Assembly: GCF_007795095.1 (NCBI RefSeq)
Contig: NZ_CP042218.1
Location: 1,488,001 to 1,552,000, forward strand
Reading direction: 5' to 3'
Source of the DNA: Luteimonas granuli
GTDB taxonomy: Bacteria; Pseudomonadota; Gammaproteobacteria; Xanthomonadales; Xanthomonadaceae
Length of the DNA stretch: 64,000 nucleotides
Made by a program: the position numbers and the translations under genes. This document shows positions 1 to 64,000 of this stretch, piece by piece. The notes beneath the pieces are model-generated. The model saw only the letters and a program-made list of their open reading frames with translations, made no database searches and was not told the DNA's origin. How positions within the stretch are numbered: position 1 is the stretch's first letter; the number at the start of each line of letters is the position of its first letter.

Positions 1-1934
1 AGGCCGTCCAGCAGCGCCCAGGCCCTGTCTTCGTCGTGGTACCTGAAGCTGTAACCCAGCGGCAGGTTGCCCTGGTAGGGCTTGTCGGAAGCGAAGTCGG
101 CCATCGTCGGCTGGGCGATGCCCATGGCCGCCAGCTGCGCGGCGGTGACCTGCCAGCGGGTCTGGTCGTTCTCCTTGGTGCGGTCGTCGTACTGGAAGCC
201 GAACTGCAGCTCGGTCGGGCGGCCGAACAGTTCGGTGTCGCGGAACAGGTCGAGGCGGGCGCTGTAGGCGTCGGTGATGGCCTTGCCTGCGTTGGAGCGG
301 AGATTGACGAAGTTGTAATCGTGCGAATCCAGCGAGCGCTTCAGGTTGCCCTTGGAGAACGAGCCGTCCGCGTTGCGGATGGTCTCGAACAGGGTCACGC
401 GGTGCAGCGCGCGGTTGGTGAAATCGTAGTCGACGGTCGGGCGCAGGGTGCGCTCGGACGGGCTGACCCAGGTGGAGTTGAACGACGGGCCGGAATCCTG
501 CTCGGCCTCGGTGTAGTTCAGGCGCCAGCTGGCGCGCCAGTCGCCCAGGTTCTGGTCACCGCCGAGCGTGGTGGTGAAGATGCTCTGCACGGTGTTGCCG
601 ATGTTCTGCGTGCTGTCCATCTCCACGCCATACAGGGTGCCCTGCCACGGCGTGTTGCCGGTGCGGACGTCGGCGTAGCCGGTGCGCTGGGCCTCCGACT
701 GCGGGCGCGTGTCCGTGGTGCGCACGGCGTTGGCGTCGAAGTCCCACTCGATCGCGTTGCGCAGCTCGTGGTCGCTGAACTCGGTGTAGATCGAGCTCAG
801 GAAGAAGTGATGGTCGTCGCTGGGGCGGAACTCGAGGCGGCCGCTGACCGACTCGTTCTCGCGCGTGAGGCGGTAGAGCTTGTTCTGGTGGGCGTCGAAC
901 CACACGCGTTCGCTGCCGCCCGGCTCGCGGTCCTCGGAGGCCACTTCCGGGTCGGACTCGAAGTTGTCGGTGACCATGTCGCGCGAGTACTTGGAGGCCG
1001 AGACCAGGAGGCCCCAGCGATCGTCGGCGGACTTGTTGGACAGGAAGCCGCCCCAGTTGTACTGCTTGCCGCCGCCGAGGTCGTTGTAGCCGATACCGAC
1101 GTCGGCGCCGATCTTCAGGCCTTCGTAGTCGAACGGGCTGCGGGTGATGATGTCGATGTTGCCCGCCAGCGTCTCGCTGGGCATGGCCGCGGTGATCGCC
1201 TTGCGGGCGATGACCTGGCTCGCGATCGAGGACGGAATGGTGTCCAGGCGCGCGGTGCGCCCGGCCGGGCTGATCACGTTGACGCCGTCGAAGGCGATCG
1301 TGGTCCAGCGCGCGGGCGCGCCGCGCAGGTTGACGTAGCGCTCCTGGCCCTGGTCGCGCTCGACCGCGATGCCGGGCAGGCGGCTGAGCGCGGCGGCCAC
1401 GTTCTGGTCGGGGAAGCGGCCGATCGAGTCGGCGGCGACCACGTTCACCAGCGAGGTCGACGAGCGCTGCGCCTGCAGCGCGGCGAACTCGGACTCGGCG
1501 ATCGGCTCGGCGCGGACGACGACCGAGTCGAAGTCGGTGGCGGCGGCGCCGGTCGCGGACACGGCGATCTGGACGCTGGCGACCTGCCCGGACGCGACCT
1601 CGACGGATTGCGTCCGGTCGGGGCGGCCGACGTAGCTGACCGTCAGCTCATGGCGGCCCGCCGGCACGCGCTGCAGCGTGAAGCGGCCGTCGGAACCGGT
1701 CACGCCCACCACGTCCAGCCCACCGATCCGGACTTCCGCACCGGCAAGGTAGCCGCCTCGCCCGGCGTCGGTGACCACGCCGTTGATGGAGCCGGTCCCT
1801 GCAGGCACGGCCTGCTGGCCGGCGCCTGCGCCCGTCGCGGCAACGGCATGGCCGGAGGGATTCTGGGCATGGGCCTGCGCATGCACGGTCAGGGCCAGGG
1901 CCAGCGCCGTGGCGAGCGTCGTCGTCTTGTACAT
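1..1934 (-). CDS. TonB-dependent receptor (3' end outside window)
   Basis: Outer membrane active-transport receptor of the large xanthomonad type; the substrate cannot be told. About 644 residues are visible and the C-terminal barrel strands lie beyond the left edge. Seen in order: a signal peptide ending near AHAQ (residue ~24), a carboxypeptidase-regulatory-like beta-sandwich (~45-125, with VTDAGRGGYLAGAEVRIGG), a plug domain starting near SIGRFPDQNVAAALSRLPG and containing YVNLRG, then barrel sequence rich in aromatic and acidic residues. Two start codons six bases apart are possible (1940 and 1934). AGGA sits 8 nt before the 1934 ATG but directly against the 1940 one, so 1934 is preferred. 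The leader carries an 8-bp perfect stem at 1964-1985. It diverges from the Ax21-family gene. Confidence 0.93.
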   Translation of the reverse strand, partial: MYKTTTLATALALALTVHAQAHAQNPSGHAVAATGAGAGQQAVPAGTGSINGVVTDAGRGGYLAGAEVRIGGLDVVGVTGSDGRFTLQRVPAGRHELTVSYVGRPDRTQSVEVASGQVASVQIAVSATGAAATDFDSVVVRAEPIAESEFAALQAQRSSTSLVNVVAADSIGRFPDQNVAAALSRLPGIAVERDQGQERYVNLRGAPARWTTIAFDGVNVISPAGRTARLDTIPSSIASQVIARKAITAAMPSETLAGNIDIITRSPFDYEGLKIGADVGIGYNDLGGGKQYNWGGFLSNKSADDRWGLLVSASKYSRDMVTDNFESDPEVASEDREPGGSERVWFDAHQNKLYRLTRENESVSGRLEFRPSDDHHFFLSSIYTEFSDHELRNAIEWDFDANAVRTTDTRPQSEAQRTGYADVRTGNTPWQGTLYGVEMDSTQNIGNTVQSIFTTTLGGDQNLGDWRASWRLNYTEAEQDSGPSFNSTWVSPSERTLRPTVDYDFTNRALHRVTLFETIRNADGSFSKGNLKRSLDSHDYNFVNLRSNAGKAITDAYSARLDLFRDTELFGRPTELQFGFQYDDRTKENDQTRWQVTAAQLAAMGIAQPTMADFASDKPYQGNLPLGYSFRYHDEDRAWALLDG

Positions 1935-1940
1935 CTGCAT

Positions 1941-2319
1941 TTTCCTGGGTAATGGGTGCCCCACTGCCCGGCGTGGGCCGGGCAGGGCGGGGACACGTGG
2001 GGGGTGTCGCGCTGTTCCTTGGGGAACGGCCCATGGCCTGGCGACGCGGGACGCGCACACCTCCCCTGGCGGACCGCGCAAGTCTGGAGGAGGGGGGTGA
2101 CACCTCCCTGACATGAATGTTCGTTTTTTGTTACGGAAGACCCGGTGGCCGGAAAGTTCCTGCACCGGCAGGTTCATTATTCAGGCGAGGTTGCCGTCGC
2201 GCCGCGAGAATGCATCCACCGGCCACGGGCGGTTTCCGATTTCCCCGATCGGTTCTCTCCCCTCCCCAGCCCCCGTGGCCGGTCCTCTCCACAGAACAGA
2301 AGAAAAGAGGAATCCCCTG
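1941..2319. other. Intergenic region between divergent outer membrane protein genes
   Basis: This 379-bp gap holds the promoters of both the TonB-dependent receptor (-) and the Ax21-family gene (+). Visible structure: a perfect 8-bp stem with a 6-base loop (1964-1985) in the receptor leader, a G/C-rich dyad of GGAGG/CCTCC type near 2090-2111, and a short AT-rich patch near 2115-2135 that is the most likely promoter zone. I could not assign a convincing -35/-10 pair and see no coding signal. Confidence 0.5.
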
Positions 2320-2874
2320 ATGAAGCGCACCCTGATCGCCATTGCCATGGCGGCATCCGTTCCGTTCGCCGCGAATGCGGCCGAAGGCGTGTCCTACAAC
2401 TACGTCACCGCCGGCTACCAGGCCTCCAACGGCGACGTGGATGCCGACGGCTATGCGGCTCGCGGCTCGTTCGCATTCCACGACAACTTCCACGTCTTCG
2501 GCGGCTTCGGCAACCAGGAGATCGACCACACCCCCCTGGATTTCGACCGCTACAACATCGGCGTCGGCTACAACCTCGAGATCGCCCCGCGCACCGACCT
2601 GCTGGCGCGCGTCGCCTACCAGAAGCTGGACGGCGGCCGGGACCTCGACTTCGACGGCTGGAGCACCGAAGTCGGCGTCCGAGGCCTGCTGGCCCGGAAC
2701 TTCGACGGCTATGCGCTGGTCGGCTACGAGGACTACGACGGCGGCATCGACGGCGATTTCTACGGCCGCCTGGGCGCCAACGTGAACTTCAACGCCAACT
2801 GGGGCGTCAACGGCGACGTCAAGTTCAACGGCGACGTGACCGAATGGTTCGTCGGTCCGCGTTTCACCTGGTAG
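2320..2874 (+). CDS. Ax21-family outer membrane beta-barrel protein
   Basis: A 184-residue exported protein. The signal peptide MKRTLIAIAMAASVPFAANA is followed by alternating beta-strand sequence ending in aromatic FVGPRFTW, typical of an outer membrane barrel with a terminal Trp. It matches the Ax21 family of Xanthomonas, Stenotrophomonas and Lysobacter by its opening (SYNYVTAGYQA), repeated Asp-Gly turns and length. Ax21 was once proposed as an immune elicitor and quorum factor; those claims were withdrawn, and the safe statement is secreted or outer membrane protein of unclear role. The start is fixed by AGAGG 8 nt upstream and by the signal peptide; an upstream in-frame extension lacks both. 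It is monocistronic, closed by a strong terminator at 2938-2971. Confidence 0.88.
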   Translation: MKRTLIAIAMAASVPFAANAAEGVSYNYVTAGYQASNGDVDADGYAARGSFAFHDNFHVFGGFGNQEIDHTPLDFDRYNIGVGYNLEIAPRTDLLARVAYQKLDGGRDLDFDGWSTEVGVRGLLARNFDGYALVGYEDYDGGIDGDFYGRLGANVNFNANWGVNGDVKFNGDVTEWFVGPRFTW

Positions 2875-2937
2875 ACCTCCCGCGGAAAACCCGCGTGTCA
2901 TCGCCGGGCTCGTCCTCTCTCCCCCGCCCAGCGATGA

Positions 2938-2971
2938 ATGACCCCGGCCGCAAGTCCGGGGTCATTTTTTT
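2938..2971 (+). terminator. Rho-independent terminator of the Ax21-family gene
   Basis: A perfect 10-bp stem (ATGACCCCGG at 2938-2947 and CCGGGGTCAT at 2956-2965) with an 8-base loop is followed by seven T residues. It starts 64 bp after the stop codon and is the clearest intrinsic terminator in the window. Confidence 0.93.
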
Positions 2972-3055
2972 GGTTCTTCTCCAGACTCCGGGGGCGATGG
3001 CGTGCAGTTGGCGCGCTGTCGCGCTTCTGGGGCAGCGTCGCGCCTTGGAGTCGCC

Positions 3056-3263
3056 TCGTTGGGGTCCGCGCAGCCCGTCCCGCGGGCGGTGGGGCCGCTT
3101 CGTTGGGGCCCGCGCCGCCCGTCCCGCGCACGGTGGGGCCGCCTCGTTGGGGTCCGCGCCGCCCGTCCCGCGCACGGTGGGGCCGCCTCGTTGGGGTCCG
3201 CGCCGCCCGTCCCGCGCACGGTGGGGCCGCCTCGTTGGGGTCCGCGCCGCCCGTCCCGCGCAC
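3056..3263. repeat. 44-bp tandem repeat array, about 4.7 copies
   Basis: Units start at 3056, 3100, 3144, 3188 and 3232, each opening with TCGTTGGGG. Units 3 and 4 are identical; units 1 and 2 differ at a few positions; unit 5 stops after 32 bases. The last unit runs into the left arm of the palindromic element at 3255. The period shifts the reading frame each copy, so the array is non-coding. It looks like a recently expanded minisatellite. Confidence 0.95.
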
Positions 3264-3358
3264 AGGGGGTGTGCTCCCCGGCCGTCTCCGCGTCCTGCTC
3301 CCATCGGCCGGCCGCCGGCCATCCATGGCCGGCTGTCCGCACACCCCCTGTGCGCGGG
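3255..3358. repeat. Palindromic intergenic element, copy 1 (inverted relative to copy 2)
   Basis: Perfect 19-bp arms (CCCGCGCACAGGGGGTGTG at 3255-3273 and its complement at 3340-3358) enclose 66 bases. The interior carries a self-complementary GGCCAT/ATGGCC core and the GCAGGACGCGGAGA motif on the minus strand. The interior shares a 27-bp and a 15-bp exact block with the element at 3502-3608 in opposite orientation, although the outer arms differ. It resembles a REP/BIME-like intergenic unit. Confidence 0.85.
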
Positions 3359-3501
3359 TCGGGCTCCACCGTTGTGCGGCTTCGGGAGGGAAGATCAAGA
3401 GCAGGAGCGGTCGCGAGCAGGGCAGACCCTGGTCACGACACCCCGTTTCGACGCGGAGGTCGACGTGGCCCTCGTCCCGACCGCGACCAAAGGTCGTGCC
3501 C

Positions 3502-3608
3502 GCCGCGGATGCAGGGGGGATGCCCAGAGCCGGCCATGGATGGCCGGCGGCCGGATCTGGCAGCAGGACGCGGAGAATCCGGCTGGGCATCCCCCCTGCG
3601 TCCGTGGC
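3502..3608. repeat. Palindromic intergenic element, copy 2
   Basis: Arms GCAGGGGGGATGCCCA (3511-3526) and its exact complement (3584-3599) extend outward to 25 bp with two mismatches (3502-3526 / 3584-3608). The interior has the same core as copy 1 (GCCGGCCATGGATGGCCGGC followed by GGCCGG, then AGCAGGACGCGGAGA). No repeat-associated transposase gene is in the window. Confidence 0.85.
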
Positions 3609-3686
3609 GGGCGGCCAGGACTTCACCGGAGCGCCCGTGGCGGCCCGGACTCGGACGGAGCGTCCCCGCGATGGGGAGATCGTCCG

Positions 3687-4733
3687 TCAGCCGATGAGCC
3701 GGCCGGCGTACTCGGCCTTCTGTTCGCGGGCGAGCAGGCGCGCGAGGCCCTCGGCGGGGGTGATGTCGCCGTGCAGCACGTCGCGCACATTGACCGAGAT
3801 CGGGAGCTCGACCCCGTGGGCGTCGGCCTGGCGCATCACCTCGTCGGCGGTCTGCACCGATTCCACCACCTGGCCGATCTCGCGCACGGCGTCGTCCAGG
3901 CTCTGGCCGCGGCCGAGCGCCAGCCCCAGGCGCCGGTTGCGCGACAGGTCCCCGGTGCAGGTCAGGACCAGGTCGCCCAGGCCGGCCAGGCCCATGAGCG
4001 TTTCCGGCTGGCCACCGATGGCGGCATTGAGGCGCAGCATCTCGTTCAGGCCGCGGGTGATCAGGCCGGCGCGCGCGTTGAGCCCCAGTCCCATGCCGTC
4101 GGCGACGCCGGTGGCGACCGCCAGTACGTTCTTCATCGCACCGCCAAGCTCGGCGCCGCGCATGTCGTTGCCTGTATAGGCGCGGAAGGTCGGGCCATGC
4201 AGGATGTCGGCCACCGACTGGGCGAAGGCTTCGTCGTCACCGTGCACGGTGACCGCGGTCGGCTGGCCGGCCGCGACCTCCTTCGCGAACGAAGGGCCTG
4301 TGACCACCGCCAGCGGCACGTCGGCGCCGAGCACCTCGCCGGCGACCTCATGCAGGAAGCGGCCCGAGCCGGGCTCGAAGCCCTTGGTCGCCCAGGCGAC
4401 GCCGGCATGTGCCGGCCGCAGCGGCGCCAGCGCACGCAGTGTCACGGCGAAGGCATGCGAAGGCACGACAACGAGCACCAGGTCGGCGCAGGACAGCGCC
4501 TCCGCCAGGCCGGTGGTCGCGCGCAGCGACGGAGGCAGCCCGATGCCGGGCAGATAGCGCGGGTTCTCATGGCGCGCGTTGATCGCAGCGACCACGGCGG
4601 CATCGCGTCCCCAGAGCAGGGTCGGGTGGCCGTGGCGCGCGATCAGCGCGGCGAGCGCAGTGCCCCAGGAGCCGGCGCCGAGCACCGCGACCGCCGGTTT
4701 CGCCGGCGGCGCGATGGAAGGCTGCGTCTCCAC
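3687..4733 (-). CDS. gpsA: NAD(P)-dependent glycerol-3-phosphate dehydrogenase
   Basis: Cytoplasmic enzyme reducing dihydroxyacetone phosphate to sn-glycerol 3-phosphate, the first committed step of phospholipid synthesis. The 348 residues are the normal family length. The nucleotide-binding loop [12 protein letters not shown] lies near residues 17-28, [11 protein letters not shown] in the middle, the conserved KNVLAVATG with the catalytic lysine near 205, and the C-terminal signature [20 protein letters not shown] near 260. The start is GTG, directly after the secB TGA stop, so the two are probably translationally coupled. It is last in the rhodanese-secB-gpsA operon, an order also found in enterobacteria (yibN-grxC-secB-gpsA, here without grxC). 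Confidence 0.98.
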
Positions 4734-5276
4734 TCAGGCGTTGCCGCCGGTCCCGCTGCTGGCCAGGTCGGTGCCACCGTCGGCCTGCTGGCCGGCCTGG
4801 GCGGCGCGCTGGCGCAGACCCTCGGCATACAGCGCATCGAAGTTGATCGGCTGCAGCAGGAAGGGGGCGAAGCCGCCGGCCTGGATCAGGTCACCGATGG
4901 TCTGGCGCGCATAGGGATACAGGATGGTCGGGCAGTGCGTGCCCAGCATCGCGTCCAGCGACTGGTCGTCGAAGCCGGAGAGGTTGAACAAGCCGGCCTG
5001 CTGCACTTCGACGAGGTACACGGTGCGCTCCTCGTCCAGCTTGCACGTCAGGTTGATGCCCAGCACCACCTCGAAGGTCGACTCGGCCACGCGGGTGACG
5101 CGGTGGTTGAGGTTCATCTGCAGCTGCGGCTGGCCCTGCTCGGCAAAGGCCTGGGGCGTCTTGGGGGCCTCGAACGAGACGTCCTTGACGTAGATCTTCT
5201 CGACGGTGAACTGCGCACCGGTGGGCTGCGCGCCGGCGGCGGCACCGTTCGCGTTCATGGCTTCCTGGTCGGACAT
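4734..5276 (-). CDS. secB: Protein-export chaperone SecB
   Basis: Homotetrameric cytosolic chaperone that holds precursor proteins unfolded and hands them to SecA. The 180 residues include the typical core [19 protein letters not shown] (from ~23), [14 protein letters not shown], the [20 protein letters not shown] segment and [15 protein letters not shown]. The N-terminal 20 residues and the Gly/Ser-rich tail are variable, as in other SecB proteins. The start at 5276 (MSDQEAMNA) has GGAG 9 nt upstream; a longer in-frame extension is Arg/Ser-rich and unlike the family. It is preceded by the membrane rhodanese gene (58-bp gap) and followed without gap by gpsA. Confidence 0.98.
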
Positions 5277-5334
5277 CTCGGGCAACTCCAGCGGAAATTC
5301 GGGAAAGTCGGTGATTATCGCACGGCGCCGATGA

Positions 5335-5775
5335 CTACTTGCCGCGCCCCTTGGCCAGCGGCAGGTCGGCCTGCTGCCAGGCCCCGATGCCGCCCTCGAG
5401 CACGTAGACCTTCTCGAAGCCGGCCTTGCGCAGGCGCTTCGCGGCATCCACCGCCGTCATCCCGGCCTTGCATACCGCCACCACCGGCAGCGACTTCGCC
5501 TTGGCCAGGGCCTTGTTCTCGGGGTCGAACTGGGCCATCTGCACGTTCTTCGAACCGGGAATGTGGCCCTTCTCGAACTCGGCCGAGGGGCGCAGGTCGA
5601 CCACCAGCGCGTCCTCGCGGTTGATCAGCGCCGTCAGTTCGGCGGGGCGCAGGCCCTTGAAGCCGCGGAACGCCCGCATCAGCTCGGTATAGACCAGAGC
5701 CACCGTGATGCCGGCCAGGGCCAGCGACAGCATGGGATTGCGGCCCAGGAAGGCCCAGATTTCTTCGAAGTTCAC
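5335..5775 (-). CDS. Membrane-anchored rhodanese-like protein (YibN type)
   Basis: A 146-residue protein with one N-terminal membrane helix ([18 protein letters not shown], ~15-32) and a rhodanese domain (~40-140). The catalytic-loop cysteine is present in CKAGMTA (~110), and [18 protein letters not shown] is the rhodanese signature. The family transfers sulfane sulfur or binds persulfide; the physiological acceptor is unknown. It heads the secB-gpsA cluster as E. coli YibN does, which points to a link with the Sec machinery or envelope thiol chemistry rather than bulk cyanide detoxification. Confidence 0.92.
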
Positions 5776-5842
5776 GGTGTCCAGGCTGGTCGGCGGCGGG
5801 TGGCGATTGTCGCCCAGCGCAGGGGGTGGCGCAAAGCCGCGG

Positions 5843-6274
5843 TTACTCCCCGCGCCAGAAGTCCGGCAGGCCGCCGGTGATCCACCAGCTGCGCGCCTCG
5901 GGGTCGTAGCGCCAGGTCTCGCGGTAGCGCAGGCTGCGCTCGGCCATGGTGTGGCGGTTGACCACGCCGATGTCGATGTCGCGCACCACCGTGTCGCCGG
6001 TGGTCTGCGCCGCGCCGTCGCGGTAGTGCGAGACCTGGATGTGGCGGTAGCGCTCGAGTTCGAGCTCGCTCATCGGGTTCTGTTCGCGGTACTCCGGGTC
6101 GACCAGGTTCCAGGCGCCCTCGAAGTCACCCCAGCGGATGGCCGCCGACCACGCGTACTGCGCGCGCTGCAGGGCCTCGCCCTTGCTCCCGCCGCTGGCG
6201 CAGCCGGTGGCCAGCAGCACGCCGGCGACAAGCGCCATGAGGAGGGAAGCGGGTCGGAAGCGCATCGGTCTCAT
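5843..6274 (-). CDS. Putative lipoprotein of unknown function
   Basis: A 143-residue protein with a lipoprotein signal peptide (hydrophobic LLMALVAGVLLATGC, lipobox LATGC with Cys ~27). The mature part has one compact domain: an ALQRAQYAWSAAIRWGDFEGAWNLVDP opening, a charged centre, and RYRETWRYDPEARSWWITGG near the end. This pattern (short helices, then strands with Trp/Arg) resembles an NTF2-like fold, but I do not recognise a family. Two ATG codons nine bases apart (6274, 6265) are possible. It probably sits at the inner face of the outer membrane. It lies 34 bp after the thioesterase gene on the same strand and is probably co-transcribed. Confidence 0.8.
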   Translation of the reverse strand: MRPMRFRPASLLMALVAGVLLATGCASGGSKGEALQRAQYAWSAAIRWGDFEGAWNLVDPEYREQNPMSELELERYRHIQVSHYRDGAAQTTGDTVVRDIDIGVVNRHTMAERSLRYRETWRYDPEARSWWITGGLPDFWRGE

Positions 6275-6308
6275 GGGCGGATCCACGGGGCGTCGGCGGG
6301 CATGCATG

Positions 6309-6767
6309 CTAACCCCTGGCGATGGCCGCGTAACTGGCGCGCAGGGTGGTGGCGACGCCGCCCGAAGGCAGCGGCACGGTGGCGCCGATGCGCACGCGGG
6401 CACGTCCCCGGCTGCGCAGCGCCTGGTCGAACAGGCTCCAGCCGCTGCCGTCGGCGAGCGTGGCGCTGGCCTGCAGATCGTCGTACAGCGGGGCCAGGTA
6501 GCGCACTTCGCTGTCGGCCACGTAGACGTCGGCATCGATGCCGAGCTGGCGGCAGCGCAGGGTCACCAGACCCCAGCCGGCCAGGGTCATCAGCGAAACG
6601 AGGCTGCCGCCGAAGGCGCAGCCCTTGTCATTGACGTTCAGCGCCAGCGGGGCCCGCAGGGTGAGGGTGTCGCCCTCGCGCGCTGCAATCGTGATGTCCA
6701 TCGCCGCCACCGGCGGCATCGAGCGGTAATGCGCGTCCAATGCGCGGAGTTCTTCGTCCACCTGCAT
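6309..6767 (-). CDS. YiiD-type hotdog thioesterase
   Basis: A 152-residue single-domain protein of the putative thioesterase family found as the C-terminal half of E. coli YiiD. The diagnostic region is LNVNDKGCAFGGSLVSLMTLAGWGL (approx. 45-70), where Asn and the Gly-Gly turn sit at the start of the central hot-dog helix, then VRYLAPLYDDLQASATL. The family is thought to hydrolyse acyl thioesters; substrate unknown. The start MQVDEELRALDAHY at 6767 matches the family N-terminus, while longer upstream frames are GC artefacts. It is divergent from hemD with 72 bp between start codons. Confidence 0.85.
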   Translation of the reverse strand: MQVDEELRALDAHYRSMPPVAAMDITIAAREGDTLTLRAPLALNVNDKGCAFGGSLVSLMTLAGWGLVTLRCRQLGIDADVYVADSEVRYLAPLYDDLQASATLADGSGWSLFDQALRSRGRARVRIGATVPLPSGGVATTLRASYAAIARG

Positions 6768-6839
6768 GCGTGGGGATTCCGTGGTGTTGGGGGGGGGCGA
6801 CGCCTTGCGGGCGTTTGCGGAAGGCACCAAGCTGGCGCG

Positions 6840-7616
6840 ATGCCTGCACACGCCGTCACCGGGCGACTGTCCGGATGCTACGTCATCTCGCTGCGGCCGG
6901 TCGGCGGCCACGGTGCCGTGCGGCATGCCGCCGCGACCATGGGTGCGCGCGTACTGGCGCTCTCGCCGTGGCGCATCGAACGGCTTGCCGACCCGCGCGC
7001 GCGCGCCGACCTGCGACTGGCCCTCGATTCGCCGCGGGTGGTGTTCACCAGCCCGGCGGCGGTGCCTGCGGCGGCGGCGCTGCAGCCGCTGCGACCGCAG
7101 GCCGGACAGGCCTGGGTGGCGGTGGGCGCGGGCACCGCCCGGGCCCTGCGCCGCGCCGGCATCGGCCGGGTCGACTCGCCGGTGCGCATGGACAGCGAAG
7201 GCCTGCTCGCCCTGCCCGTGCTGCAGGATGTGCATGGCCTCGATGTGGGCCTGGTCACCGCACCCGGCGGGCGCGGGGTGATCGCGGCCACCCTCGCGCG
7301 GCGCGGCGCGCGCGTGCGGCGTGCCAACGTCTATGCGCGCGTACCGGTGGCGCCCTCGCCGCGGGCGCTGGCGGCGCTGCGCACCCTCGACGCGCCGGCA
7401 TGGCTGCTGCTGAGCAGCGGCGAGGCGCTGGAACACGTGCTGGCCACGGTGACAGGGGAGGCGCTCGCCCGCCTGCGCACCTCCCGCGTGGTGGCCGCCA
7501 GCGAGCGCCTGGCCGGACTCGCCCGCGGCCACGGGCTGGTGGTGGCGGCGGTGGCCGCCAGCGCGCAGCCCTCGGCGATGCTCGCGGCCTGCGCCGGAGG
7601 CTCCGCGAAGTCCTAA
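6840..7616 (+). CDS. hemD: Uroporphyrinogen-III synthase
   Basis: Cytoplasmic enzyme that closes and inverts ring D of hydroxymethylbilane to make uroporphyrinogen III for heme and siroheme. The 258 residues fit the family. Sequence conservation in HemD is low; the recognisable parts are the N-terminal ISLRPVGGHGAVRHAAATMGARV, VVFTSPAAVPAAAA, AVGAGTARALRRAG, the inter-domain region ending VTAPGGRGVIAATLARRGARVRRANVYAR, and LLLSSGEALEHVL in the second domain. The identification is reinforced by hemX one base downstream and hemY after it. hemC is not in the window. The start is the ATG beginning MPAHAVTGRLSGCYVISLRP. Confidence 0.93.
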   Translation: MPAHAVTGRLSGCYVISLRPVGGHGAVRHAAATMGARVLALSPWRIERLADPRARADLRLALDSPRVVFTSPAAVPAAAALQPLRPQAGQAWVAVGAGTARALRRAGIGRVDSPVRMDSEGLLALPVLQDVHGLDVGLVTAPGGRGVIAATLARRGARVRRANVYARVPVAPSPRALAALRTLDAPAWLLLSSGEALEHVLATVTGEALARLRTSRVVAASERLAGLARGHGLVVAAVAASAQPSAMLAACAGGSAKS

Positions 7617-7617
7617 C

Positions 7618-8715
7618 ATGGATGCCCCCGCATCCTGCCCACGCCCCGTGAACACCCCGTACCCCCCGGCGCCCGAGCCTTCCCTCCAGCCTCCGCCCCA
7701 GGCGCCCACCGGGCGCCGCACTTCCGGCTTCGCGTGGCTGGTCCTGGTGATCCTGCTGCCGATCGTCGGCGCCCTCGGCTGGCGGGCATGGGAGGAGGAA
7801 GTGCACGTGCGCCGCCTCGCCGAGGCCGAAGAGGCCCAGCGCCTGGACGCGCTCGAGCAGCGCCTGGCGACCCTTCGCGAAGGCCAGCAGGCCCAGGGAA
7901 AGCGCCTGCAGCAGTCCGAGGCCACCAACCGGCTGCTGCGGGACGAGCTGCTGGCGATCGGCCAGCGCGCCGCCCTGCTGGAAGAGAGTGTGCAGCGCCT
8001 GGCCGACCCTGCGCGCGACGCCGCGCGCGCACTGCGCCTGGACGAGATCGAACTGCTGCTCGCCCAGGGCCAGCAGCGCCTGTTCCTGGCCGGCGACCTC
8101 GACGGAGCCCGCCGCGCCTACGCCCTCGCCGCCCGCCTGCTCGACGCATTGACCTCCCCTGGCGACATCGATCTGCGCCAGGTGCTGGCGCAGGAACGGG
8201 CCGCGCTCGATGCGCTGGGCGTGGATCCGCGGGTCGCCGCCATCGTCCGCATCGATGCGTTCGAGGCCGGTCTCGACGCCGCGCCGGCGGGGCGTGACGA
8301 GGGCGCTGGCGGAAGCGGTCCGGGCGCGGATCCAGCCGCGCGGGATCACTGGTGGCAGCGTCTGGCGCAGCGCATCGTGGCCGTACGACGCAGCGACGAC
8401 GCCCTCGCCGTCGACGCGGGCGAGCGGGCCGCCGGGCGCGCGGCGCTGGGCCTGGAGCTCGCACTCGCCCGCGCGGCCGCCGAACGCCGCGACGCCAGGG
8501 GCCATGCCGCCGCGCTCGTCCGCGCGGCTACCTGGCTGCCGCGGCTGTGGCCGGACTCGCCCGCGCGCGCGGCGCGGCGGAATGAACTCGAGGCGATCGC
8601 GGCCATGCCGCTGGACCTGGCCGTGCCCGAACTCGGGACCACCCTCGACCAGCTGCGGCGGCAGCGCGCCGGAGATGCGGATGTCCACGCGGCGACGTCC
8701 GCCGCTGGAGAGTGA
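7618..8715 (+). CDS. hemX: HemX, heme-operon membrane protein
   Basis: A 365-residue inner membrane protein: a Pro-rich cytoplasmic N-terminus (1-35), one transmembrane helix (FAWLVLVILLPIVGALGWRAW, ~37-57), a coiled coil rich in Glu/Gln/Leu (~60-125) and a helical periplasmic domain with LDEIELLLAQGQQRLFLAGD, the HemX signature. Databases often call it uroporphyrinogen-III C-methyltransferase, but no SAM-methyltransferase motif is present; it is more likely a scaffold for heme-pathway enzymes. The start codon is one base after the hemD stop, indicating coupling. hemY follows after 55 bp. Confidence 0.92.
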   Translation: MDAPASCPRPVNTPYPPAPEPSLQPPPQAPTGRRTSGFAWLVLVILLPIVGALGWRAWEEEVHVRRLAEAEEAQRLDALEQRLATLREGQQAQGKRLQQSEATNRLLRDELLAIGQRAALLEESVQRLADPARDAARALRLDEIELLLAQGQQRLFLAGDLDGARRAYALAARLLDALTSPGDIDLRQVLAQERAALDALGVDPRVAAIVRIDAFEAGLDAAPAGRDEGAGGSGPGADPAARDHWWQRLAQRIVAVRRSDDALAVDAGERAAGRAALGLELALARAAAERRDARGHAAALVRAATWLPRLWPDSPARAARRNELEAIAAMPLDLAVPELGTTLDQLRRQRAGDADVHAATSAAGE

Positions 8716-8770
8716 ACACGGCCACGACACCATCGCCGCTACGGTGGCCGGCGCATCTGGAGGCCCTGCC

Positions 8771-10016
8771 ATGAACCTGTTCCGCAACCTGCTGATCTGG
8801 ATCCTGCTGGCGATCATCGGCGCACTGGCCTGGCATCTCCTGGCCCAGGATCCCGGCTACGTGCTCGTGCGCTACCGCGGCTGGGACTACACCACCAACC
8901 TGCTCTGGGTGGCGGTGGCCGTGGTGCTGGCCCTGTTCGCACTGTGGCTGCTGTGGTCGCTGGTCGCGCTGCCGCTGCGCGCATTCCGCCGGCGCCGCGA
9001 CCAGCAGTCGCGTGCACGCCTGGGCTCCGGCCTCGAGGCCCTGCACCAGGGACATTACGCCCGCGCCGAGAAGCTGCTGCCGCAGGCCAGCGACCGGAGC
9101 GATGCGGCGGTCGCCCGCCTGGCCGCGGCCCGCGCCGCCATGGCCCGCGGCGATCATGCGGCGGCGCGCGCCCACCTCGACGCGATCGACGCCACCCATG
9201 CCCTGACCCGCGCGATCGGCCGCGCCGAGCTGGCGCTGGCCGAGGACCGCCCTACCGATGCCCTGGTCGCGCTCGACGATCCGGGGGCGCAGCCCCTGTC
9301 GCCGCGCGGTCTGGCACTGCGCGCCGACGCCCTGGCCGCTTCGCGCCAGGCCGGCGACGCCTATGAACTCCTGGGCGCACTGCGCCAGCAGCAGGCCCTG
9401 CCCGGAAGCGGTGCTCGCCGAACGCGAACGACGCTGGGCGGCCCAGTCGCTGGCCGAGGCCACGGACTCCAACGCGATCGCCGATCGCTGGGAACGCCTG
9501 CACAAAGCGCTGCGCAGCGACCCCCTTGTCGTGGCCGCCTATGTCGAACGCGCCGCCGCCCTGGGCTGGGAGGATGCCGCGACCTCAAGCATCGAACACG
9601 CGCTGGACGCACGCTGGGACGAGGGCCTGGCCGCGCGCTATGGCCGCCTGCCGATCGGCCGCATCGACCATCGCGAGGCGACCGCCGAACGCTGGTTGCG
9701 GCGACACCCGGGGAGCCCCGCCCTTCTGCTCACCCTGGCCCTGCTGGCGCGGGCCCGCGGCGACTGGGCGCAGGCCGAGGACCGGCTGCACCGCGCACTG
9801 GCCCAGGGCGCGGGTCCGGACGCCTGGGAGGAACTGGGCCACGGCCATACGTTCGCCGGCGACGACACCCGCGCCCGCATCGCCTATGCCAATGCCCTGC
9901 GGGCTCGCCGCGGCGAGCCCGTCGAGCCGCTGCCGGCCGAAGCGTCAGGACCGGGCATCGAGGATCCGGGCGTAGCCGAAGACCGGGACGCGCATGGACT
10001 CCCCCGCATGTCGTAG
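8771..10016 (+). pseudogene. hemY: HemY, heme-operon TPR membrane protein (single-base frameshift)
   Basis: Proteobacterial HemY: two N-terminal membrane helices (LLIWILLAIIGALAWHLLA and NLLWVAVAVVLALFALWLLW, ~6-62) followed by tetratricopeptide repeats facing the periplasm. It has nothing to do with protoporphyrinogen oxidase HemY of Bacillus. The frame breaks at codon 211: the run CCC at 9401-9403 carries one base too many. Before it the protein reads LLGALRQQQALP; after it, in the next frame, EAVLAERERRWAAQSLAEAT, and TPR sequence continues to the TAG at 10016. Repaired length is 414 residues, normal for the family. The downstream half looks fully constrained, so an assembly error is more likely than decay. 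Confidence 0.87.
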
Positions 10017-10051
10017 GCCGCTCCCGCGTTCGGAGCCGGAACCCCGGCGGC

Positions 10052-11329
10052 TCAGCGTTCCAGGATGGCGACCACGCCCATGCCGCCGGCGGTGCAGATC
10101 GACACCAGCGCGCGGCCCCCGCCGCGCTCCTGCAGCTGGCGCGCCGCGGTGGCCACCACCCGCGCGCCAGTGGCCGCAAAGGGGTGCCCCGTTGCCAGCG
10201 ACGAGCCCACCGGGTTGATCTTCGCCGGATCGATGCGGCCGAGCGGAGCATCCAGGCCCAGCCGGCTGCGGCAGTAGTCCTCGCTTTCCCAGGCGCGCAG
10301 CGTGCACAGGACCTGGGCGGCGAACGCCTCGTGGATCTCGTAGATGTCGAAGTCCTGCAGCGACAGGCGGTTGCGCGCGAGCATCTCGGCAACCGCCACC
10401 GTCGGGGCCATCAGCAGGCCCTCGCCGTGCACGAAATCGACCGCGGCCACGTGCGCATCGCGGATGTGGCACAGCACCTCGTGGCCCCGGGCGGCCGCCC
10501 ATTCGTCCGTCGACAGCAGGCAGGCGGCCGCGCCATCGGTGAGCGGGGTGGAGTTGCCGGCGGTCAGGGTGCCGCGGCCGGACACGCGGTCGAAGGCCGG
10601 CTTCAGCGCGGCCAGCTTCTCCATCGTGGTGTCGGCGCGCAGGGTGTTGTCGCGCGAGACGCCGCGGAAGGGCACCACCAGGTCGTCGAAGAAGCCGCGC
10701 TCGTAGGCCTCGGCCAGCCGGTGGTGGGAACCCACCGCGAACTCGTCCTGCAAATCGCGGGGGATGCCCCATTCCTTGGCCATGTCCTCGCAGTGCTCGC
10801 CCATCGACTTGCCGGTGCGCGGTTCGACGACGCCGGGAAACTCCGGCCTGAGTTCCCGCAGGCGGAAGCCGCGGAGCTGCGCCAGCCGGTCGCGCGTGGT
10901 CCTGGCCGCATTTGCCGCCAGCAGGCGCCGGCGCAGCGACTTGCCGTAGACGATCGGCACATCGGAGGTGCTGTCGCTGCCCCCGCCGATTCCACTTTCG
11001 ATCTGCCCGGCCGCGATCCTGTTGCCGATGGTGATGATCGAATCCAGCGACGTGCCGCAGGCGCGCTGCAGGGTGATGCCCGGGGTCAGCGGCGACAGCC
11101 CGGACGACAGTGCGGCCTCGCGGCCCAGGTTCCAGTCGCTGGAGTGCTTGATCACCGCGCCCATGGCCACTTCGCCGAGGCGCCGGCCGTGCAGGCCGAA
11201 CTTCTCCACCAGCGCGCCCAGGGTGCGCACCGACATGCCCAGGTTGCCGACGTCGGCATAGGCCGTGTTCTGGCGGCAGAACGGGATGCGGACACCGCCG
11301 AGGACGGCGACCGGGCGACCATGCAGCAT
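10052..11329 (-). CDS. fadI: Acetyl-CoA C-acyltransferase (FadI-like thiolase)
   Basis: Thiolase of about 425 residues catalysing the last step of fatty acid beta-oxidation, cleavage of 3-ketoacyl-CoA by CoA. Active-site residues are all visible: nucleophilic Cys in LQRACGTS (~90), His in GHPFAATGARV (~380) and the second Cys in ICTAGGMGV (~412). NEHEAFA-type sequence appears as IHEAFAAQVL. Length and the MLHGRPVAVLGGVRIPF start fit FadI rather than the shorter FadA/AtoB proteins. GAGGT lies upstream of the ATG at 11329. No fadJ or fadB partner is adjacent. It is convergent with hemY (35-bp gap), and its start faces an unknown gene across 78 bp. Confidence 0.93.
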   Translation of the reverse strand: MLHGRPVAVLGGVRIPFCRQNTAYADVGNLGMSVRTLGALVEKFGLHGRRLGEVAMGAVIKHSSDWNLGREAALSSGLSPLTPGITLQRACGTSLDSIITIGNRIAAGQIESGIGGGSDSTSDVPIVYGKSLRRRLLAANAARTTRDRLAQLRGFRLRELRPEFPGVVEPRTGKSMGEHCEDMAKEWGIPRDLQDEFAVGSHHRLAEAYERGFFDDLVVPFRGVSRDNTLRADTTMEKLAALKPAFDRVSGRGTLTAGNSTPLTDGAAACLLSTDEWAAARGHEVLCHIRDAHVAAVDFVHGEGLLMAPTVAVAEMLARNRLSLQDFDIYEIHEAFAAQVLCTLRAWESEDYCRSRLGLDAPLGRIDPAKINPVGSSLATGHPFAATGARVVATAARQLQERGGGRALVSICTAGGMGVVAILER

Positions 11330-11407
11330 CTGAGACCTCGCGCGACGACCCGCCGACCATGGCAGGCATAATGGTGGCGAGTTTAGCGCCGCCCACGCGC
11401 AGGGCCA

Positions 11408-12334
11408 ATGAACCAGATCACAGCGAACACTCCCCGGACCGACCGCGTGCTAGGCGCGCTGGCGCTCGAGCTCACGCCCGGAAGCGGGGCCGCGCGCGAC
11501 GCCGTGCCCCAGGCCGAAGCCGGTGCGCTGGCGGCCCTGGTCGCCGCCGACCTCGCCGCATTCGCGCCGGAGGCCGCAGCCCTGGACTGCAGCCTGGTGG
11601 CCGCGCACTTCGATCCGGTCGAACTGCTGCGTCCGGGCTGGCCGCTGCACCAGGAGCTGTGGCAGCTCGCCGCCAAGGCGCCCCGCGCTCCCGGCGGCGG
11701 CGCCCGCATCCTCGCCTTCGGCAGCCACCAGGGCCGGCTCCCGGGCGCGCTGTCGCCGTCGGCGGAACATGCCGGCGGCCCGCTGCGCCTCCTGCCCTTC
11801 GTGCTCGATGGCGATGCCGCGGTCGCGGCGCGGGTGTCCGCCCGCTGCGAGGCCGACCTGATGGAAGAAGGCATGGCCGGCGCCGGTACCGCGCTCGCCA
11901 TGCAGGAGGCCTTCGGACTGCGGGTCGAACACGCCCGCTATCTCACCGTCCACGATCTCTGCGCCCTGACCGCCATGCAGTACGAGCACGCGGGCCTGGC
12001 GCCGCTGTGGCCGCTGCTCGAGACCGCGCTGCTGTCGCCGGCGCGGAAGGCCTGGCTCGATGCGCCCCCCGAACCGCTCCTCCACTACGCCGGCGACGGT
12101 ACGGTGCGGATGGCGCTGTTCACGCCCGCCGCATGGCGCAGCCGCCACGCACCTGCGGCGACGGTCCCGGAAGAGGACGAAGAGGCCCACGCGCGACTCG
12201 CGCGCATGTTCGGGCATTACGAGGCACGCCAGCGCCAGTTCGCCGGCGTGCTGCGGGCCCATGGCCTGGCAGTGGAGTTCGTCCACTGCCAGGACGGTGC
12301 GCGGGCGGAGCTCGCGGCCCCGGCCCCGCGCTGA
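11408..12334 (+). CDS. Hypothetical protein
   Basis: A 308-residue soluble protein without signal peptide or membrane helix. I do not recognise it. Visible features: Ala/Leu-rich N-terminal helices (ALAALVAADLAAFAPEA), a central ARILAFGSHQGRLPGALSPS segment, AMQEAFGLRVEHARYLTVHDLC and a C-terminal helix MFGHYEARQRQFAGVLRAHG. Codon use is normal for the genome and the antisense frames are artefacts. It starts 78 bp from divergent fadI and ends one base before the end of convergent sodC. No partner genes suggest a function. Confidence 0.75.
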   Translation: MNQITANTPRTDRVLGALALELTPGSGAARDAVPQAEAGALAALVAADLAAFAPEAAALDCSLVAAHFDPVELLRPGWPLHQELWQLAAKAPRAPGGGARILAFGSHQGRLPGALSPSAEHAGGPLRLLPFVLDGDAAVAARVSARCEADLMEEGMAGAGTALAMQEAFGLRVEHARYLTVHDLCALTAMQYEHAGLAPLWPLLETALLSPARKAWLDAPPEPLLHYAGDGTVRMALFTPAAWRSRHAPAATVPEEDEEAHARLARMFGHYEARQRQFAGVLRAHGLAVEFVHCQDGARAELAAPAPR

Positions 12335-12335
12335 T

Positions 12336-12963
12336 TCACATCGCCCGCGAGATCACGCCGCAGGCCAGTCGCGCGCCGGCGTTGCCGGTGGGCTGGGTGG
12401 TGTAGTCGTCCGGATCCGCGTGCACGATCACGCTCTTGCCCATGATGTCGGTCGGCGCGCCGTCGCCGAGAGTGGCACCTTCGAGCCGGGTATCGATCAT
12501 GGCCACGCCAGTGTCGTCGGCGACGATGTTGTCGGTGTCGCCGACATGGTGTTCGCCCTCGCCGACGCGACCGTGCGCGCTCGCCTGCGGATTGAAGTGG
12601 CCGCCGGCGCTGCTCGCGTCGGGCGCGCTGCAGTCGCCGTTCTCGTGCACGTGGAAGCCATGCTCGCTGCCCGGCGCCAGGCCGTTGACCTGGCCGCTGA
12701 TGGCGACGCCGCCGTCGATCGCCATGGAAGCCGAGCTCGCCGGTGACCGAATTGCCCTCGGTCGCAGCGAGGACGGCGTGGGCGCCGGCGTTGGACATGG
12801 TGTCCATGGCGGGCGCCTGGCTGGCCGGAGTGTCGGCGCTGGCGGGAGCGGCGGGAGCGGCGGGCGGGGTCGCCGCCTCGTCCACGCCATCCTTCGGTGC
12901 ACCGCAGGCCGCGAGCGCGACCGCCAGCGAGGCAGCGAGCAGGGAGAGGGAAATGCTGCGCAT
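12336..12963 (-). pseudogene. sodC: Cu/Zn superoxide dismutase lipoprotein (single-base frameshift)
   Basis: Periplasmic [Cu,Zn] superoxide dismutase, converting superoxide to H2O2 and O2. An N-terminal lipoprotein signal (LLAASLAVALAAC) and an Ala/Pro linker precede the catalytic domain. All metal ligands are present: HGFHVHENGDC, SAGGHFNP, SAHG, HHVGD and IVHADPDDY; the disulfide cysteines are in GDC and ACGVI. One extra C in the minus-strand TTCC (12726-12727) breaks the frame between SVTGELGF and MAIDGGVAISGQV, before the catalytic residues. Repaired length is about 208 residues. It follows its degenerate paralogue by 5 bp, with GGAG inside the paralogue's last codons, so the two are coupled. 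Confidence 0.88.
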
Positions 12964-12968
12964 GGGTT

Positions 12969-13526
12969 CTACTCCTTCGAAGACGCGCCTTCGGGCGCAA
13001 TGGTGATGACGCCACAGGCGATACGTGCGCCGGTCGCGCCGGCCGTGGATCCGAGAACCACCAGTGACTTCCCGGCGATATCGTTGGGCGCGCCGCCGCC
13101 GAGCACCGCGCCGGTGACGAGCTGGTCGACGCGGGCCACCCCGCGTTCGCTGGCGATGATACGGTCGCTGCCGCCGCTGGCCGCACCGGCGCCGCTGGCG
13201 TCGAAGTACGGTCCCGCACTGGAGGCGTCGATGGCGCTGCAATCGCCGCGCGCGTGCACCTGCAGCACATGGGCACCGTTGCGGCTCAGGCCGCCGACCT
13301 CGCCGGACAGGCGCACGCCTCCGGACTCCGCGCGCAGGGTGATGCGTCCGCTGGCCAGGGTGGCCGAGGCGGAGGAGAGGTTCGCATGGGCCAGGCTGGC
13401 GCTGCCGGCGGCCGCGCGCGGGGACGGCGGTTCCCGCGACACGGCGGACGCAGGAGCGGACGGTGGTGTGCCGGCACAGGCGGCGAGCAGGCCTGCGGCG
13501 AGCAGGGCAGCGAGTGGACGGTGCAT
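12969..13526 (-). CDS. SodC-like lipoprotein lacking metal ligands
   Basis: A 185-residue paralogue of the adjacent SodC with a lipoprotein signal (LLAAGLLAACAG, Cys ~17). The fold-defining parts are kept: GVRLSGEVGGL, HARGDCSAIDASSAG, GAPNDIAGKSLVV and ARIACGVIT, including both cysteines of the structural disulfide. The metal site is gone: HVH is QVH, GGHFNP is GPYFDA, the SAHG and HH-D zinc ligands are absent, and IVH is VVL. Only one of seven ligands remains. It should have no dismutase activity and may be a structural, binding or partner protein. It is co-transcribed with sodC, with ntrC 71 bp upstream on the same strand. Confidence 0.88.
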   Translation of the reverse strand: MHRPLAALLAAGLLAACAGTPPSAPASAVSREPPSPRAAAGSASLAHANLSSASATLASGRITLRAESGGVRLSGEVGGLSRNGAHVLQVHARGDCSAIDASSAGPYFDASGAGAASGGSDRIIASERGVARVDQLVTGAVLGGGAPNDIAGKSLVVLGSTAGATGARIACGVITIAPEGASSKE

Positions 13527-13597
13527 CGTGTCGATGGACGGCAGGCGGAAGCCGCAAGCGTAGCCCGTGCCGGGTGGCGGGCGCGTGAGCCGCGCGT

Positions 13598-15079
13598 TCA
13601 GGCCTTCGGCCCGCGCGCGCCGAGCTTGCGCGTGAGCGTGTTGCGGCCCAGCCCGAGGCGTGCGGCGGCTTCGCCGCGGTGACCGCCGGTATGTTCGAGC
13701 GCGGCCTCGAGCAGCACGCGGTCCAGGCGTTCGCGGGCGTCGGCATGGATGTCTTCGGCCTCCTCGTCCAGACGGGTGTGCGCCCACCGCCGCAGCGCGG
13801 TCTCCCAGTCGTCCGCGGCCGGTCCCTGCGTTCCCCGGCGGGCAGCCGTGGCCGATCCCGCGCCGGCCTCGACACCACTCACGCCCGCCGCGGTGTCCAG
13901 GCGCAGCATCCCGTCGAGGTCCGCCGCCCCCACCCGCTCCCCCGGCGCCAGCGCGGCCAGGCGCCAGCAGAGGTTCTCCAGTTCCCGCACGTTGCCAGGC
14001 CAATCGTGCGCCTGCAGCCGCTCCAGCGCGGACCGCGACAGCCGCTTGGCCGGCGCCCCGAAACGGACGGCCGCCCGCTGCAGGAAGCGCTCGGTGAGCT
14101 GCGGAATGTCGCCGGCGCGCTCGCGCAATGGCGGCAGGCGCAGGCGCACCACGTCCAGCCGATGCAGCAGGTCGGCACGGAAGCTGCCATCGCGGACCTT
14201 CGCTTCGAGGTCCTGGTGGGTGGCGGCGATCACCCGCACGTCCACGGTGATCAGGTTGCGTCCGCCGACGCGGAAAAACTCGCCCTCGGCCAGCACCCGC
14301 AGCAGGCGGGTCTGCAGTGACAGCGGCATGTCGCCGATCTCGTCCAGGAACAGCGTTCCGCCGTCGGCCTGTTCGAAGCGCCCCACGTGCCGGCGCTGGG
14401 CGCCGGTGAAGGCGCCGGCCTCGTGGCCGAACAGCTCGCTCTCCAGCAGTTCGGCGGGGATCGCCGCGGTGTTGAGCGCGACGAAGGGCCCGCGCGCGCG
14501 CGGCGACTCGCGATGCAGTGCGCGCGCCACCAGCTCCTTGCCGGTACCGGTCTCGCCGGTGACCAGCACGGACAGCGGCGCCTGAGCGAGCCGGCCGATC
14601 GCACGGAACAGCTGCTGCATGGCCGGAGCGTCGCCGACCAGCACATCGTCGGCGGCGTGAGCATCGCCGGCGGCCTCGCCGGGCGCCGCGGCCTCCGCGT
14701 CGACCTCGCCCAGCGCGCGGGCGGCGAGCGCCACGGCATCGTCGAGATCGAAGGGCTTGGAGAGGAACTCCTGCGCCCCGCCGCGGAACGCACCGGCGGT
14801 GCTGACGACATCCGTATGCGCGCTCATCACCACCACCGGCAGCGCCGGAAGCCTGCGCTTGAGCGCATCAAGCAGGGCCAGGCCGTCGTCGCCGGGCATC
14901 CGCACGTCGGTGAACAGCAAGCGCGGCCGCGGGCCGCCGCGGTCGAGCGCGGACAGCACGTCGGCCGCGGACTCGAACGCGGTGACCTCGTAACCCGCCT
15001 CGCGCAGGGCAGTGGCCAGCACGAAGCGCACCGCGCGGTCGTCGTCGACCACCCAGACCAAGGGTTCACTGCGCGTCAT
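13598..15079 (-). CDS. ntrC: Nitrogen regulation response regulator NtrC
   Basis: Sigma-54 enhancer-binding regulator of nitrogen assimilation, 493 residues. Domains in order: receiver (1-125) with phospho-acceptor Asp in LLFTDVRMPGDDG (~56) and Lys in SKPFDL; AAA+ domain (~145-375) with Walker A GETGTGKE, the sigma-54 contact loop GAFTGA, Walker B GGTLFLDEIGDMP; and a C-terminal Fis-type helix-turn-helix (HRGEAAARLGLGRNTLTRKL). Phosphorylation by NtrB under nitrogen limitation drives oligomerisation and activates promoters such as that of glnA at 26678. Its start overlaps the end of ntrB by 14 bp. The linker before the HTH (~390-440) is Ala/Gly-rich and longer than in enterobacteria. Confidence 0.97.
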   Translation of the reverse strand: MTRSEPLVWVVDDDRAVRFVLATALREAGYEVTAFESAADVLSALDRGGPRPRLLFTDVRMPGDDGLALLDALKRRLPALPVVVMSAHTDVVSTAGAFRGGAQEFLSKPFDLDDAVALAARALGEVDAEAAAPGEAAGDAHAADDVLVGDAPAMQQLFRAIGRLAQAPLSVLVTGETGTGKELVARALHRESPRARGPFVALNTAAIPAELLESELFGHEAGAFTGAQRRHVGRFEQADGGTLFLDEIGDMPLSLQTRLLRVLAEGEFFRVGGRNLITVDVRVIAATHQDLEAKVRDGSFRADLLHRLDVVRLRLPPLRERAGDIPQLTERFLQRAAVRFGAPAKRLSRSALERLQAHDWPGNVRELENLCWRLAALAPGERVGAADLDGMLRLDTAAGVSGVEAGAGSATAARRGTQGPAADDWETALRRWAHTRLDEEAEDIHADARERLDRVLLEAALEHTGGHRGEAAARLGLGRNTLTRKLGARGPKA

Positions 15080-16121
15080 CGCGGGCCTCCCGTCCTTCAG
15101 GTGGATACGGCAGCAGCAGGGTGAACACCGTGTGTCCCGGGCGCGAGCGGAACGCCAGGCTGCCCTGGTGCTCGCGCGCCACCTGTTGCGCCAGGGCCAG
15201 CCCCAGTCCGCTGCCTTCGGCGCGACCCGAGACCAGCGGCAGGAAGACCTGCTCGGCAAGTTCCCCGGGCACGCCCCGGCCGTCGTCCAGGATGTCCAGG
15301 CGCAGGCCCAGCGCGTGCGCGGTCGCGCCGATGCGTATGCCGTGTTCGGCGCGGGTGCGCAGCACGACTTCGCCGGCACCCGCCTCGATGGCGTTGCGGA
15401 CGAGATTCCAGACCGCCTGCACCAGGCGATCGGGATCGCCCTCGAGTCCGGGCAGGCTCGGGTCGTAGTCGCGCACCAGCTTCACCGCCCAGCCGGCCTC
15501 GGCCTCCGCCAGGCGCAGCACGCGCTCGAGCACCGCATGCACGTTGAGCGGCACGTGCGCGCGCGGCGGCGCGGGATCGAGCAGACGGTCGACGAGGTGT
15601 GCCAGGCGGACGACTTCGGAGTCGATCAGCTCCACCAGCTCGCGCGACGCGGCATCGTCGCCGGGAAGGCGTCGTGCCAGCAGCTGGGCCGCACCCTTCA
15701 GGCCCGCGAGCGGGTTGCGCAACTCGTGCGCCAGACCCTTGAGCGCGGCCGACAGCGCCAGCGGCAGCGCGGCCACGGGATCGTCGCCGGGAAATTCATC
15801 CACCGGGTGCAGCTCGAGCAGCCAGCCGCCGTCATCGACCGCAGTGAGCCAGGCGTCGGCGAAGCGCGGCGCGCCGCCCGGAACGGACAGCGCCAGGCGC
15901 TGGAGGCGCGCCGATTCACGCGGCGCGCCGGCCGCGGTCAACCGGGCAAGCGTGTCACCTTCGAACTCGAGCGCCGCCAGCGGCATCCGCGCAAGGCGCC
16001 GCGCACTGGCCACCAGCCACTGCGCGCAGGCGGCATTCACGGCAAGCACGATGCCGTCGGCGCCCACCGTCAGCACCGGGGTGCTGAGCTGGTCGTAGGC
16101 GGAAGGGGCGGCGGTGGGCAT
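15066..16121 (-). CDS. ntrB: Nitrogen regulation sensor kinase NtrB
   Basis: Soluble histidine kinase/phosphatase partner of NtrC, 351 residues, controlled by PII protein in the known systems. An N-terminal PAS-like domain (~8-110) is followed by the H-box LAHELRNPLAGLKGAAQLLARR (~130, phosphorylated His) and an ATPase domain with N-box VWNLVRNAIEAG, G1 DDGRGVP and G2 GSGLGLALAQQ. No membrane segment, as expected. The ATG at 16121 has no Shine-Dalgarno sequence: the 19 bases before it are a perfect NtrC box. The N-terminus begins like other NtrB proteins just ahead of the PAS domain, so the start is probably right. Confidence 0.95.
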   Translation of the reverse strand: MPTAAPSAYDQLSTPVLTVGADGIVLAVNAACAQWLVASARRLARMPLAALEFEGDTLARLTAAGAPRESARLQRLALSVPGGAPRFADAWLTAVDDGGWLLELHPVDEFPGDDPVAALPLALSAALKGLAHELRNPLAGLKGAAQLLARRLPGDDAASRELVELIDSEVVRLAHLVDRLLDPAPPRAHVPLNVHAVLERVLRLAEAEAGWAVKLVRDYDPSLPGLEGDPDRLVQAVWNLVRNAIEAGAGEVVLRTRAEHGIRIGATAHALGLRLDILDDGRGVPGELAEQVFLPLVSGRAEGSGLGLALAQQVAREHQGSLAFRSRPGHTVFTLLLPYPPEGREARDDAQ

Positions 16122-16139
16122 TGCACCAATCTAGTGCAA
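16121..16139 (-). promoter_or_regulatory. NtrC-binding site abutting the ntrB start codon
   Basis: TTGCACTAGATTGGTGCAA is a dyad with perfect 6-bp arms. Its central 15-mer GCACTAGATTGGTGC matches the known enterobacterial NtrC box pattern GCACYA-N3-TGGTGC. It ends on the ATG of ntrB and occupies the place of the ribosome-binding site. Bound NtrC-P would be expected to repress ntrBC, as in the glnL promoter of enterobacteria. Confidence 0.85.
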
Positions 16140-16341
16140 CGAGGGCCGGCCGACCATGGGGACCGATCCGGCCCCACGCTCACTGGGCAAAGCACCGCCG
16201 CGGGGCAAGGCCCCTGCCCGGAAGCTGACTGTCCAAGCGGCCAGAACCAGCCGGTACAGGCTAAGCCGAAAACTCGTTGGCCGCACTCGAGGAGTTCCGG
16301 CGTTGCCAGCACTATCGGTCTATTTCGATGAGAACGACATC

Positions 16342-17196
16342 ATGAAAGCGGTCCTGCAGTGCGCTTGCCTCCTCATCGGTGGAGCGCTGTCTGTTTCGAC
16401 GGCGGAAGCGTCCCTCGTGTCGCATAGCTACATTGGCACCATCACCGAAGTGAGAGGTCCCCAGGCTGCCGAAGCTCCGGTGGGAGCCACCATCCACCTG
16501 TCGTATACGGTAGACGCCGCGACGGATGACGAACACCCGCTCCCCGACCAGGGAATATTCGTTCGCGCCATGCAGTCGCTTCGCGTGGAACTGCCGGGTC
16601 ACGAGCCCACCCTGCTGGTCAGCGGCGGCACGGTGCAGACATTCGACAACGTTGTGCTGTCCGGGGTCACCCTGATTGACCAGGTACTCATGTTCGGCGG
16701 CAGGATCAATGAATCCAGTGAGTTCGGGGGACTGCCCATCTTCGATTGGCAATTGATCTTCGAGGAAGTCACTTCGCTTGACGTGACTCCCACCATGCTC
16801 GCCGGTGACGTATTCCCGACCGAACCCATCGCGGCCCCACAGGTTTATCTGGAACTGCAAACCACCCCCGGCCTTGTAACCACGCTCACGTTGCAACTCG
16901 AGCCTGCCGAACCAACAACGGTTGCCGAGGTCGTCACCGACGCCAAGCTACGCATCGACGCGCTGGTCGAGCAGGGGCGGTTGGGCGCAGGTGTCGCCCG
17001 GTCCATCATCGCCAGGCTCGACGTGGTCCTGCAAGCCGCCACTACGCGGAGAAACGGTGTTTGCGGCCCGCTGGCGGGGCTGCGCAACCAGGTACACAAT
17101 CTGCCTCGGCGTCATGCCGAAGTCGCCGTCGCGGATGAACTTGCCGCGCTGGTGACGGTACTGACGGAAGCGGTGGGTACCTGCAGGAACGAGTGA
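16342..17196 (+). CDS. Secreted hypothetical protein with FIMAH-like C-terminus
   Basis: A 284-residue exported protein: signal peptide MKAVLQCACLLIGGALSVSTAEA (1-~23), a beta-rich domain (~25-200) opening SLVSHSYIGTITEVRGP and reminiscent of proteins sorted by PEP-CTERM systems, although no PEP-CTERM tail is present, and a helical C-terminus (DAKLRIDALVEQGRLGAGV ... SIIARLDVVL ... LRNQVHNL ... ADELAALVTVL) resembling FIMAH-type helical hairpins. Two late cysteines (VCGP, TCRNE) may pair. GC is visibly lower than the neighbours (a sampled 60-bp stretch is 57%), suggesting transfer. Function unknown. It lies between ntrB and a GlxA regulator, and its stop is 13 bp from the end of the latter. 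Confidence 0.78.
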   Translation: MKAVLQCACLLIGGALSVSTAEASLVSHSYIGTITEVRGPQAAEAPVGATIHLSYTVDAATDDEHPLPDQGIFVRAMQSLRVELPGHEPTLLVSGGTVQTFDNVVLSGVTLIDQVLMFGGRINESSEFGGLPIFDWQLIFEEVTSLDVTPTMLAGDVFPTEPIAAPQVYLELQTTPGLVTTLTLQLEPAEPTTVAEVVTDAKLRIDALVEQGRLGAGVARSIIARLDVVLQAATTRRNGVCGPLAGLRNQVHNLPRRHAEVAVADELAALVTVLTEAVGTCRNE

Positions 17197-17209
17197 TTGC
17201 GGGGACCCG

Positions 17210-18205
17210 TCACGCCGCCGTGGTGTGTCGCCGGTATGCCTGCGGCAGCACGCCCAATTGGCGCCGGAACGCACGACGCAAGGCCTGCTCGTCCGCGAAA
17301 CCACACTGCCTGGCGATGTCCTTCAACGACGCGCCCCCCTCTTCCAGTCGCCGGCAGGCCTCTTCCACGCGAAGCCGCAGGACGAACGCGGCCGGTGTTT
17401 CCCCCATACGCGCGCGGAACTGGCGGGAAAAGTTGCGCACGCTCATGGCCACCACCTGCGCCAGGCGCTCCACCGACAGGTCGCCGCCGAGGTGGTCGAG
17501 GATCCACAGCTGCAGCTCGCCGAAGCGGTCTCCGCGACGCTCCGCCTCCAGGAACCGGCTCACCTGTGCCTGGGCGGCGGTGCGCCGGCGGTACACGACC
17601 AGCTCCCGGGCCACCGCCACCGCGACCGCCCTGCCCCAGTCCTGCTCCACCAGCCCCAATGCCAGGTCGATGCCGGCGGTGACACCGGCCGAGGTGTAGA
17701 CGTGGCCGCTGCGGACGTAGATCGCTTCGCGGTCGACGCGGCACCCGGGAGCCTGTGCCGCCAGCAGGTCGAGATAGTCCCAGTGCGTGGTCGCCGCCCG
17801 GCCATCGAGCACGCCCGCGGCGGCGAGGACCAGCGCGCCGGTGCAGATCGAGCCCAGGCGCGGGACCCGTGCCGCGTGCCGCGCGACCCACGCCATCAGC
17901 GCCGCGTCCCGGCAGGCGCTCGCGTAGCCGATGCCGCCGGTGACCAGCAGGGTGTCGAACGCCTCCTCCGTCTCGAAACCGTGGCGCGCCACCACCGCGA
18001 TGCCGCTGGACGTGGCCACCGGCCCGGCGCTGGCCGCGACCAGCTCGACCGAATAGGCGGGCACCGCCAGGCATCGCCGCGCCTGCAGCCAGCGCGCCGT
18101 GCGCGCGAACACCTCCAGCGGACCGGCGATGTCCAGGAGCTGCGCGTCCGGATAGACCAGCATCCCGACGCGATGTGGCACCTCCATCGTGCGGTCGGGA
18201 TTCAT
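17210..18205 (-). CDS. GlxA-family transcriptional regulator (DJ-1/PfpI + AraC)
   Basis: A 331-residue regulator. The N-terminal DJ-1/PfpI (amidotransferase-like) domain (~10-200) contains VGMLVYPDAQLLDIAGPLEVF and the nucleophile-elbow sequence SICTGALVLAAAG. The C-terminal AraC-type double helix-turn-helix (~220-320) contains LSVERLAQVVAMSVRNFSRQF and SLKDIARQCGFADEQALRRAF. Relatives control catabolism of quaternary amines or arginine, but the ligand here cannot be inferred. It is divergent from an exported alpha/beta hydrolase with 94 bp between starts; that gene is the obvious candidate target. Confidence 0.92.
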   Translation of the reverse strand: MNPDRTMEVPHRVGMLVYPDAQLLDIAGPLEVFARTARWLQARRCLAVPAYSVELVAASAGPVATSSGIAVVARHGFETEEAFDTLLVTGGIGYASACRDAALMAWVARHAARVPRLGSICTGALVLAAAGVLDGRAATTHWDYLDLLAAQAPGCRVDREAIYVRSGHVYTSAGVTAGIDLALGLVEQDWGRAVAVAVARELVVYRRRTAAQAQVSRFLEAERRGDRFGELQLWILDHLGGDLSVERLAQVVAMSVRNFSRQFRARMGETPAAFVLRLRVEEACRRLEEGGASLKDIARQCGFADEQALRRAFRRQLGVLPQAYRRHTTAA

Positions 18206-18299
18206 GGCCGGATCTGACGCCTCGTCGTCCTCGCCCCGGGATGGTGGCGACCGTACGTTCTACCAGCGAACCGCCCGTTGACGAAGAGGCCCCGCTCCA

Positions 18300-19385
18300 A
18301 TGCATCGAACGACATCCCGCAGGCTGTGCTTCCTCCTGCCCTGCCTGCTGCCGCTGGCGGCCGTGGCCGCCCAGCCGGACTGGCCGCAACCGGCACGACG
18401 CATCGTCGACCCCGAATCCGGCCAGCCCTATCGGCTCGAGCGCGTGTTCGTTCCTTCCGGCCCCCACCGCATCGCCGCGACCCTGCTGCGGCCCGACGAC
18501 GACGCCAGGGTCCCGGTGCTGGTGTCCGTGTCCGGTTCCCGCGACGGCATCTCGCCCGCCGAAGGGCCCTTGCAGCGACGCCTGGTCCGGCGTGGCATGG
18601 CCGTGCTGACGCTGGGCAAGAAGGGCGTGGGCGCCTCCACCGGCGACTGGCGCAAGGAAGACTTCGCCGATCGCGCCGACAACGTGCGCGCTGCGCTGGA
18701 CTGGGTGGCCGCCCGCCCGGACCTCGATGGTTCGCGCAGCGTGCTCTACGGACACAGCCAGGGCGGATACGTGGTGCCACTGGTGGCCGACGACCCGCGG
18801 GTGGCCGCGCTGATCCTCGCCGCCGGTCCGGCGGAGCCGGTGCATGCGCAGATCGCCAGCGAGCGGTTCGAAACCCTGCGCCGGAACGGGACACCGGAAG
18901 CGAGAGCCCGCGCCGGCGCACGTCGGCAGGCGCGCTGGCTGCGTGCGCTGCTCTCGGGTTGCGGCCTCGTCCCGTACCACTATCTCTGCCGGGTCTACCG
19001 CCACGATCCCGTGCCCGCGCTGTCAGCGGTCCGGCAGCCGGTGCTGGCGCTGTTGGGGGAGAACGATCCCCTGGTGCCCCCTGCAGCCAACCTCGCGCCG
19101 ATGCAGGCCGCGCTCGCGGCCAATCCCGGGGCCGAGATCCGGGTCCTGGAGCGCAGCAACCACCTGTTCTGGGAGAGCACCAGCGGACTCCCCGAGGAAT
19201 ATCCACGCCTGCTGCAGGATGACGCCCCGTTCCCGCACGCCGACGCCGACGATCCCGACCACGAGCGCCTGCGCCGCTGGCCCTACAACCGCGCACGGTT
19301 CGCACCCGGCTATTTCGAAGCGATCGAGCGCTTCCTGGAGCGCCACCTGATACTGGCGCGGGCGCCGACGGACGCGACGCCGTGA
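18300..19385 (+). CDS. Exported alpha/beta hydrolase
   Basis: A 361-residue periplasmic serine hydrolase. Signal peptide LCFLLPCLLPLAAVAA (~9-24). The nucleophile serine is in GHSQGGYVVPLV (~157), the acid is probably Asp in LLGENDPLVPP (~250), and the His is in RSNHLFWES (~288). LVSVSGSRDGIS is a likely oxyanion-hole strand, and KKGVGASTGDW matches the COG1073/YitV-like exported peptidase or esterase group. The substrate is unknown; an ester or peptide is expected. It is divergent from the GlxA-type regulator, which may control it. Confidence 0.88.
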   Translation: MHRTTSRRLCFLLPCLLPLAAVAAQPDWPQPARRIVDPESGQPYRLERVFVPSGPHRIAATLLRPDDDARVPVLVSVSGSRDGISPAEGPLQRRLVRRGMAVLTLGKKGVGASTGDWRKEDFADRADNVRAALDWVAARPDLDGSRSVLYGHSQGGYVVPLVADDPRVAALILAAGPAEPVHAQIASERFETLRRNGTPEARARAGARRQARWLRALLSGCGLVPYHYLCRVYRHDPVPALSAVRQPVLALLGENDPLVPPAANLAPMQAALAANPGAEIRVLERSNHLFWESTSGLPEEYPRLLQDDAPFPHADADDPDHERLRRWPYNRARFAPGYFEAIERFLERHLILARAPTDATP

Positions 19386-19443
19386 CGTCCCCCGCTACGC
19401 GCTGCCGACCGGTTCTCCCGAACGGCGACTCGGCCGCCGGAAC

Positions 19444-20372
19444 TCACGGCGCCGCACGCCGCTCCGCGTCGATGGCCGCCTGCAGCGCGCGCTCCGCGAT
19501 GTCGGCATAGCCGCGGCAATCGAGGGACTGCACGCGTTCGAGCGTGGTGCCGTAGCGCCAGCCGCTGGCGCCGGGGTGGGGGGTCAGCAGCAGGTCGCAG
19601 GGCAGCGAGCGCAGCGTGGCCAGGCTGGCGCGATAGTCCTCGACGATGCCGGGGTAGCGGGATTGTCGAGCAGCCGGTACCCGGGCGCGCTCATGCTGTC
19701 GGCGTAGACGATCCGCAGAGGCGTGCCGTCCGGGGCGCGGTCCTGCCAGCTCCAGCTCATGCTTCCCGGCGTGTGTCCCGGCGTGAAATGCACCGTGAGC
19801 CGCAGTCGTCCCAGCTCGACGGTTTCCCCGTCCTGCAGCAGGCGGTCCGCCTGCACCGGCGGATACACCATCGCATCGCCGTAATGGATGTCCTCGGCAC
19901 CGCCACGCGCCAGCAGCGCCGCGGACTCCGCATTGGCCAGCACGCGTGCACCGGTGGCGCGTTTGAGTCCGGCCAGCGGCCCGACGTGGTCGACGTGGGC
20001 GTGGCTGTGGAGGATCAGCTTCACATCCGCAGGCGCGAGGCCCAGCGCGCGGACGTTGGCCAGCACCTGCCCCGCCGCCTGCGGCATGCCACCGTCGATC
20101 AGGATCGCGCCTTCATCACCCACCAGGAGCAGCACGCTGAGGCCGGCGGTACCGATCTGCCAGGTGTCCTCCGCGATGCGCAGCGGCGCCACGGGCTGCC
20201 GCCATGGCTCGGGTGCCTCGTAGGCGCGCAGCTGCGGGAGCGGCGTCGCGGCCTCCGCTCCGACCGCGCCCGTCGGCGCCCCCGGCTCGAGCGCCTCCAC
20301 TGCCGCGCTGCCCAGCAACAACAGCGCCAGTCCAACCGCCGGGCCTGCGGCGCCAGCACCTCCTGCACTCAT
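19444..20372 (-). pseudogene. Subclass B3 metallo-beta-lactamase (single-base frameshift)
   Basis: Exported zinc beta-lactamase, about 309 residues when repaired. After a hydrophobic signal (PAVGLALLLLGSAAVEA) come ILIDGGMPQAAGQVLANV, the B3 zinc motif HSHAHVDHVG, and FTPGHTPGSMSW with the third Zn1 histidine. The frame then breaks: minus-strand CCC at 19659-19661 lacks one C after YRLLDNP. In the next frame the protein resumes RYPGIVEDYRASL and contains LLLTPHPGASGW, whose His is the last Zn2 ligand. If real, the shift would remove that ligand. AGGAGG 7 nt upstream fixes the start at 20372. It is divergent from an AmpR/GcvA-type regulator. Known relatives hydrolyse penicillins, cephalosporins and carbapenems. 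Confidence 0.87.
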
Positions 20373-20443
20373 CGCTCGCCTCCTCTCAAGCCATCGGGAA
20401 TCCGATGCTGGAGGCGTCGCCACCCCGCCACAATCGACAGGAT

Positions 20444-20460
20444 CTCATCGCAGGCATGAG
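20444..20460. promoter_or_regulatory. Candidate LysR-type operator between beta-lactamase and regulator
   Basis: CTCATCGCAGGCATGAG has perfect 5-bp arms (CTCAT/ATGAG) around a 7-base centre, and lies 17 bp before the LysR start codon and 72 bp before the beta-lactamase start. The position fits autorepression plus activation of the divergent gene. The classic T-N11-A spacing is not exact. Confidence 0.45.
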
Positions 20461-20476
20461 CTGATCTAATGGCTCG

Positions 20477-21337
20477 ATGGACAATCCCCACCTCCCGCTG
20501 ACCGGCCTGCGGGCGTTCGAGGCCGCGGCGCGCCACCTCAACTTCACGAAGGCGGCGCTGGAGCTGCGCATCACCCAGGCAGCGCTCAGCCACCGCATCC
20601 GGTCGCTGGAGGCGCGCCTCGGCTGCCGGCTGTTCCGGCGCCTGCCACGCGGTGTCGCCCTGACCGACGAGGGTGAAGCGCTGTTCCCGGCACTTCGCGA
20701 TGCCTTCGGGCGCATCGCCGGCGCGCTGGCGCGGTTCGAGTCCGGGGCCGCGCGCGAAGTGCTGACGGTGAGCGCGGTGGCCACCTTCGCCACCGGTTGC
20801 CTGCTGCCGCGCCTGGGGGAGTTCGCGGCGACGTATCCGGGCATCGACCTGCGACTGCTCACGCACAACAACCGCATCGACCAGGCCGGCGAGGGCCTGG
20901 ACCTGGCCGTCCGGTTCGGCGATGGCAACTGGCTGGGGCTGGATGCGGCCTTCCTCTGCGCGGCGCCGTTCGCACCGGTCGCCGCGCCGGCGCTGGCCCG
21001 ACGCGTACGTCGCCGCCGCGACCTGCTGGACCTGCCGCTGCTGCGCTCCTACCGGCCCGACGAATGGTCGCGCTGGTTCGCCGCCGCCGGGCTGCCGCCG
21101 CCGGCCCTGCGTGGCCCGGTGTTCGATTCCTCGCTCGCGATCGCGGCCGCCGCGGCATCCGGCGCCGGCGTCGCGCTGCTGCCGCTGCGCATGTTCGAAC
21201 AGGACCTGGCCAGCGGCCGCCTGGTCCGCCTGTCGGCGACCGAGGTGGACGTGGGCGGCTACTGGCTCACGCGCCTTCGCACGCGGGGTGAAACCGCGGC
21301 CATGGCCGCGTTCCGCGACTGGGCCTGCGACGCCTGA
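20477..21337 (+). CDS. LysR-family regulator, AmpR/GcvA subgroup
   Basis: A 286-residue LysR regulator. The N-terminal helix-turn-helix (~5-65) reads LRAFEAAARHLNFTKAALEL and ITQAALSHRIRSLEARLGC, followed by LFRRLPRGVALTDEG, the signature shared by AmpR and GcvA. The effector domain (~90-286) contains IDLRLLTHNNRIDQAGEGLDLAVRFGDG. Its position back-to-back with a beta-lactamase is the AmpR arrangement, in which the regulator senses cell-wall fragments (anhydro-muropeptides against UDP-MurNAc-pentapeptide). GcvA-type glycine control is unlikely without gcv genes. The amidase at 21359 strengthens the cell-wall reading. It ends 22 bp from the end of that convergent gene. Confidence 0.88.
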   Translation: MDNPHLPLTGLRAFEAAARHLNFTKAALELRITQAALSHRIRSLEARLGCRLFRRLPRGVALTDEGEALFPALRDAFGRIAGALARFESGAAREVLTVSAVATFATGCLLPRLGEFAATYPGIDLRLLTHNNRIDQAGEGLDLAVRFGDGNWLGLDAAFLCAAPFAPVAAPALARRVRRRRDLLDLPLLRSYRPDEWSRWFAAAGLPPPALRGPVFDSSLAIAAAAASGAGVALLPLRMFEQDLASGRLVRLSATEVDVGGYWLTRLRTRGETAAMAAFRDWACDA

Positions 21338-21358
21338 GCGCGGGACGGACGCCAGCCG

Positions 21359-22120
21359 CTACTGCCCGGACACGACCGGCTCCGCGATGCCGGCACCTCC
21401 CGGCATCGTCAACGCATGCAGGATGCGCAGGTCCTCCGCGTCCAGCGCAGTCCCCGCATCGCCGCGGAAGCGCAGGCGGAAGGCGCGGATCGTGGCTTCG
21501 CCATGGGCGATGTCGTAGCCCACCTGCTCCAGCGCGCGCAGCGCGTCGAAGCCCTCGGGTGCCGGCGGCGCGTCGTCCGCCGGCCAGACGCCGAACCCGG
21601 CCTCGGCCAGTCGCTTCCAGGGGAACAGCGGGCCCGGGTCGATCTTGCGCGAGGGCGCCAGGTCGGAGTGGCCGATCACCTGCGTGCGCGGGATGCGCAG
21701 GCGCGCGGTCAGGTCCTCGAGCAGCCGCAGCAGGGCCTGCACCTGCGGCTCGGTGAACGGCTCGCGGCCATCGTTGTCGATCTCGATCCCGATGGAGGCC
21801 GAGTTGACGTCGGTGATCGTTCCCCAGCGGCCGCCGCCGGCATGCCAGGCGCGGTGGGCATCGGCGACCAGCTGGTAGATCGCGCCATCGTCGCCGACAA
21901 GGTAGTGCGAGCTGACCGGCCCTCCGCTGTTGCGGGTGCGCAGCGTGTCCAGGCTCTTGGCGACCGAGTCCTGCTCGGTGTAGTGCAGGACGATGACGAC
22001 CGGGCGGCGCTCGTCGTGGTTGGGCGACGGCACCCAGTGCGCCATCGGGTTGCGCGGCGGCGAATGGACGCAGGCCGCGAGGGCCAGGGTGCACAGGAGC
22101 AGGATGGTGGTGCGGAACAT
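21359..22120 (-). CDS. N-acetylmuramoyl-L-alanine amidase lipoprotein (AmiD type)
   Basis: A 253-residue zinc amidase of the Amidase_2/AmpD superfamily, cutting the bond between MurNAc and L-alanine in peptidoglycan or anhydro-muropeptides. The lipobox LAAC (Cys ~16) puts it in the outer membrane, unlike cytosolic AmpD. Zinc ligands are in VLHYTEQDS, GHSDLAPSRK and KIDPGPLFPW; other family motifs are SSHYLVGDDGAIYQLV and SIGIEIDNDG. The C-terminal extension (~185-253) resembles the peptidoglycan-binding tail of AmiD. Amidases of this class reduce the muropeptide signal that activates AmpR, which makes its place beside a LysR regulator and a beta-lactamase meaningful. Confidence 0.93.
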   Translation of the reverse strand: MFRTTILLLCTLALAACVHSPPRNPMAHWVPSPNHDERRPVVIVLHYTEQDSVAKSLDTLRTRNSGGPVSSHYLVGDDGAIYQLVADAHRAWHAGGGRWGTITDVNSASIGIEIDNDGREPFTEPQVQALLRLLEDLTARLRIPRTQVIGHSDLAPSRKIDPGPLFPWKRLAEAGFGVWPADDAPPAPEGFDALRALEQVGYDIAHGEATIRAFRLRFRGDAGTALDAEDLRILHALTMPGGAGIAEPVVSGQ

Positions 22121-22355
22121 CGCGGACCCTCTCGCATCGGCATGCCATTACAACCCATTTCCAACGGCTGGACACCCGCCTGGGGGGGGCGCGCGAAACG
22201 GCTTAGACTCCGCTGCAGGCTCAGGCTCAAGAACCGGGCGCCCCGGCCGATACCGCAACACATTGCCGCGTCAGAAGATCCATGCAGCAGGCAGGCCCCG
22301 CTCCCGATGACCCACGCGCCATCGCCGCCCGGCAGCGGGATCTCCGGCTGAGCGC

Positions 22356-25218
22356 ATGAACGCGCGCCTTTCCCTGCCGGTCCACGCGCAGCAGGCACTG
22401 GACTGGCGCCAGCAGCTGCTGGAGGCAGACGGGCCGGAGGCGCTGGCGACCACCATCCGCGGCATCGCCTGCGCCCTGCCTGGAGTGGCCAGGGCCTGGC
22501 TGGCCCACGCAGCTCCCGACGTTCCGGGCGATCCTGCGCCGCTCGCGGTGCCGATGCCGGGCAGCGGTGCCGTCCTGCTGCTCGAACCATCACCCGATGC
22601 GGATGCCGAGGCGCTGCTGGCGGCGCTCGCGGTCCCCGTCCGGACGGCGGACCGGCTGCTGGCACGGGAGCTGACGCTGACCGACCTGTCCCGCGAGGTC
22701 GAGCGCCTGCAGCACTCCGAACAGCTGCAGCGCGCGCTGTTCGCCATTTCCGAGCTGGCGGTGTCCAGCCTCGACATGGCCGAAGTGCTGCGCGGCATCC
22801 ACGACATCGTCGGCACGCTGATGTACGCGGAGAACTTCTACATCGTCCTGCGCGACCCGGCCGCCGACACCCTCGAGCTGCTGTATTTCGTCGATGTCCA
22901 GGACCCGGCCCCGTTCGTCGGCAAGCTGCCGCTGGAACAGCTGCGCCACACCTGGACCTGGCACCTCCTGCAGGGCCAGCGCGCGCTGCGCGGGGACGCC
23001 ACGCGCCTGGCGCACCAGGTGGACGGTCCGCTGCGCGCGGTCGGCAGCGAGTGCATCGACTGGCTCGGCGTGCCGATCCTGCGCGACGGCGTGGCGCTGG
23101 GCGCGATCGTGGTGCAGACGTACACGCCCGGCGTGGACTTCGACGCCGAGGACCAGGCTCTGCTGGAGTTCGTGGCCAGCCACATCCTCACCGCGCTCGA
23201 GCTCAAGCGCAGCACCGACCTGCTCGAACGCAACGTCGAGGCGCGCACCCGCGAACTGGCCGCGGTCAACCGCGCGCTGCAGCAGGAAATCGTGGAGCGC
23301 GAGCGCGCCGAACGACTCCAGGCGGCACTGTTCCAGATCGCCAAGCTCGCAAGTGCCGACATCGGCTCGAATCAGTTCTACCCCCGCATCCACCAGATCG
23401 TGGGCCAGCTGCTCAACGCCGACAACTTTTTCATCGCCCTGCGCTCCGAGGACGGCACGCGGCTGGAGTTCCCCTACTACGTGAGCACGCGGGATCCGAA
23501 CATGCCCGAGGGCCGGCCGCTGGGCCGCGGATTGACCGAGCTTGTGCTGCGGCGGGGCGAGCCCTTCCTGGGCGGACCGCGCGAGGTGCAGGCGCTGGAG
23601 GACGCGGGTGAACTCGTCCTGGTGGACACCGGGCCGCGCTCGCTGTGCTGGCTGGGCGTTCCGCTGGGCTCGGGGAGCCACAGCATCGGCGTGGTCGCGG
23701 TGCAGAGCTATACCAGCGAAGTGGAGTACACCGCGGCGGACCAGAAGCTGCTGTCCTTCGTCGCCTCGCAGATCGCGACCAGCCTGCTGCGCCTGCGCGC
23801 CGCCGACTTCCAGCAGCAGGCGTACGCGCAGCTGGAGGAACGGGTGGCCGAGCGCACGGCCGAACTGCGGCGCCAGATCCACGAGCGCGAACGCATCCAG
23901 CAGCGTCTGCGGCACGAGGTGATGCACGACGCCCTGACCGGCCTGCCCAATCGCGGCCACCTGCATCGGCGGATCAACGAAGCGCTGCTGTGGGTGCACG
24001 GCGAGCCCGGCCGGCGCTGCGCGCTGCTGTACCTCGACGTGGACCGCTTCAAGATCATCAACGACAGCCTCGGGCACCTGGCCGGCGACGAGTTCCTGCG
24101 CGAGATCTCGCGTCGCCTGCAGGCCTGCGTGCGTGAACCCGACCTGGTGGCACGGCTGTCGGGCGACGAGTTCGTGATCCTGCTGGGCGAGATCGCGCTG
24201 GACCGGGCGGGCCGGCCATCGGCCGCCATCGCGGTGGCCCGGCGCGTGCTGGACCAGCTGACGCAGCCGGTGACGATCGCCGGTCGCATGCTCGAACCCT
24301 CGGCGAGCATCGGGATCGCGGTCGCCGACGAACGCTACCGGCAGACCGACGACCTGGTCCGCGATGCCGACACCGCGCTGTACCAGGCGAAGGCGCTGGG
24401 CGGCAATCGCTGGCATCTGTTCGACGATTCGCTGCAGCGCACAGCGGTGGACGAGCTGACCATGGAGGCCGAGCTGCGCCTGGCGCTCAGGCGCGACGAG
24501 CTCGAGCCCCACTTCCCAGCCCATCGTCGACCTCTCCGACGGCACCGTGGTCGGCCACGAGGCGCTGATGCGCTGGAACCACCCGCAGCGCGGCCTGCTG
24601 CGCCCCGGCGACTTCCTGGAAGTGGCCGAGGCCAGCGGCATCATCGAGGCGATCGACTGGCGCATCTTCAAGCGCGCCTGCAGCCTGGCGGCGGCCAGGG
24701 AGGGCTCAGGCTACCTGTCCATCAACGTCTCCCCGCGCCACCTGCTGCGCAGCGACTTCTCCGAGCGCCTGCTGGGCCTGCTCGGGCGCACGGGGCTGGC
24801 CCCGTCGCGGCTGCTGATCGAGGTCACCGAGGGATCGCTGCTGAACAATCCGGAGCAGGTGCGCATGCTCCTGCAGGAACTGCAGGAGCACGGCGTGGGC
24901 GTGGCGCTGGACGACTTCGGCACCGGCTACTCGTCGCTGAGCTACCTGCACACCTTCCCGCTGCGCATGCTGAAGATCGACCGCACCTTCCTGGAGGCGC
25001 TGGACCGGCAGGACAACAGCGCGGCGGTGATCGACGCCGTGCTGTCGCTGGCACGGGCCCTGCGCATGGAAGTGGTGGCCGAGGGCATCGAGGCCGAGGA
25101 GCAGCGGGCGGCGCTGGTGGCGCTGGGCTGCCGTTACGGGCAGGGCTACCTCTTCGGGCACCCGGAGGCCGTGCGGCAGACCCCCGATGCCGTTCCCTCC
25201 GACGGTCAGATGGCGTAG
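22356..25218 (+). pseudogene. GAF-GAF-GGDEF-EAL cyclic-di-GMP protein (single-base frameshift)
   Basis: About 953 residues when repaired. Two GAF-type sensor domains (~125-285 and ~320-475), each followed by a coiled coil with ARTREL / ERTAELR linkers, precede a GGDEF domain (~523-690; MHDALTGLPNR, signature SGDEF at ~602, I-site RxxD five residues before it) and an EAL domain (~710-945; HEALMRW, INVSPRH, EVTEGS, DDFGTGYSS, LKIDRTF, EGIEAEE). All phosphodiesterase ligands are kept. One extra C in CCC at 24515-24517 breaks the frame between LEPHF and QPIVDLSDG, separating cyclase from phosphodiesterase. Soluble. It ends inside the 3' end of convergent glnA (13-bp overlap). Confidence 0.88.
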
Positions 25219-26615
25219 TACATCTGGTACTCGAGCGGGTGGGTCGCCGCGCGGAACGCGGTGACCTCCTTCATCTTCAGCGTGATGTAGGCGTCGATGA
25301 AATCGTCGCTCATCACCCCGCCGGCCTTGAGGAACTCGCGGTCGGCGTCGAGCGCTTCCAGCGCCTGGTCGAGCGAGTGGCAGACGGTCGGAATGCCCCT
25401 GGCCTCTTCGGGCGGCAGGTCGTAGAGGTCCTTGTCGCTGGGGCCGCCCGGGTCGATCCGGTTCCGGATGCCGTCCAGCCCGGCCATCATCAGCGCGGTG
25501 AAGATCAGGTAGCCGGAGTTCATCGGGTCCGGAAAGCGGAATTCGATGCGGCGCGCCTTCGGGTTGGAGACGTAGGGGATGCGGCAGGAGGCCGAGCGGT
25601 TCGAGGCCGAATAGGCCAGCATCACCGGCGCCTCGAAGCCCGGCACCAGGCGCTTGTAGCTGTTGGTGCTGGAGTTGGCGAAGGCGTTGATCGCGCGCGC
25701 GTGCTTGAACACGCCGCCGATGTACCACAGTGCGGTCTGGCTCAGGCCGCCGTAGCCGTCGCCGGCGAACAGGTTCACGCCGCCCTTGGCCAGCGACTGG
25801 TGCACGTGCATGCCGCTGCCGTTGTCGCCCACCAGCGGCTTGGGCATGAAGGTCGCGGTCTTTCCGTTGCGGAAGGCGACGTTCTTGATCACGTACTTGG
25901 TGGTCAGCAGTTCGTCGGCCTTCTGCACCAGCGAGCTGAACTTCGTGCCGATCTCGCACTGGCCGGCATTGGCGACCTCGTGGTGATGGACCTCGACCTC
26001 GATGCCGACGGCCTCCAGCGTCTTGCACATCTCGGCGCGGATGTCGTGCAGCGAGTCCAGCGGCGCCACCGGGAAATAGCCGCCCTTCACGCCCGGGCGA
26101 TAGCCGGTGTTGCCGCCGGCGTACTCGCGGCCCGAGTTCCACGCCGCCTCCTCGGAATCGACGTGGAAGAAGGTGTGGCCCATGTCGTTGGCGTAGCGCA
26201 CCGAGTCGAAGATGAAGAACTCGGGCTCGGGGCCGAAGAAGGCCTGCTCGGCGATGCCGCTGGCCTTGAGCCAGGCCTCGGCACGCTTGGCGATGCCGCG
26301 CGGGTCGCGGTTGTAGGCCTGCATCGTGGTCGGATCGAGCACGTCGCAGGTGAGGACCAGGGTCGGATCGGCGGTGAAGGGATCGAGGAAGGCGGTGCCG
26401 GCGTCGGGCAGCAGCACCATGTCCGACTGGTGGATACCGCGCCAGCCGCCGATCGAGGAGCCGTCGAACATCTTGCCGTCCTCGAACAGGCCGGGCTCGA
26501 TGATCGACTTCGGGAACGTGACGTGGTGCTGCACGCCGCGCATGTCGCAGAAACGCAGGTCGACGAATTCGACCCGGTGGTCGCTGATCAGCTTTTCGAC
26601 GTTGTCGAAGGACAT
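25206..26615 (-). CDS. glnA: Glutamine synthetase type I
   Basis: Dodecameric enzyme making glutamine from glutamate, ammonia and ATP; the main ammonium assimilation step. The 469 residues are the standard GSI-beta length. Visible: [10 protein letters not shown] (~50), [12 protein letters not shown] (~130), the metal and glutamate site around [11 protein letters not shown] and [16 protein letters not shown] (~210-225), [13 protein letters not shown] (~265), [22 protein letters not shown], and the adenylylation tyrosine in DLYDLPPEE (~397). The start [13 protein letters not shown] at 26615 matches the family. It is driven by a sigma-54 promoter with upstream NtrC boxes. No glnB or amtB adjoins it here, and ntrBC lie 9 kb downstream. 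Confidence 0.98.
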
Positions 26616-26677
26616 GGTGGCTCCGATGTGGGGATGAGGCGGGAGGTCCGGGCGCGCCCGGTGTCGACATCCATGAC

Positions 26678-26692
26678 GCAAACCTCATGCCA
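26678..26692 (-). promoter_or_regulatory. Sigma-54 promoter of glnA
   Basis: TGGCATGAGGTTTGC on the minus strand has the invariant GG and GC pairs separated by exactly 10 bases, as in the -24/-12 consensus TGGCAC-N5-TTGC. It places the transcript start near 26666, giving a leader of about 50 nt. Confidence 0.87.
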
Positions 26693-26743
26693 CCGTCCAG
26701 GTGACTGATTTTGCTGGCCGGGTGTGAAACCCGCCCGATATTC

Positions 26744-26760
26744 TGCACCATGCAAGTGCA
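26744..26760. promoter_or_regulatory. NtrC box, glnA-proximal
   Basis: TGCACCATGCAAGTGCA is a near-perfect dyad; the minus-strand 15-mer GCACTTGCATGGTGC differs from the GCACYA-N3-TGGTGC pattern at one position. It lies about 80-95 bp upstream of the predicted glnA transcript start, the usual enhancer position. Confidence 0.78.
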
Positions 26761-26774
26761 CGACGGACGCTGGA

Positions 26775-26791
26775 TTCACCATCATGGTGCA
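26775..26791. promoter_or_regulatory. NtrC box, glnA-distal
   Basis: TTCACCATCATGGTGCA is a dyad differing from the NtrC pattern at one outer base. It lies 31 bp from the proximal box, i.e. three helical turns, so two dimers would bind on the same DNA face. It is also 91 bp from the uppP start codon on the other side. Confidence 0.75.
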
Positions 26792-26881
26792 GTCCATGGA
26801 TCGGCTATGCTGCCGCCCTGCTCATATCCTGCACGCCCGGCTCCGGCCGCGGCCCGATCCACGGACCCACGGACCCTGGCG

Positions 26882-27682
26882 ATGACCGACCCGCTGGCCG
26901 CCCTGCTGCTGGGCATCCTCGAAGGCCTGACCGAGTTCCTCCCGATCTCCAGCACCGGCCACCTGCTGATCGCGCAGCGTTGGCTCGGCGCGCGTTCGGA
27001 CTTCTTCAACATCGTGATCCAGGCCGGTGCGATCCTCGCCATCACCCTGGTGTTCCGGGAACGCATCGTCGCGCTGGCGACCGGCCTGGGGGATGCACGC
27101 AACCGCGACTACGCCATGAAGCTGGCGGCGGCGTTCATCGTCACCGCGGTGGTCGGCCTTCCGGTGCGGCTGCTGGGCTGGGAACTGCCGGAGACGGTGA
27201 CGCCGATCGCCTGGGCGCTGGTGGTCGGCGGGGTCTGGATGATCGTGGCCGAGCGCCTGGCCGAGCGCCGCGGCGGCGGCGACGGCACCTCGGTCACCTG
27301 GACAGTCGCCCTCCTCGTCGGCCTGGCGCAGGTGGTGGCCGGCGTGTTCCCGGGCACCTCGCGCTCCGCGGCGGCGATCTTCGTCGCCATGCTCGCCGGA
27401 CTCAGCCGGCGCCGGGATGCGGCCGAATTCGTGTTCCTGGTCGGGATCCCGACCATGTTCGCGGCCAGCGGCTATGCCTTCGTCGAGCTGGCCGCGGACG
27501 GTGCCCTCGGCGGCGAGGCCTGGACCGACGTCGGCATCGCCTTCGCCGCGGCCACGATCACCGGCTTCCTGGTCGTCAAATGGCTGCTGGGCTATATCGA
27601 GGACCACCGGTTCACCGGCTTCGCGGTGTACCGGATCCTGCTCGGCGCGGCCCTGCTGCTCTGGCTGCCGGCGGGCGACTGA
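26882..27682 (+). CDS. uppP: Undecaprenyl-diphosphatase
   Basis: Integral membrane enzyme (BacA/UppP) that dephosphorylates undecaprenyl diphosphate to recycle the lipid carrier of peptidoglycan synthesis; overexpression gives bacitracin resistance. The 266 residues fit the family and contain several membrane helices. Signature motifs: GILEGLTEFLPISSTGHLL (~10-28, catalytic Glu residues and Ser) and FPGTSRSAAAIF (~158-169, with the essential Arg). The start MTDPLAALLLGILEGL at 26882 matches family members; an upstream extension is unsupported. It shares a 266-bp intergenic region with glnA. Confidence 0.96.
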   Translation: MTDPLAALLLGILEGLTEFLPISSTGHLLIAQRWLGARSDFFNIVIQAGAILAITLVFRERIVALATGLGDARNRDYAMKLAAAFIVTAVVGLPVRLLGWELPETVTPIAWALVVGGVWMIVAERLAERRGGGDGTSVTWTVALLVGLAQVVAGVFPGTSRSAAAIFVAMLAGLSRRRDAAEFVFLVGIPTMFAASGYAFVELAADGALGGEAWTDVGIAFAAATITGFLVVKWLLGYIEDHRFTGFAVYRILLGAALLLWLPAGD

Positions 27683-27736
27683 GGCCGGCCCGGACCACCA
27701 CGGCCGGTCGCACGCCCGGCCGCGCGACGTCGCCTC

Positions 27737-28348
27737 CTACCGGTTCGCGGGATGGAGGCTGTAGCTGCCCCAGGTCGCGGCTTCCGCGAGCACGTGGCCC
27801 TGCATGGCGCGCAGCACGTCGCCGCCGGTGAAGCGTGCCGGCACGTCCAGCCGTTCGACATCGAGGGCGAACACGCGGAAGAAGTAGCGGTGCAGGCGCA
27901 GGTCGTGCGCCGGCGGATACGGGCCGTCGTAGCCCAGCCAGTCGCCGCCCATCTCCGCATCACCGGCGAACCAGCCGGTGTAGTCGTTGAGGCCCTGGCG
28001 CGCGCTGGCCGGACCCGGCGGGTTGCGCTTGCCACGCGGGGTCACGCCGTCGCTGCAGCTGCCGGCGGCGATCGAAGTGACCTGCGACGGGATGTCGACC
28101 ATCGCCCAGTGCGTGAAGTCGCCCCGCGGGTGCTCCACCGGGATGTCGACGTCGGCATTGGCGACCAGCGCCGGGTCCGTGGGCACGTCGGCGTCGATGC
28201 ACAGCAGCGCGAACGAACGCGTGCCCGCCGGCGCGCCGCTCCAGGACAGCTGCGGGTTGCGGTTGCCGCCCAGTCCGTCGGGGGTGCCGAAGGCGAATTC
28301 CGCGGGGATGGGCCGGCCGTGGCCGAAGCTTTCGCTCTGGATGCGCAT
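27737..28348 (-). CDS. YbhB/YbcL-family (PEBP-like) protein
   Basis: A 203-residue protein of the bacterial phosphatidylethanolamine-binding/Raf-kinase-inhibitor-like family. Characteristic pieces: NRNPQLSWSGAPAGTRSFALLCIDADVPTD (~28-57), HWAMVDIPSQVTSI with the ligand-site His (~80), YDGPYPPAHDLRLHRYFFRVFALD (~135-160) and GHVLAEAATWGSY near the end. No signal peptide. Function is not established; E. coli YbhB and YbcL bind small anions or lipids, and no kinase link is implied. It lies 17 bp after the TPR/sulfotransferase gene on the same strand, probably in one transcript. Confidence 0.93.
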   Translation of the reverse strand: MRIQSESFGHGRPIPAEFAFGTPDGLGGNRNPQLSWSGAPAGTRSFALLCIDADVPTDPALVANADVDIPVEHPRGDFTHWAMVDIPSQVTSIAAGSCSDGVTPRGKRNPPGPASARQGLNDYTGWFAGDAEMGGDWLGYDGPYPPAHDLRLHRYFFRVFALDVERLDVPARFTGGDVLRAMQGHVLAEAATWGSYSLHPANR

Positions 28349-28365
28349 GGTCGTGCTCCTCGTGG

Positions 28366-30435
28366 TCAGGCGTCGGGGTAACCGAAGCGGCGCGCCACCG
28401 GCGCCAGCGCCGCGAACGGCTCCGCCAACAGGTCGGCATAGCTGCGCCAGGTGCCGGCGGCGAAGCGCGGCGCTCCGAAGTACCCGGCGGGGGGCTCGGG
28501 CAGGGTGATGCCGAGCGCGTCGCCGAGCTGCGCCGCCATCGCCTTCGCATCCTCGCCGCTGTCGTCCACCTTCAGCAGATGGTGGCGCACCAGGTCCTGT
28601 TCGTGGAGGCTCGCCAGCTGTCCGAGCGCGGCGGCCAGCCAGTCGGCGGCGTCCTGCGGCGACCGGGCCAGGAACGGCGTGTGCGAGCCGAAGGCGAGCC
28701 AGTCCAGCAGCATGTCGCGCGGATCGCGCAGGACCAGGAGCAGTTCGGCCTCGGGCAGCGCGGCACGCATGGCCGCGGCATAGACGTTGTCCCACCAGGG
28801 AAGCCAGTCGACCACGGGACCGCCGATGGCGCGGGCCGGAAGCACCGCTCGCCAGCTGGCCACGACCCGGTCGGCCGTGATCTCGCCCGCGGCGATCCGG
28901 GGCCAGGCGTCCAGGTCCTGGAAGAGATCCGCCGGCGCCCGGGAGCTGAAGCGGTCGGCGCGGAACGTGGGCAGCACCGGCTCCAGGATCGCCGCCGCGC
29001 GCTCCACGAGCGAACCGGGAAGACCCACCAGGAAGGCGGCTGGCGGCGCGTCCGGCGCCGCGGCGGCCGGCTCGGGCCACTGCGCAGGCGCAGGCGTCGC
29101 GGGAGGCAGGGGCAGGCGTCCCTGGATCTCCTCGGCGCCGTGCCGGGTCCAGGCCTCGAGGGCCGCGGCGAAGTCGCCGGCGCGGTGCCGCGCGACGCCC
29201 AGCCAGGCAGTGACCAGGCGCTGCTCCTCGGGACGGGCGAGGCGGGATTGCAGTTCCTCCAGGTGACGGACCGCTTCGGCGGGATCCCGCCCCAGCAGCG
29301 CGTCGGCCACACGCAGCTCCGCGCCCAGGTGCCCGGGCGCACGCTCCAGCAGCGCGCGCGCCGCGGCCTCGGCCTCGGCGGCCTGGCCTGCGCTGGCGTG
29401 CAGCAGCATCGCGGTCTCCAGGGCTTCGATCGAATCCGGCCTGGTATTGCGCCAGCGCGCGACCACATCGGCGGAGCCCGGTCCGTCCGGCGCGAAGGCC
29501 AGCCGTGCGCGCCACAGCCCATCGTTGTCCGGTGTCGCATCGAGCGCGGCGTCGAGCGTTCCGCGGGCGTCGTCGAACGCACCCAGCCGGCGCCAGGCAT
29601 CGGTGATCGCGGTCATCGTGCGCGGCTCCCCGGGCAGGCCGGCCAGCGCCTCGCGCAGCAAGGGCAGCGCGCGCTCCGGGCGGCCGGCGACAAGCTCGAG
29701 CTCGCCGGCGAGGCGGCGCACTTGCGGCGGCGAGCCGGGAGCATCCTCCAACAGCGCCGCCACCTCGTCGGCGGCGTCACCCGGACGCCCCTGCCGGAAC
29801 TGCAGCTGCGCGATCATCAGCCGCAGCGTCTTCGCCGCGGGCAGCCGCTCGACCAGCTTGCGCAGGGTCTGCTCGGCGAACGCAAAGTGCCCCTTGGCCA
29901 GGTAGGCGAAGGCCAGCGCGTGCAGCGTCACCGCATCCTCCGGCGCGCGCTCCGCGGCGGCGGAAAGCAGCTTCAGCGCCTCGTCGGCGTTGCCGCGGCG
30001 CAGCGCGATCGTGCCTTCGAGCGACTGCAGCGTCGGATGGTCCGGAGACACCCGCGCCGCCAGACGGGCCAGGCGTTCGGCTTCCTCGAGGTCGTTGCGG
30101 CCCATCGCCAGCTCGGCCTGGAGCACATAGGCGCCGAACTGGTTGGGATCGATGCCGATGGTGGTGTCCAGTGCCTGCGCGGCCGCCTCGAGGTCGCGGG
30201 TGCCGAGCAGCAGGCGGGCGTGCTCCAGGTGCAGGCGGGCGTCGTCGGGCGCCAGCGCGATCGCACGCTCGATGGCTTCGCGCGCTCCCGCTGGATCGCC
30301 GCTGCCGCGCAGCGCCAGCGCCAGCAGGCGCTGCGCCCCGGCGTCATCCGGGGTTCCGGCGGCGAAGGCGCGGGCCATGTCCAGGGCGGCGGCGGTGTCG
30401 CCGCGGCGCAGCGCGTCGAAGATCTGTTCCTGCAT
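28366..30435 (-). CDS. TPR protein with sulfotransferase-like C-terminus
   Basis: A 689-residue soluble protein. Residues 1-~430 are a superhelix of about 12 tetratricopeptide-type repeats (for example ALRGSGDPAGAREAIERAIA, LEEAERLARLAARVSPDHP, AFAYLAKGHFAFAEQTLRK). From ~470 it changes to a sulfotransferase-like domain: AFLVGLPGSLVERAAAILE in place of the PAPS 5'-loop, RFSSRAPADLFQDLD, LLLVLRDPRDMLLDWLAFG with the 3'-phosphate-binding Arg/Asp pair. TPR-sulfotransferase fusions are known in proteobacteria, but the 5'-PSB loop here lacks the usual Arg/Ser-Gly-Thr pattern, so activity is uncertain. Partner and substrate unknown. Confidence 0.83.
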   Translation of the reverse strand: MQEQIFDALRRGDTAAALDMARAFAAGTPDDAGAQRLLALALRGSGDPAGAREAIERAIALAPDDARLHLEHARLLLGTRDLEAAAQALDTTIGIDPNQFGAYVLQAELAMGRNDLEEAERLARLAARVSPDHPTLQSLEGTIALRRGNADEALKLLSAAAERAPEDAVTLHALAFAYLAKGHFAFAEQTLRKLVERLPAAKTLRLMIAQLQFRQGRPGDAADEVAALLEDAPGSPPQVRRLAGELELVAGRPERALPLLREALAGLPGEPRTMTAITDAWRRLGAFDDARGTLDAALDATPDNDGLWRARLAFAPDGPGSADVVARWRNTRPDSIEALETAMLLHASAGQAAEAEAAARALLERAPGHLGAELRVADALLGRDPAEAVRHLEELQSRLARPEEQRLVTAWLGVARHRAGDFAAALEAWTRHGAEEIQGRLPLPPATPAPAQWPEPAAAAPDAPPAAFLVGLPGSLVERAAAILEPVLPTFRADRFSSRAPADLFQDLDAWPRIAAGEITADRVVASWRAVLPARAIGGPVVDWLPWWDNVYAAAMRAALPEAELLLVLRDPRDMLLDWLAFGSHTPFLARSPQDAADWLAAALGQLASLHEQDLVRHHLLKVDDSGEDAKAMAAQLGDALGITLPEPPAGYFGAPRFAAGTWRSYADLLAEPFAALAPVARRFGYPDA

Positions 30436-30486
30436 CGGGCTGTCCTGCCGGCGCGGCGCGCCGAAAACCGCGATTGTAGCCCGCGC

Positions 30487-31479
30487 TCAATCCGTGCCCG
30501 CGAGGCGCGAGACCGCCCAGCGTTCGGCGTAACCGCCCAGGCGCCGATCCTCGAGGAAGCCGCAGTGCCCGCCCCAGTCCGCGAGCTCCAGATGTGCGTG
30601 GCCGGGCAGCCGCAGGCGAAGGAAACCCTCCACCGGAATCACCGGATCGTCGGCGCTGGTCAGGATGGAGACCGGCACCGTGAGTCCCGCGAGGCGGTCG
30701 CCGGCGATCGAATAGCGGTCGAAGTAGGCATCCAGGCTGCCGAAGTCGGTGTGGCGCAACACCAGCCATTCCGTGAGCGCGCGCATGCGAAGGCGCAGCA
30801 CCGCATCGTCCACCTGCACCCGCTCCGGGAACAGTTCGCGCTTGCGCACCAGCGAACGCCGCCAGCTGCGCTCGAAGTGGCGTACGTACAGCGGCAGCCC
30901 GCGCTCCATCGCCTCCATGGTGCGCGCCGGATCGAGGACGGGGCAGACCGCGGCCACCCCATCCAGCGCCAGTCCGGCCGCCGGGGCGCGCAGCGCGACG
31001 CGCAGGGCGAAGTTGCCGCCCAGCGAGTGTCCCGCCACGACCAGCCGCGACCGCGGCATGCGCGCGGCGATGTCGCGGGCCGCGTGCACGACTTCGTCGA
31101 TGCGCGCGGAATGGAAGATGTCGGGGTTGAGATGGTGGGTGCCGCCGTGGTCGCGGAAGTTCAGCCGGAACACGTCCCAGCCCCGGGCCAGGAAGCCGGC
31201 CGCGGTCAGGCAGGCATAGGCGGACTCGGCGCTGCCCTCCCAGCCGTGCAGCAGGAGCGCCATGCCCCGGGGCTCCACCCCCGGCACCGCGCTGTGCAGG
31301 CCGAGCAGGCGCACGCCATCGCCGCCATCGACGATCACCGGCCGGGTCAGCGCGCCGGTCGCGGCCAGCGCCGCGAACCCGCGCCGCCGGCGCGGCGGGC
31401 TGCCGGCGAGCGCCGACTGCAGGTGGGCGTTGCGCAGCCAGCGCGGAGGACGGTAGCGGCTGGCGACCGGCCCGCTCAC
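30487..31479 (-). CDS. YheT-family alpha/beta hydrolase
   Basis: A 330-residue hydrolase of the COG0429 (E. coli YheT) family. It opens with the family hallmark YRPPRWLRNAHLQS (~8-21). LLLHGWEGSAES carries the oxyanion-hole region, the nucleophile is in VVAGHSLGGNFALRVAL (~150), and the acid/His pair is in LTSADDPVIPVEGF and DWGGHCGFLED near the C-terminus. Activity is expected on carboxyl esters; the true substrate is not known. The GTG start overlaps the stop of plsC by 4 bp (GTGA), so the two are translationally coupled. Confidence 0.93.
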   Translation of the reverse strand: MSGPVASRYRPPRWLRNAHLQSALAGSPPRRRRGFAALAATGALTRPVIVDGGDGVRLLGLHSAVPGVEPRGMALLLHGWEGSAESAYACLTAAGFLARGWDVFRLNFRDHGGTHHLNPDIFHSARIDEVVHAARDIAARMPRSRLVVAGHSLGGNFALRVALRAPAAGLALDGVAAVCPVLDPARTMEAMERGLPLYVRHFERSWRRSLVRKRELFPERVQVDDAVLRLRMRALTEWLVLRHTDFGSLDAYFDRYSIAGDRLAGLTVPVSILTSADDPVIPVEGFLRLRLPGHAHLELADWGGHCGFLEDRRLGGYAERWAVSRLAGTD

Positions 31480-32276
31480 GGCTCCCGCAGGGCGGCGACG
31501 ATGCGCTCGCGCGCGCGCCGCGCGATCGCGGCACGACCCTCGGCATCGCCCGGCGCCAGCGGCTCCAGGAACACCACCTCGACCACGCGCGGCGGTTCGC
31601 CCAGCAGGCGCAGGAAGTTCTGCGCGAAGTTCTCGTGCGGCCGGAACGCGACTTCGCGCTGGCCCTCGCCGCCCGCCCCGTAGCGCAGCGCGACCGGCTG
31701 CACCGGCGCCCCGGATTCCACCGCCGCCAGGAAGATGCGGGCGTGGAACGGGCCGACCTCGGTGCCGTCGCGGGTGCGTCCCTCGGGAAACACGCCCACC
31801 GAACGCCCTGCGCGCAGCCGCTCGATCATCTCGCCGAGCACACCGCCCAGCGATTCCTGGCTGCCGCGCTGGTGGAAGATGGTCTCGCCGCGACGCGCCA
31901 TGCGCCCGACCACCGGCCAGCCGTCGATCTCGCGCTTGGCGACGAAACCCATCATCCGCTGGCTGTGCAGCGCCGGGATGTCCATCCAGCTCACGTGGTT
32001 GGCCACGAACAACGCGCCGCCCGGCATCGGCGTGCCGACCCGGCGCGAACGCATGCCGAAGACGCGCATCAACCCGCCCTGCCAGGCGCGGACCAGGCGG
32101 TCGCGCAGGCTCTCGCCTCCGAGGTCGATGCGGTCGCTCGGGAGGGCGAGGGCGATCATCAGAGGAGGCAGGTGGACCAGGACATGCCACAACAGCAACG
32201 GCACGCGCAGGGCATAGCGGCCCGCGCGCGCCAGGCGGCCGCCGGCGGGCGCGGTGTGGATCGTGGGGGAGCGCAT
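31476..32276 (-). CDS. 1-acyl-sn-glycerol-3-phosphate acyltransferase (PlsC family)
   Basis: A 266-residue membrane-associated acyltransferase that adds the second acyl chain to lysophosphatidic acid or acylates a related lipid. A hydrophobic N-terminal segment (VPLLLWHVLVHLPPLMIALAL, ~25-46) is followed by the catalytic NHVSWMD motif (NHx4D, ~92) and the substrate motif VFPEGRTRDG (~165). VAKREIDGWPVVGRMARRG matches the family. Several PlsC-like paralogues usually exist in this group of bacteria, so this may be an accessory copy (ornithine- or lyso-lipid acylation is possible). It is coupled to the YheT-like gene by a 4-bp overlap. Confidence 0.92.
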   Translation of the reverse strand: MRSPTIHTAPAGGRLARAGRYALRVPLLLWHVLVHLPPLMIALALPSDRIDLGGESLRDRLVRAWQGGLMRVFGMRSRRVGTPMPGGALFVANHVSWMDIPALHSQRMMGFVAKREIDGWPVVGRMARRGETIFHQRGSQESLGGVLGEMIERLRAGRSVGVFPEGRTRDGTEVGPFHARIFLAAVESGAPVQPVALRYGAGGEGQREVAFRPHENFAQNFLRLLGEPPRVVEVVFLEPLAPGDAEGRAAIARRARERIVAALREP

Positions 32277-32329
32277 GGCGGAACGATACCGGATGCCCGC
32301 CGGGGGCGGGTAGAGCAGCGCCGCCCGCC

Positions 32330-32767
32330 TCAGGCGGCGGGCACGACCGCGAGCGTCAGCCGGGACACGCAGGCCAGGCGGCCGCGCGCGTCCTCGATCC
32401 GGATCTCCCAGACCTGGGTGCTGCGCCCGAGGTGGAGAGGGCGCGCGGTTCCGGTGACGATGCCTTCGCGGACGGCGCGCACATGGTTGGCATTGATCTC
32501 GATACCGACGCAGACCTCGCCTTCCGCGATGCACATGTTGCCGGCGCTGCTTCCGAGCGTTTCGGCCAACAGGACCGAAGCGCCGCCGTGGAGCAGGCCG
32601 TAGGGCTGGCGGCTGCGGGCATCGACCGGCATGGTCGCGACCAGGTGGTCGGCGCCGATGCCCGTGAATTCGATGCCGAGGGCCTCGATCGCGGTGCCCC
32701 TGGAGAGGGCGTTGAGCGCGGCCAGGTCCTGGTCGCGGCGGAAAATGGTGGTGCCGGGGATGCTCAT
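32330..32767 (-). CDS. Hotdog acyl-CoA thioesterase (YdiI/EntH/PaaI-like)
   Basis: A 145-residue single hot-dog domain. QPYGLLHGGASVLLAETLGSSAG (~55-77) contains the oxyanion-hole HGG and the catalytic Glu that define the YdiI/EntH branch. The N-terminus (LNALSRGTAIEALGIEFTGIG) and VRAVREGIVTGTARPLHLGRSTQVWEI also match. YdiI (MenI) acts in menaquinone synthesis, but bacteria of this group make ubiquinone, so a general acyl-CoA clearing role is more likely. It lies 53 bp ahead of plsC's region on the same strand; lipid-related co-transcription is possible. Confidence 0.92.
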   Translation of the reverse strand: MSIPGTTIFRRDQDLAALNALSRGTAIEALGIEFTGIGADHLVATMPVDARSRQPYGLLHGGASVLLAETLGSSAGNMCIAEGEVCVGIEINANHVRAVREGIVTGTARPLHLGRSTQVWEIRIEDARGRLACVSRLTLAVVPAA

Positions 32768-32836
32768 GGGCTCCGATGGCCAGGCTGGCGGCGGGGGCGC
32801 GCCAGCCTGGGCCTTCGGTCCCCCCGGGTCAATCGG

Positions 32837-33034
32837 TCAGACCATGCGGAAGCGCGCGGCGGGCTGGCTGCCCGGGGTGTAGCGGCGGGCGGCGGCGTAG
32901 CCGCTGCTGTTGCCATAGCCGGAACCGTAGTCGCGGGAGCGGTAACGCGCGGGGCGCGCCGTGGGGAGGCGGCGGTCGGCGGCGTTGAGGACGTTGGCGT
33001 TCAGGACGTTGGCGTTGGAGTCGATGCGGGACAT
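32837..33034 (-). CDS. 65-residue protein of unknown function
   Basis: A small basic protein. N-terminal MSRIDSNANVLNANVLNAAD contains the exact repeat NANVL twice; the rest is rich in Arg, Tyr, Gly, Ser and Ala (YRSRDYGSGYGNSSGYAAAR), a low-complexity composition typical of disordered RNA- or nucleic-acid-binding tails. No signal peptide or membrane segment. Support for being real: AAGGA 7 nt before the ATG, a free-standing 128-bp leader with an AT-rich dyad at 33064-33083, and no competing gene. I do not recognise a family. Confidence 0.62.
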   Translation of the reverse strand: MSRIDSNANVLNANVLNAADRRLPTARPARYRSRDYGSGYGNSSGYAAARRYTPGSQPAARFRMV

Positions 33035-33063
33035 GGCGGTTTCCTTGGGGGGTGTGGGCTGGT

Positions 33064-33083
33064 GTGTTGGTAAAGTACCACAC
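33064..33083 (-). promoter_or_regulatory. Dyad upstream of the 65-residue protein gene
   Basis: The core TGGTACTTTACCA (33068-33080) is a perfect 5-bp-arm dyad, extended by GTGT/ACAC outside with one extra base. It lies 30-50 bp before the start codon in one of the few AT-rich spots of the area, so it may be an operator overlapping a promoter. TTGCAG lies 16-17 bp upstream of a weak -10-like TACTTT. Confidence 0.4.
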
Positions 33084-33162
33084 CACCCCCCTACTGCAAT
33101 AGGCCAAAGGTCACGCACGCCCGCGCCGGCATGTCCTGCCGACGAACGGTGCCCGGAGGTGT

Positions 33163-35034
33163 TCAGAGGATCGGGGCCAGCCCGACGCCGAAGGCGGTGA
33201 AGATCCGCGTCAGCAGGGTCCTGAGGCCGGTGCGGACCTCGGGAAAGTCGCCGACCGGCTCGTGGCATCCGCGGAACCGCGGGTCGTGCAGCGGCGGCGG
33301 CTCCAGGCATCCCGGCCCGGGCCGGAATTCGTAGCTGGTCGCGTAGCGGTTGGGCCACAGGTCGAACACCGGCAGCGATTCCGAGACCTTGCCGAGGGAA
33401 TAGTCCAGGCCCGACAGCACCACCGGCCGGTCGCGGGGCGCGATGACCCAGGCGTTGGCCGGCGCCATGTCGCGACGGAGGCTCGCGGCCAGCGCGTGCG
33501 CGAACGACGGATCCTCGATCACCACCGCGCTCTCGGTGTTGTAGTTGTCGCCACGCGGGTCGAAGTTGTGGGTGCCGACCACGCCGACGCGCTCGTCCAC
33601 CACCAGCGATTTCGCGTGCATCCCGAAGCGCACGCCGCCGCGGAGCAGGGGCACCCGTTCGTGGGCCGAGAAGCCGGACCAGCGCAGCGCCGAATACTCG
33701 CGCTCGAGCGGCCGTGCGCGCCGGCGCCCATGCGTGGACTCCGCTGCCTCGAGGTCCACGGTGCCCGTGGCCTCGACGTCGATCGGCGCATCCTGCGGGA
33801 ACGGCTTGTACTCGTGGATCTCGAAGCCGAACTCGCGCAGGTGCCGGCGCTTGTACTTGTACGACAGCGCATAGGTGATGAAGGCGTCGGTGGCGGCCAG
33901 GCTGTTGGTCGAGACCCGCACCCGCGGCGGATCGTCGCGCTGGCGCAGCTCGCGGAAGAGATCCTGCGCCGCGGGCGAGAGCACCAGGTAGGGCGTCTGC
34001 AGCAGCACTTCCTCGCGCGCGCCCTCGATCAACTCGCGCAGGCCGCGCGTGGACGGCGCCACGTCGCCGTAGTCACGGCGGTGCTTTTCCGGCGGGTCGG
34101 AGATGAAGACCACCTCGCCTACCGGAAGGGCCTGCGCGGCAAGCGCGTCGACCAGCCGTGGATCGTCGGCGTCGCGGGAGATCCGCTCCACCCGCGCCGG
34201 CAGCTTGAAGGGTTCGTGCGGCAGCGGCGGCACCCCGTTGCGCAGCAGCAGGCGGCCGACGTCCCTGAGCCCCGGCAGCGTGCGGGTCAGGCGCGCGTTC
34301 CAGTATTCCTCGAAGCTGGCCGCCATCTCCGCCACCACAGGCCCGGCCACGAAGAGGTCGCGGTCGCGGAAGTTGTACTCCGGGTCCCAGTCGAAGTAGC
34401 TGTCCTGGTAATTGCGCCCCCCGGTGATGCCGGCGATGCCGTCCACCAGCAGCAGCTTGTTGTGCATGCGCTGGTTGAGCCGCCGCCAGCAGCAGGCCGC
34501 GGCCAGCACGTACTGGGGGTAGGTGATGCGCGCGCGCCCGAGCAGCGGGTTGTAGATGCGCATCTCGAAGTTGGCGTGGGCACCCGACAGCGCCGCCAGC
34601 GTCTGCACCTCGCGCAGCGCCGAGAGCTGGTCCACCAGCAGTCGCACCCGCACCCCGCGCCGCGCCGCGGCCAGCAGTTCGTCGAGGAACAGGTGGCCGG
34701 CGTCGTCCTCGTCGAAGATGTAGGTCTGCACGTCGAGCGCGCGCTGCGCCGAGCGCACCAGGCTCAGCCGCGCCAGAAGGGCGTCCTGACCGTAGTCGAT
34801 GATCAGCGCGTGGTGGCGCGGTGCACCGGGGGCGCTGCCGTCCAGCGCATCCTCGCCCAGCGCGCGCAGCGCCGAGGGCGTGGCGCAGGCGTCGTCGCGG
34901 GCACAGTCCACCCGTACCGGGCGCGCGGCCTCGGCCACGCGCGAGGCGGCGGCGCCCTGCTCGGGCGTCAGGGTGGCGCAGCCGCCGGCGGCCAGCGCCG
35001 CGACCAGCGCCAGCAGCCTGAGCAGCGGACTCAT
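33163..35034 (-). CDS. Phospholipase D-family lipoprotein (cardiolipin synthase-like)
   Basis: A 623-residue protein with a lipoprotein signal (LLALVAALAAGGC, Cys ~19) and two phospholipase D catalytic motifs: MHNKLLLVDGIAGITGGRN (~200) and MHAKSLVVDERVGVVGTHNFD (~475), both intact HxKx4D. YIFDEDDAGHLFLDELLAAARRGVRVRLLVDQ and LLQTPYLVLSPAAQDLF match the ClsC/PLD-like group. It probably acts on phospholipid headgroups at the envelope. Start codon overlaps the yceI-family stop by 4 bp, so it is the third gene of the sixA-yceI-pld operon. Confidence 0.93.
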   Translation of the reverse strand: MSPLLRLLALVAALAAGGCATLTPEQGAAASRVAEAARPVRVDCARDDACATPSALRALGEDALDGSAPGAPRHHALIIDYGQDALLARLSLVRSAQRALDVQTYIFDEDDAGHLFLDELLAAARRGVRVRLLVDQLSALREVQTLAALSGAHANFEMRIYNPLLGRARITYPQYVLAAACCWRRLNQRMHNKLLLVDGIAGITGGRNYQDSYFDWDPEYNFRDRDLFVAGPVVAEMAASFEEYWNARLTRTLPGLRDVGRLLLRNGVPPLPHEPFKLPARVERISRDADDPRLVDALAAQALPVGEVVFISDPPEKHRRDYGDVAPSTRGLRELIEGAREEVLLQTPYLVLSPAAQDLFRELRQRDDPPRVRVSTNSLAATDAFITYALSYKYKRRHLREFGFEIHEYKPFPQDAPIDVEATGTVDLEAAESTHGRRRARPLEREYSALRWSGFSAHERVPLLRGGVRFGMHAKSLVVDERVGVVGTHNFDPRGDNYNTESAVVIEDPSFAHALAASLRRDMAPANAWVIAPRDRPVVLSGLDYSLGKVSESLPVFDLWPNRYATSYEFRPGPGCLEPPPLHDPRFRGCHEPVGDFPEVRTGLRTLLTRIFTAFGVGLAPIL

Positions 35035-35597
35035 TCCGCCTCCCCCGCCAGATGGATGCGGAACTCGAAGCGCACCTTGCCGGCGATGGCGAACGTCCAG
35101 CGGTTCATGCCGTAGTGCCCGCGGTCGATCACGCCGGCCACCCGCACCGGACAGTCCAGCGCCGGCCGGTCGCAGGCCGAGGGCGCCACGATGAAGACCT
35201 CGCGGCGCTGCACGTCGCGGATGTGGAGCACGCCCGGGAGCGGCCCACCTTCGGCGAGCAGGCGCGCGTCGAAGGGATCGGACTCGAAGGTCACCCACGG
35301 ATAGCGCTCGGCGTCGAAGAAGCCGCGGCCGCGCGCGAAGTAGCTGTGGCGGCGGCTGCCCACGATCTCGACATGGGTCGCCGACAGCGACACCCGCACC
35401 CGCCGCCGCCCGTCGTCGAGCCGGGTCAGCCGGCCTTCGAGGACCGGAAAACGCCCCAGGACCAGTTCGCCCCAGCGCGTGACCAGCTCGAAGCCGGCCT
35501 CGGACGCGAGCGGATCGATCTCGGACGCGCGGGCCGGCAACGCCGCCAGCAGGACGACGAGGAGGAATGGCCAGACGGTCGCACAGGCACGGCTCAC
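35031..35597 (-). CDS. YceI-family periplasmic protein
   Basis: A 188-residue exported protein, signal peptide VWPFLLVVLLAALPARA (~8-24), then one YceI lipocalin-like domain. Recognisable: SEAGFELVTRWGELVLGRFPVLEGRL, HSYFARGRGFFDAERYPWVTFESDPF, and GHYGMNRWTFAIAGKVRFEFRIHL at the end. The family binds polyisoprenoid or amphiphilic molecules such as ubiquinone-8. The cysteine pair ACDRPALDC is unusual for the family and may form a disulfide. GTG start overlapping the sixA stop by 4 bp; the stop overlaps the phospholipase start by 4 bp. Confidence 0.93.
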   Translation of the reverse strand: MSRACATVWPFLLVVLLAALPARASEIDPLASEAGFELVTRWGELVLGRFPVLEGRLTRLDDGRRRVRVSLSATHVEIVGSRRHSYFARGRGFFDAERYPWVTFESDPFDARLLAEGGPLPGVLHIRDVQRREVFIVAPSACDRPALDCPVRVAGVIDRGHYGMNRWTFAIAGKVRFEFRIHLAGEAE

Positions 35598-36082
35598 GGC
35601 CACCAGAAGTCGACGAGGCTGGCCGCGCCGGGTTCGACCTCGGCGCCGACCTGCAGCCGCAGCAGGGCGATCGCGCCCGGCGGCATCCCGCGGTAGTCGC
35701 CCGACTGGCCGCTGTACAGCAGCGCGGCCAGGCGCTCCAGGCCCGGGTTGTGTCCGACCAGCATCAAACGCCCGACGTCGCGGTAACGGTCGGCCAGCGC
35801 GGCCAGGGTGCCCGGCGTGGCCTCGTAGATGGCCGGCTCCAGCCGCTGGTCGACGTAGCCGACCACCGAGAGCACGGTTTCCAGGGTTTCGCGCGTGCGC
35901 CGCGCCGGCGAGCACAGCACCTGGTCGGGTACCAGCTGGCGTTCCAGCAGCCAGCGGCCGGCGGACTCGGCCTCGGCCTGTCCTTCCGGCGACAGCGGCC
36001 GATCGAAATCCGCCTGTCCCGGGCCGGCCTGCTCCGCGTGGGCGTGGCGCAGCAGCAGGATCTCCCTCGTATCGGTCGCCAT
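35594..36082 (-). CDS. sixA: Phosphohistidine phosphatase SixA
   Basis: A 162-residue histidine phosphatase. Catalytic LLRHAHAEQAG (RHxxAE, ~10-20) holds the nucleophilic His, and LMLVGHNPGLERLA (~107-120) the second active-site His; LCSPARRTRETLE supplies the phosphate-binding Arg. E. coli SixA dephosphorylates phosphohistidine of the nitrogen-related PTS (NPr) or ArcB. First gene of a three-gene unit with yceI and phospholipase D genes. It lies 32 bp after the ParA gene on the same strand, which may belong to the same transcript. Confidence 0.94.
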   Translation of the reverse strand: MATDTREILLLRHAHAEQAGPGQADFDRPLSPEGQAEAESAGRWLLERQLVPDQVLCSPARRTRETLETVLSVVGYVDQRLEPAIYEATPGTLAALADRYRDVGRLMLVGHNPGLERLAALLYSGQSGDYRGMPPGAIALLRLQVGAEVEPGAASLVDFWWP

Positions 36083-36114
36083 GTTCCTGTCCTTTCCTTG
36101 CGCGCCGGTGACGC

Positions 36115-36750
36115 TCAGGCCCTGCGCAGCCATGTGAGCAGCGTTTCCCAGTCCTCCTGGTGGCCGCGGACCCGGGTCGAGCGGTAGTCGAACAGGCTGC
36201 GCCCCAGCCCCACGAGCAGAACATAGGCCTGGCTGTCCCGCAGCGAGGCCACCACCGGATAGGGCCATTGCGCGAGCAGGTCGAGCGTGGCCTGGGACGC
36301 GCTGGTCCAGGGCTTCATGCGGTTGGCCACCAGGCCCACGCGCAGTTCGCCGCGCCGGACCCGTGGGTGCTGGGCCAGGGTGTTGAGGAAGGGCACGGTG
36401 GCGTCGAGGTCCAGCGCCGAAGGCTGCACCGGCACCACCACCGCGTCGGCGTGCTCGAGCCAGGCGTCCAGGTCATCGGCCATGGAGCCGGCCGGCGCGT
36501 CGATGATCACGCGCTGGGTGTCCTCGGGCAGCGACTTCCACGTCGACTTCGCGCGGCGGGCGCCGGCGATCGGCAGCACCGCGCTGTCCATTCCGGCGCG
36601 GCGCTCCGCCCAGCGCATGGAGGACTGCTGCGGATCGGCGTCGATGATCGCGGTGCGCAGACCGTCGACCGCCGCGTGCGCGGCGAGGTGGGTCGCGACC
36701 GTGGTCTTGCCCGCACCGCCCTTGGAACTGGCCACCAGCACCGTCTTCAT
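36115..36750 (-). CDS. ParA-family ATPase without ParB partner
   Basis: A 211-residue deviant-Walker ATPase. Walker A is [14 protein letters not shown] with the signature Lys (~10-17), switch region [17 protein letters not shown], Walker B VIIDAPAG, and [12 protein letters not shown] near the dimer face. It is the short single-domain form, lacking an N-terminal DNA-binding extension. No parB or centromere-like repeats are nearby, so it is an orphan used for positioning some cellular cargo rather than for plasmid partition. Xanthomonads carry several such orphans. The start at 36750 ([12 protein letters not shown]) is unambiguous. Confidence 0.93.
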
Positions 36751-36853
36751 CCGAGCTCCTGTCAGGGCTTCCACATCGCACGATCGAGGGTACACCGCCC
36801 CGCGTGACGCCGCGCACCCGGAGTGCCTCTCCCTCCCACCATCGCGGGCCCGC

Positions 36854-37906
36854 TCAGCGCGGCGGGCGCTGCCAGGGCGCGCGCCATGCGGCCGGGGGCT
36901 CCTGGGCCAGGCCGGCGGCGGCGAGCGTGCGGCGCACGATCGCGTCCTCGGTGTCGATCGCGGGATCGGCGAGCAAGCGCGCCTGGCGCTCCGCGGCAGC
37001 CGCATCACCGTCTTCGCGCGCGGCCAGTTCCGCCAGCTGCTCCTGGCGCCAGTCCACGCCGCGGCGGCGCGCGTCCAGCGGCGCGCGCTCGGCAGCGCTG
37101 CGCGTGAGTGCGCGCGCCATCGACAGGCCGATGCGCTCGTCCAGCACCGTCTGCGGCCGCGCCAGCAGCAGGTCGGCCATGTGCCGGCAGGCTTCGGGGC
37201 GGCCGGCGGCGCGAAGCCCGCGCCCGGTGCAGGCGCCGAGCACGTCGCGGTAGTCGGGCTCCAGCAGGCCCTGCAGCGACGAGGCCCAGATCGCCGCGTT
37301 CGCGGCCGCGGACGGCGGGGCACCGTCCCCCAGGGCCGCCCATTCGGCCGCGCCGGGCGGATGGCGGGCCAGCGCCGACGTGATCCAGTGCAGCACGGGG
37401 TACGGGTCCGGAGCGTTGCGGCTGGACCGCGCCGCCGCGGCAAGCACCTCCTCCGCGCCGAGCCCCTGGTGCATGAGCGGTGCCAGGTTGCCGGGCGACA
37501 GCGACTGCCAGCGGCGTGCGGCCGCGGCCGCGGCGGCCTGGTCGCCGGATGCATGGCCCGCGGCCATGAGCAGCTGCTGGGTGATGGTGTCGCCCGCGCC
37601 GCCGGCCACGGCTTCGAGACGCCAGCGTTCGACATCCGCCGCAGCGACACCGCCCTCGCCCTGGCTCCGTACCGTCGCCTCGATCAGCACGGCAAGGGCG
37701 AGGTCGCGCGCACCGTCCGAGCGTCCCAGCGCCCGGGCCACGCGCAGTCCGTAGGCCTGCCAGGCGGCGGCGCGCGCCTGCGCACGCTCCGCCTCCCGCG
37801 CGTCCGGCCGCGATTCCGGCGCCGGCCGGAGATCCGGCATCTGCGCGAACGCGGGCGCCGCGAGCAGCGTCGAGGCCAGCAGGGGCAACAGGACACGGAT
37901 GCGCAT
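36854..37906 (-). CDS. Periplasmic hypothetical protein
   Basis: A 350-residue exported protein: signal peptide [21 protein letters not shown], then an all-helical, Ala/Arg-rich body without transmembrane segments ([57 protein letters not shown]). Repeat-like helix pairs suggest a TPR- or Sel1-like solenoid, but no clean motif. The short start at 37906 has GGAG six bases upstream; a start four codons earlier (37918) lacks one. Function unknown. It lies between the ParA and gamma-glutamyltransferase genes on the same strand. Confidence 0.75.
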
Positions 37907-37995
37907 GTGCGGCTCCATCGGCGGAAGAGTCGCCGCAGCATATCCGCGGTCCGCGTCGCGACCGCGCCATCGCGGCCGCACGCTGCATGCGGCGT

Positions 37996-39717
<1,722 letters not shown>

Positions 39718-39790
39718 GCGGGCACGGAAGCAGCGGCGGGACTGCGACCTTAGCAAGGCGGCCCGCCTTCCGGGCCCCGCGGCAGGCCGG

Positions 39791-40426
39791 TCAGGGCCAG
39801 GCGGGCGGGTCCGCCTGCCAGGCGGCGGCGACCTCGGCCAGCACTGCACGGTCGGCGTCGGTCCAGTCCGGCAGCAGGCGGGCCAGGTCGGGCGAATGCC
39901 ACAGCTGCGGCTCGGTGCGCACGGCGGCGGCATACCAGCGCACGGCTTCCTCGCGGCGCTCGAGCCGCCACAGGCCAAGGGCCAGGGTCGGAGGCAGCCA
40001 TGCCGGCCCCTTCAGGCGATCGGTGCCGGCGATGCGCCACTGCTCCAGCGCGCCGGCCACATCGCCGCTGCGGTACAGGTCCCAGCCGTGGTTCCAGTGC
40101 AGTGCGTCGCGCTGGCGCGTGTTGTCCGGGCGCTGCCTGGCCTCCGCATAAAGCGAGGCGCCGATCTCGCTGCGGCCGCCGGCATACGCGATCCGCGCCA
40201 GCTGCGCGGTGGCCAGCACGGCGTCGCGGCGGCCGCGCTCGCGGACCTTGAGCAGGCGGTCGACGGTCTCGTCGTCGCTGCCGGGATACAGCTCCAGCGG
40301 CCGCGCCACATGGACATCGGGCTCGAAGTAGAACTCCTTCGGCCCCGGGATCTCCTGCGCCCACAGACCCAGCGGAACGGCCGCGAGAACGACTGCGCCG
40401 ATCCGGCGCGCGATGGTGAGATTCAT
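39791..40426 (-). CDS. Periplasmic hypothetical protein with TPR-like helices
   Basis: A 211-residue exported protein: signal peptide MNLTIARRIGAVVLAAVPLGLWA, a short PKEFYFEPD segment, then helical repeats of TPR type (AQLARIAYAGGRSEIGASLYAEAR, HWNHGWDLYRSGDVAGALEQWRIA, LALGLWRLERREEAVRWYAAAVR). Such solenoids usually act as protein-binding scaffolds; partner not evident. It lies 73 bp before ggt on the same strand. No catalytic residues are apparent. Confidence 0.78.
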   Translation of the reverse strand: MNLTIARRIGAVVLAAVPLGLWAQEIPGPKEFYFEPDVHVARPLELYPGSDDETVDRLLKVRERGRRDAVLATAQLARIAYAGGRSEIGASLYAEARQRPDNTRQRDALHWNHGWDLYRSGDVAGALEQWRIAGTDRLKGPAWLPPTLALGLWRLERREEAVRWYAAAVRTEPQLWHSPDLARLLPDWTDADRAVLAEVAAAWQADPPAWP

Positions 40427-40489
40427 TGCTTCACTGCGATGACGGGGCCCCTCTCCCCGCAAGCATGGTAGCGGCTGCTGCCCGCGGAT

Positions 40490-42310
40490 TCAGCCCGGAC
40501 GGGCGAACATCCCGCGCAGGTCGGCCTCCGGCATGGCGCGCCCGTAGTGGTAGCCCTGCGCCTTGACCACGCCGCATTCCAGCAGCGCATCCGCCTGGCG
40601 CGGGGTCTCCACGCCCTCCGCGACCACGACCAGTCCGGCCTTGTCCGCCACCGCCACCACCGAGCACACGATCGCCATGTCCAGCGGATCGTCCGGCAGG
40701 TCGGCGACGAAGTCGCGGTCGATCTTCAGGCCGTCGATCGGCAGGTGCTTGAGCCGCGCGAACGAGGAGTGGCCGGTGCCGAAGTCGTCGAGGACCATGT
40801 GCACTCCCAGCGCGCGCAGCCGCCCCAGGGCGTCGATCGCGATCGGCGTGTCGGGAAGCAGGGCCGTCTCCGTGAGCTCCAGCCACAGCCGGCCCGGCGC
40901 CAGGCCCGAGGCCTCGAGCGCGGCGGCGACGTCGGGGACCAGTCCCGGCTGTGCGACCTGGCGCGCGGACACATTGACCGAGAGCTGCGGCGGGGGCTCC
41001 CCTTCGACGCCCTGCCACGCCGCCGCCGCCGTGCAGGCTTCGACCAGGACCCAGCGCCCCAGGGGCACGATCAGCCCGGAAGACTCGGCCACGTCGATGA
41101 ACTCGCAGGCCGGTCGCCAGACGGCGCCGTCGTGCCAGCGCAGCAGGGCCTCGGCGCCACGGATGCGGCCGGCCGCCAGGTCGACCACCGGCTGGTAGTG
41201 CACGTGCAGATTGCCGCGCTCGTGCGCCTCGCGCAGCGCGCGCTCGGTCCGCATCCGCTTCAGAAGCCCGCGGTGCCGGCCGGCATCGAACACTTCGCAG
41301 CGCTCCAGCCCGCCCATGCTGCGAACGCGCTGTACGGCGAGTTCCGCGTTGCGCAGCAAGCGGTCCGCCGAGGGTTCGGCCAGGTCGTGCGAGAAGGCGA
41401 TTCCGGCCCAGGCGCGCAGCCCGCTCGGCGTCCCCGCCTGTTCGGCAAGCTCCATGCAGCGGCCGGCCAGGTCCAGCGCCGCCACTCCGCGCAGGCTGCG
41501 GTGGGGGACGAGGGCGAAGGCATCGTCGCGCACCCGTGCCAGCGTCGCCTCCGCGCCGATGCCGTCGCGCAGCGCCGACGCCACCGCGGCGAGCCCGGCC
41601 ACGCGATCGCCCTCGTCGATCTCGACCTGGAGATGAATCACGGTGACCGCGCGATCCGCGGTGCGCAGCGCGCTGTGGACCACCTCCAGCAGGTGGTCGC
41701 GATTGGGCAGGTTGGTCTGCGGGTCGTGCAGTTCGAGATAGCGCAGGCGGCGTTCCGCGGCACGGCGGCGGCAGATCTCGGCCAGTATCACCACGCAGTC
41801 CGCGATGCTGGCGGCGAAGGCCCGGTCGGCGACGCTCCAGGCCCGCTGGCGGCCCACCTGTTCGTGGCCGACCACGCCCAGGAGCTCGCCATCGCCGCGC
41901 ACCGGCGCATCCAGCAGCGAGGCCACGCCGTGGCGCTCGAAATAGTCGCCCAGCGCCTCGCGCGAAGCTGTCAGGGCCTCGTGCTGCTGCACGTCCTCGG
42001 CATCGATCAGTCTCACGTCGTCGAGCCAGCGGCGGTATTCGCGGACGTCGAGGGTCTCGTCGTAGCCCGGCGGATTGTGGACGCCGCCGTTGCGCTGGTC
42101 GTAGGAATGGATGCAGCGGAGCACGTGCCGGTCCGGATCCAGGCGCCAGACGTTGACCCGCTCGACCCCCAGGGTCTCGGCGGCAACCTCGCAGATCCGG
42201 GCCAGTCCCGACTCCAGGCTCTGCTGCGTCGAGATATCGCGGGTGAGCGCGACCAGCGCCCGGCCATACCGCCGCGCGCGAGCATCTTCTTCGAGCACCC
42301 GTTGGGGCAT
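40490..42310 (-). CDS. GAF-degenerate GGDEF-EAL cyclic-di-GMP phosphodiesterase
   Basis: A 606-residue soluble protein: a GAF domain (~10-180; LARICEVAAETLGVERVNVWRLD), a degenerate GGDEF domain (~190-330) where the signature is RDDAF, so cyclase activity is not expected, and an EAL domain (~345-600) with all phosphodiesterase motifs: AEALLRW, SVNVSARQ, ELTETALL, DDFGTGHSS, LKIDRDFV, AEGVET. It should hydrolyse cyclic di-GMP in response to a GAF ligand, with the inactive GGDEF as a possible GTP sensor. GGAGG lies 8-10 nt before the ATG at 42310, better than an ATG 16 codons upstream. It is divergent from the indolepyruvate oxidoreductase gene. Confidence 0.93.
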   Translation of the reverse strand: MPQRVLEEDARARRYGRALVALTRDISTQQSLESGLARICEVAAETLGVERVNVWRLDPDRHVLRCIHSYDQRNGGVHNPPGYDETLDVREYRRWLDDVRLIDAEDVQQHEALTASREALGDYFERHGVASLLDAPVRGDGELLGVVGHEQVGRQRAWSVADRAFAASIADCVVILAEICRRRAAERRLRYLELHDPQTNLPNRDHLLEVVHSALRTADRAVTVIHLQVEIDEGDRVAGLAAVASALRDGIGAEATLARVRDDAFALVPHRSLRGVAALDLAGRCMELAEQAGTPSGLRAWAGIAFSHDLAEPSADRLLRNAELAVQRVRSMGGLERCEVFDAGRHRGLLKRMRTERALREAHERGNLHVHYQPVVDLAAGRIRGAEALLRWHDGAVWRPACEFIDVAESSGLIVPLGRWVLVEACTAAAAWQGVEGEPPPQLSVNVSARQVAQPGLVPDVAAALEASGLAPGRLWLELTETALLPDTPIAIDALGRLRALGVHMVLDDFGTGHSSFARLKHLPIDGLKIDRDFVADLPDDPLDMAIVCSVVAVADKAGLVVVAEGVETPRQADALLECGVVKAQGYHYGRAMPEADLRGMFARPG

Positions 42311-42484
42311 CGGACCATCTCCTCCCCCGGAGAATGGCTCCGGGCAGGCATCTAGCACCCGCGGGTGTTAAGCCGGAATCATGGAAAACGCACCCGCTGC
42401 TAGAATCCGCGCCGCTTCGCGTGCCCGCCGGACCGGCACGGGCGCACCCTCCGCCAGCGTCCTGCCTGCCACGGGCCTCCGTTC

Positions 42485-45400
42485 ATGACCAGCACCGCCG
42501 AACTCTCCTCGCCCGCCTCCGCGAACACCTCCCTGACCCGGGGCGTGACCGATCCCGACTACACGCTCGAAGACAAGTACACGCGCACACAGGGGCGGAT
42601 CTACCTGTCCGGCGTCCAGGCCCTGGTGCGGCTGCCGATGATGCAGCGCCTGCGCGACCAGGCCGCGGGACTCGATACGGGCGGCTTCGTGTCCGGCTAC
42701 CGCGGATCGCCGCTGGGCGGCTTCGATCTGGAACTGTGGCGCGCCCGCAAGCACCTGGACGGCGCGAACGTGCGCTTCCAACCGGGCCTGAACGAGGACC
42801 TCGGCGCGACCATGGTCTGGGGCACGCAGCAGACCACCCTGTTCCCGGGCGCGACCGTCGATGGCGTGTTCGGCATGTGGTACGGCAAGGGTCCGGGCGT
42901 GGACCGCTCGGGCGACGTGTTCAAGCATGCCAACGCCGCGGGCACCTCGAAGCACGGCGGCGTGCTGGCGCTGGCCGCCGATGACCACGCCTGCCGCTCG
43001 TCCACCCTGCCGCACGGCTCGGAGGGCGAGTTCACCAGCGCGCTGATGCCGATCCTCAACCCGGCCGGCGTCCAGGACATCCTCGACATGGGCCTGGTCG
43101 GCTGGGCGATGAGCCGCTACACCGGGCGCTGGATCGGCTTCAAGACGATCGCGGAGACCGTGGAATCCTCGGCTTCGGTCGACGTCGATCCGTTCGCGGT
43201 CGAGATCGTGACCCCGGACGACTTCGACCTGCCGCCGGGCGGCCTCGGCATCCGCTGGCCGGATCCGCCGATGGAGCAGGAGATGCGCCTGCACCGGTAT
43301 GCGGTGAAGGCGGCACAGGCCTTCGCCCGCGCCAACCGCATCGACCGCGTGGTGATCGACTCGCCGGATGCGCGCCTGGGCATCGCCACCACCGGCAAGA
43401 GCTACCTCGACGTGCTGCAGGCCCTGGAGTACCTGGGTCTCGACGCGCGCGCCTGCGCGGAGCTCGGCATCCGTGTCTACAAGATCGGCATGACCTGGCC
43501 GCTGGAGCCGGTGGGCATCCGCGCCTTCGCGCGCGGCCTCGAGGACATCCTCGTCGTCGAGGAGAAGCTGTCCTTCATCGAGAGCCAGATGAAGGAGCTG
43601 TTCTACAACTTCGACTTCGGGCTCGACGGCGGCCGCCGTCCGTCGATCGTCGGCAAGCACGACGAGTCCGGCGAGTGGATCCTGCCCTCCACCGGCGAGC
43701 TGACGCCGGCGACCATCGCCGGCGTGATCGCGCGCCGCATCCTGCGCTTCATGCCCGAGGGCAGCGATGGCGCCGCGCGCATCCACGCGGTGCTGCGCTG
43801 GATGGAGGAGAAGGAAGGCGCGCTGGCGCTGCCGCGCGCGCAGTTCCCGCGCGTGCCTCACTACTGCTCGGGCTGCCCGCACAACACCTCGACGAAGGTG
43901 CCGGAAGGCTCGCGCGCCATGGCCGGCATCGGCTGCCACTACATGGTCACGTGGATGGACCGCAGCACCGACACCTTCACCCACATGGGCGGCGAAGGCG
44001 TGACCTGGTCGGGGCAGGCGCCCTTCACGGACACGCCGCACGTGTTCCAGAACCTCGGCGACGGCACCTACTTCCACTCCGGCACGCTGGCGATCCGCCA
44101 GTCGGTCGCGACCGGGGTCAACATCACCTACAAGATCCTCTACAACGACGCGGTGGCGATGACCGGCGGCCAGCCGGTGGACGGCACGCTGTCGGTGCCG
44201 CGGATCGCGCACCAGGTGCGCAGCGAGGGCGTCGAGGCGATCGCGCTGCTCTCCGACGAGATCGAGAAGTGGAGCGACCCTTCGATCTTCCCGGCCGGCG
44301 TCACCTTCCACGACCGCAGCGAGCTCGACGCCGTGCAGAAGCGCCTGCGCGAAGTGAAGGGCACCAGCGTCCTCATCTACGACCAGACCTGCGCCACCGA
44401 GAAGCGCCGCCGCCGCAAGCGCGGCAAGCTGCCGGACCCCGACAGGCGCGTGGCGATCAACTCGCTGGTCTGCGAAGGCTGCGGCGACTGCGGAGTGAAG
44501 TCGTTCTGCGTCTCGGTGCTGCCGAAGGAAACCGAGTTCGGACGCAAGCGCGAGATCGACCAGTCCGCCTGCAACAAGGACTTCAGCTGCGTCGAAGGCT
44601 TCTGCCCGAGCTTCGTCACCGTGCACGGCGGCAAGCCGCGCAAGGGCAAGCCGGCAACCGGCCTGTCGAAGCTCGCCAACCTGCCCGACCCGGTGTTCGC
44701 CAGCGACGGCTCGCGGCCCTGGAACATCCTGGTCACCGGCGTCGGCGGCACCGGCGTGGTGACCATCGGCGCGCTGCTGGGCATGGCCGGGCACCTGGAG
44801 GGCCGCGGTGCGACCGTGCTCGACCAGACGGGGCTCGCGCAGAAGGGCGGCGCGGTGACCACCCACATCCGCATCGCGCCGAGGCCGTCGGACATCCACG
44901 CCGTGCGCATCGCCGCCGGCGAGGCCGACCTCGTGCTGGGCTGCGACATGGTCGTGGTCAACGACTACTGGACGCTCTCCAAGCTGCGCGCCGGCCGATC
45001 GCAGGTGGTGATCAACAGCTACGAGGCGATGCCCGGCACCTTCACCATGCGCCCGGACATGCAGTTCCCGGCCACCGACATCATCAGCGCGGTGCGCAAG
45101 GCGCTGGGCGGCGGCGAGGACGTGGCGATGAGCGAGGCCGCGGCCGCCGCGCGTGCGCTCAACGTCGTCGATGCCACGCAGCTCGCCACCGCGCTGCTCG
45201 GCGACGCGATCGCCGCCAACCTGTTCATGCTCGGCTACGCCTGGCAGCGCGGCCTGGTGCCGCTGTCGCTGGATGCGCTGATGCGCGCGGTGGAACTCAA
45301 CGGCGCGGCGATCGACATGAACAGGACGGCCTTCGCCTGGGGCCGCCTGGCGGCGGTCGACATCGAGGCGGTGTACGAGGCCGCCGGCATCGTGCGCAAC

Positions 45401-46264
45401 CCGCGCACCCTGGCCGAGGCCACGCCCTCGCTGCTCGACCCGCTGCCGCCGGGCGACTGGGAGGGCAACGAGTGGGGCGCGACCAGCGCGCCGAAGCCGC
45501 AGCGCCGCGACGACGGGCTGCGCCACCTGCCGGCGAGCGCCGCCGGCACCGCGCCGGCCGGCGCCGACAACGTCGCCTTCCTGCCGCTGGACGACGCCCG
45601 CCTGTCGCGCAGCCTCGACGAGCTGGTCGCCCGCCGCACCGCCTTCCTCGCCGACTACCAGGACGCGAAGTACGCCCGCCGCTACGCCGACTTCATCGCC
45701 CGCGTGCGCACCGCCGAGGAGACCCGCGCGCCGGGCAGCACGGACCTCACCGAGGCCGTGTCGCGCTATTTCTTCAAGCTCATGGCCTACAAGGATGAAT
45801 ACGAAGTGGCACGGCTGTACACCAGCGGCGAGTTCGAGCGCCGGCTGAAGCAGCAGTTCGAGGGCGACTTCAGGCTTGAATTCCACCTCGCGCCGCCGCT
45901 GCTGGCCAGGCGCGACGCCCAAGGCCGGCTGCGCAAGCGGGCCTACGGCCCCTGGGTGTTCAGTGCGTTCAAACTGCTGGCGAGGCTCAAGGGACTGCGC
46001 GGCACGCCGCTGGACGTGTTCGGCTACACGGCCGAGCGGCGCATGGAGCGGCAGCTGATCGCCGACTACGAGCGCACCGTGGGGGGCCTGCTGGAGACGC
46101 TCGACGGCGGCAACGTCGACCTGGCGACGGAGATCGCCTCGATCCCCGAGCACATCCGCGGCTTCGGCCACGTCAAGCATGCGCACCTGGAGAAGGCGAA
46201 GGTGCGCGAGGCGGACCTGCTGCGGGAGTGGACGAACCCGCTGCGGATCGTGCAGGCGGCCTGA
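42485..46264 (+). CDS. Indolepyruvate ferredoxin oxidoreductase, single-chain form
   Basis: A 1259-residue fused enzyme oxidatively decarboxylating 2-oxo acids (arylpyruvates, possibly branched-chain) to acyl-CoA with ferredoxin as acceptor. Order: pyrimidine-binding region (GGFVSGYRGSPLGGFD, ~65), TPP-binding region (HYCSGCPHNTSTK ... GIGCHYMVTWMD, ~460-495; YNDAVAMTGGQPVDG, ~555), Cys-rich ferredoxin-like insert (VCEGCGDCGVKSFC ... SACNKDFSCVEGFC, ~660-710), the gamma domain (LVTGVGGTGVVTIGALLGMAG, ~750) and a C-terminal DUF6537-type domain. This large form is widespread in aerobic proteobacteria and lacks separate iorA/iorB. No ferredoxin gene adjoins. Confidence 0.95.
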   Translation: MTSTAELSSPASANTSLTRGVTDPDYTLEDKYTRTQGRIYLSGVQALVRLPMMQRLRDQAAGLDTGGFVSGYRGSPLGGFDLELWRARKHLDGANVRFQPGLNEDLGATMVWGTQQTTLFPGATVDGVFGMWYGKGPGVDRSGDVFKHANAAGTSKHGGVLALAADDHACRSSTLPHGSEGEFTSALMPILNPAGVQDILDMGLVGWAMSRYTGRWIGFKTIAETVESSASVDVDPFAVEIVTPDDFDLPPGGLGIRWPDPPMEQEMRLHRYAVKAAQAFARANRIDRVVIDSPDARLGIATTGKSYLDVLQALEYLGLDARACAELGIRVYKIGMTWPLEPVGIRAFARGLEDILVVEEKLSFIESQMKELFYNFDFGLDGGRRPSIVGKHDESGEWILPSTGELTPATIAGVIARRILRFMPEGSDGAARIHAVLRWMEEKEGALALPRAQFPRVPHYCSGCPHNTSTKVPEGSRAMAGIGCHYMVTWMDRSTDTFTHMGGEGVTWSGQAPFTDTPHVFQNLGDGTYFHSGTLAIRQSVATGVNITYKILYNDAVAMTGGQPVDGTLSVPRIAHQVRSEGVEAIALLSDEIEKWSDPSIFPAGVTFHDRSELDAVQKRLREVKGTSVLIYDQTCATEKRRRRKRGKLPDPDRRVAINSLVCEGCGDCGVKSFCVSVLPKETEFGRKREIDQSACNKDFSCVEGFCPSFVTVHGGKPRKGKPATGLSKLANLPDPVFASDGSRPWNILVTGVGGTGVVTIGALLGMAGHLEGRGATVLDQTGLAQKGGAVTTHIRIAPRPSDIHAVRIAAGEADLVLGCDMVVVNDYWTLSKLRAGRSQVVINSYEAMPGTFTMRPDMQFPATDIISAVRKALGGGEDVAMSEAAAAARALNVVDATQLATALLGDAIAANLFMLGYAWQRGLVPLSLDALMRAVELNGAAIDMNRTAFAWGRLAAVDIEAVYEAAGIVRNPRTLAEATPSLLDPLPPGDWEGNEWGATSAPKPQRRDDGLRHLPASAAGTAPAGADNVAFLPLDDARLSRSLDELVARRTAFLADYQDAKYARRYADFIARVRTAEETRAPGSTDLTEAVSRYFFKLMAYKDEYEVARLYTSGEFERRLKQQFEGDFRLEFHLAPPLLARRDAQGRLRKRAYGPWVFSAFKLLARLKGLRGTPLDVFGYTAERRMERQLIADYERTVGGLLETLDGGNVDLATEIASIPEHIRGFGHVKHAHLEKAKVREADLLREWTNPLRIVQAA

Positions 46265-46402
46265 GCCTGCGCGGCGCCGCCTGTCGGCGTGATGAAGCCG
46301 GACACGGCCGTGGTGATAAAATCGCCACGACAAGCCCCCGCCGTCCATGCGGGCGGAACGCGGCTTCGGGTGGCTGGTCCTGTCCACACTCCGGAGGACG
46401 CC

Positions 46403-47173
46403 ATGAAGACCTTGCACCCGGGCACACTGCCCTCGCATCCGGGCCACGGAGCGACGCATATCCGTTTCGGCGAACCGTTCCGATGGCTTTCCCACGGGTT
46501 CGGTGACTTCCTGCGCACACCTTCCGTCGGCCTCGTGTACGGCCTGATGGTCACCGTGATGGGCTGGCTGGTCCTCGCGCTCGGCAACCACCCCTATTTC
46601 ATCGCCGCGGCGGTGTCCGGCTTCCTGCTGGTCGGCCCGATCCTGGGCGCGGGACTGATCGAGGCCTCGCGCGCGATGGAGGCCGGCGACACCCCGACCG
46701 TCGACACATCGCTGCGCGGCCTCGGCCGCAACCGCTCTGCACTGGAGCGCTTCGCCATGGCTTCGCTGGCGCTTGCGGCCGCGTGGCTGGTGGTCTCCAC
46801 CGTGGTGCTGAACGCCACGCTGGGACCCATCGCTCCCAACGTCGAACGGACGCTGTGGGACAGCGCGCTGCCGATGATGTCCTCCAGCCAGTGGCTCGCC
46901 TGGGCCGGTATCGGCGGCGTGCTCGCGGTGGTGGGCTACGCGCTCTCGGTCATCGCCGTGCCGCTGATGCTCGACCGGCACGCCAGCGCCGGCGACGCCA
47001 TGCGTGGCAGCCTGCGCGCCGTGGCGCGGCATCCCCTGGCGAGCGCCGAGTGGGCGCTGCTGATCGCGCTGCTCACGGCGATCGGCATCGCCACCGCACT
47101 GGTGGGGCTGATCGTGCTCTACCCGGTGCTCGGGCATGCCAGCTGGCATGCGTACCGGGCGCTCCGCGAATAG
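46403..47173 (+). CDS. DUF2189 integral membrane protein
   Basis: A 256-residue membrane protein with about six helices, including SVGLVYGLMVTVMGWLVLALG (~45), FIAAAVSGFLLVGPILGAGL, FAMASLALAAAWLVVSTVVLN, WLAWAGIGGVLAVVGYALSV and WALLIALLTAIGIATALVGL. The hydrophilic start GEPFRWLSHGFGDFLRTP and central GLIEASRAMEAGD are family marks. DUF2189 proteins have no proven function and often lie near respiratory oxidase genes. GGAGGA lies 6 nt before the ATG at 46403. A small dyad around GTGGTGATAAAATCGCCAC at 46310-46328 may be its promoter region. Confidence 0.9.
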   Translation: MKTLHPGTLPSHPGHGATHIRFGEPFRWLSHGFGDFLRTPSVGLVYGLMVTVMGWLVLALGNHPYFIAAAVSGFLLVGPILGAGLIEASRAMEAGDTPTVDTSLRGLGRNRSALERFAMASLALAAAWLVVSTVVLNATLGPIAPNVERTLWDSALPMMSSSQWLAWAGIGGVLAVVGYALSVIAVPLMLDRHASAGDAMRGSLRAVARHPLASAEWALLIALLTAIGIATALVGLIVLYPVLGHASWHAYRALRE

Positions 47174-47185
47174 GCGCGGGAACTC

Positions 47186-47422
47186 TCAGCCGCTGCAGCC
47201 CCCGCAGCACACCGAAGGCTGCTGCTCGACTTCGTCGGGCAGCACGTGGCCACCCACGCCGTTCAGCAGTTCCACCAGCTGGGCGGCGTCGATCGCCGCG
47301 TTCACGCGCAGGCCCTGCACCAGGTCGAGGTCGACCACCGACGCGGGATCGAACGCGAGCAGCGCGTCCTCGATGATCGCCAGCGGCGGCAAGGGCCGCG
47401 ACGCGCGTACGTGGAACTCCAT
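47186..47422 (-). CDS. Small protein with C-terminal CCGGC motif
   Basis: A 78-residue protein. The body (MEFHVRASRPLPPLAIIEDALLAFDPASVVDLDL ... LRVNAAIDAAQLVELLNGVG) has the strand-helix-strand-strand-helix pattern of heavy-metal-associated (HMA) or ferredoxin-like folds, but without the N-terminal CxxC; instead the protein ends QPSVCCGGCSG, a three-Cys cluster suited to binding a soft metal ion. No signal peptide. GGAG 6 nt before the ATG at 47422 supports the start. It is convergent with the DUF2189 gene (12-bp gap). Function inferred only. Confidence 0.75.
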   Translation of the reverse strand: MEFHVRASRPLPPLAIIEDALLAFDPASVVDLDLVQGLRVNAAIDAAQLVELLNGVGGHVLPDEVEQQPSVCCGGCSG

Positions 47423-47530
47423 CCTCGTCTCCTGCACGCGGCGCCCATGGGCGCCGATGGCCCATGTTCACGCCACGCCGGGAGTGGCGCGCTGACCCAG
47501 GTCAAGCGCGCCGGGGCTCCCGATGCCCTT

Positions 47531-48478
47531 TCAGCCCAGCGCCTCGATGTGTTCGACCATGCGCCGGCGCACCGCCTCGTCCGGCAGCCGGCCGATGGCC
47601 GCTCCCAGGTTGTCGACGACGTTGCGCGGCTGGCTGGTGGACGGCGTGGCCACGGTCACCGCGGGGTTGGAGACCACGAACTTGAGGAAGAACTGGCCCC
47701 AGGTGGCGATGTCGTATTCCGCCGCCCAGTCCGGCAGCGCGCGGCCCTCCACCCGCTCCCACAGACGCCTGCGCCCGAACGGCGCGTAGGCCAGCACGCC
47801 GATGCCGCGTTCCCGCGCCAAGGGGAAGATGCGCTTTTCCATCGTGCGGTTGTCGACCGCGTAGTCGACGCCGATGAAGTCGAGCTCCTCCTGGCGCATG
47901 TGGCGCTCGAGGTCGGCGTACTGCTGTTCGAAGGTGGTGGTCAGGCCGATGTAGCGCACGCGTCCCGCGGCCTTGGCCTCGCGGAGGATGGCGAGCTGCG
48001 TGGCCACGTCGCCCAGGTTGTGCACCTGGACCAGGTCGATGGGCGATTTGCCGATGCGGGCGTAGGACTGTTCCAGCTGCGCGCGCGCCGCCGCCGGATC
48101 CGCCGCGCCGCCGTGGCGTCCCGCGACGTTGAGCTTGGTCGCCCAGAACAGCTTCTCGGCGAGGCCCGCTTCCTGCGCCGCGCGTCCGGCCACCTCTTCC
48201 GAAGCGCCGTAGCCCGGCGCGGTGTCGAACACGCGACCGCCCTCGCGCACCAGCGCCTCCAGGATCCCGCGGATGCGGGCGGTGTCGCCTTCGCCGGCAA
48301 CGCGCGAAAACGAGGCCGAACTGCCCAGTCCCACGACCGGCAGCTGCTCGGTGGTGCCGGGAATGGCCCGGGTGATCAGCGCGCGCGGGCTGTCGTCGGC
48401 CAGCAGCAGCTTCGGGCTGATGGCGAGAGCCACGCCGGCGGCTGCCGAGAGCTTCAGGTAGTCGCGTCGCGTGATCAT
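47531..48478 (-). CDS. Tat-exported aldo/keto reductase
   Basis: A 315-residue NAD(P)H-dependent oxidoreductase of the aldo/keto reductase fold. The N-terminus MITRRDYLKLSAAAGVALAIS is a twin-arginine signal, so the enzyme is probably folded in the cytoplasm and exported. Catalytic residues: Asp and Tyr in FDTAPGYGAS (~85), Lys in WATKLNV (~112), His in VQVHNLG (~148). A Tat signal on an AKR is unusual but recurs in proteobacteria. Substrate unknown. The start at 48478 is chosen because RR sits at positions 4-5; an ATG 14 codons earlier would bury the signal. Confidence 0.9.
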   Translation of the reverse strand: MITRRDYLKLSAAAGVALAISPKLLLADDSPRALITRAIPGTTEQLPVVGLGSSASFSRVAGEGDTARIRGILEALVREGGRVFDTAPGYGASEEVAGRAAQEAGLAEKLFWATKLNVAGRHGGAADPAAARAQLEQSYARIGKSPIDLVQVHNLGDVATQLAILREAKAAGRVRYIGLTTTFEQQYADLERHMRQEELDFIGVDYAVDNRTMEKRIFPLARERGIGVLAYAPFGRRRLWERVEGRALPDWAAEYDIATWGQFFLKFVVSNPAVTVATPSTSQPRNVVDNLGAAIGRLPDEAVRRRMVEHIEALG

Positions 48479-48532
48479 GCGCAGGTCCTCGGAGGCGGTG
48501 TGGGCCGCCAGTTCTAGCACGTACCGGGCGGG

Positions 48533-49501
48533 TCAGACGTGGTCCGTGGCCGGAGCGCGCGCGTCCAGCCAGGCTTCCACCGCGGAGAGTCCGGCGAACA
48601 GCGCGGGCTCGCCTGTGAGCCAGTACTTGCGGATGTCCCGGAAGCGGCGGGCGCCGCGCTTCCCGATCCGCGCCACGATCCGGTCCAGGCCCTGCCGGAC
48701 AGCGTCGTCGTGCGCCTCCTTCCCGGCCTCGCGGACGATGTCGATCCACACCAGGCCGTCGGTGAAGTCGCCGAGCAGGTCCTGCAGCGTCCGCAGCCGC
48801 TGCAGGCATTCCGGCACCCCGGGCACCGCGGCGGCCACCGGCTCCAGGTGGTAGCGCAGGCGCTTGCCGGCGATGCGCGCGCGATGGATGGCCTTGCCGT
48901 CATCCTCGCCCGCCACCGCCGTCACGCGGCGTCGCAGCTCGGCCACGTCCAGGCGCAGCAGCGCGGCCAGGCTGGCCGCGAACGACACCACCTGTTGTCC
49001 GCGCTCGACGTGGTGCAGGCTCCGGTACCAGGGCAGGCTGTCGTCGAGGAGTTCCATCGACCGGGCGTACTCGCGCTCCACCTTCCCGCCGACCCCGGGG
49101 TCGCTGCGCGATGCCCGCGCCCCGAGGACAGCGAGCACCCAGTCGGCCGCCGCGCGCTCGTCCCCGGACAGCGCACCGAGCCGCCCGCGCAGCCACTTCG
49201 CGAACACCTCGTGGTCCCGGCTGGCATTGGTCGCCTTTGACACCTTGCGCAGCCGCTTCAGCGCCCGCTCCGGGACCATCCTGCCCGGCAGAACCACGTC
49301 CATGTCCAGCCAGCTGCGCAGCCGCCGGACCGCGACGCGGAAGTCGTGCAGCGCACTTCTGTCCCCAGGGTCGCCCAGGCGCGCATGGGCGGCGCGGATC
49401 CGCGCCTGCAGCTCGATCGCCACCAGCCTCGCGGCCCGCTGGGCGTCATCGCCCAACAGCGGCCCGATGTCCGGAAGACCCTTGTCGGCCGGGGCGCCCA
49501 T
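48533..49501 (-). CDS. CHAD-domain protein
   Basis: A 322-residue all-helical protein of the conserved histidine alpha-helical domain family. Key segments with conserved His/Arg/Lys: ALHDFRVAVRRLRSWLDM (~50-67), VSKATNASRDHEV, and AIHRARIAGKRLRYHLEP (~205-222), then LQDLLGDFTDGLVW. CHAD domains bind inorganic polyphosphate and often sit next to ppk or CYTH genes; none is adjacent here. It follows a DUF938 methyltransferase gene by 15 bp on the same strand, so they may share a transcript. Confidence 0.93.
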   Translation of the reverse strand: MGAPADKGLPDIGPLLGDDAQRAARLVAIELQARIRAAHARLGDPGDRSALHDFRVAVRRLRSWLDMDVVLPGRMVPERALKRLRKVSKATNASRDHEVFAKWLRGRLGALSGDERAAADWVLAVLGARASRSDPGVGGKVEREYARSMELLDDSLPWYRSLHHVERGQQVVSFAASLAALLRLDVAELRRRVTAVAGEDDGKAIHRARIAGKRLRYHLEPVAAAVPGVPECLQRLRTLQDLLGDFTDGLVWIDIVREAGKEAHDDAVRQGLDRIVARIGKRGARRFRDIRKYWLTGEPALFAGLSAVEAWLDARAPATDHV

Positions 49502-49516
49502 GCCCCGGATATTGCC

Positions 49517-50122
49517 TCATCCCTTTTCGCGCGAGAACACCAGGCAGCGGTTGTTGGCCGGCATGGCGACGTCGGCCATGCGCCCGAGGCCGGCGGCCGA
49601 TGCGAGCGCCTCCACCGCTTCGGCATCGCGGATCGCCGACCGCGGATCGCGCGCGGCCAGCCAGGCGTCGAAATCGCGGTTGCTGTCGCTGGTGTACGCG
49701 CCGCCGTAGTTGAATGGCCCGTAGACCACGAGCTTCCCTCCCTGCGCGCCATCCAGCAGGCGGCCGGCGCCGGCAAAGAACGCCTCCACTTCGGGCCAGC
49801 CCATGATGTGCAGGGTGTTGGCGGTGAACACGGCGTCGAAGCGGCCGGACTCCGGCCACGGACCACGGGCGACGTCGAGCTCGAGCGGTGCCGGCGTGTT
49901 CGGCAGCGCAGCCTCGTCGAGCCACAGGCGGATCCCCGCAAGCTGTGCGGCGACGTCCGAGCACTGCCAGTCCAGCCACGGCAGGGCCGCGGCGAAATGG
50001 ACCGCATGCTGGCCGGTGCCGCTGCCGATCTCGAGCACCCGGCGGCGGTCGGCGAAATGCTCCCGCAGGACGGCGAGGATCGGATCGCGATTGCGGTCGC
50101 AGGCGGGGGCGTGGGGTTTCAC
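49517..50122 (-). CDS. DUF938 SAM-dependent methyltransferase
   Basis: A 201-residue class I methyltransferase of the DUF938 family. The SAM-binding glycine loop is VLEIGSGTGQHAVHFAAALP (~30-49); CDRNRDPIL at the N-terminus and TANTLHIMGWPEVEAFFAGAGRLL and VYGPFNYGGAYTSDSNRDFDAWL downstream are family hallmarks. Substrate not known. The GTG start overlaps the stop of the M28 peptidase gene by 4 bp (GTGA), so it is translationally coupled to a secreted peptidase, a pairing without obvious biochemical logic. Confidence 0.92.
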   Translation of the reverse strand: MKPHAPACDRNRDPILAVLREHFADRRRVLEIGSGTGQHAVHFAAALPWLDWQCSDVAAQLAGIRLWLDEAALPNTPAPLELDVARGPWPESGRFDAVFTANTLHIMGWPEVEAFFAGAGRLLDGAQGGKLVVYGPFNYGGAYTSDSNRDFDAWLAARDPRSAIRDAEAVEALASAAGLGRMADVAMPANNRCLVFSREKG

Positions 50123-51780
50123 TGCACTCCCGGCCGGCTCGCCGCGCTCTCTTCCCGGGCCGCGCGGAACTCGCTCCCCTCGTCCCATGACGGCCACGCC
50201 CCGGACTCCGCCACTTCACGCGCCAGCCGCAGCACCACCTCCGTGTCCGCCACCGGTCCGCGCATGTCCCAGCCGTCGTCGAACTCGTCGCCGGGCTGGT
50301 GGTAGCGCGTGGCGAAATAGGCCGCGCGCGCGGCCCTGCCGCCTTCCACCCCGCCGTCCAGCTGGTCCATGCCCGGACCGATGGTGATCGCGGGCACGCC
50401 GGCCTGGGCGAAGGCGAAGTGGTCGGCGCGGTAGAAGAAGCCGGCCTCGAGGTCCGGATCGGGCGACCAGGTCCGGCCCAGCGCCTCGGCGGCGGCCGCC
50501 AGGTCACGCTCCAGCGAGACCTTGCCCAGGCCCCAGGACGAGATGTCGCGCGTCGGACCGTCCGGACTCCACATCTCGAGGTTCAGCACCGCGGCGGTGG
50601 TCTCGAGCGGGCGCAGGGGATGCGCGGCGTAGTGCGTCGCACCCAGGAGGCCGCTTTCCTCGGCGGTGAGCGCGAGGAACAGCACGCTGCGCGCGGGGCG
50701 CGGGCCGGCGTGCAGCGCGCGCGCGACCTCGATGATCGAGGCCACCGCGGTGGCGTTGTCGACGGCGGCGTTCATGATCGCGTCGCCGGTTCCGTCGGGC
50801 GCGCCGATGCCGAAGCCGTCCCAGTGGGCGGACAGGATGACCGTTTCGTCCGGCCGCGAGGCGCCCGGCAGCAGGCCGGCGACGTTGTGGCTGGTGATCC
50901 GCGAGCGCGCGACGTCGAAGGCGGCGCTGAAACGGGCATCGTCAAGAGCGTGGGCCCTGAAGCCCTGCTGCTGCGCGGCGCGCTTGGCCTCGTCGAAGTC
51001 AAGGCCCGCGGCGGCGAACAGCCGTTCGGCGGTCGCGCGCTGGATCCAGCCGCGCACGCGCAGGTGGTGGCTGTCGGCGTCGTCGCGGACGATGTCGAAC
51101 TGGGGCGCGGCGCGGCCGTTGCGGACGGTCGCCCAGGGATACGCGGCAGGTGCGGTCTCGTGCACGATCAGCACGCCGGCGGCGCCGCGCTTCGCGGCCT
51201 CCAGGTACTTGTAGGCCCAGCGTCCGTACCAGGTCATGGCGCGGCCGCCGAACTTCCCGGGTGCGGTCTCGAAATCGGGATCGTTGACCAGCACCACGAC
51301 CACCTTGTCCTTCACGTCGAGACCGGCGTAGTCGTCCCAGCCGAGCTCGGGCGCGGTGATGCCGTAGCCGGCGAAGACCAGCGGCACGCCCGCGAGGTCC
51401 ACGCGCGGGGCCGGGTGCAGGGACTCCAAGGCGATGTCTTCGCCGTTGGCCAGAGGCATGGCGGTTCCGGCGACGGTGAACGAGGTGGTGACATCGCCGC
51501 CGATTTCGCTGCGTTCCAGGGTCACGGCCTGGAGCCAGGTGCCGTTGTCGCCGGCCGGCTCGAGGCCGGCGGCTTCGAACTGCTCCGCGATGTAGGCGAT
51601 GGTCTTCGCCTCGCCGGGCGTGTCCGGAGCGCGGCCCTCGAAGTCGTCCGAGGCGAGGGTGCGGATGTGGCGGGCGAGGTTGGCGCTGTCGACCCCCGGA
51701 GCGGGGGCGGGGGCGTCCTTTCCGCAGGCGGCCAGCATCAGGCCGGCGATCAGGAGTCCCGCGATCGTGGTTCGCGTCAT
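50119..51780 (-). CDS. M28-family metallopeptidase lipoprotein
   Basis: A 553-residue zinc aminopeptidase or carboxypeptidase exported as a lipoprotein (LLIAGLMLAAC, Cys ~19). Residues ~125-260 hold a protease-associated (PA) domain (PLVFAGYGITAPELGWDDYAGLDVKDKVVVVL). The M28 catalytic domain (~300-520) keeps two-zinc ligands: His in LSAHWDGFG, Asp in AAVDNATAVAS, catalytic Glu in LTAEESGLLG, and His in YRADHFAFAQAGVPAITIG; the usual Asp of NLDM is in NLEMWSPDG. Probably degrades peptides in the periplasm or outside. Its stop overlaps the methyltransferase start. Confidence 0.94.
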   Translation of the reverse strand: MTRTTIAGLLIAGLMLAACGKDAPAPAPGVDSANLARHIRTLASDDFEGRAPDTPGEAKTIAYIAEQFEAAGLEPAGDNGTWLQAVTLERSEIGGDVTTSFTVAGTAMPLANGEDIALESLHPAPRVDLAGVPLVFAGYGITAPELGWDDYAGLDVKDKVVVVLVNDPDFETAPGKFGGRAMTWYGRWAYKYLEAAKRGAAGVLIVHETAPAAYPWATVRNGRAAPQFDIVRDDADSHHLRVRGWIQRATAERLFAAAGLDFDEAKRAAQQQGFRAHALDDARFSAAFDVARSRITSHNVAGLLPGASRPDETVILSAHWDGFGIGAPDGTGDAIMNAAVDNATAVASIIEVARALHAGPRPARSVLFLALTAEESGLLGATHYAAHPLRPLETTAAVLNLEMWSPDGPTRDISSWGLGKVSLERDLAAAAEALGRTWSPDPDLEAGFFYRADHFAFAQAGVPAITIGPGMDQLDGGVEGGRAARAAYFATRYHQPGDEFDDGWDMRGPVADTEVVLRLAREVAESGAWPSWDEGSEFRAAREESAASRPGVQ

Positions 51781-51908
51781 GGCAGCGCTCGCTTGGAAGT
51801 CCGTGCATTGTGACCGGAACGCCACGCCGGATGGACGACGGACACGGAGCCGCGGCTTCACGGCGGGTCCACGACGCATGCCCGGCGCGCATGCGGCATG
51901 ATCGCGCC

Positions 51909-52334
51909 ATGACCGACATCGAGACCGGAGCGCTGCTGGCCGACGCCAGCCAGGCGGCCGCCTACTACGTCCACATCCACGACCGCGCCGCGCTGGTGGA
52001 GGCCGCGAACGCGCTGGACTTCGCAGTGGTGGCGGTGGACCTGGAGTTCGCCGACGACAGGAGCGCCCTGCTCGACGCGCTCGCGGCCGCGCTGGAGCTG
52101 CCGCCGGGCTTCGACGCCCGGTGGGACGCGCTTGCCGACAGCCTGGGCGACCTGTCCTGGCTGCCCGCGCCCGGCTACCTGCTGCTGCTCGACCACGTCG
52201 GCGGCCTGCGCGAATCCGCGCCGGAGGATTTCGACATGCTGCTGGAGATCCTCGACGAAGCGGCGCGCGCGCATGCCGCAGCCGGCGTCCCGTTCTGGGC
52301 GCTGATCCCGGTGGCGTCGCCGCAGGCACCCTGA
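51909..52334 (+). CDS. Barstar-family protein
   Basis: A 141-residue protein of the barstar (ribonuclease inhibitor) fold: YYVHIHDRAALVEAANALDFAVVAVDLEFADDRSALLDALAAALELP (~18-64) then RWDALADSLGDLSWLPAPGYLLLLDHVGGL, with the acidic helix and Trp-Asp-Ala-Leu pattern of the family. In Bacillus, barstar blocks barnase; no barnase or other toxin is adjacent, and many proteobacteria have such orphan copies. The start at 51909 (MTDIETGALL) fits the family; an upstream ATG is unsupported. Divergent from the M28 peptidase gene. Confidence 0.88.
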   Translation: MTDIETGALLADASQAAAYYVHIHDRAALVEAANALDFAVVAVDLEFADDRSALLDALAAALELPPGFDARWDALADSLGDLSWLPAPGYLLLLDHVGGLRESAPEDFDMLLEILDEAARAHAAAGVPFWALIPVASPQAP

Positions 52335-52432
52335 GCGCAGGCCCGCGCGCACGGCGCCTTAGCGGAAAATGGACGCCCTGCACACGTCGCCGCACCGAGA
52401 CTGGCCGGAAGCCCATCGACCAGGGACCCGCG

Positions 52433-52759
52433 ATGAAGCGACTGCTGCCGATTTCCTGCGCCGTACTGGCGCTCGCGCTCACCGCCTGCAGCGACCCCGG
52501 CGAGGCCTACACCCCGGTGAGCGAACTGCCTTCCGAGCGGACGCCTGCGGATGACACGGCCAAGGACACGCCGCGCAGCCCGCCGCCGACCGACCCGCTG
52601 ACGCCACCGCCCGTGGATCCGGACCTGCCGCCGCCGGTCGACCCGTCCCTGCCGGCGCCGGCCGAGCCGCCGATCGACGAGACCCAGAGGCCGCCACCAC
52701 CGGTCGACTCGCCCATGATCAGCCCGCCGGAAAAAGAGCCCGCCGCGCCCACCGGCTGA
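52433..52759 (+). CDS. Proline-rich lipoprotein
   Basis: A 108-residue lipoprotein: signal ISCAVLALALTAC (Cys ~19) then an extended Pro/Asp-rich mature part with imperfect repeats PPPVDPDLP, PPPVDPSLP and PPPVDSP. Such chains are probably extended, peptidoglycan-spanning or surface-exposed spacers without an enzymatic role. AGGGA 7 nt upstream supports the ATG at 52433. It is convergent with folE (10-bp gap). The repeat makes its length liable to vary between strains. Confidence 0.75.
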   Translation: MKRLLPISCAVLALALTACSDPGEAYTPVSELPSERTPADDTAKDTPRSPPPTDPLTPPPVDPDLPPPVDPSLPAPAEPPIDETQRPPPPVDSPMISPPEKEPAAPTG

Positions 52760-52769
52760 GTCCGCAGAC

Positions 52770-53366
52770 TCAGCCGCGCGGGTCGCCGATGAAGCGCAGG
52801 AACTCCTGGCGCGTGCGCGCGTCGTCGCGGAAGCCGCCCAGCATCTTCGAGGTCACCATGCTGACTCCGCGCTTGTGCACGCCGCGGGTGGTCATGCATT
52901 CATGGCTGGCCTCGATGACCACGCCCACGCCGCGCGGCTTCAGCACGTCCTCGATCACCGCGGCGATCTGCGCGGTCATCTTCTCCTGCACCTGGAAGCG
53001 GCGCGCATAGGCCTCGACCACGCGCGCCAGCTTGCTGATGCCCACCACCTTGCCGTCGGGCAGGTAGCCGACGTGGGCCCTGCCGATGATCGGCGCCATG
53101 TGGTGCTCGCAGTGGCTCTCGAACTGGATGTCGCGCAGGACGATCATCTCGTCGTAGCCGCAGACCTCCTCGAAGGTACGCTCGAGGTATTCGTGCGGCT
53201 CCTCGCCATAGCCGCTGAACCAGTCGCCGTAGGCCTCGACCACGCGCTTGGGCGTGTCCAGCAGGCCCTCGCGCGTCGGGTCGTCGCCGGCCCAGCGCAG
53301 CAGCGTGCGCACGGCCTCCTCGGCCTGGTCGCGGCTCACGCCGTGGCGCTCTTCGTGGTCGGCCAT
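52770..53366 (-). CDS. folE: GTP cyclohydrolase I
   Basis: A 198-residue type IA enzyme making 7,8-dihydroneopterin triphosphate from GTP, first step of folate and pterin synthesis. Zinc ligands are present: Cys and His in [22 protein letters not shown] (~92-95) and Cys in [15 protein letters not shown] (~163). [23 protein letters not shown] and [23 protein letters not shown] are typical. With the zinc cysteines intact it is the zinc-dependent form, not the FolE2 type. Start [14 protein letters not shown] at 53366. Confidence 0.97.
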
Positions 53367-53514
53367 GGCCGCTGCTCCGGATGACGTGGGCCGGCCATGG
53401 TACAGCGGGAACCGCGCGACCTTCCCGTGCCGCCAGTCCGGCCATGACCAACCGCCTGCACGCGGCGCCGCGGCTGCGGACACAATGCGGCTTCCTGCCA
53501 GCCTGGAAGCCACC

Positions 53515-55402
53515 ATGCGACCTGTCATCGCCAGCACACCCCTCGCCATCGCCCTGGCCCTGCTCCTGCCCCTGGGCCTGGCCGCCTGCGACCGCTCCGG
53601 CGCCACCGGTGCATCGCGCACCGCTCCGGTCGCGGTCACGGCCGAAGAGCGCCAGGCCGAAACGGCACGCCTCAATGCATGGTTCGAGGAACAGTTCGAG
53701 GAACAGCTGAAGCTGAGCCCGCTGCGCCTGACCTTCCTGGGCCGCAAGGAGCTGTACGACCAGCTCGACGATGTGTCCGACGCCGGTATCCAGAGGCAGC
53801 TCGACTGGCTGGAGGCCTCGGTGGAGGAAATGGAGGCCCGCTTCTGACCACGACCGCCTCGAGCCCGAGGCCCAGCTTTCCTGGGCGCTGTGGAAGAAGC
53901 AGTACGAAGAGATGCGCGATGGCATGCCCTTCCTGCTCGACGGTTACGTCTTCGACCAGATGAACGGCCTGCACAGCGTGGCGCCGACCTTCATGATCAA
54001 TTTCCACCGGGTCGACGAAGCATCCGACTACGAAGCCTACGTCGCCCGCCTGCACAAGCTGCCCGACCTGTTCGACACCCTGATCGAGCGCGGCCACCGC
54101 GCCGCCGCGGCCGGCATCCGGCCGCCGAAGTTCGCCTGGGAAGGCGTGATCGACCAGTCGCGCAAGGTGATCTCCGGCGCGCCGTTCGACGGCGGCGCCG
54201 ACAGCGCGCTGTGGGCGGACGCGCAGGCCAAGGCCGACGCCCTGCTGGCCGCGGGCAAGATCGACGCCGCGCGTGCGGCCGCACTGAAGGAAGAGGCGCG
54301 CCGGGCCCTGGTGGACGACGTGAAGCCGGCCTATGAGCGGATCATCGCCTTCGCCTCCGGAGAGCTGCCGGCCTCCGCGGAGAATCCCGCGGGCGTGGGC
54401 ACCACCCACCCGAACGGCGACGCGTACTACGGCTGGCAGCTCGCCCGGCACACCTCCACCGACATGAGCGCCGAGGCCATCCACGAACTGGGCCTGTCCG
54501 AGGTCGCGCGCCTGCGCCGCGAGCTGGAAAAGGTGCAGGCGCAGATCGGTTTCAAGGGCGACCTGCAGGCCTTCTTCCGGCACGTGCAATCCGACCCGGC
54601 ACGCCTGTATCCCAACACCGACGCCGGCCGCCAGGCCTACATCGACGACGCCACCCGCGCCATCGACAACATCGAGCGGCACCTGCCGCAGTACTTCGGA
54701 CTGCTGCCGAAGGCCGGCCTTGAAGTGAAGCGCGTGGAAGCCTTCCGCGAGCAGGACGGTGCCGCCCAGCATTACTACCCCGGCACGCCCGACGGCTCGC
54801 GCCCCGGCATCTACTACGCGCATCTCTCCGACATGAACGCGATGCCGAAGACCGAACTCGAGGTGATCGCGTACCACGAAGGCCTGCCCGGCCACCACAT
54901 GCAGATCTCGATCGCGCAGGAACTGACCGGCGTACCGACCTTCCGCACGCAGATGTTCGACACCGCCTACACCGAAGGCTGGGGCCTGTACTCCGAGTGG
55001 CTGGCGAAGGAGATGCCGGACACCTACCAGACCCCCTACTCCGAGTACGGCCGCCTGATGTCGGAGATGTGGCGCGCGATCCGCCTGGTCGTCGACACCG
55101 GCATGCACGCCAAGGGCTGGACCGAACAGCAGGCGGTGGACTACTTCCGCGCCAACAGCTCGATCCCCGAGGCCGCGATCCGTTCCGAAGTGCAGCGCTA
55201 CCTGGTCAATCCCGGCCAGGCCACCGCGTACAAGGTCGGCATGATCCGCATGCAGGACCTGCGTCGGAAGGCGGAGGCCGAGCTGGGCGAAGCCTTCGAC
55301 ATCCGCGGCTTCCACGACACCATCCTCGGCGGCGGCGCGATGCCGCTGGACCTGCTGGAGCAGCGCGTCGACCGCTGGATCGCCGCCCGCAAGGCGGGTT
55401 GA
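53515..55402 (+). pseudogene. DUF885 metallopeptidase-like lipoprotein (single-base frameshift)
   Basis: About 628 residues when repaired. Lipoprotein signal [12 protein letters not shown] (Cys ~25). The DUF885 domain carries the zinc motif HEGLPGHHMQIS (~460; HExxxxHH variant), a downstream acidic helix in DTAYTEGWGLYSEWLAKEM, and AYKVGMIRMQDLRRKAEAELG near the C-terminus. The frame stops at 53847 after VEEMEARF because of one extra T at 53845; one frame over it continues [19 protein letters not shown] without a gap. Only 110 residues precede the break. Probably a periplasmic peptidase. A terminator-like stem follows at 55418. Confidence 0.87.
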
Positions 55403-55417
55403 GGCCCTCCTGCGGCA

Positions 55418-55447
55418 CCGTCCCGCCTTCAGGGCGGGACGGCTTTC
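55418..55447 (+). terminator. Terminator-like stem after the DUF885 gene
   Basis: A perfect 10-bp stem (CCGTCCCGCC at 55418-55427, GGCGGGACGG at 55433-55442) with a 5-base loop, followed by CTTTCCT. The stem is strong but the T-run is weak, so termination may be partial. Confidence 0.65.
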
Positions 55448-55655
55448 CTGCCAGGGCCGGCGCGGGGATTGGACGGCCCGGTTGCGCGGCGCTCACGTGC
55501 AGGGCCGAGCGGTCGCGTAAGATGGCCCGGCCCCCCCTGCGTCCGGCCGCAACCGCGCCCGCTGCGCCTTGTTCCGCGTCGCTGCCGCAAGGACGCCCTT
55601 CCGGAGCGCCCATGCCGACCTGCATGACCTGTACTTCCCGCTGGCCCCTGCGCGC

Positions 55656-55964
55656 GTGACGCAGGACGCCGTTCCGCTCTGCGCCCGCTGCGATGCCGTC
55701 TGCTGTCGCCTGACGGTGGTCGTGCAGCCGGAAGACCGCATCCCGGCCCATCTCACCACCTTCACCGAGGCGGGCCTGGAAGTGATGGCCCGCGACGAGG
55801 AAGGATGGTGCGTGGCCGTCGATTCCGCACACATGCGCTGTTCGATCTACGACAGCCGACCCGCGGTCTGCCGTCGGTTCGTCATGTCCGGGCCGTACTG
55901 CCTGGACGTGCGCGCCGACCACAGCGACCGCACCGCCCGGCGCGTTCCACTGCGCCTTTACTGA
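55656..55964 (+). CDS. YkgJ-family cysteine cluster protein
   Basis: About 102 residues from the GTG at 55656, with eight cysteines: LCARCDAVCCR (~9-19), WCVAVDSAHMRC, AVCRRF and PYCLDV. The spacing is that of the CxxCxxxC cluster family (COG0727), predicted to bind zinc or an Fe-S cluster. LTVVVQPEDRIPAHLTTFTEAGLEVMARDEEGWC matches the xanthomonad members closely. A longer TTG start at 55569 is possible but its extra 29 residues look unrelated; neither start has a clear ribosome-binding site. Followed after 12 bp by a small lysine-rich gene. Confidence 0.8.
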   Translation: MTQDAVPLCARCDAVCCRLTVVVQPEDRIPAHLTTFTEAGLEVMARDEEGWCVAVDSAHMRCSIYDSRPAVCRRFVMSGPYCLDVRADHSDRTARRVPLRLY

Positions 55965-55976
55965 CTGGAGAGACCA

Positions 55977-56195
55977 TTGGCAAAACCCAACTACAGTTTC
56001 GAGAAGCGTCAGCGCGAACTGGCGAAGAAGCGCAAGCAGGACGCCAAGGACGCAAAGAAGCGCGAGGCCCGCGAGGCGGCCTCCCCGCAGTCGGCCGCGA
56101 CCGCACCTCAGGCAGCGACGCCGGAATCCGGCGAGCCCGCCGAAACGGCCCCGGCGGCGCCGGCCCCGCGCGTCCACCTGCGTTCGCCGGAGTAG
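55977..56195 (+). CDS. 72-residue lysine-rich protein with TTG start
   Basis: Small charged protein: MAKPNYSFEKRQRELAKKRK then a run of Lys/Asp/Arg helix (QDAKDAKKREAREAA) and an Ala/Pro tail. The first 20 residues are the recognisable part of a small-protein family common in proteobacteria, of unknown function. The start is TTG, with GGAG seven bases upstream and 12 bp after the YkgJ-like stop, so the two genes are likely co-transcribed. The tail from ~38 on is low-complexity. Confidence 0.72.
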   Translation: MAKPNYSFEKRQRELAKKRKQDAKDAKKREAREAASPQSAATAPQAATPESGEPAETAPAAPAPRVHLRSPE

Positions 56196-56259
56196 CGCGC
56201 GGCGGGCCGGCGTGAGGGCGGCGCCGCGGGCCAGGCCCGCCATGCGCCGCCCCCGGCGG

Positions 56260-59200
56260 TCAGTGCACCCCGTGGCAGACCGACGTCGGGCCGAAGCTTT
56301 CGCCGAACAGCTGCCCCTGGCGATGGTGCTGCCAGTAGAACGTCGGCGCCGGCACCGCCTGGTTGCCGATCTCCGCCATACCGGCGGCGACGTCGAACAG
56401 CCGCCCGTCCACCATCACGTAGCGCGTGTCCGCGGTGTGGCGGATGTTCTCGAGCGGGTTGCCGTCCAGCACCACGAGGTCGGCACGCTTGCCGACCTCG
56501 AGCGAGCCCAGCTGCGAGGCCATGCCGAGGTAGTCGGCGCCGTCGATCGTCGCCGCGCGCAGCGCCTCGAAGTTGCTGAAGCCGCCCTGGGTCAGCATCC
56601 ACGCCTCCCAGTGCGTCGCCAGGCCCTGGAGCTGGCCGTGGCCGCCCACCTGCACCTTGACCCCGGCGTCGCGCAGCTTCTTGAGTGACTTCGCCACCTC
56701 GATGTGGTGGTAGTCCCAGTCCGGCGCGGTCTCGCGGCGGATCGAGCGCGCATCCAGCGTCTCGCGCGGGAAGAAGCGGTTGAGCTTGGGATCCTCCCAG
56801 ACGTTGTCGCGGGCGTAGAACCAGTACTCGCCCGACAGACCGCCGTAGCTCACCACCAGCGTCGGCGTGTTGCGCACGTCGGTGGCCTTCCACAGATTGA
56901 CCACGTCCGAATACAGCGGCGCGATCGGCAGGTTGTGCTCGATGCCGGTGGCGCCGTCCAGGATCATGGTCATGTTGTGGTGGAAGGTGGAACCGCCTTC
57001 CTCCACCACCAGCATGCCGAGCTCGCGCGCGGCCTGGTTGACCTGCTGGCGCTGTTCGCGCCGCGGCTGGTTGTAGCTCTTCACCGAGAACGCACCGTGC
57101 GCCTGCATCCGGCGCAGGTGGCTGCGGGCGTCGTCGAGCGAATCGATCTCGGCCTTGAAGCCGCCGTCGGCGCCGTACAGGATCGTGCCCGTCGAGAACA
57201 TGCGCGGTCCGACCATGCGACCGGCCTGCAGCAGCTCGGACTGCGAGAACACGAACTCGGTGGTCGCCGAGGGATCGTGCAGGGTGGTCACGCCGAAGGC
57301 GAGGTTGGCGTAGTAGGCCCAGTTCTGCTGCGGCACCACGCCCTGGCCGAAGTTCGAGGCGTGCGCGTGCACGTCGATGATGCCGGGGATGATGGTCTTC
57401 CCGGCCACGTCGATGACGCGCGCGCCGGACGGAACCTGGACCGCACCGGCGGCGCCGATGGCGGTGATGGTGTGGCCGTCGACGACGATCGTGCCGCCCT
57501 CGATCACTTCCTGCGCGTTCTCCGCATCGCGCATGGTGACGATGCGCGCGTTGGTGAACGCGACCACGTCGCGCGGCGCATACACCGGCGCCTCGAGGCC
57601 GACGGCGACGCCGCCGCCCGGCGCCGGTTTCGCGATCTCGGCGGGCGCGCCCGGGAGGAAGTCGAAGGTCTGGTCCAGGCGCCGCGAGTGGTAGCGGTCG
57701 CCCACCATCCAGTGCAGCGACTTCGAGTCCGCGGCCCAGTGCAGGTAGCTGCCGACGTCGGCGCTCACCGGACGCACCGGCAGCGCCTTGGTCTTGCGGT
57801 CGAGCGTGATGGTGCGGCCGGTCTCCGGCATCGGCGCCACGTAGGCGTTGAACAGCTCGGTGAAGGCGACCCACTGGCCGTCGGGGCTGACCTGGACCGA
57901 ATCGACGTACTTGAGGTCGAACACCTCGCGCGGCTCCTCGCCGTGCAGGCCGACCGACATCAGCTTCTTCTGCATCCCGCCGCCCGCCAGGTACAGCACG
58001 CGGGTGCCATCGTGGTTGAACTGCGGCGACTGCCCGGTCTCGGCCACGCGCACCGGCGTGCCGCCGGCGGTCGGCACCACGTAGATGCCGCGCTCGCCCG
58101 ACCACAGGCTGCCGGTCAGGCCGCCGCCGCCGCTGCGGCTGTAGACCACGTGCCGGCCGTCCGGCGAGAAGCGCGGGTGGTAGTAGAAGCCCGGCTGCTG
58201 CGTGAGCTTTCGGCCCTCGGCCGTGCCGCCCGCGCCGCGGATATGGATCGCGCCCAGGCCGTCGTCGGTCCAGCTGGTGTAGAGCAGCTGGCGGCCGTCG
58301 GCGCTGAAGCTGGGCTGGTATTCGTACACGCCCCGGCTGCCGGTCAGGCGCACCGGCGTGCCGCCCGGCAGCGGCTTGCGCCACAGCTGCCCCAGCGCGT
58401 GGAAGACCAGGCTGCCGCCGTCGGCCGACGTCGCGACATCACGGATCATGCGCGGGCTGAAGCGGCCCTCGGGCAGCGACTGCGCGAACCTCAGCGGCTC
58501 GGACACCATCTGCTCGACCTGGGCGGTGAACGGGATCTTCGTCGCGGCGCCGCTGCCCATGTCCACGCGCCACAGCCCGCCCTGGGCCGAGACCACCACC
58601 GCCTTCGAGTCCGGCGTCCAGTTGAAGCCGGTGTAGGGCCCGAAGATCGCCCAGGCCTCCTGCTGGTCGTGGCTCAGGCCGTCCCACACCGGGCGCACCT
58701 CGCCGCTGGCGATGTCGAGGTGGTGCAGCACGCTGGCGTCGCGCACGCGCTTCACGAAGGCCAGCGACCGGCCGTCCGGCGACACCTGCGGCCGCACCGC
58801 GCCGCCGGGCGTGGCGACCACGGTCTCGGTCTTGCCGGTCTGGCGGTCGAAGCGCTTGATCGCGTAGATCACGCCGTGCGGATCGCGGTTGTACTCGAAG
58901 CTCGGGCCGCGGCTGACGTCCTGCGAGAAGTACACGTAGCGGCCGTCGGGCGAGACGCTGGGCTCGCCCAGGTCCTGCTGTTCGTTGGGCTTTTCCACCA
59001 GCTGGATGCCGGCGCTGGTGCCGGCCGCGTGGTACATCCACAGCTCGCCCGCGCCCAGCGAGCGCGTCGAGGTGAAGTGCTTGCGGGCGACGATGTACCG
59101 GCCGTCGGGCGTCCAGGTCGGATTGTTGACGAGGCGGAAGCTCTCCTCGGTCACCTGGCGCGCATCGCTGCCGTCGGCGGCGATGGTCCAGACGTTGTTG

Positions 59201-59736
59201 GCGCCGCCGCGGTCGGAGGTGAAGGCGATGCGGCGACCGTCGGGCGACCAGCGCGGCTGGACGTCCCAGGCGCGGCCGGTGGTGATGCGGGTGGCGGCGC
59301 CGCCGGCGACCGGCATGCGGTAGAGGTCGCCCAGCAGCGAGAACACCAGCTGGCGGCCGTCGGGGGAGACGTCCACGTCCATCCAGGTGCCTTCGCTGGT
59401 CTCGAAGCGCACGGTCTTCGGCGTGCCCTGGGTGGTCTCGACGCTCCACTTCGCGGCCTTGTCGTCGCCGTTGGCATCCCGGCGCAGGCCGCGCGCGCTT
59501 TCCAGCGGGGCCTCGGCCGGGTCCAGGCCGGCGGCGTCGAGCGCCTCCTGCTCGAGCTCGACGTTGTCGGTGCGGTCCTGGTCCTGCTTCGCGGGCGGAG
59601 CGGGCTGCGGCGTCGGCTGCGGCTGGGGAGCGGGCTGGGGAGCGGGCTGGGGCTGGGGCGCAGGCGGGTTCTGTGCAAGTGCGGGCGCCGAGACGAGCGC
59701 GGCGGCGAGGGCGAGGGCAAGCGTGGTTCGGGTCAT
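56260..59736 (-). CDS. Secreted amidohydrolase with PD40 beta-propeller
   Basis: A 1158-residue exported protein: signal peptide LALALAAALVSAPALA, a Pro/Gln linker (~23-50), a TolB-like beta-propeller made of repeated SPDGR blades (~110-720; for example VSPDGRQLVFS, WSPDGRRIAFTSDRGG, SPDGRYVYFSQD), then an amidohydrolase domain (~760-1130) with IDVHAHASNFG as first metal site, AHGAFSVKSYN, HNLPIAPLY, VQVGGHGQLQG and the closing KRADLVVLDGNPLENI. The fusion resembles periplasmic prolidase/imidazolonepropionase-like proteins of xanthomonads. Substrate unknown; a peptide or cyclic amide is likely. Divergent from htpG. Confidence 0.94.
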   Translation of the reverse strand: MTRTTLALALAAALVSAPALAQNPPAPQPQPAPQPAPQPQPTPQPAPPAKQDQDRTDNVELEQEALDAAGLDPAEAPLESARGLRRDANGDDKAAKWSVETTQGTPKTVRFETSEGTWMDVDVSPDGRQLVFSLLGDLYRMPVAGGAATRITTGRAWDVQPRWSPDGRRIAFTSDRGGANNVWTIAADGSDARQVTEESFRLVNNPTWTPDGRYIVARKHFTSTRSLGAGELWMYHAAGTSAGIQLVEKPNEQQDLGEPSVSPDGRYVYFSQDVSRGPSFEYNRDPHGVIYAIKRFDRQTGKTETVVATPGGAVRPQVSPDGRSLAFVKRVRDASVLHHLDIASGEVRPVWDGLSHDQQEAWAIFGPYTGFNWTPDSKAVVVSAQGGLWRVDMGSGAATKIPFTAQVEQMVSEPLRFAQSLPEGRFSPRMIRDVATSADGGSLVFHALGQLWRKPLPGGTPVRLTGSRGVYEYQPSFSADGRQLLYTSWTDDGLGAIHIRGAGGTAEGRKLTQQPGFYYHPRFSPDGRHVVYSRSGGGGLTGSLWSGERGIYVVPTAGGTPVRVAETGQSPQFNHDGTRVLYLAGGGMQKKLMSVGLHGEEPREVFDLKYVDSVQVSPDGQWVAFTELFNAYVAPMPETGRTITLDRKTKALPVRPVSADVGSYLHWAADSKSLHWMVGDRYHSRRLDQTFDFLPGAPAEIAKPAPGGGVAVGLEAPVYAPRDVVAFTNARIVTMRDAENAQEVIEGGTIVVDGHTITAIGAAGAVQVPSGARVIDVAGKTIIPGIIDVHAHASNFGQGVVPQQNWAYYANLAFGVTTLHDPSATTEFVFSQSELLQAGRMVGPRMFSTGTILYGADGGFKAEIDSLDDARSHLRRMQAHGAFSVKSYNQPRREQRQQVNQAARELGMLVVEEGGSTFHHNMTMILDGATGIEHNLPIAPLYSDVVNLWKATDVRNTPTLVVSYGGLSGEYWFYARDNVWEDPKLNRFFPRETLDARSIRRETAPDWDYHHIEVAKSLKKLRDAGVKVQVGGHGQLQGLATHWEAWMLTQGGFSNFEALRAATIDGADYLGMASQLGSLEVGKRADLVVLDGNPLENIRHTADTRYVMVDGRLFDVAAGMAEIGNQAVPAPTFYWQHHRQGQLFGESFGPTSVCHGVH

Positions 59737-59850
59737 GCGATGCGGCGTCCGGAAGGGCAAACCCCGCCAACATAGCCGGGCCGCCCGCCACCGCGCCCGG
59801 TCCGAAAGTCGTGTCCCGGCGGCCCGACGTCGCGTTCCGGCGTCCCCGCG

Positions 59851-59879
59851 GTTGAAATCGACGCCCCGGGCACGCATAT
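59851..59879 (+). promoter_or_regulatory. Sigma-32-like heat-shock promoter of htpG
   Basis: GTTGAAA at 59851-59857 and ACGCATAT at 59872-59879 are separated by 14 bases, close to the sigma-32 consensus CTTGAAA-N11..16-CCCCATNT (6/7 and 6/8 matches). The predicted transcript start is about 28 nt before the htpG ATG. Confidence 0.65.
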
Positions 59880-59913
59880 CCGGCGCCAGTCTCAGCCTTG
59901 CAGGGAGCACCCG

Positions 59914-61845
59914 ATGACCGCCACCGCCGCCGAAACCCGCCGCTTCGAAGCCGAGGTCGCCCAGGTCCTGCACCTGGTCACGCATTCGCTGTACTCGCAC
60001 AAGGAGATCTTCCTGCGAGAGCTGATCTCGAACGCGTCCGACGCCTGCGACAAGCTGCGCTTCGAGTCCATCGCCAGCCCCGACCTGCTCGCGGGCCAGC
60101 CGGAGCTGCACATCGACGTCAGCCGGGACCGGGACGCGCGCACGATCACCATCCGCGACACCGGCATCGGCATGTCGCGGGACGAGGTGGTGGCCAACAT
60201 CGGCAGCATCGCCAGCTCCGGCACGCGCCGCTTCCTGGAAGCGCTGGGCGCGGAGCAGAAGGCCGACGCGCGCCTGATCGGCCAGTTCGGCGTGGGCTTC
60301 TACTCCGCCTTCGTGGTCGCCGACCGCGTGACCGTGCTGACCCGCCGCGCGGGCGCGGCGCCGGGGGAGGGCGTGAAGTGGGAAAGCGACGGCCGCGGCG
60401 AGTACACGCTCGAGGCCGTGGAGCTGCCGGAGCGCGGCACCACCGTGGTGCTGCACCTGAAGGCGGACGAGGACGAGTTCCTCGACGGCTGGAAGCTGCG
60501 CGCGCTGATCACGAAGTACTCCGACCACGTCGCCTTCCCGATCCGGATGCCGAAGGACGCCGCGTCCGATGCGGGCGACGACGATGCCGATGACGCGGGC
60601 GAGGCCGGCACCGGGGCCGACGCCGCGAAGCCCGCGCCCGCCTGGGACACGGTCAACGACGCCTCCGCGCTCTGGACCCGCCCGAAGTCGGAGATCAGCG
60701 ACGACGAATACCAGAACTTCTACAAGTCGCTCGGCCACGATTTCAACGACGCCGCGGCCTGGAGCCACAACCGCGTCGAGGGCAGCCAGAGCTTCACCAC
60801 CCTGCTCTACATCCCCTCGCAGCCGCCGTTCGACCTGATGATGGGCGGCCGCGACGAGCGCAAGGGCCTCAAGCTCTACATCAAGCGCGTCTTCATCATG
60901 GACGCCGCCGAGGAGCTGCTGCCGAACTACCTGCGCTTCGTGCGCGGCGTGGTCGACGCCGACGACCTGCCGCTCAACGTCAGCCGCGAGATCCTGCAGC
61001 ACAACCGCCAGCTCGAGCGCATCAAGGGCGCCTGCGTGAAGCGTGTGCTCGACATGATCGAGCGCCTGTCGCGCGACGAGCCGGAAAAGTTCGCCGCCTT
61101 CCTCAAGGCCTTCGGCAACACGCTCAAGGAAGGCATCGTCGAGGACCACGGCAACCGCGAGCGGATCGCGAAGCTGCTGCGCTTCGCCTCGACCCGGGGC
61201 GAGGGCGATGCCCGCACGGTCTCGCTGGACGACTACATCGGCCGCATGCAGGAGGGCCAGGACGCGATCTGGTACGTCACCGCCGACGGCCATCGCGCCG
61301 CCGCCGGCAGCCCGCAGCTGGAAGCCTTCCGGGCCCGCGACATCGAAGTGCTGCTGATGTCCGACCGCATCGACGAGTGGATGCTCGGCCACCTGCGCGA
61401 ATACGGCGGCAAGCCGCTGAAGCACGTCGCCAAGGGCGAGCTGCCGCTGGACGAGGCGGAGAAGCAGAAGCTCGCCGACGCCGCCGGCGCGGCCGCACCG
61501 CTGCTGGAGCGCATCAAGGGCCTGCTCGGCGACCGCGTCGAGGACGTGCGCGTGTCGGCGCGCCTCACCGATTCGCCCTCGTGCCTGGCGCTGTCGGAAT
61601 GGGAAATGGCCCCGCACCTGGCGCACCTGCTGCGCGAGGCCGGCCAGGACGTGCCGGCGCAGAAGCCGACGCTCGAGGTGAACCCGCAGCACGCGCTGCT
61701 GCGCAGGCTGCAGGGCGAGACCGACGAGGCCCGCGCCAGCGATCTCGCCAGCCTGCTGCTGGAGCAGGCGGAGCTCGCCGCGGGCGCACCACTGCCGGAT
61801 CCGGCGGCTTTCGTGCAGAGGATGAACCGCCTGCTGGCAGACTAG
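59914..61845 (+). CDS. htpG: Chaperone protein HtpG (Hsp90)
   Basis: Cytosolic ATP-dependent Hsp90 chaperone, 643 residues. N-terminal GHKL ATPase (~1-220): YSHKEIFLRELISNASDACDKLR, DTGIGMSRDE and GQFGVGFYSAF. Middle domain (~250-470) with NFYKSLGHDF, LYIKRVFIMD, LPLNVSREILQHNRQL (catalytic Arg) and the dimerisation domain (~500-643) ending VQRMNRLLAD. An acidic insertion DAASDAGDDDADDAGEAGTG (~210-230) lies in the charged linker position. The gene has a heat-shock promoter and is divergent from the amidohydrolase gene. Confidence 0.98.
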   Translation: MTATAAETRRFEAEVAQVLHLVTHSLYSHKEIFLRELISNASDACDKLRFESIASPDLLAGQPELHIDVSRDRDARTITIRDTGIGMSRDEVVANIGSIASSGTRRFLEALGAEQKADARLIGQFGVGFYSAFVVADRVTVLTRRAGAAPGEGVKWESDGRGEYTLEAVELPERGTTVVLHLKADEDEFLDGWKLRALITKYSDHVAFPIRMPKDAASDAGDDDADDAGEAGTGADAAKPAPAWDTVNDASALWTRPKSEISDDEYQNFYKSLGHDFNDAAAWSHNRVEGSQSFTTLLYIPSQPPFDLMMGGRDERKGLKLYIKRVFIMDAAEELLPNYLRFVRGVVDADDLPLNVSREILQHNRQLERIKGACVKRVLDMIERLSRDEPEKFAAFLKAFGNTLKEGIVEDHGNRERIAKLLRFASTRGEGDARTVSLDDYIGRMQEGQDAIWYVTADGHRAAAGSPQLEAFRARDIEVLLMSDRIDEWMLGHLREYGGKPLKHVAKGELPLDEAEKQKLADAAGAAAPLLERIKGLLGDRVEDVRVSARLTDSPSCLALSEWEMAPHLAHLLREAGQDVPAQKPTLEVNPQHALLRRLQGETDEARASDLASLLLEQAELAAGAPLPDPAAFVQRMNRLLAD

Positions 61846-61873
61846 CGCTCCCTCTCGCCCGGCTCCGACAACG

Positions 61874-63034
61874 ATGCCCGACCACATGCCCGACGATCTG
61901 TCGGCCTCCGGCCGCGACCTGCGGGCCTTCACCGACGCGCTGCGCCCGCGCCACCGCGTGGTACGCAACGTCGGCGGCGAATGGGTGCTGCTCGGCCACG
62001 ATCTGGTCGTGGAGGCCGCGCGCGACGACGTCCGCTTCTCCAGCGCCGTGTCGCGCCACCTCCAGGTGCCGAACGGCATCGACGGCGAACGGCATGCCGC
62101 ATACCGGCGCGCCCTGGACGTGTTCCTGGGCGCCGATGCTTTGGCACCCCATCACGCGCAGTTCCGGCGGATCGCGGCCGGACTGGTGGCCTCGCTGCCC
62201 AGGGACGAGGCCGTCGACGCGGTGTCGGCGATCGGCGTCCGTTTCGCGGTGCGCGCGCAGTGCGCCTGGCTGGGCTGGCCCGCCAGCCTCGAAGGCCGGC
62301 TGGTGGACTGGGTGGCCGAGAACCACGTCGCCACCCGCTCCGGCGACCGCGACCGGACCCGGCGCGTGGCCGAGGAGTTCGACGCCATCATCCAGTCCGT
62401 GCTCGCGCCGCGGCGCGCGGCGGGCGCCGACGCCCCGGATGACGTCACCACCCGGCTCATGCGCACCACGGTCGACGGCCGGCCGCTGGACGACCCCGAG
62501 ATCGTCTCCGTGCTGCGCAACTGGACCGGCGGCGATCTGGGCTCCATCGCCCAGTGCGTGGGCGTGCTGCTGCACCATCTGGCGACGCATCCGGAACTGC
62601 AGCAGCGGCTGCGCGACGGTGTCGACGACGACGCCTTCGATGCCGTGATCGACGAGATCCTCCGCATCGACAATCCCTTCGTATCCAACCGCCGGATCAC
62701 TACCTGCCCGGTGGACATCGGCGGCGTGACCCTGCCGGAAGGCGCACGGGTGAAGCTCAACTGGACCTCGGCCAACCGCGACGAGGCCGTCTTCGGCGAT
62801 CCCGACGCCTTCGATCCCGCGCGCAACGCGCCGCACAACCTGGTCTACGGCATCGGTCGCCACGCCTGCCCCGGCCGCCTGCTGGCGACGCTTGAACTGC
62901 GGATCGTGCTGCGGGAACTCCTGGCCGCGACCCGCTCGATCACGCTCGACCCGCTCCAGCCGGCCGAACGCGCGGTCGCGCCCGTGGGCGGCTGGGCGCA
63001 CGTACGCGTGCTGCTCGCGTCGCCGGCTGGATGA
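61874..63034 (+). CDS. Cytochrome P450
   Basis: A 386-residue soluble bacterial P450 monooxygenase-type protein. The heme-binding loop is YGIGRHACPGRLLATLE, with axial Cys ~335; the ExxR motif is EILR in IDEILRIDNPFVSNRR; and the I-helix is NWTGGDLGSIAQCVG (~215-230). The conserved I-helix threonine is replaced by Leu (GDL), so dioxygen activation may differ and peroxygenase-type chemistry should be considered. No ferredoxin or reductase gene adjoins. Its stop overlaps the next start by 4 bp (ATGA). An internal Met (MPDDLS) four residues in is an alternative start. Confidence 0.93.
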   Translation: MPDHMPDDLSASGRDLRAFTDALRPRHRVVRNVGGEWVLLGHDLVVEAARDDVRFSSAVSRHLQVPNGIDGERHAAYRRALDVFLGADALAPHHAQFRRIAAGLVASLPRDEAVDAVSAIGVRFAVRAQCAWLGWPASLEGRLVDWVAENHVATRSGDRDRTRRVAEEFDAIIQSVLAPRRAAGADAPDDVTTRLMRTTVDGRPLDDPEIVSVLRNWTGGDLGSIAQCVGVLLHHLATHPELQQRLRDGVDDDAFDAVIDEILRIDNPFVSNRRITTCPVDIGGVTLPEGARVKLNWTSANRDEAVFGDPDAFDPARNAPHNLVYGIGRHACPGRLLATLELRIVLRELLAATRSITLDPLQPAERAVAPVGGWAHVRVLLASPAG

Positions 63035-63903
63035 CCCGCGCGCCGCGCCCGTCCGGGACCGGGACCGGATCCCGGATCGAACGTCTGCAACCGTGGATCG
63101 CTGCGCTCCTGAGCGCGGCGATCCACGGGCTGCTCCTGGTGCTCGCGATGCTGTCCGAGCCGCTCACGGTGTCGACGCCGCAGGGCAGCGCCGCCGGCGC
63201 CCGGGCGATCCAGGTGGTCTATATCGACGAACCGGCGGACTCCGCGGAGGCCGAGGACGCGCCGCCGGCCAGCCCGACGCCCAGGCCTGAGCCACAGCCA
63301 CAGCCACGCCCGCGGCCCGACCCGGCCGAAGCGAGGCGCGACGCGACGCGCCTCCAGACCACGCCGGTCCCCCGCGCCGAGGATCTGCCGCCGCCGGAGA
63401 CCGCCGAATCGAAGGACGCCGCCCGCCCGACCCCGCCCGCGGCGGCGCAGGCCTCCGCGGTACGCCCGCCGCGCGCGACCGGGCGCCCGCGGCATGCCTG
63501 GGGCCAGCCGCCGGGCATGCTCCAGGAAGAACACGCGCCGGTGAATGCGGGTCCCGCACCCAGTCCCGCCGTCCACCAGGGCCGCCGGTACGACGCCTCG
63601 TCCGGCCAACCGAACCTCGAGGTCGGCGGCTACCAAGTGCTTTACGACCTGATGAGCGAGGACCGAGCGCGCGCCTGGCGCGAGCAGGGCATGACCGAGA
63701 TCTTCCTGCCCCTGCCCGGCATCCGCCAGTACATGGTCTGCCCGCTGGAGACCGCGATCCGGCGCGAGTCGGGCCCGTGCCGCCTGGTGGAACCGGACGA
63801 CCCTGCGCTGATGGACATCGGCGACGCGCGCGACGTGATCAGCATGGAGCGGGTCTACCGGCGCGGCGAACTGGTCTGGCGGGGGCCGGGAGCTTATCGA
63901 TAA
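63031..63903 (+). CDS. TonB-like N-terminus, unknown C-terminal domain
   Basis: A 290-residue membrane-anchored protein: one N-terminal helix (WIAALLSAAIHGLLLVLAML, ~22-41) with the SxxxH arrangement of TonB proteins (SAAIH), then a Pro/Glu/Arg-rich periplasmic stalk (~65-175), and a C-terminal domain (~195-290) LEVGGYQVLYDLMSEDRARAWREQGMTEIFLPLPGIRQYMVCPLE. That domain lacks the TonB YP..A fold and may be specific to this group. Two cysteines (VCPLE, GPCRLV) may pair. The start overlaps the P450 stop by 4 bp. Function unknown. Confidence 0.8.
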   Translation: MTRAPRPSGTGTGSRIERLQPWIAALLSAAIHGLLLVLAMLSEPLTVSTPQGSAAGARAIQVVYIDEPADSAEAEDAPPASPTPRPEPQPQPRPRPDPAEARRDATRLQTTPVPRAEDLPPPETAESKDAARPTPPAAAQASAVRPPRATGRPRHAWGQPPGMLQEEHAPVNAGPAPSPAVHQGRRYDASSGQPNLEVGGYQVLYDLMSEDRARAWREQGMTEIFLPLPGIRQYMVCPLETAIRRESGPCRLVEPDDPALMDIGDARDVISMERVYRRGELVWRGPGAYR

Positions 63904-63934
63904 AGTGCCGCTGCCTGAATGGAGGAGTCGCGCC

Positions 63935-64000
63935 TTGGATACCCGCATCCGTCTTTCCCGTCGCTTGCGCGCGCTGGGCGCCCTCGTGGCCTTCGCCATC
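63935..64000 (+). CDS. Partial gene, probable exported protein (3' end outside window)
   Basis: A TTG start at 63935 has GGAGGAG 8 nt upstream. The 22 visible codons give MDTRIRLSRRLRALGALVAF and Ala-Ile (initiator read as Met), a positively charged stretch followed by a hydrophobic run, as in a signal peptide. It begins 31 bp after the TonB-like gene and may be part of the same operon. Nothing can be said about its function. Confidence 0.6.
   Translation, partial: MDTRIRLSRRLRALGALVAFAI

Follow-up and report, generated by a model that had tools for sequence, protein, structure and literature searches.

Proteins that keep the fold of Cu/Zn superoxide dismutase (SOD) without its complete metal chemistry have precedents in bacteria, eukaryotes and viruses. 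Bacillus subtilis YojM is described as an inactive SOD paralogue whose copper site is disrupted (PMC10432803, PMC6322740). Xanthomonas citri is described as having two Cu/Zn SODs with consecutive locus numbers, XAC0209 (yojM) and XAC0210 (sodC2), both modelled as conventional (PMC6322740). Insect CCS is reported to support SOD1 stability without copper transfer, and the same source describes Cu-only SODs, which have lost the zinc site and loop VII, keep the copper histidines and are active, as well as some CSRP repeats that have lost the copper site too (PMC13017621). Leporipoxvirus SOD homologues are described as catalytically inert, acting by protein binding with host CCS as their target (PMC10211241).

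Here we analyse a sodC-like gene of Luteimonas granuli (Xanthomonadaceae), located in a window of 64,000 nucleotides (contig NZ_CP042218.1, positions 1,488,001 to 1,552,000), whose product, hereafter the ligand-poor SodC, retains one of the seven metal ligands of a Cu/Zn SOD. Compared by description, it resembles YojM in that both are SOD paralogues of bacteria whose copper site is disrupted; however, YojM lacks two copper ligands, whereas the Luteimonas protein has in addition lost every zinc ligand and the greater part of the electrostatic loop, and has kept an adjacent ligand-complete paralogue. The X. citri pair, likewise compared by description, belongs to the same bacterial family, and a family-wide pair of copies 1 and 2 is found in other genera, but copy 1 of Luteimonas is without six of the seven ligands and has both active-site loops shortened. 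Domain II of CCS is, as described in PMC13017621, also a SOD-fold pseudo-subunit in which the disulfide is kept and copper binding is absent. CCS is however eukaryotic and intracellular, contains two further domains, one for copper binding and the other a small oxidoreductase domain, and in the human protein domain II keeps its zinc site, whereas the Luteimonas lipoprotein has a SOD domain only and no zinc site. The leporipoxvirus homologues share the inert SOD fold, but are viral and have host CCS as target; the Cu-only SODs, on their published description, share the loss of the zinc site and loop VII, but keep copper histidines and activity. The Luteimonas protein is therefore not categorically new, YojM, CCS and the poxvirus decoys being its precedents; in kind it is comparable to YojM and CCS domain II, and what is new is the deeper loss of the metal site and the constant ligand-complete neighbour. 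A literature search over titles and abstracts of open-licence papers returned no description of it.

Results

Fold and metal sites of the ligand-poor SodC

Translation of the gene gives an intact frame that starts with a lipoprotein signal peptide and contains a single recognisable domain (Table 1). The match to the Pfam profile PF00080 (Sod_Cu) reaches 49.2 bits for a cut-off of 28.9 and covers positions 2-133 of the 133 of the profile. The L. granuli genome contains two PF00080 matches, this protein and the neighbouring SodC2, whose domain piece scores 134.8 bits. No domain besides PF00080, and so no ATX1-like copper-binding domain, was found at E <= 0.001. Against the equivalog model NF047632 (SodCCaul) the ligand-poor SodC scores 24.4 bits and the SodC2 domain piece 84.1, both below the cut-off of 250; as the SodC2 piece also misses it, this result argues only weakly against a catalytic SodC identity. 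The AlphaFold2 model, a single chain that informs on the fold only, is a SOD β-barrel with a mean pLDDT of 86.1 and a pTM of 0.76. All 50 PDB matches listed for the model by Foldseek and VIA-align are Cu/Zn SODs, with the CuZnSODs 8iq0 (Z 17.8, rmsd 2.1, 127 residues) and 7b4o (Z 17.8, rmsd 2.2, 132 residues) among the best. By profile and by predicted model, the ligand-poor SodC is a Cu/Zn-SOD-fold protein.

Table 1 Features of the sodC locus in the window (residue numbers are those of the ligand-poor SodC).
Feature	Position	Strand	Basis or remark
Ligand-poor SodC paralogue, at the copy-1 position	12969..13526	-	185 aa + stop; orthologues in 47 relatives
Lipoprotein signal peptide and lipobox LAAC (Cys17)	13476..13526	-	sequence; Cys17 invariant in 48/48
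Cu/Zn-SOD-like domain, residues 59-174	13005..13352	-	PF00080 and AlphaFold2 model
His91, sole ligand retained (human H48 position)	13254..13256	-	48/48
Disulfide subloop, residues 94-106, with Cys96	13209..13247	-	Cys in 48/48
Remainder of the zinc loop, residues 107-120, without zinc ligands	13167..13208	-	4 columns mostly gapped in the clade
Greek-key loop VI, residues 139-153, highly conserved among ligand-poor copies	13068..13112	-	pairwise identity
Shortened electrostatic loop, residues 159-167	13026..13052	-	7 columns mostly gapped
SodC2, domain frame with all seven ligands; switch of frame between about 12731 and 12722	12336..12963	-	
ntrC, upstream neighbour, conserved order	13598..15079	-	Pfam
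ntrB-like histidine kinase	15066..16121	-	Pfam HisKA and HATPase_c
308-aa protein, converging on the sodC pair	11408-12334	+	unknown family

The seven ligand positions, in the numbering of human SOD1, are H46, H48, H63, H71, H80, D83 and H120; the corresponding columns of the ligand-poor SodC, aligned with ligand-complete SodCs, hold Q89, H91, Y107, a gap, A116, G119 and L158. The same ligand numbering is printed in PMC13017621. One copper ligand of four is left, that of the H48 position, in L. granuli as in all 48 ligand-poor copies analysed, and none of the four zinc ligands is kept in L. granuli. Across these 48 copies (L. granuli and 47 relatives) H46, H63 and H120 are never retained: the first column holds Gln in 31, Arg in 16 and Glu in one, the second Tyr in 28, Glu in 16, Phe in three and Trp in one, and the third Leu in 38, Met in six, Ser in three and Ile in one. 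The Arg found at the H46 position in the 16 copies is the substitution of the human SOD1 H46R entries 1oez and 1ozt, which are among the listed structure matches. The D83 column, in a gappy loop, has Asp in five copies and His in one, and a full zinc set is found in none. By comparison, all seven ligands are present in 13/13 ligand-complete copy 1s and in 56 of the 57 copy 2s, the 57th being gapped at two columns. The cysteines C96 and C171 (C57 and C146 positions), from whose columns the disulfide is deduced, and the active-site R168 (R143 position) are conserved in 48/48. The initial annotation, made from the window alone, had described an intact frame that keeps the disulfide cysteines, the lipobox and one of seven ligands, and the alignment bears out this description.

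Judged on these columns, the protein does not have the four copper ligands and the zinc set of a catalytic Cu/Zn SOD, though it would pass for one by its cysteines and arginine. Nor is it a Cu-only SOD: its loop VII is shortened, but its copper histidines are gone except H48. The combination found, a SOD fold with a disrupted copper site, is the one described for YojM.

An alternative ligand set could have rebuilt a metal site, which the initial annotation had named as an observation that would speak against its reading. No such replacement was detected, as the 48 copies contain no new invariant His, Cys or Met: histidine is invariant at positions 86 and 91 only, and cysteine only at 17, 96 and 171, the residues of the lipobox and the disulfide. 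It is thus improbable that the protein holds one metal ion at a rudimentary site, formed by His91 with His86, Tyr/Glu107 or others, and has a weak metal-binding or redox function. The invariance of both histidines, the frequency of Tyr and Glu at position 107 and the occasional Asp in the D83 column would fit such a site, but position 107 varies, no new His or Cys has become invariant, and H86 is also His in copy 2 and aligns with what we take to be the non-ligand His43 of SOD1. The proposal that the protein is a copper-site chaperone is likewise disfavoured in the copper-carrying sense, because a single copper ligand of four remains.

Relative to 54 ligand-complete sequences at the copy-1 position, the ligand-poor clade has exchanged Asn for D109 (0.96), R122 (1.00) and A164 (0.92), Ala for G159 (1.00) and Pro for T161 (1.00). 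D109 and R122, whose positions hold Asn in the ligand-complete copies, are candidates for a salt bridge replacing the zinc site.

Origin and distribution

In a tree of 117 SodC sequences, from which the L. granuli SodC2 was left out, copies 1 and 2 are separated by a split with 100/100 support that predates the genus splits. Within copy 1, all 48 ligand-poor proteins group in a single clade (100/100), whose branch has a length of 0.73. Because of this position and of the shared ntrB-ntrC-sodC order, the ligand-poor gene is, on tree and gene order, orthologous to the copy 1 that is ligand-complete in Pseudoxanthomonas, Stenotrophomonas, Lysobacter and others, and no stray duplicate. The ligands were lost on one long branch, together with the deletions in the zinc and electrostatic loops, and conservation followed. 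Copy 2 was also considered as the source of the dead copy and rejected, since the dead clade lies inside copy 1 and at the copy-1 position after ntrC.

A protein search over 52 Luteimonas genomes, that of L. granuli included, gave matches in 51, and sequence was fetched for 50 relatives. The ligand-poor copy is present in 48 of the 52 genomes, always as an open frame with a lipobox. Three genomes (G070, G144 and G261) have a single ligand-complete copy instead, and G277, which is 88% complete and in 570 contigs, gave no match. SodC2 directly follows the ligand-poor copy in 46 of the 47 relatives, the contig ending at this point in the 47th, and none of the 52 genomes has copy 2 without the ligand-poor copy. 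A wider scan with one genome per species yielded 352 related loci, and 37 of the best 80 of these 352 are of the ligand-poor type, under the titles Luteimonas or Lysobacteraceae, Gammaproteobacteria or Proteobacteria bacterium. Furthermore, a profile search over 395 family genomes gave 34 matches of at least 241 bits, followed by a gap down to 192 bits; these 34 are 33 of the 36 genus genomes drawn and one more genome (G072), probably L. cucumeris. The ligand-poor SodC is a genus-level trait of Luteimonas, kept intact by most examined species.

Several loci depart from this distribution. L. cucumeris (L129) has a ligand-poor copy, yet its NtrC groups outside that of other Luteimonas, which may reflect transfer or the limits of the genus. 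The three single-copy Luteimonas genomes (L110, L111 and L112), two of which match L. aquatica and L. panaciterrae, have one ligand-complete copy 1, and copy 2 was not found there. In the NtrC tree two of these three (L157 and L168) fall inside the genus, with a branching order that the tree leaves unresolved. Three profiles were used to ask if copy 2 stands alone in other genera, and the single-copy loci L009, L018 and L026 gave near-equal scores on those of copy 1 and copy 2. Outside the genus, copy 1 of Xanthomonas albilineans (L183) has three changed zinc-site ligands (HHDQHEH), with no copy 2 in the fetched stretch; this change is independent, and perhaps reductive.

Selective constraint

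All 48 ligand-poor copies are open through the last SOD strand and cysteine to their own terminal stop. The search had flagged one stop within the aligned stretch in ten ligand-poor matches; because all 48 frames run beyond the last SOD cysteine, these flags concern the tail of the alignment. Under a codon model, omega is 0.073 for the ligand-poor copies (126 codons, 48 sequences) and 0.062 for copy 2 (141 codons, 46 sequences), and fixing omega at 1 (kappa 2.5) worsened the fit by 1,145 and 1,295 lnL units, respectively. Pairwise NG86 estimates, for which pairs below 72% identity or with dS outside 0.05-1.2 were dropped, gave median ratios of 0.34 (670 pairs) and 0.40 (929 pairs); we prefer the likelihood estimate, because synonymous sites are probably saturated or GC-biased in the pairwise one. 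By both methods the two copies are alike. Moreover, over the 46 genomes with both genes the mean p-distance is 0.376 for the ligand-poor copy and 0.386 for copy 2, the former being the faster in 443 of 1,035 pairs.

These figures bear on the idea that the gene is a decaying pseudogene, open by chance in L. granuli. The loss of six of the seven ligands would suit decay, and copy 1 has seen its ligands partly changed in another lineage, that of X. albilineans. Against this stand the open frames, the low omega, the far worse fit of the neutral model and a divergence no faster than that of copy 2, and we reject decay in Luteimonas as barely conceivable. Random decay, with stops and high dN/dS, had been named in advance as one outcome that would overturn the initial annotation, and the opposite was observed; its description of a maintained, catalytically dead SOD-fold lipoprotein is well supported by the open frames, omega and the ligand loss. 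The gene product is probably a maintained SOD pseudoenzyme, a working non-enzyme and not a dying gene.

Regional conservation was measured as mean pairwise identity, the ligand-poor copy being compared with copy 2 of the same 46 genomes. Identity falls to 0.41 in the zinc loop, versus 0.74 in copy 2, and is also lower in b4, which carries the Cu-His pair (0.71 versus 0.79), in the disulfide subloop (0.85 versus 0.92), in b7 (0.75 versus 1.00) and in b8 (0.76 versus 0.94). It is higher in the Greek-key loop (0.85 versus 0.68), in b1-b2 and in b3 (0.71 versus 0.56 in each case) and in b5-b6 (0.66 versus 0.54). In the electrostatic loop seven columns are mostly gapped in the ligand-poor copies and the other six stand at 0.87, versus 0.79 over 13 columns in copy 2. 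Constraint is thus gone from the metal-bearing loops and strands, and the Greek-key loop and roughly half the barrel are held more tightly than in copy 2. Such a pattern would be expected of a protein that needs its fold and some surface, and the metal no longer.

This pattern is also what a metal-free SOD-fold lipoprotein would display if its function were separate from SodC2, for instance that of a cell-envelope protein binding a different partner or ligand. The strong constraint on regions other than the metal loops, which peaks in the Greek-key loop and the remnant of the electrostatic loop, and the clade-specific residues R122, G159 and T161 (48/48), with D109 nearly as constant, are in favour of such an independent role. 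However, SodC2 adjoins the gene in 46/46 relatives whose contig allows a look, and no outside partner or ligand is known. We regard this role as possible, and nearly as likely as that of a SodC2 partner, which we prefer and to which the locus itself is relevant.

The locus and SodC2

On the minus strand the genes are ordered ntrB, ntrC, ligand-poor sodC and SodC2, the last two in tandem, the stop of copy 1 being 5 nt from the ATG of copy 2; the gap has a median of 62 nt (range 5-154, n = 46). Among the best 80 of the 352 loci, ntrC was found in 73, in 68/80 no more than 800 bp upstream of the SOD domain, and ntrB in 72. A homologue of the convergent 308-aa gene, whose product has no Pfam or NCBIfam match, occurs in 72 of these best 80 loci (Lysobacteraceae), at most 1.5 kb downstream in 69/80. 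A promoter and terminator scan of 12200-13700 gave no matches and is uninformative.

In the L. granuli assembly SodC2 starts with its signal peptide (ATG at 12963) in one frame and has its ligand-bearing domain in another. The SodC2 of a relative aligns with 12963-12727 in the first frame and resumes in the second at 12722 (at 12731 for a second relative), reaching 12339, and copy 2 is a single open frame in all 46 genus relatives where it is readable. A HemY-family gene at about 8771-9953 is also split over two frames when compared with two relatives (HemY_N by Pfam in a relative), and the genome, in one contig, is rated 89.98% complete, most relatives standing at 99-100. Because of this second split gene and the low completeness, we infer that the SodC2 frameshift is probably an indel error of the assembly. 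As it stands in L. granuli, it counts against a partnership of the two proteins. The initial annotation, correct on the tandem pair and on the ligands of SodC2, had not noticed the interrupted SodC2 frame of this assembly. A further frame-split case may lie at 32.3-32.9 kb. The single-chain structure prediction for the SodC2 of a relative has a mean pLDDT of 79.7.

Discussion

Our preferred reading, which we hold tentatively, is that the ligand-poor SodC is a maintained SOD pseudoenzyme acting as a non-catalytic partner of SodC2. A partnership is plausible on the basis of co-occurrence and adjacency. The sequences show that copy 1 of an ancient sodC pair gave up both metal sites on a single branch and had its zinc and electrostatic loops shortened, and that purifying selection then preserved it as a predicted lipoprotein with SOD fold, disulfide and Greek-key loop. 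This protein may fold without metal and dock on nascent or metal-poor SodC2 by SOD-SOD contacts, and docking could promote the folding, disulfide formation or membrane tethering of SodC2, by analogy with CCS domain II and SOD1. In eukaryotes the disulfide subloop and the Greek-key region lie near the SOD1 dimer and CCS contacts, and both regions are well conserved in the ligand-poor clade.

Other observations weigh against the partner role. The joint retention of a single gene pair is also compatible with two functions that are independent of each other, and retention of copy 2 is expected once copy 1 had lost its activity. The disulfide subloop, b4, b7 and b8 are looser than in copy 2, so that the likely contact regions are not all tighter. 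Furthermore, a SOD-SOD dimer is not a given, because some bacterial SodCs are monomers.

Contacts of another kind are conceivable if the protein is a decoy or sink and reduces the activation of SodC2 by binding a copper-handling or thiol-oxidising protein of the periplasm, since docking surfaces could persist without ligands. We know of no dedicated periplasmic SodC copper chaperone in this bacterial group, and that most of a genus should encode a self-inhibitor beside its target is harder to account for. Even with the precedent of the CCS-binding poxvirus SOD homologues, as described in PMC10211241, we consider a decoy very improbable.

The partner role could take a more specific form, a prokaryotic counterpart of CCS domain II, in which one SodC of the ancestral pair has become the metal-free, membrane-anchored and dedicated assembly partner of the other. 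We consider this version unlikely, although if it is true, bacteria have a SodC-specific maturation factor. In any case, the gene pair, whose metal-less SOD-fold member is conserved nearly as strictly as the enzyme, allows a SOD pseudo-subunit to be tested in a simple bacterium. Moreover, the loss of ligands on a single branch, with ligand-complete outgroups at the same position, displays how selection shifted away from the metal loops.
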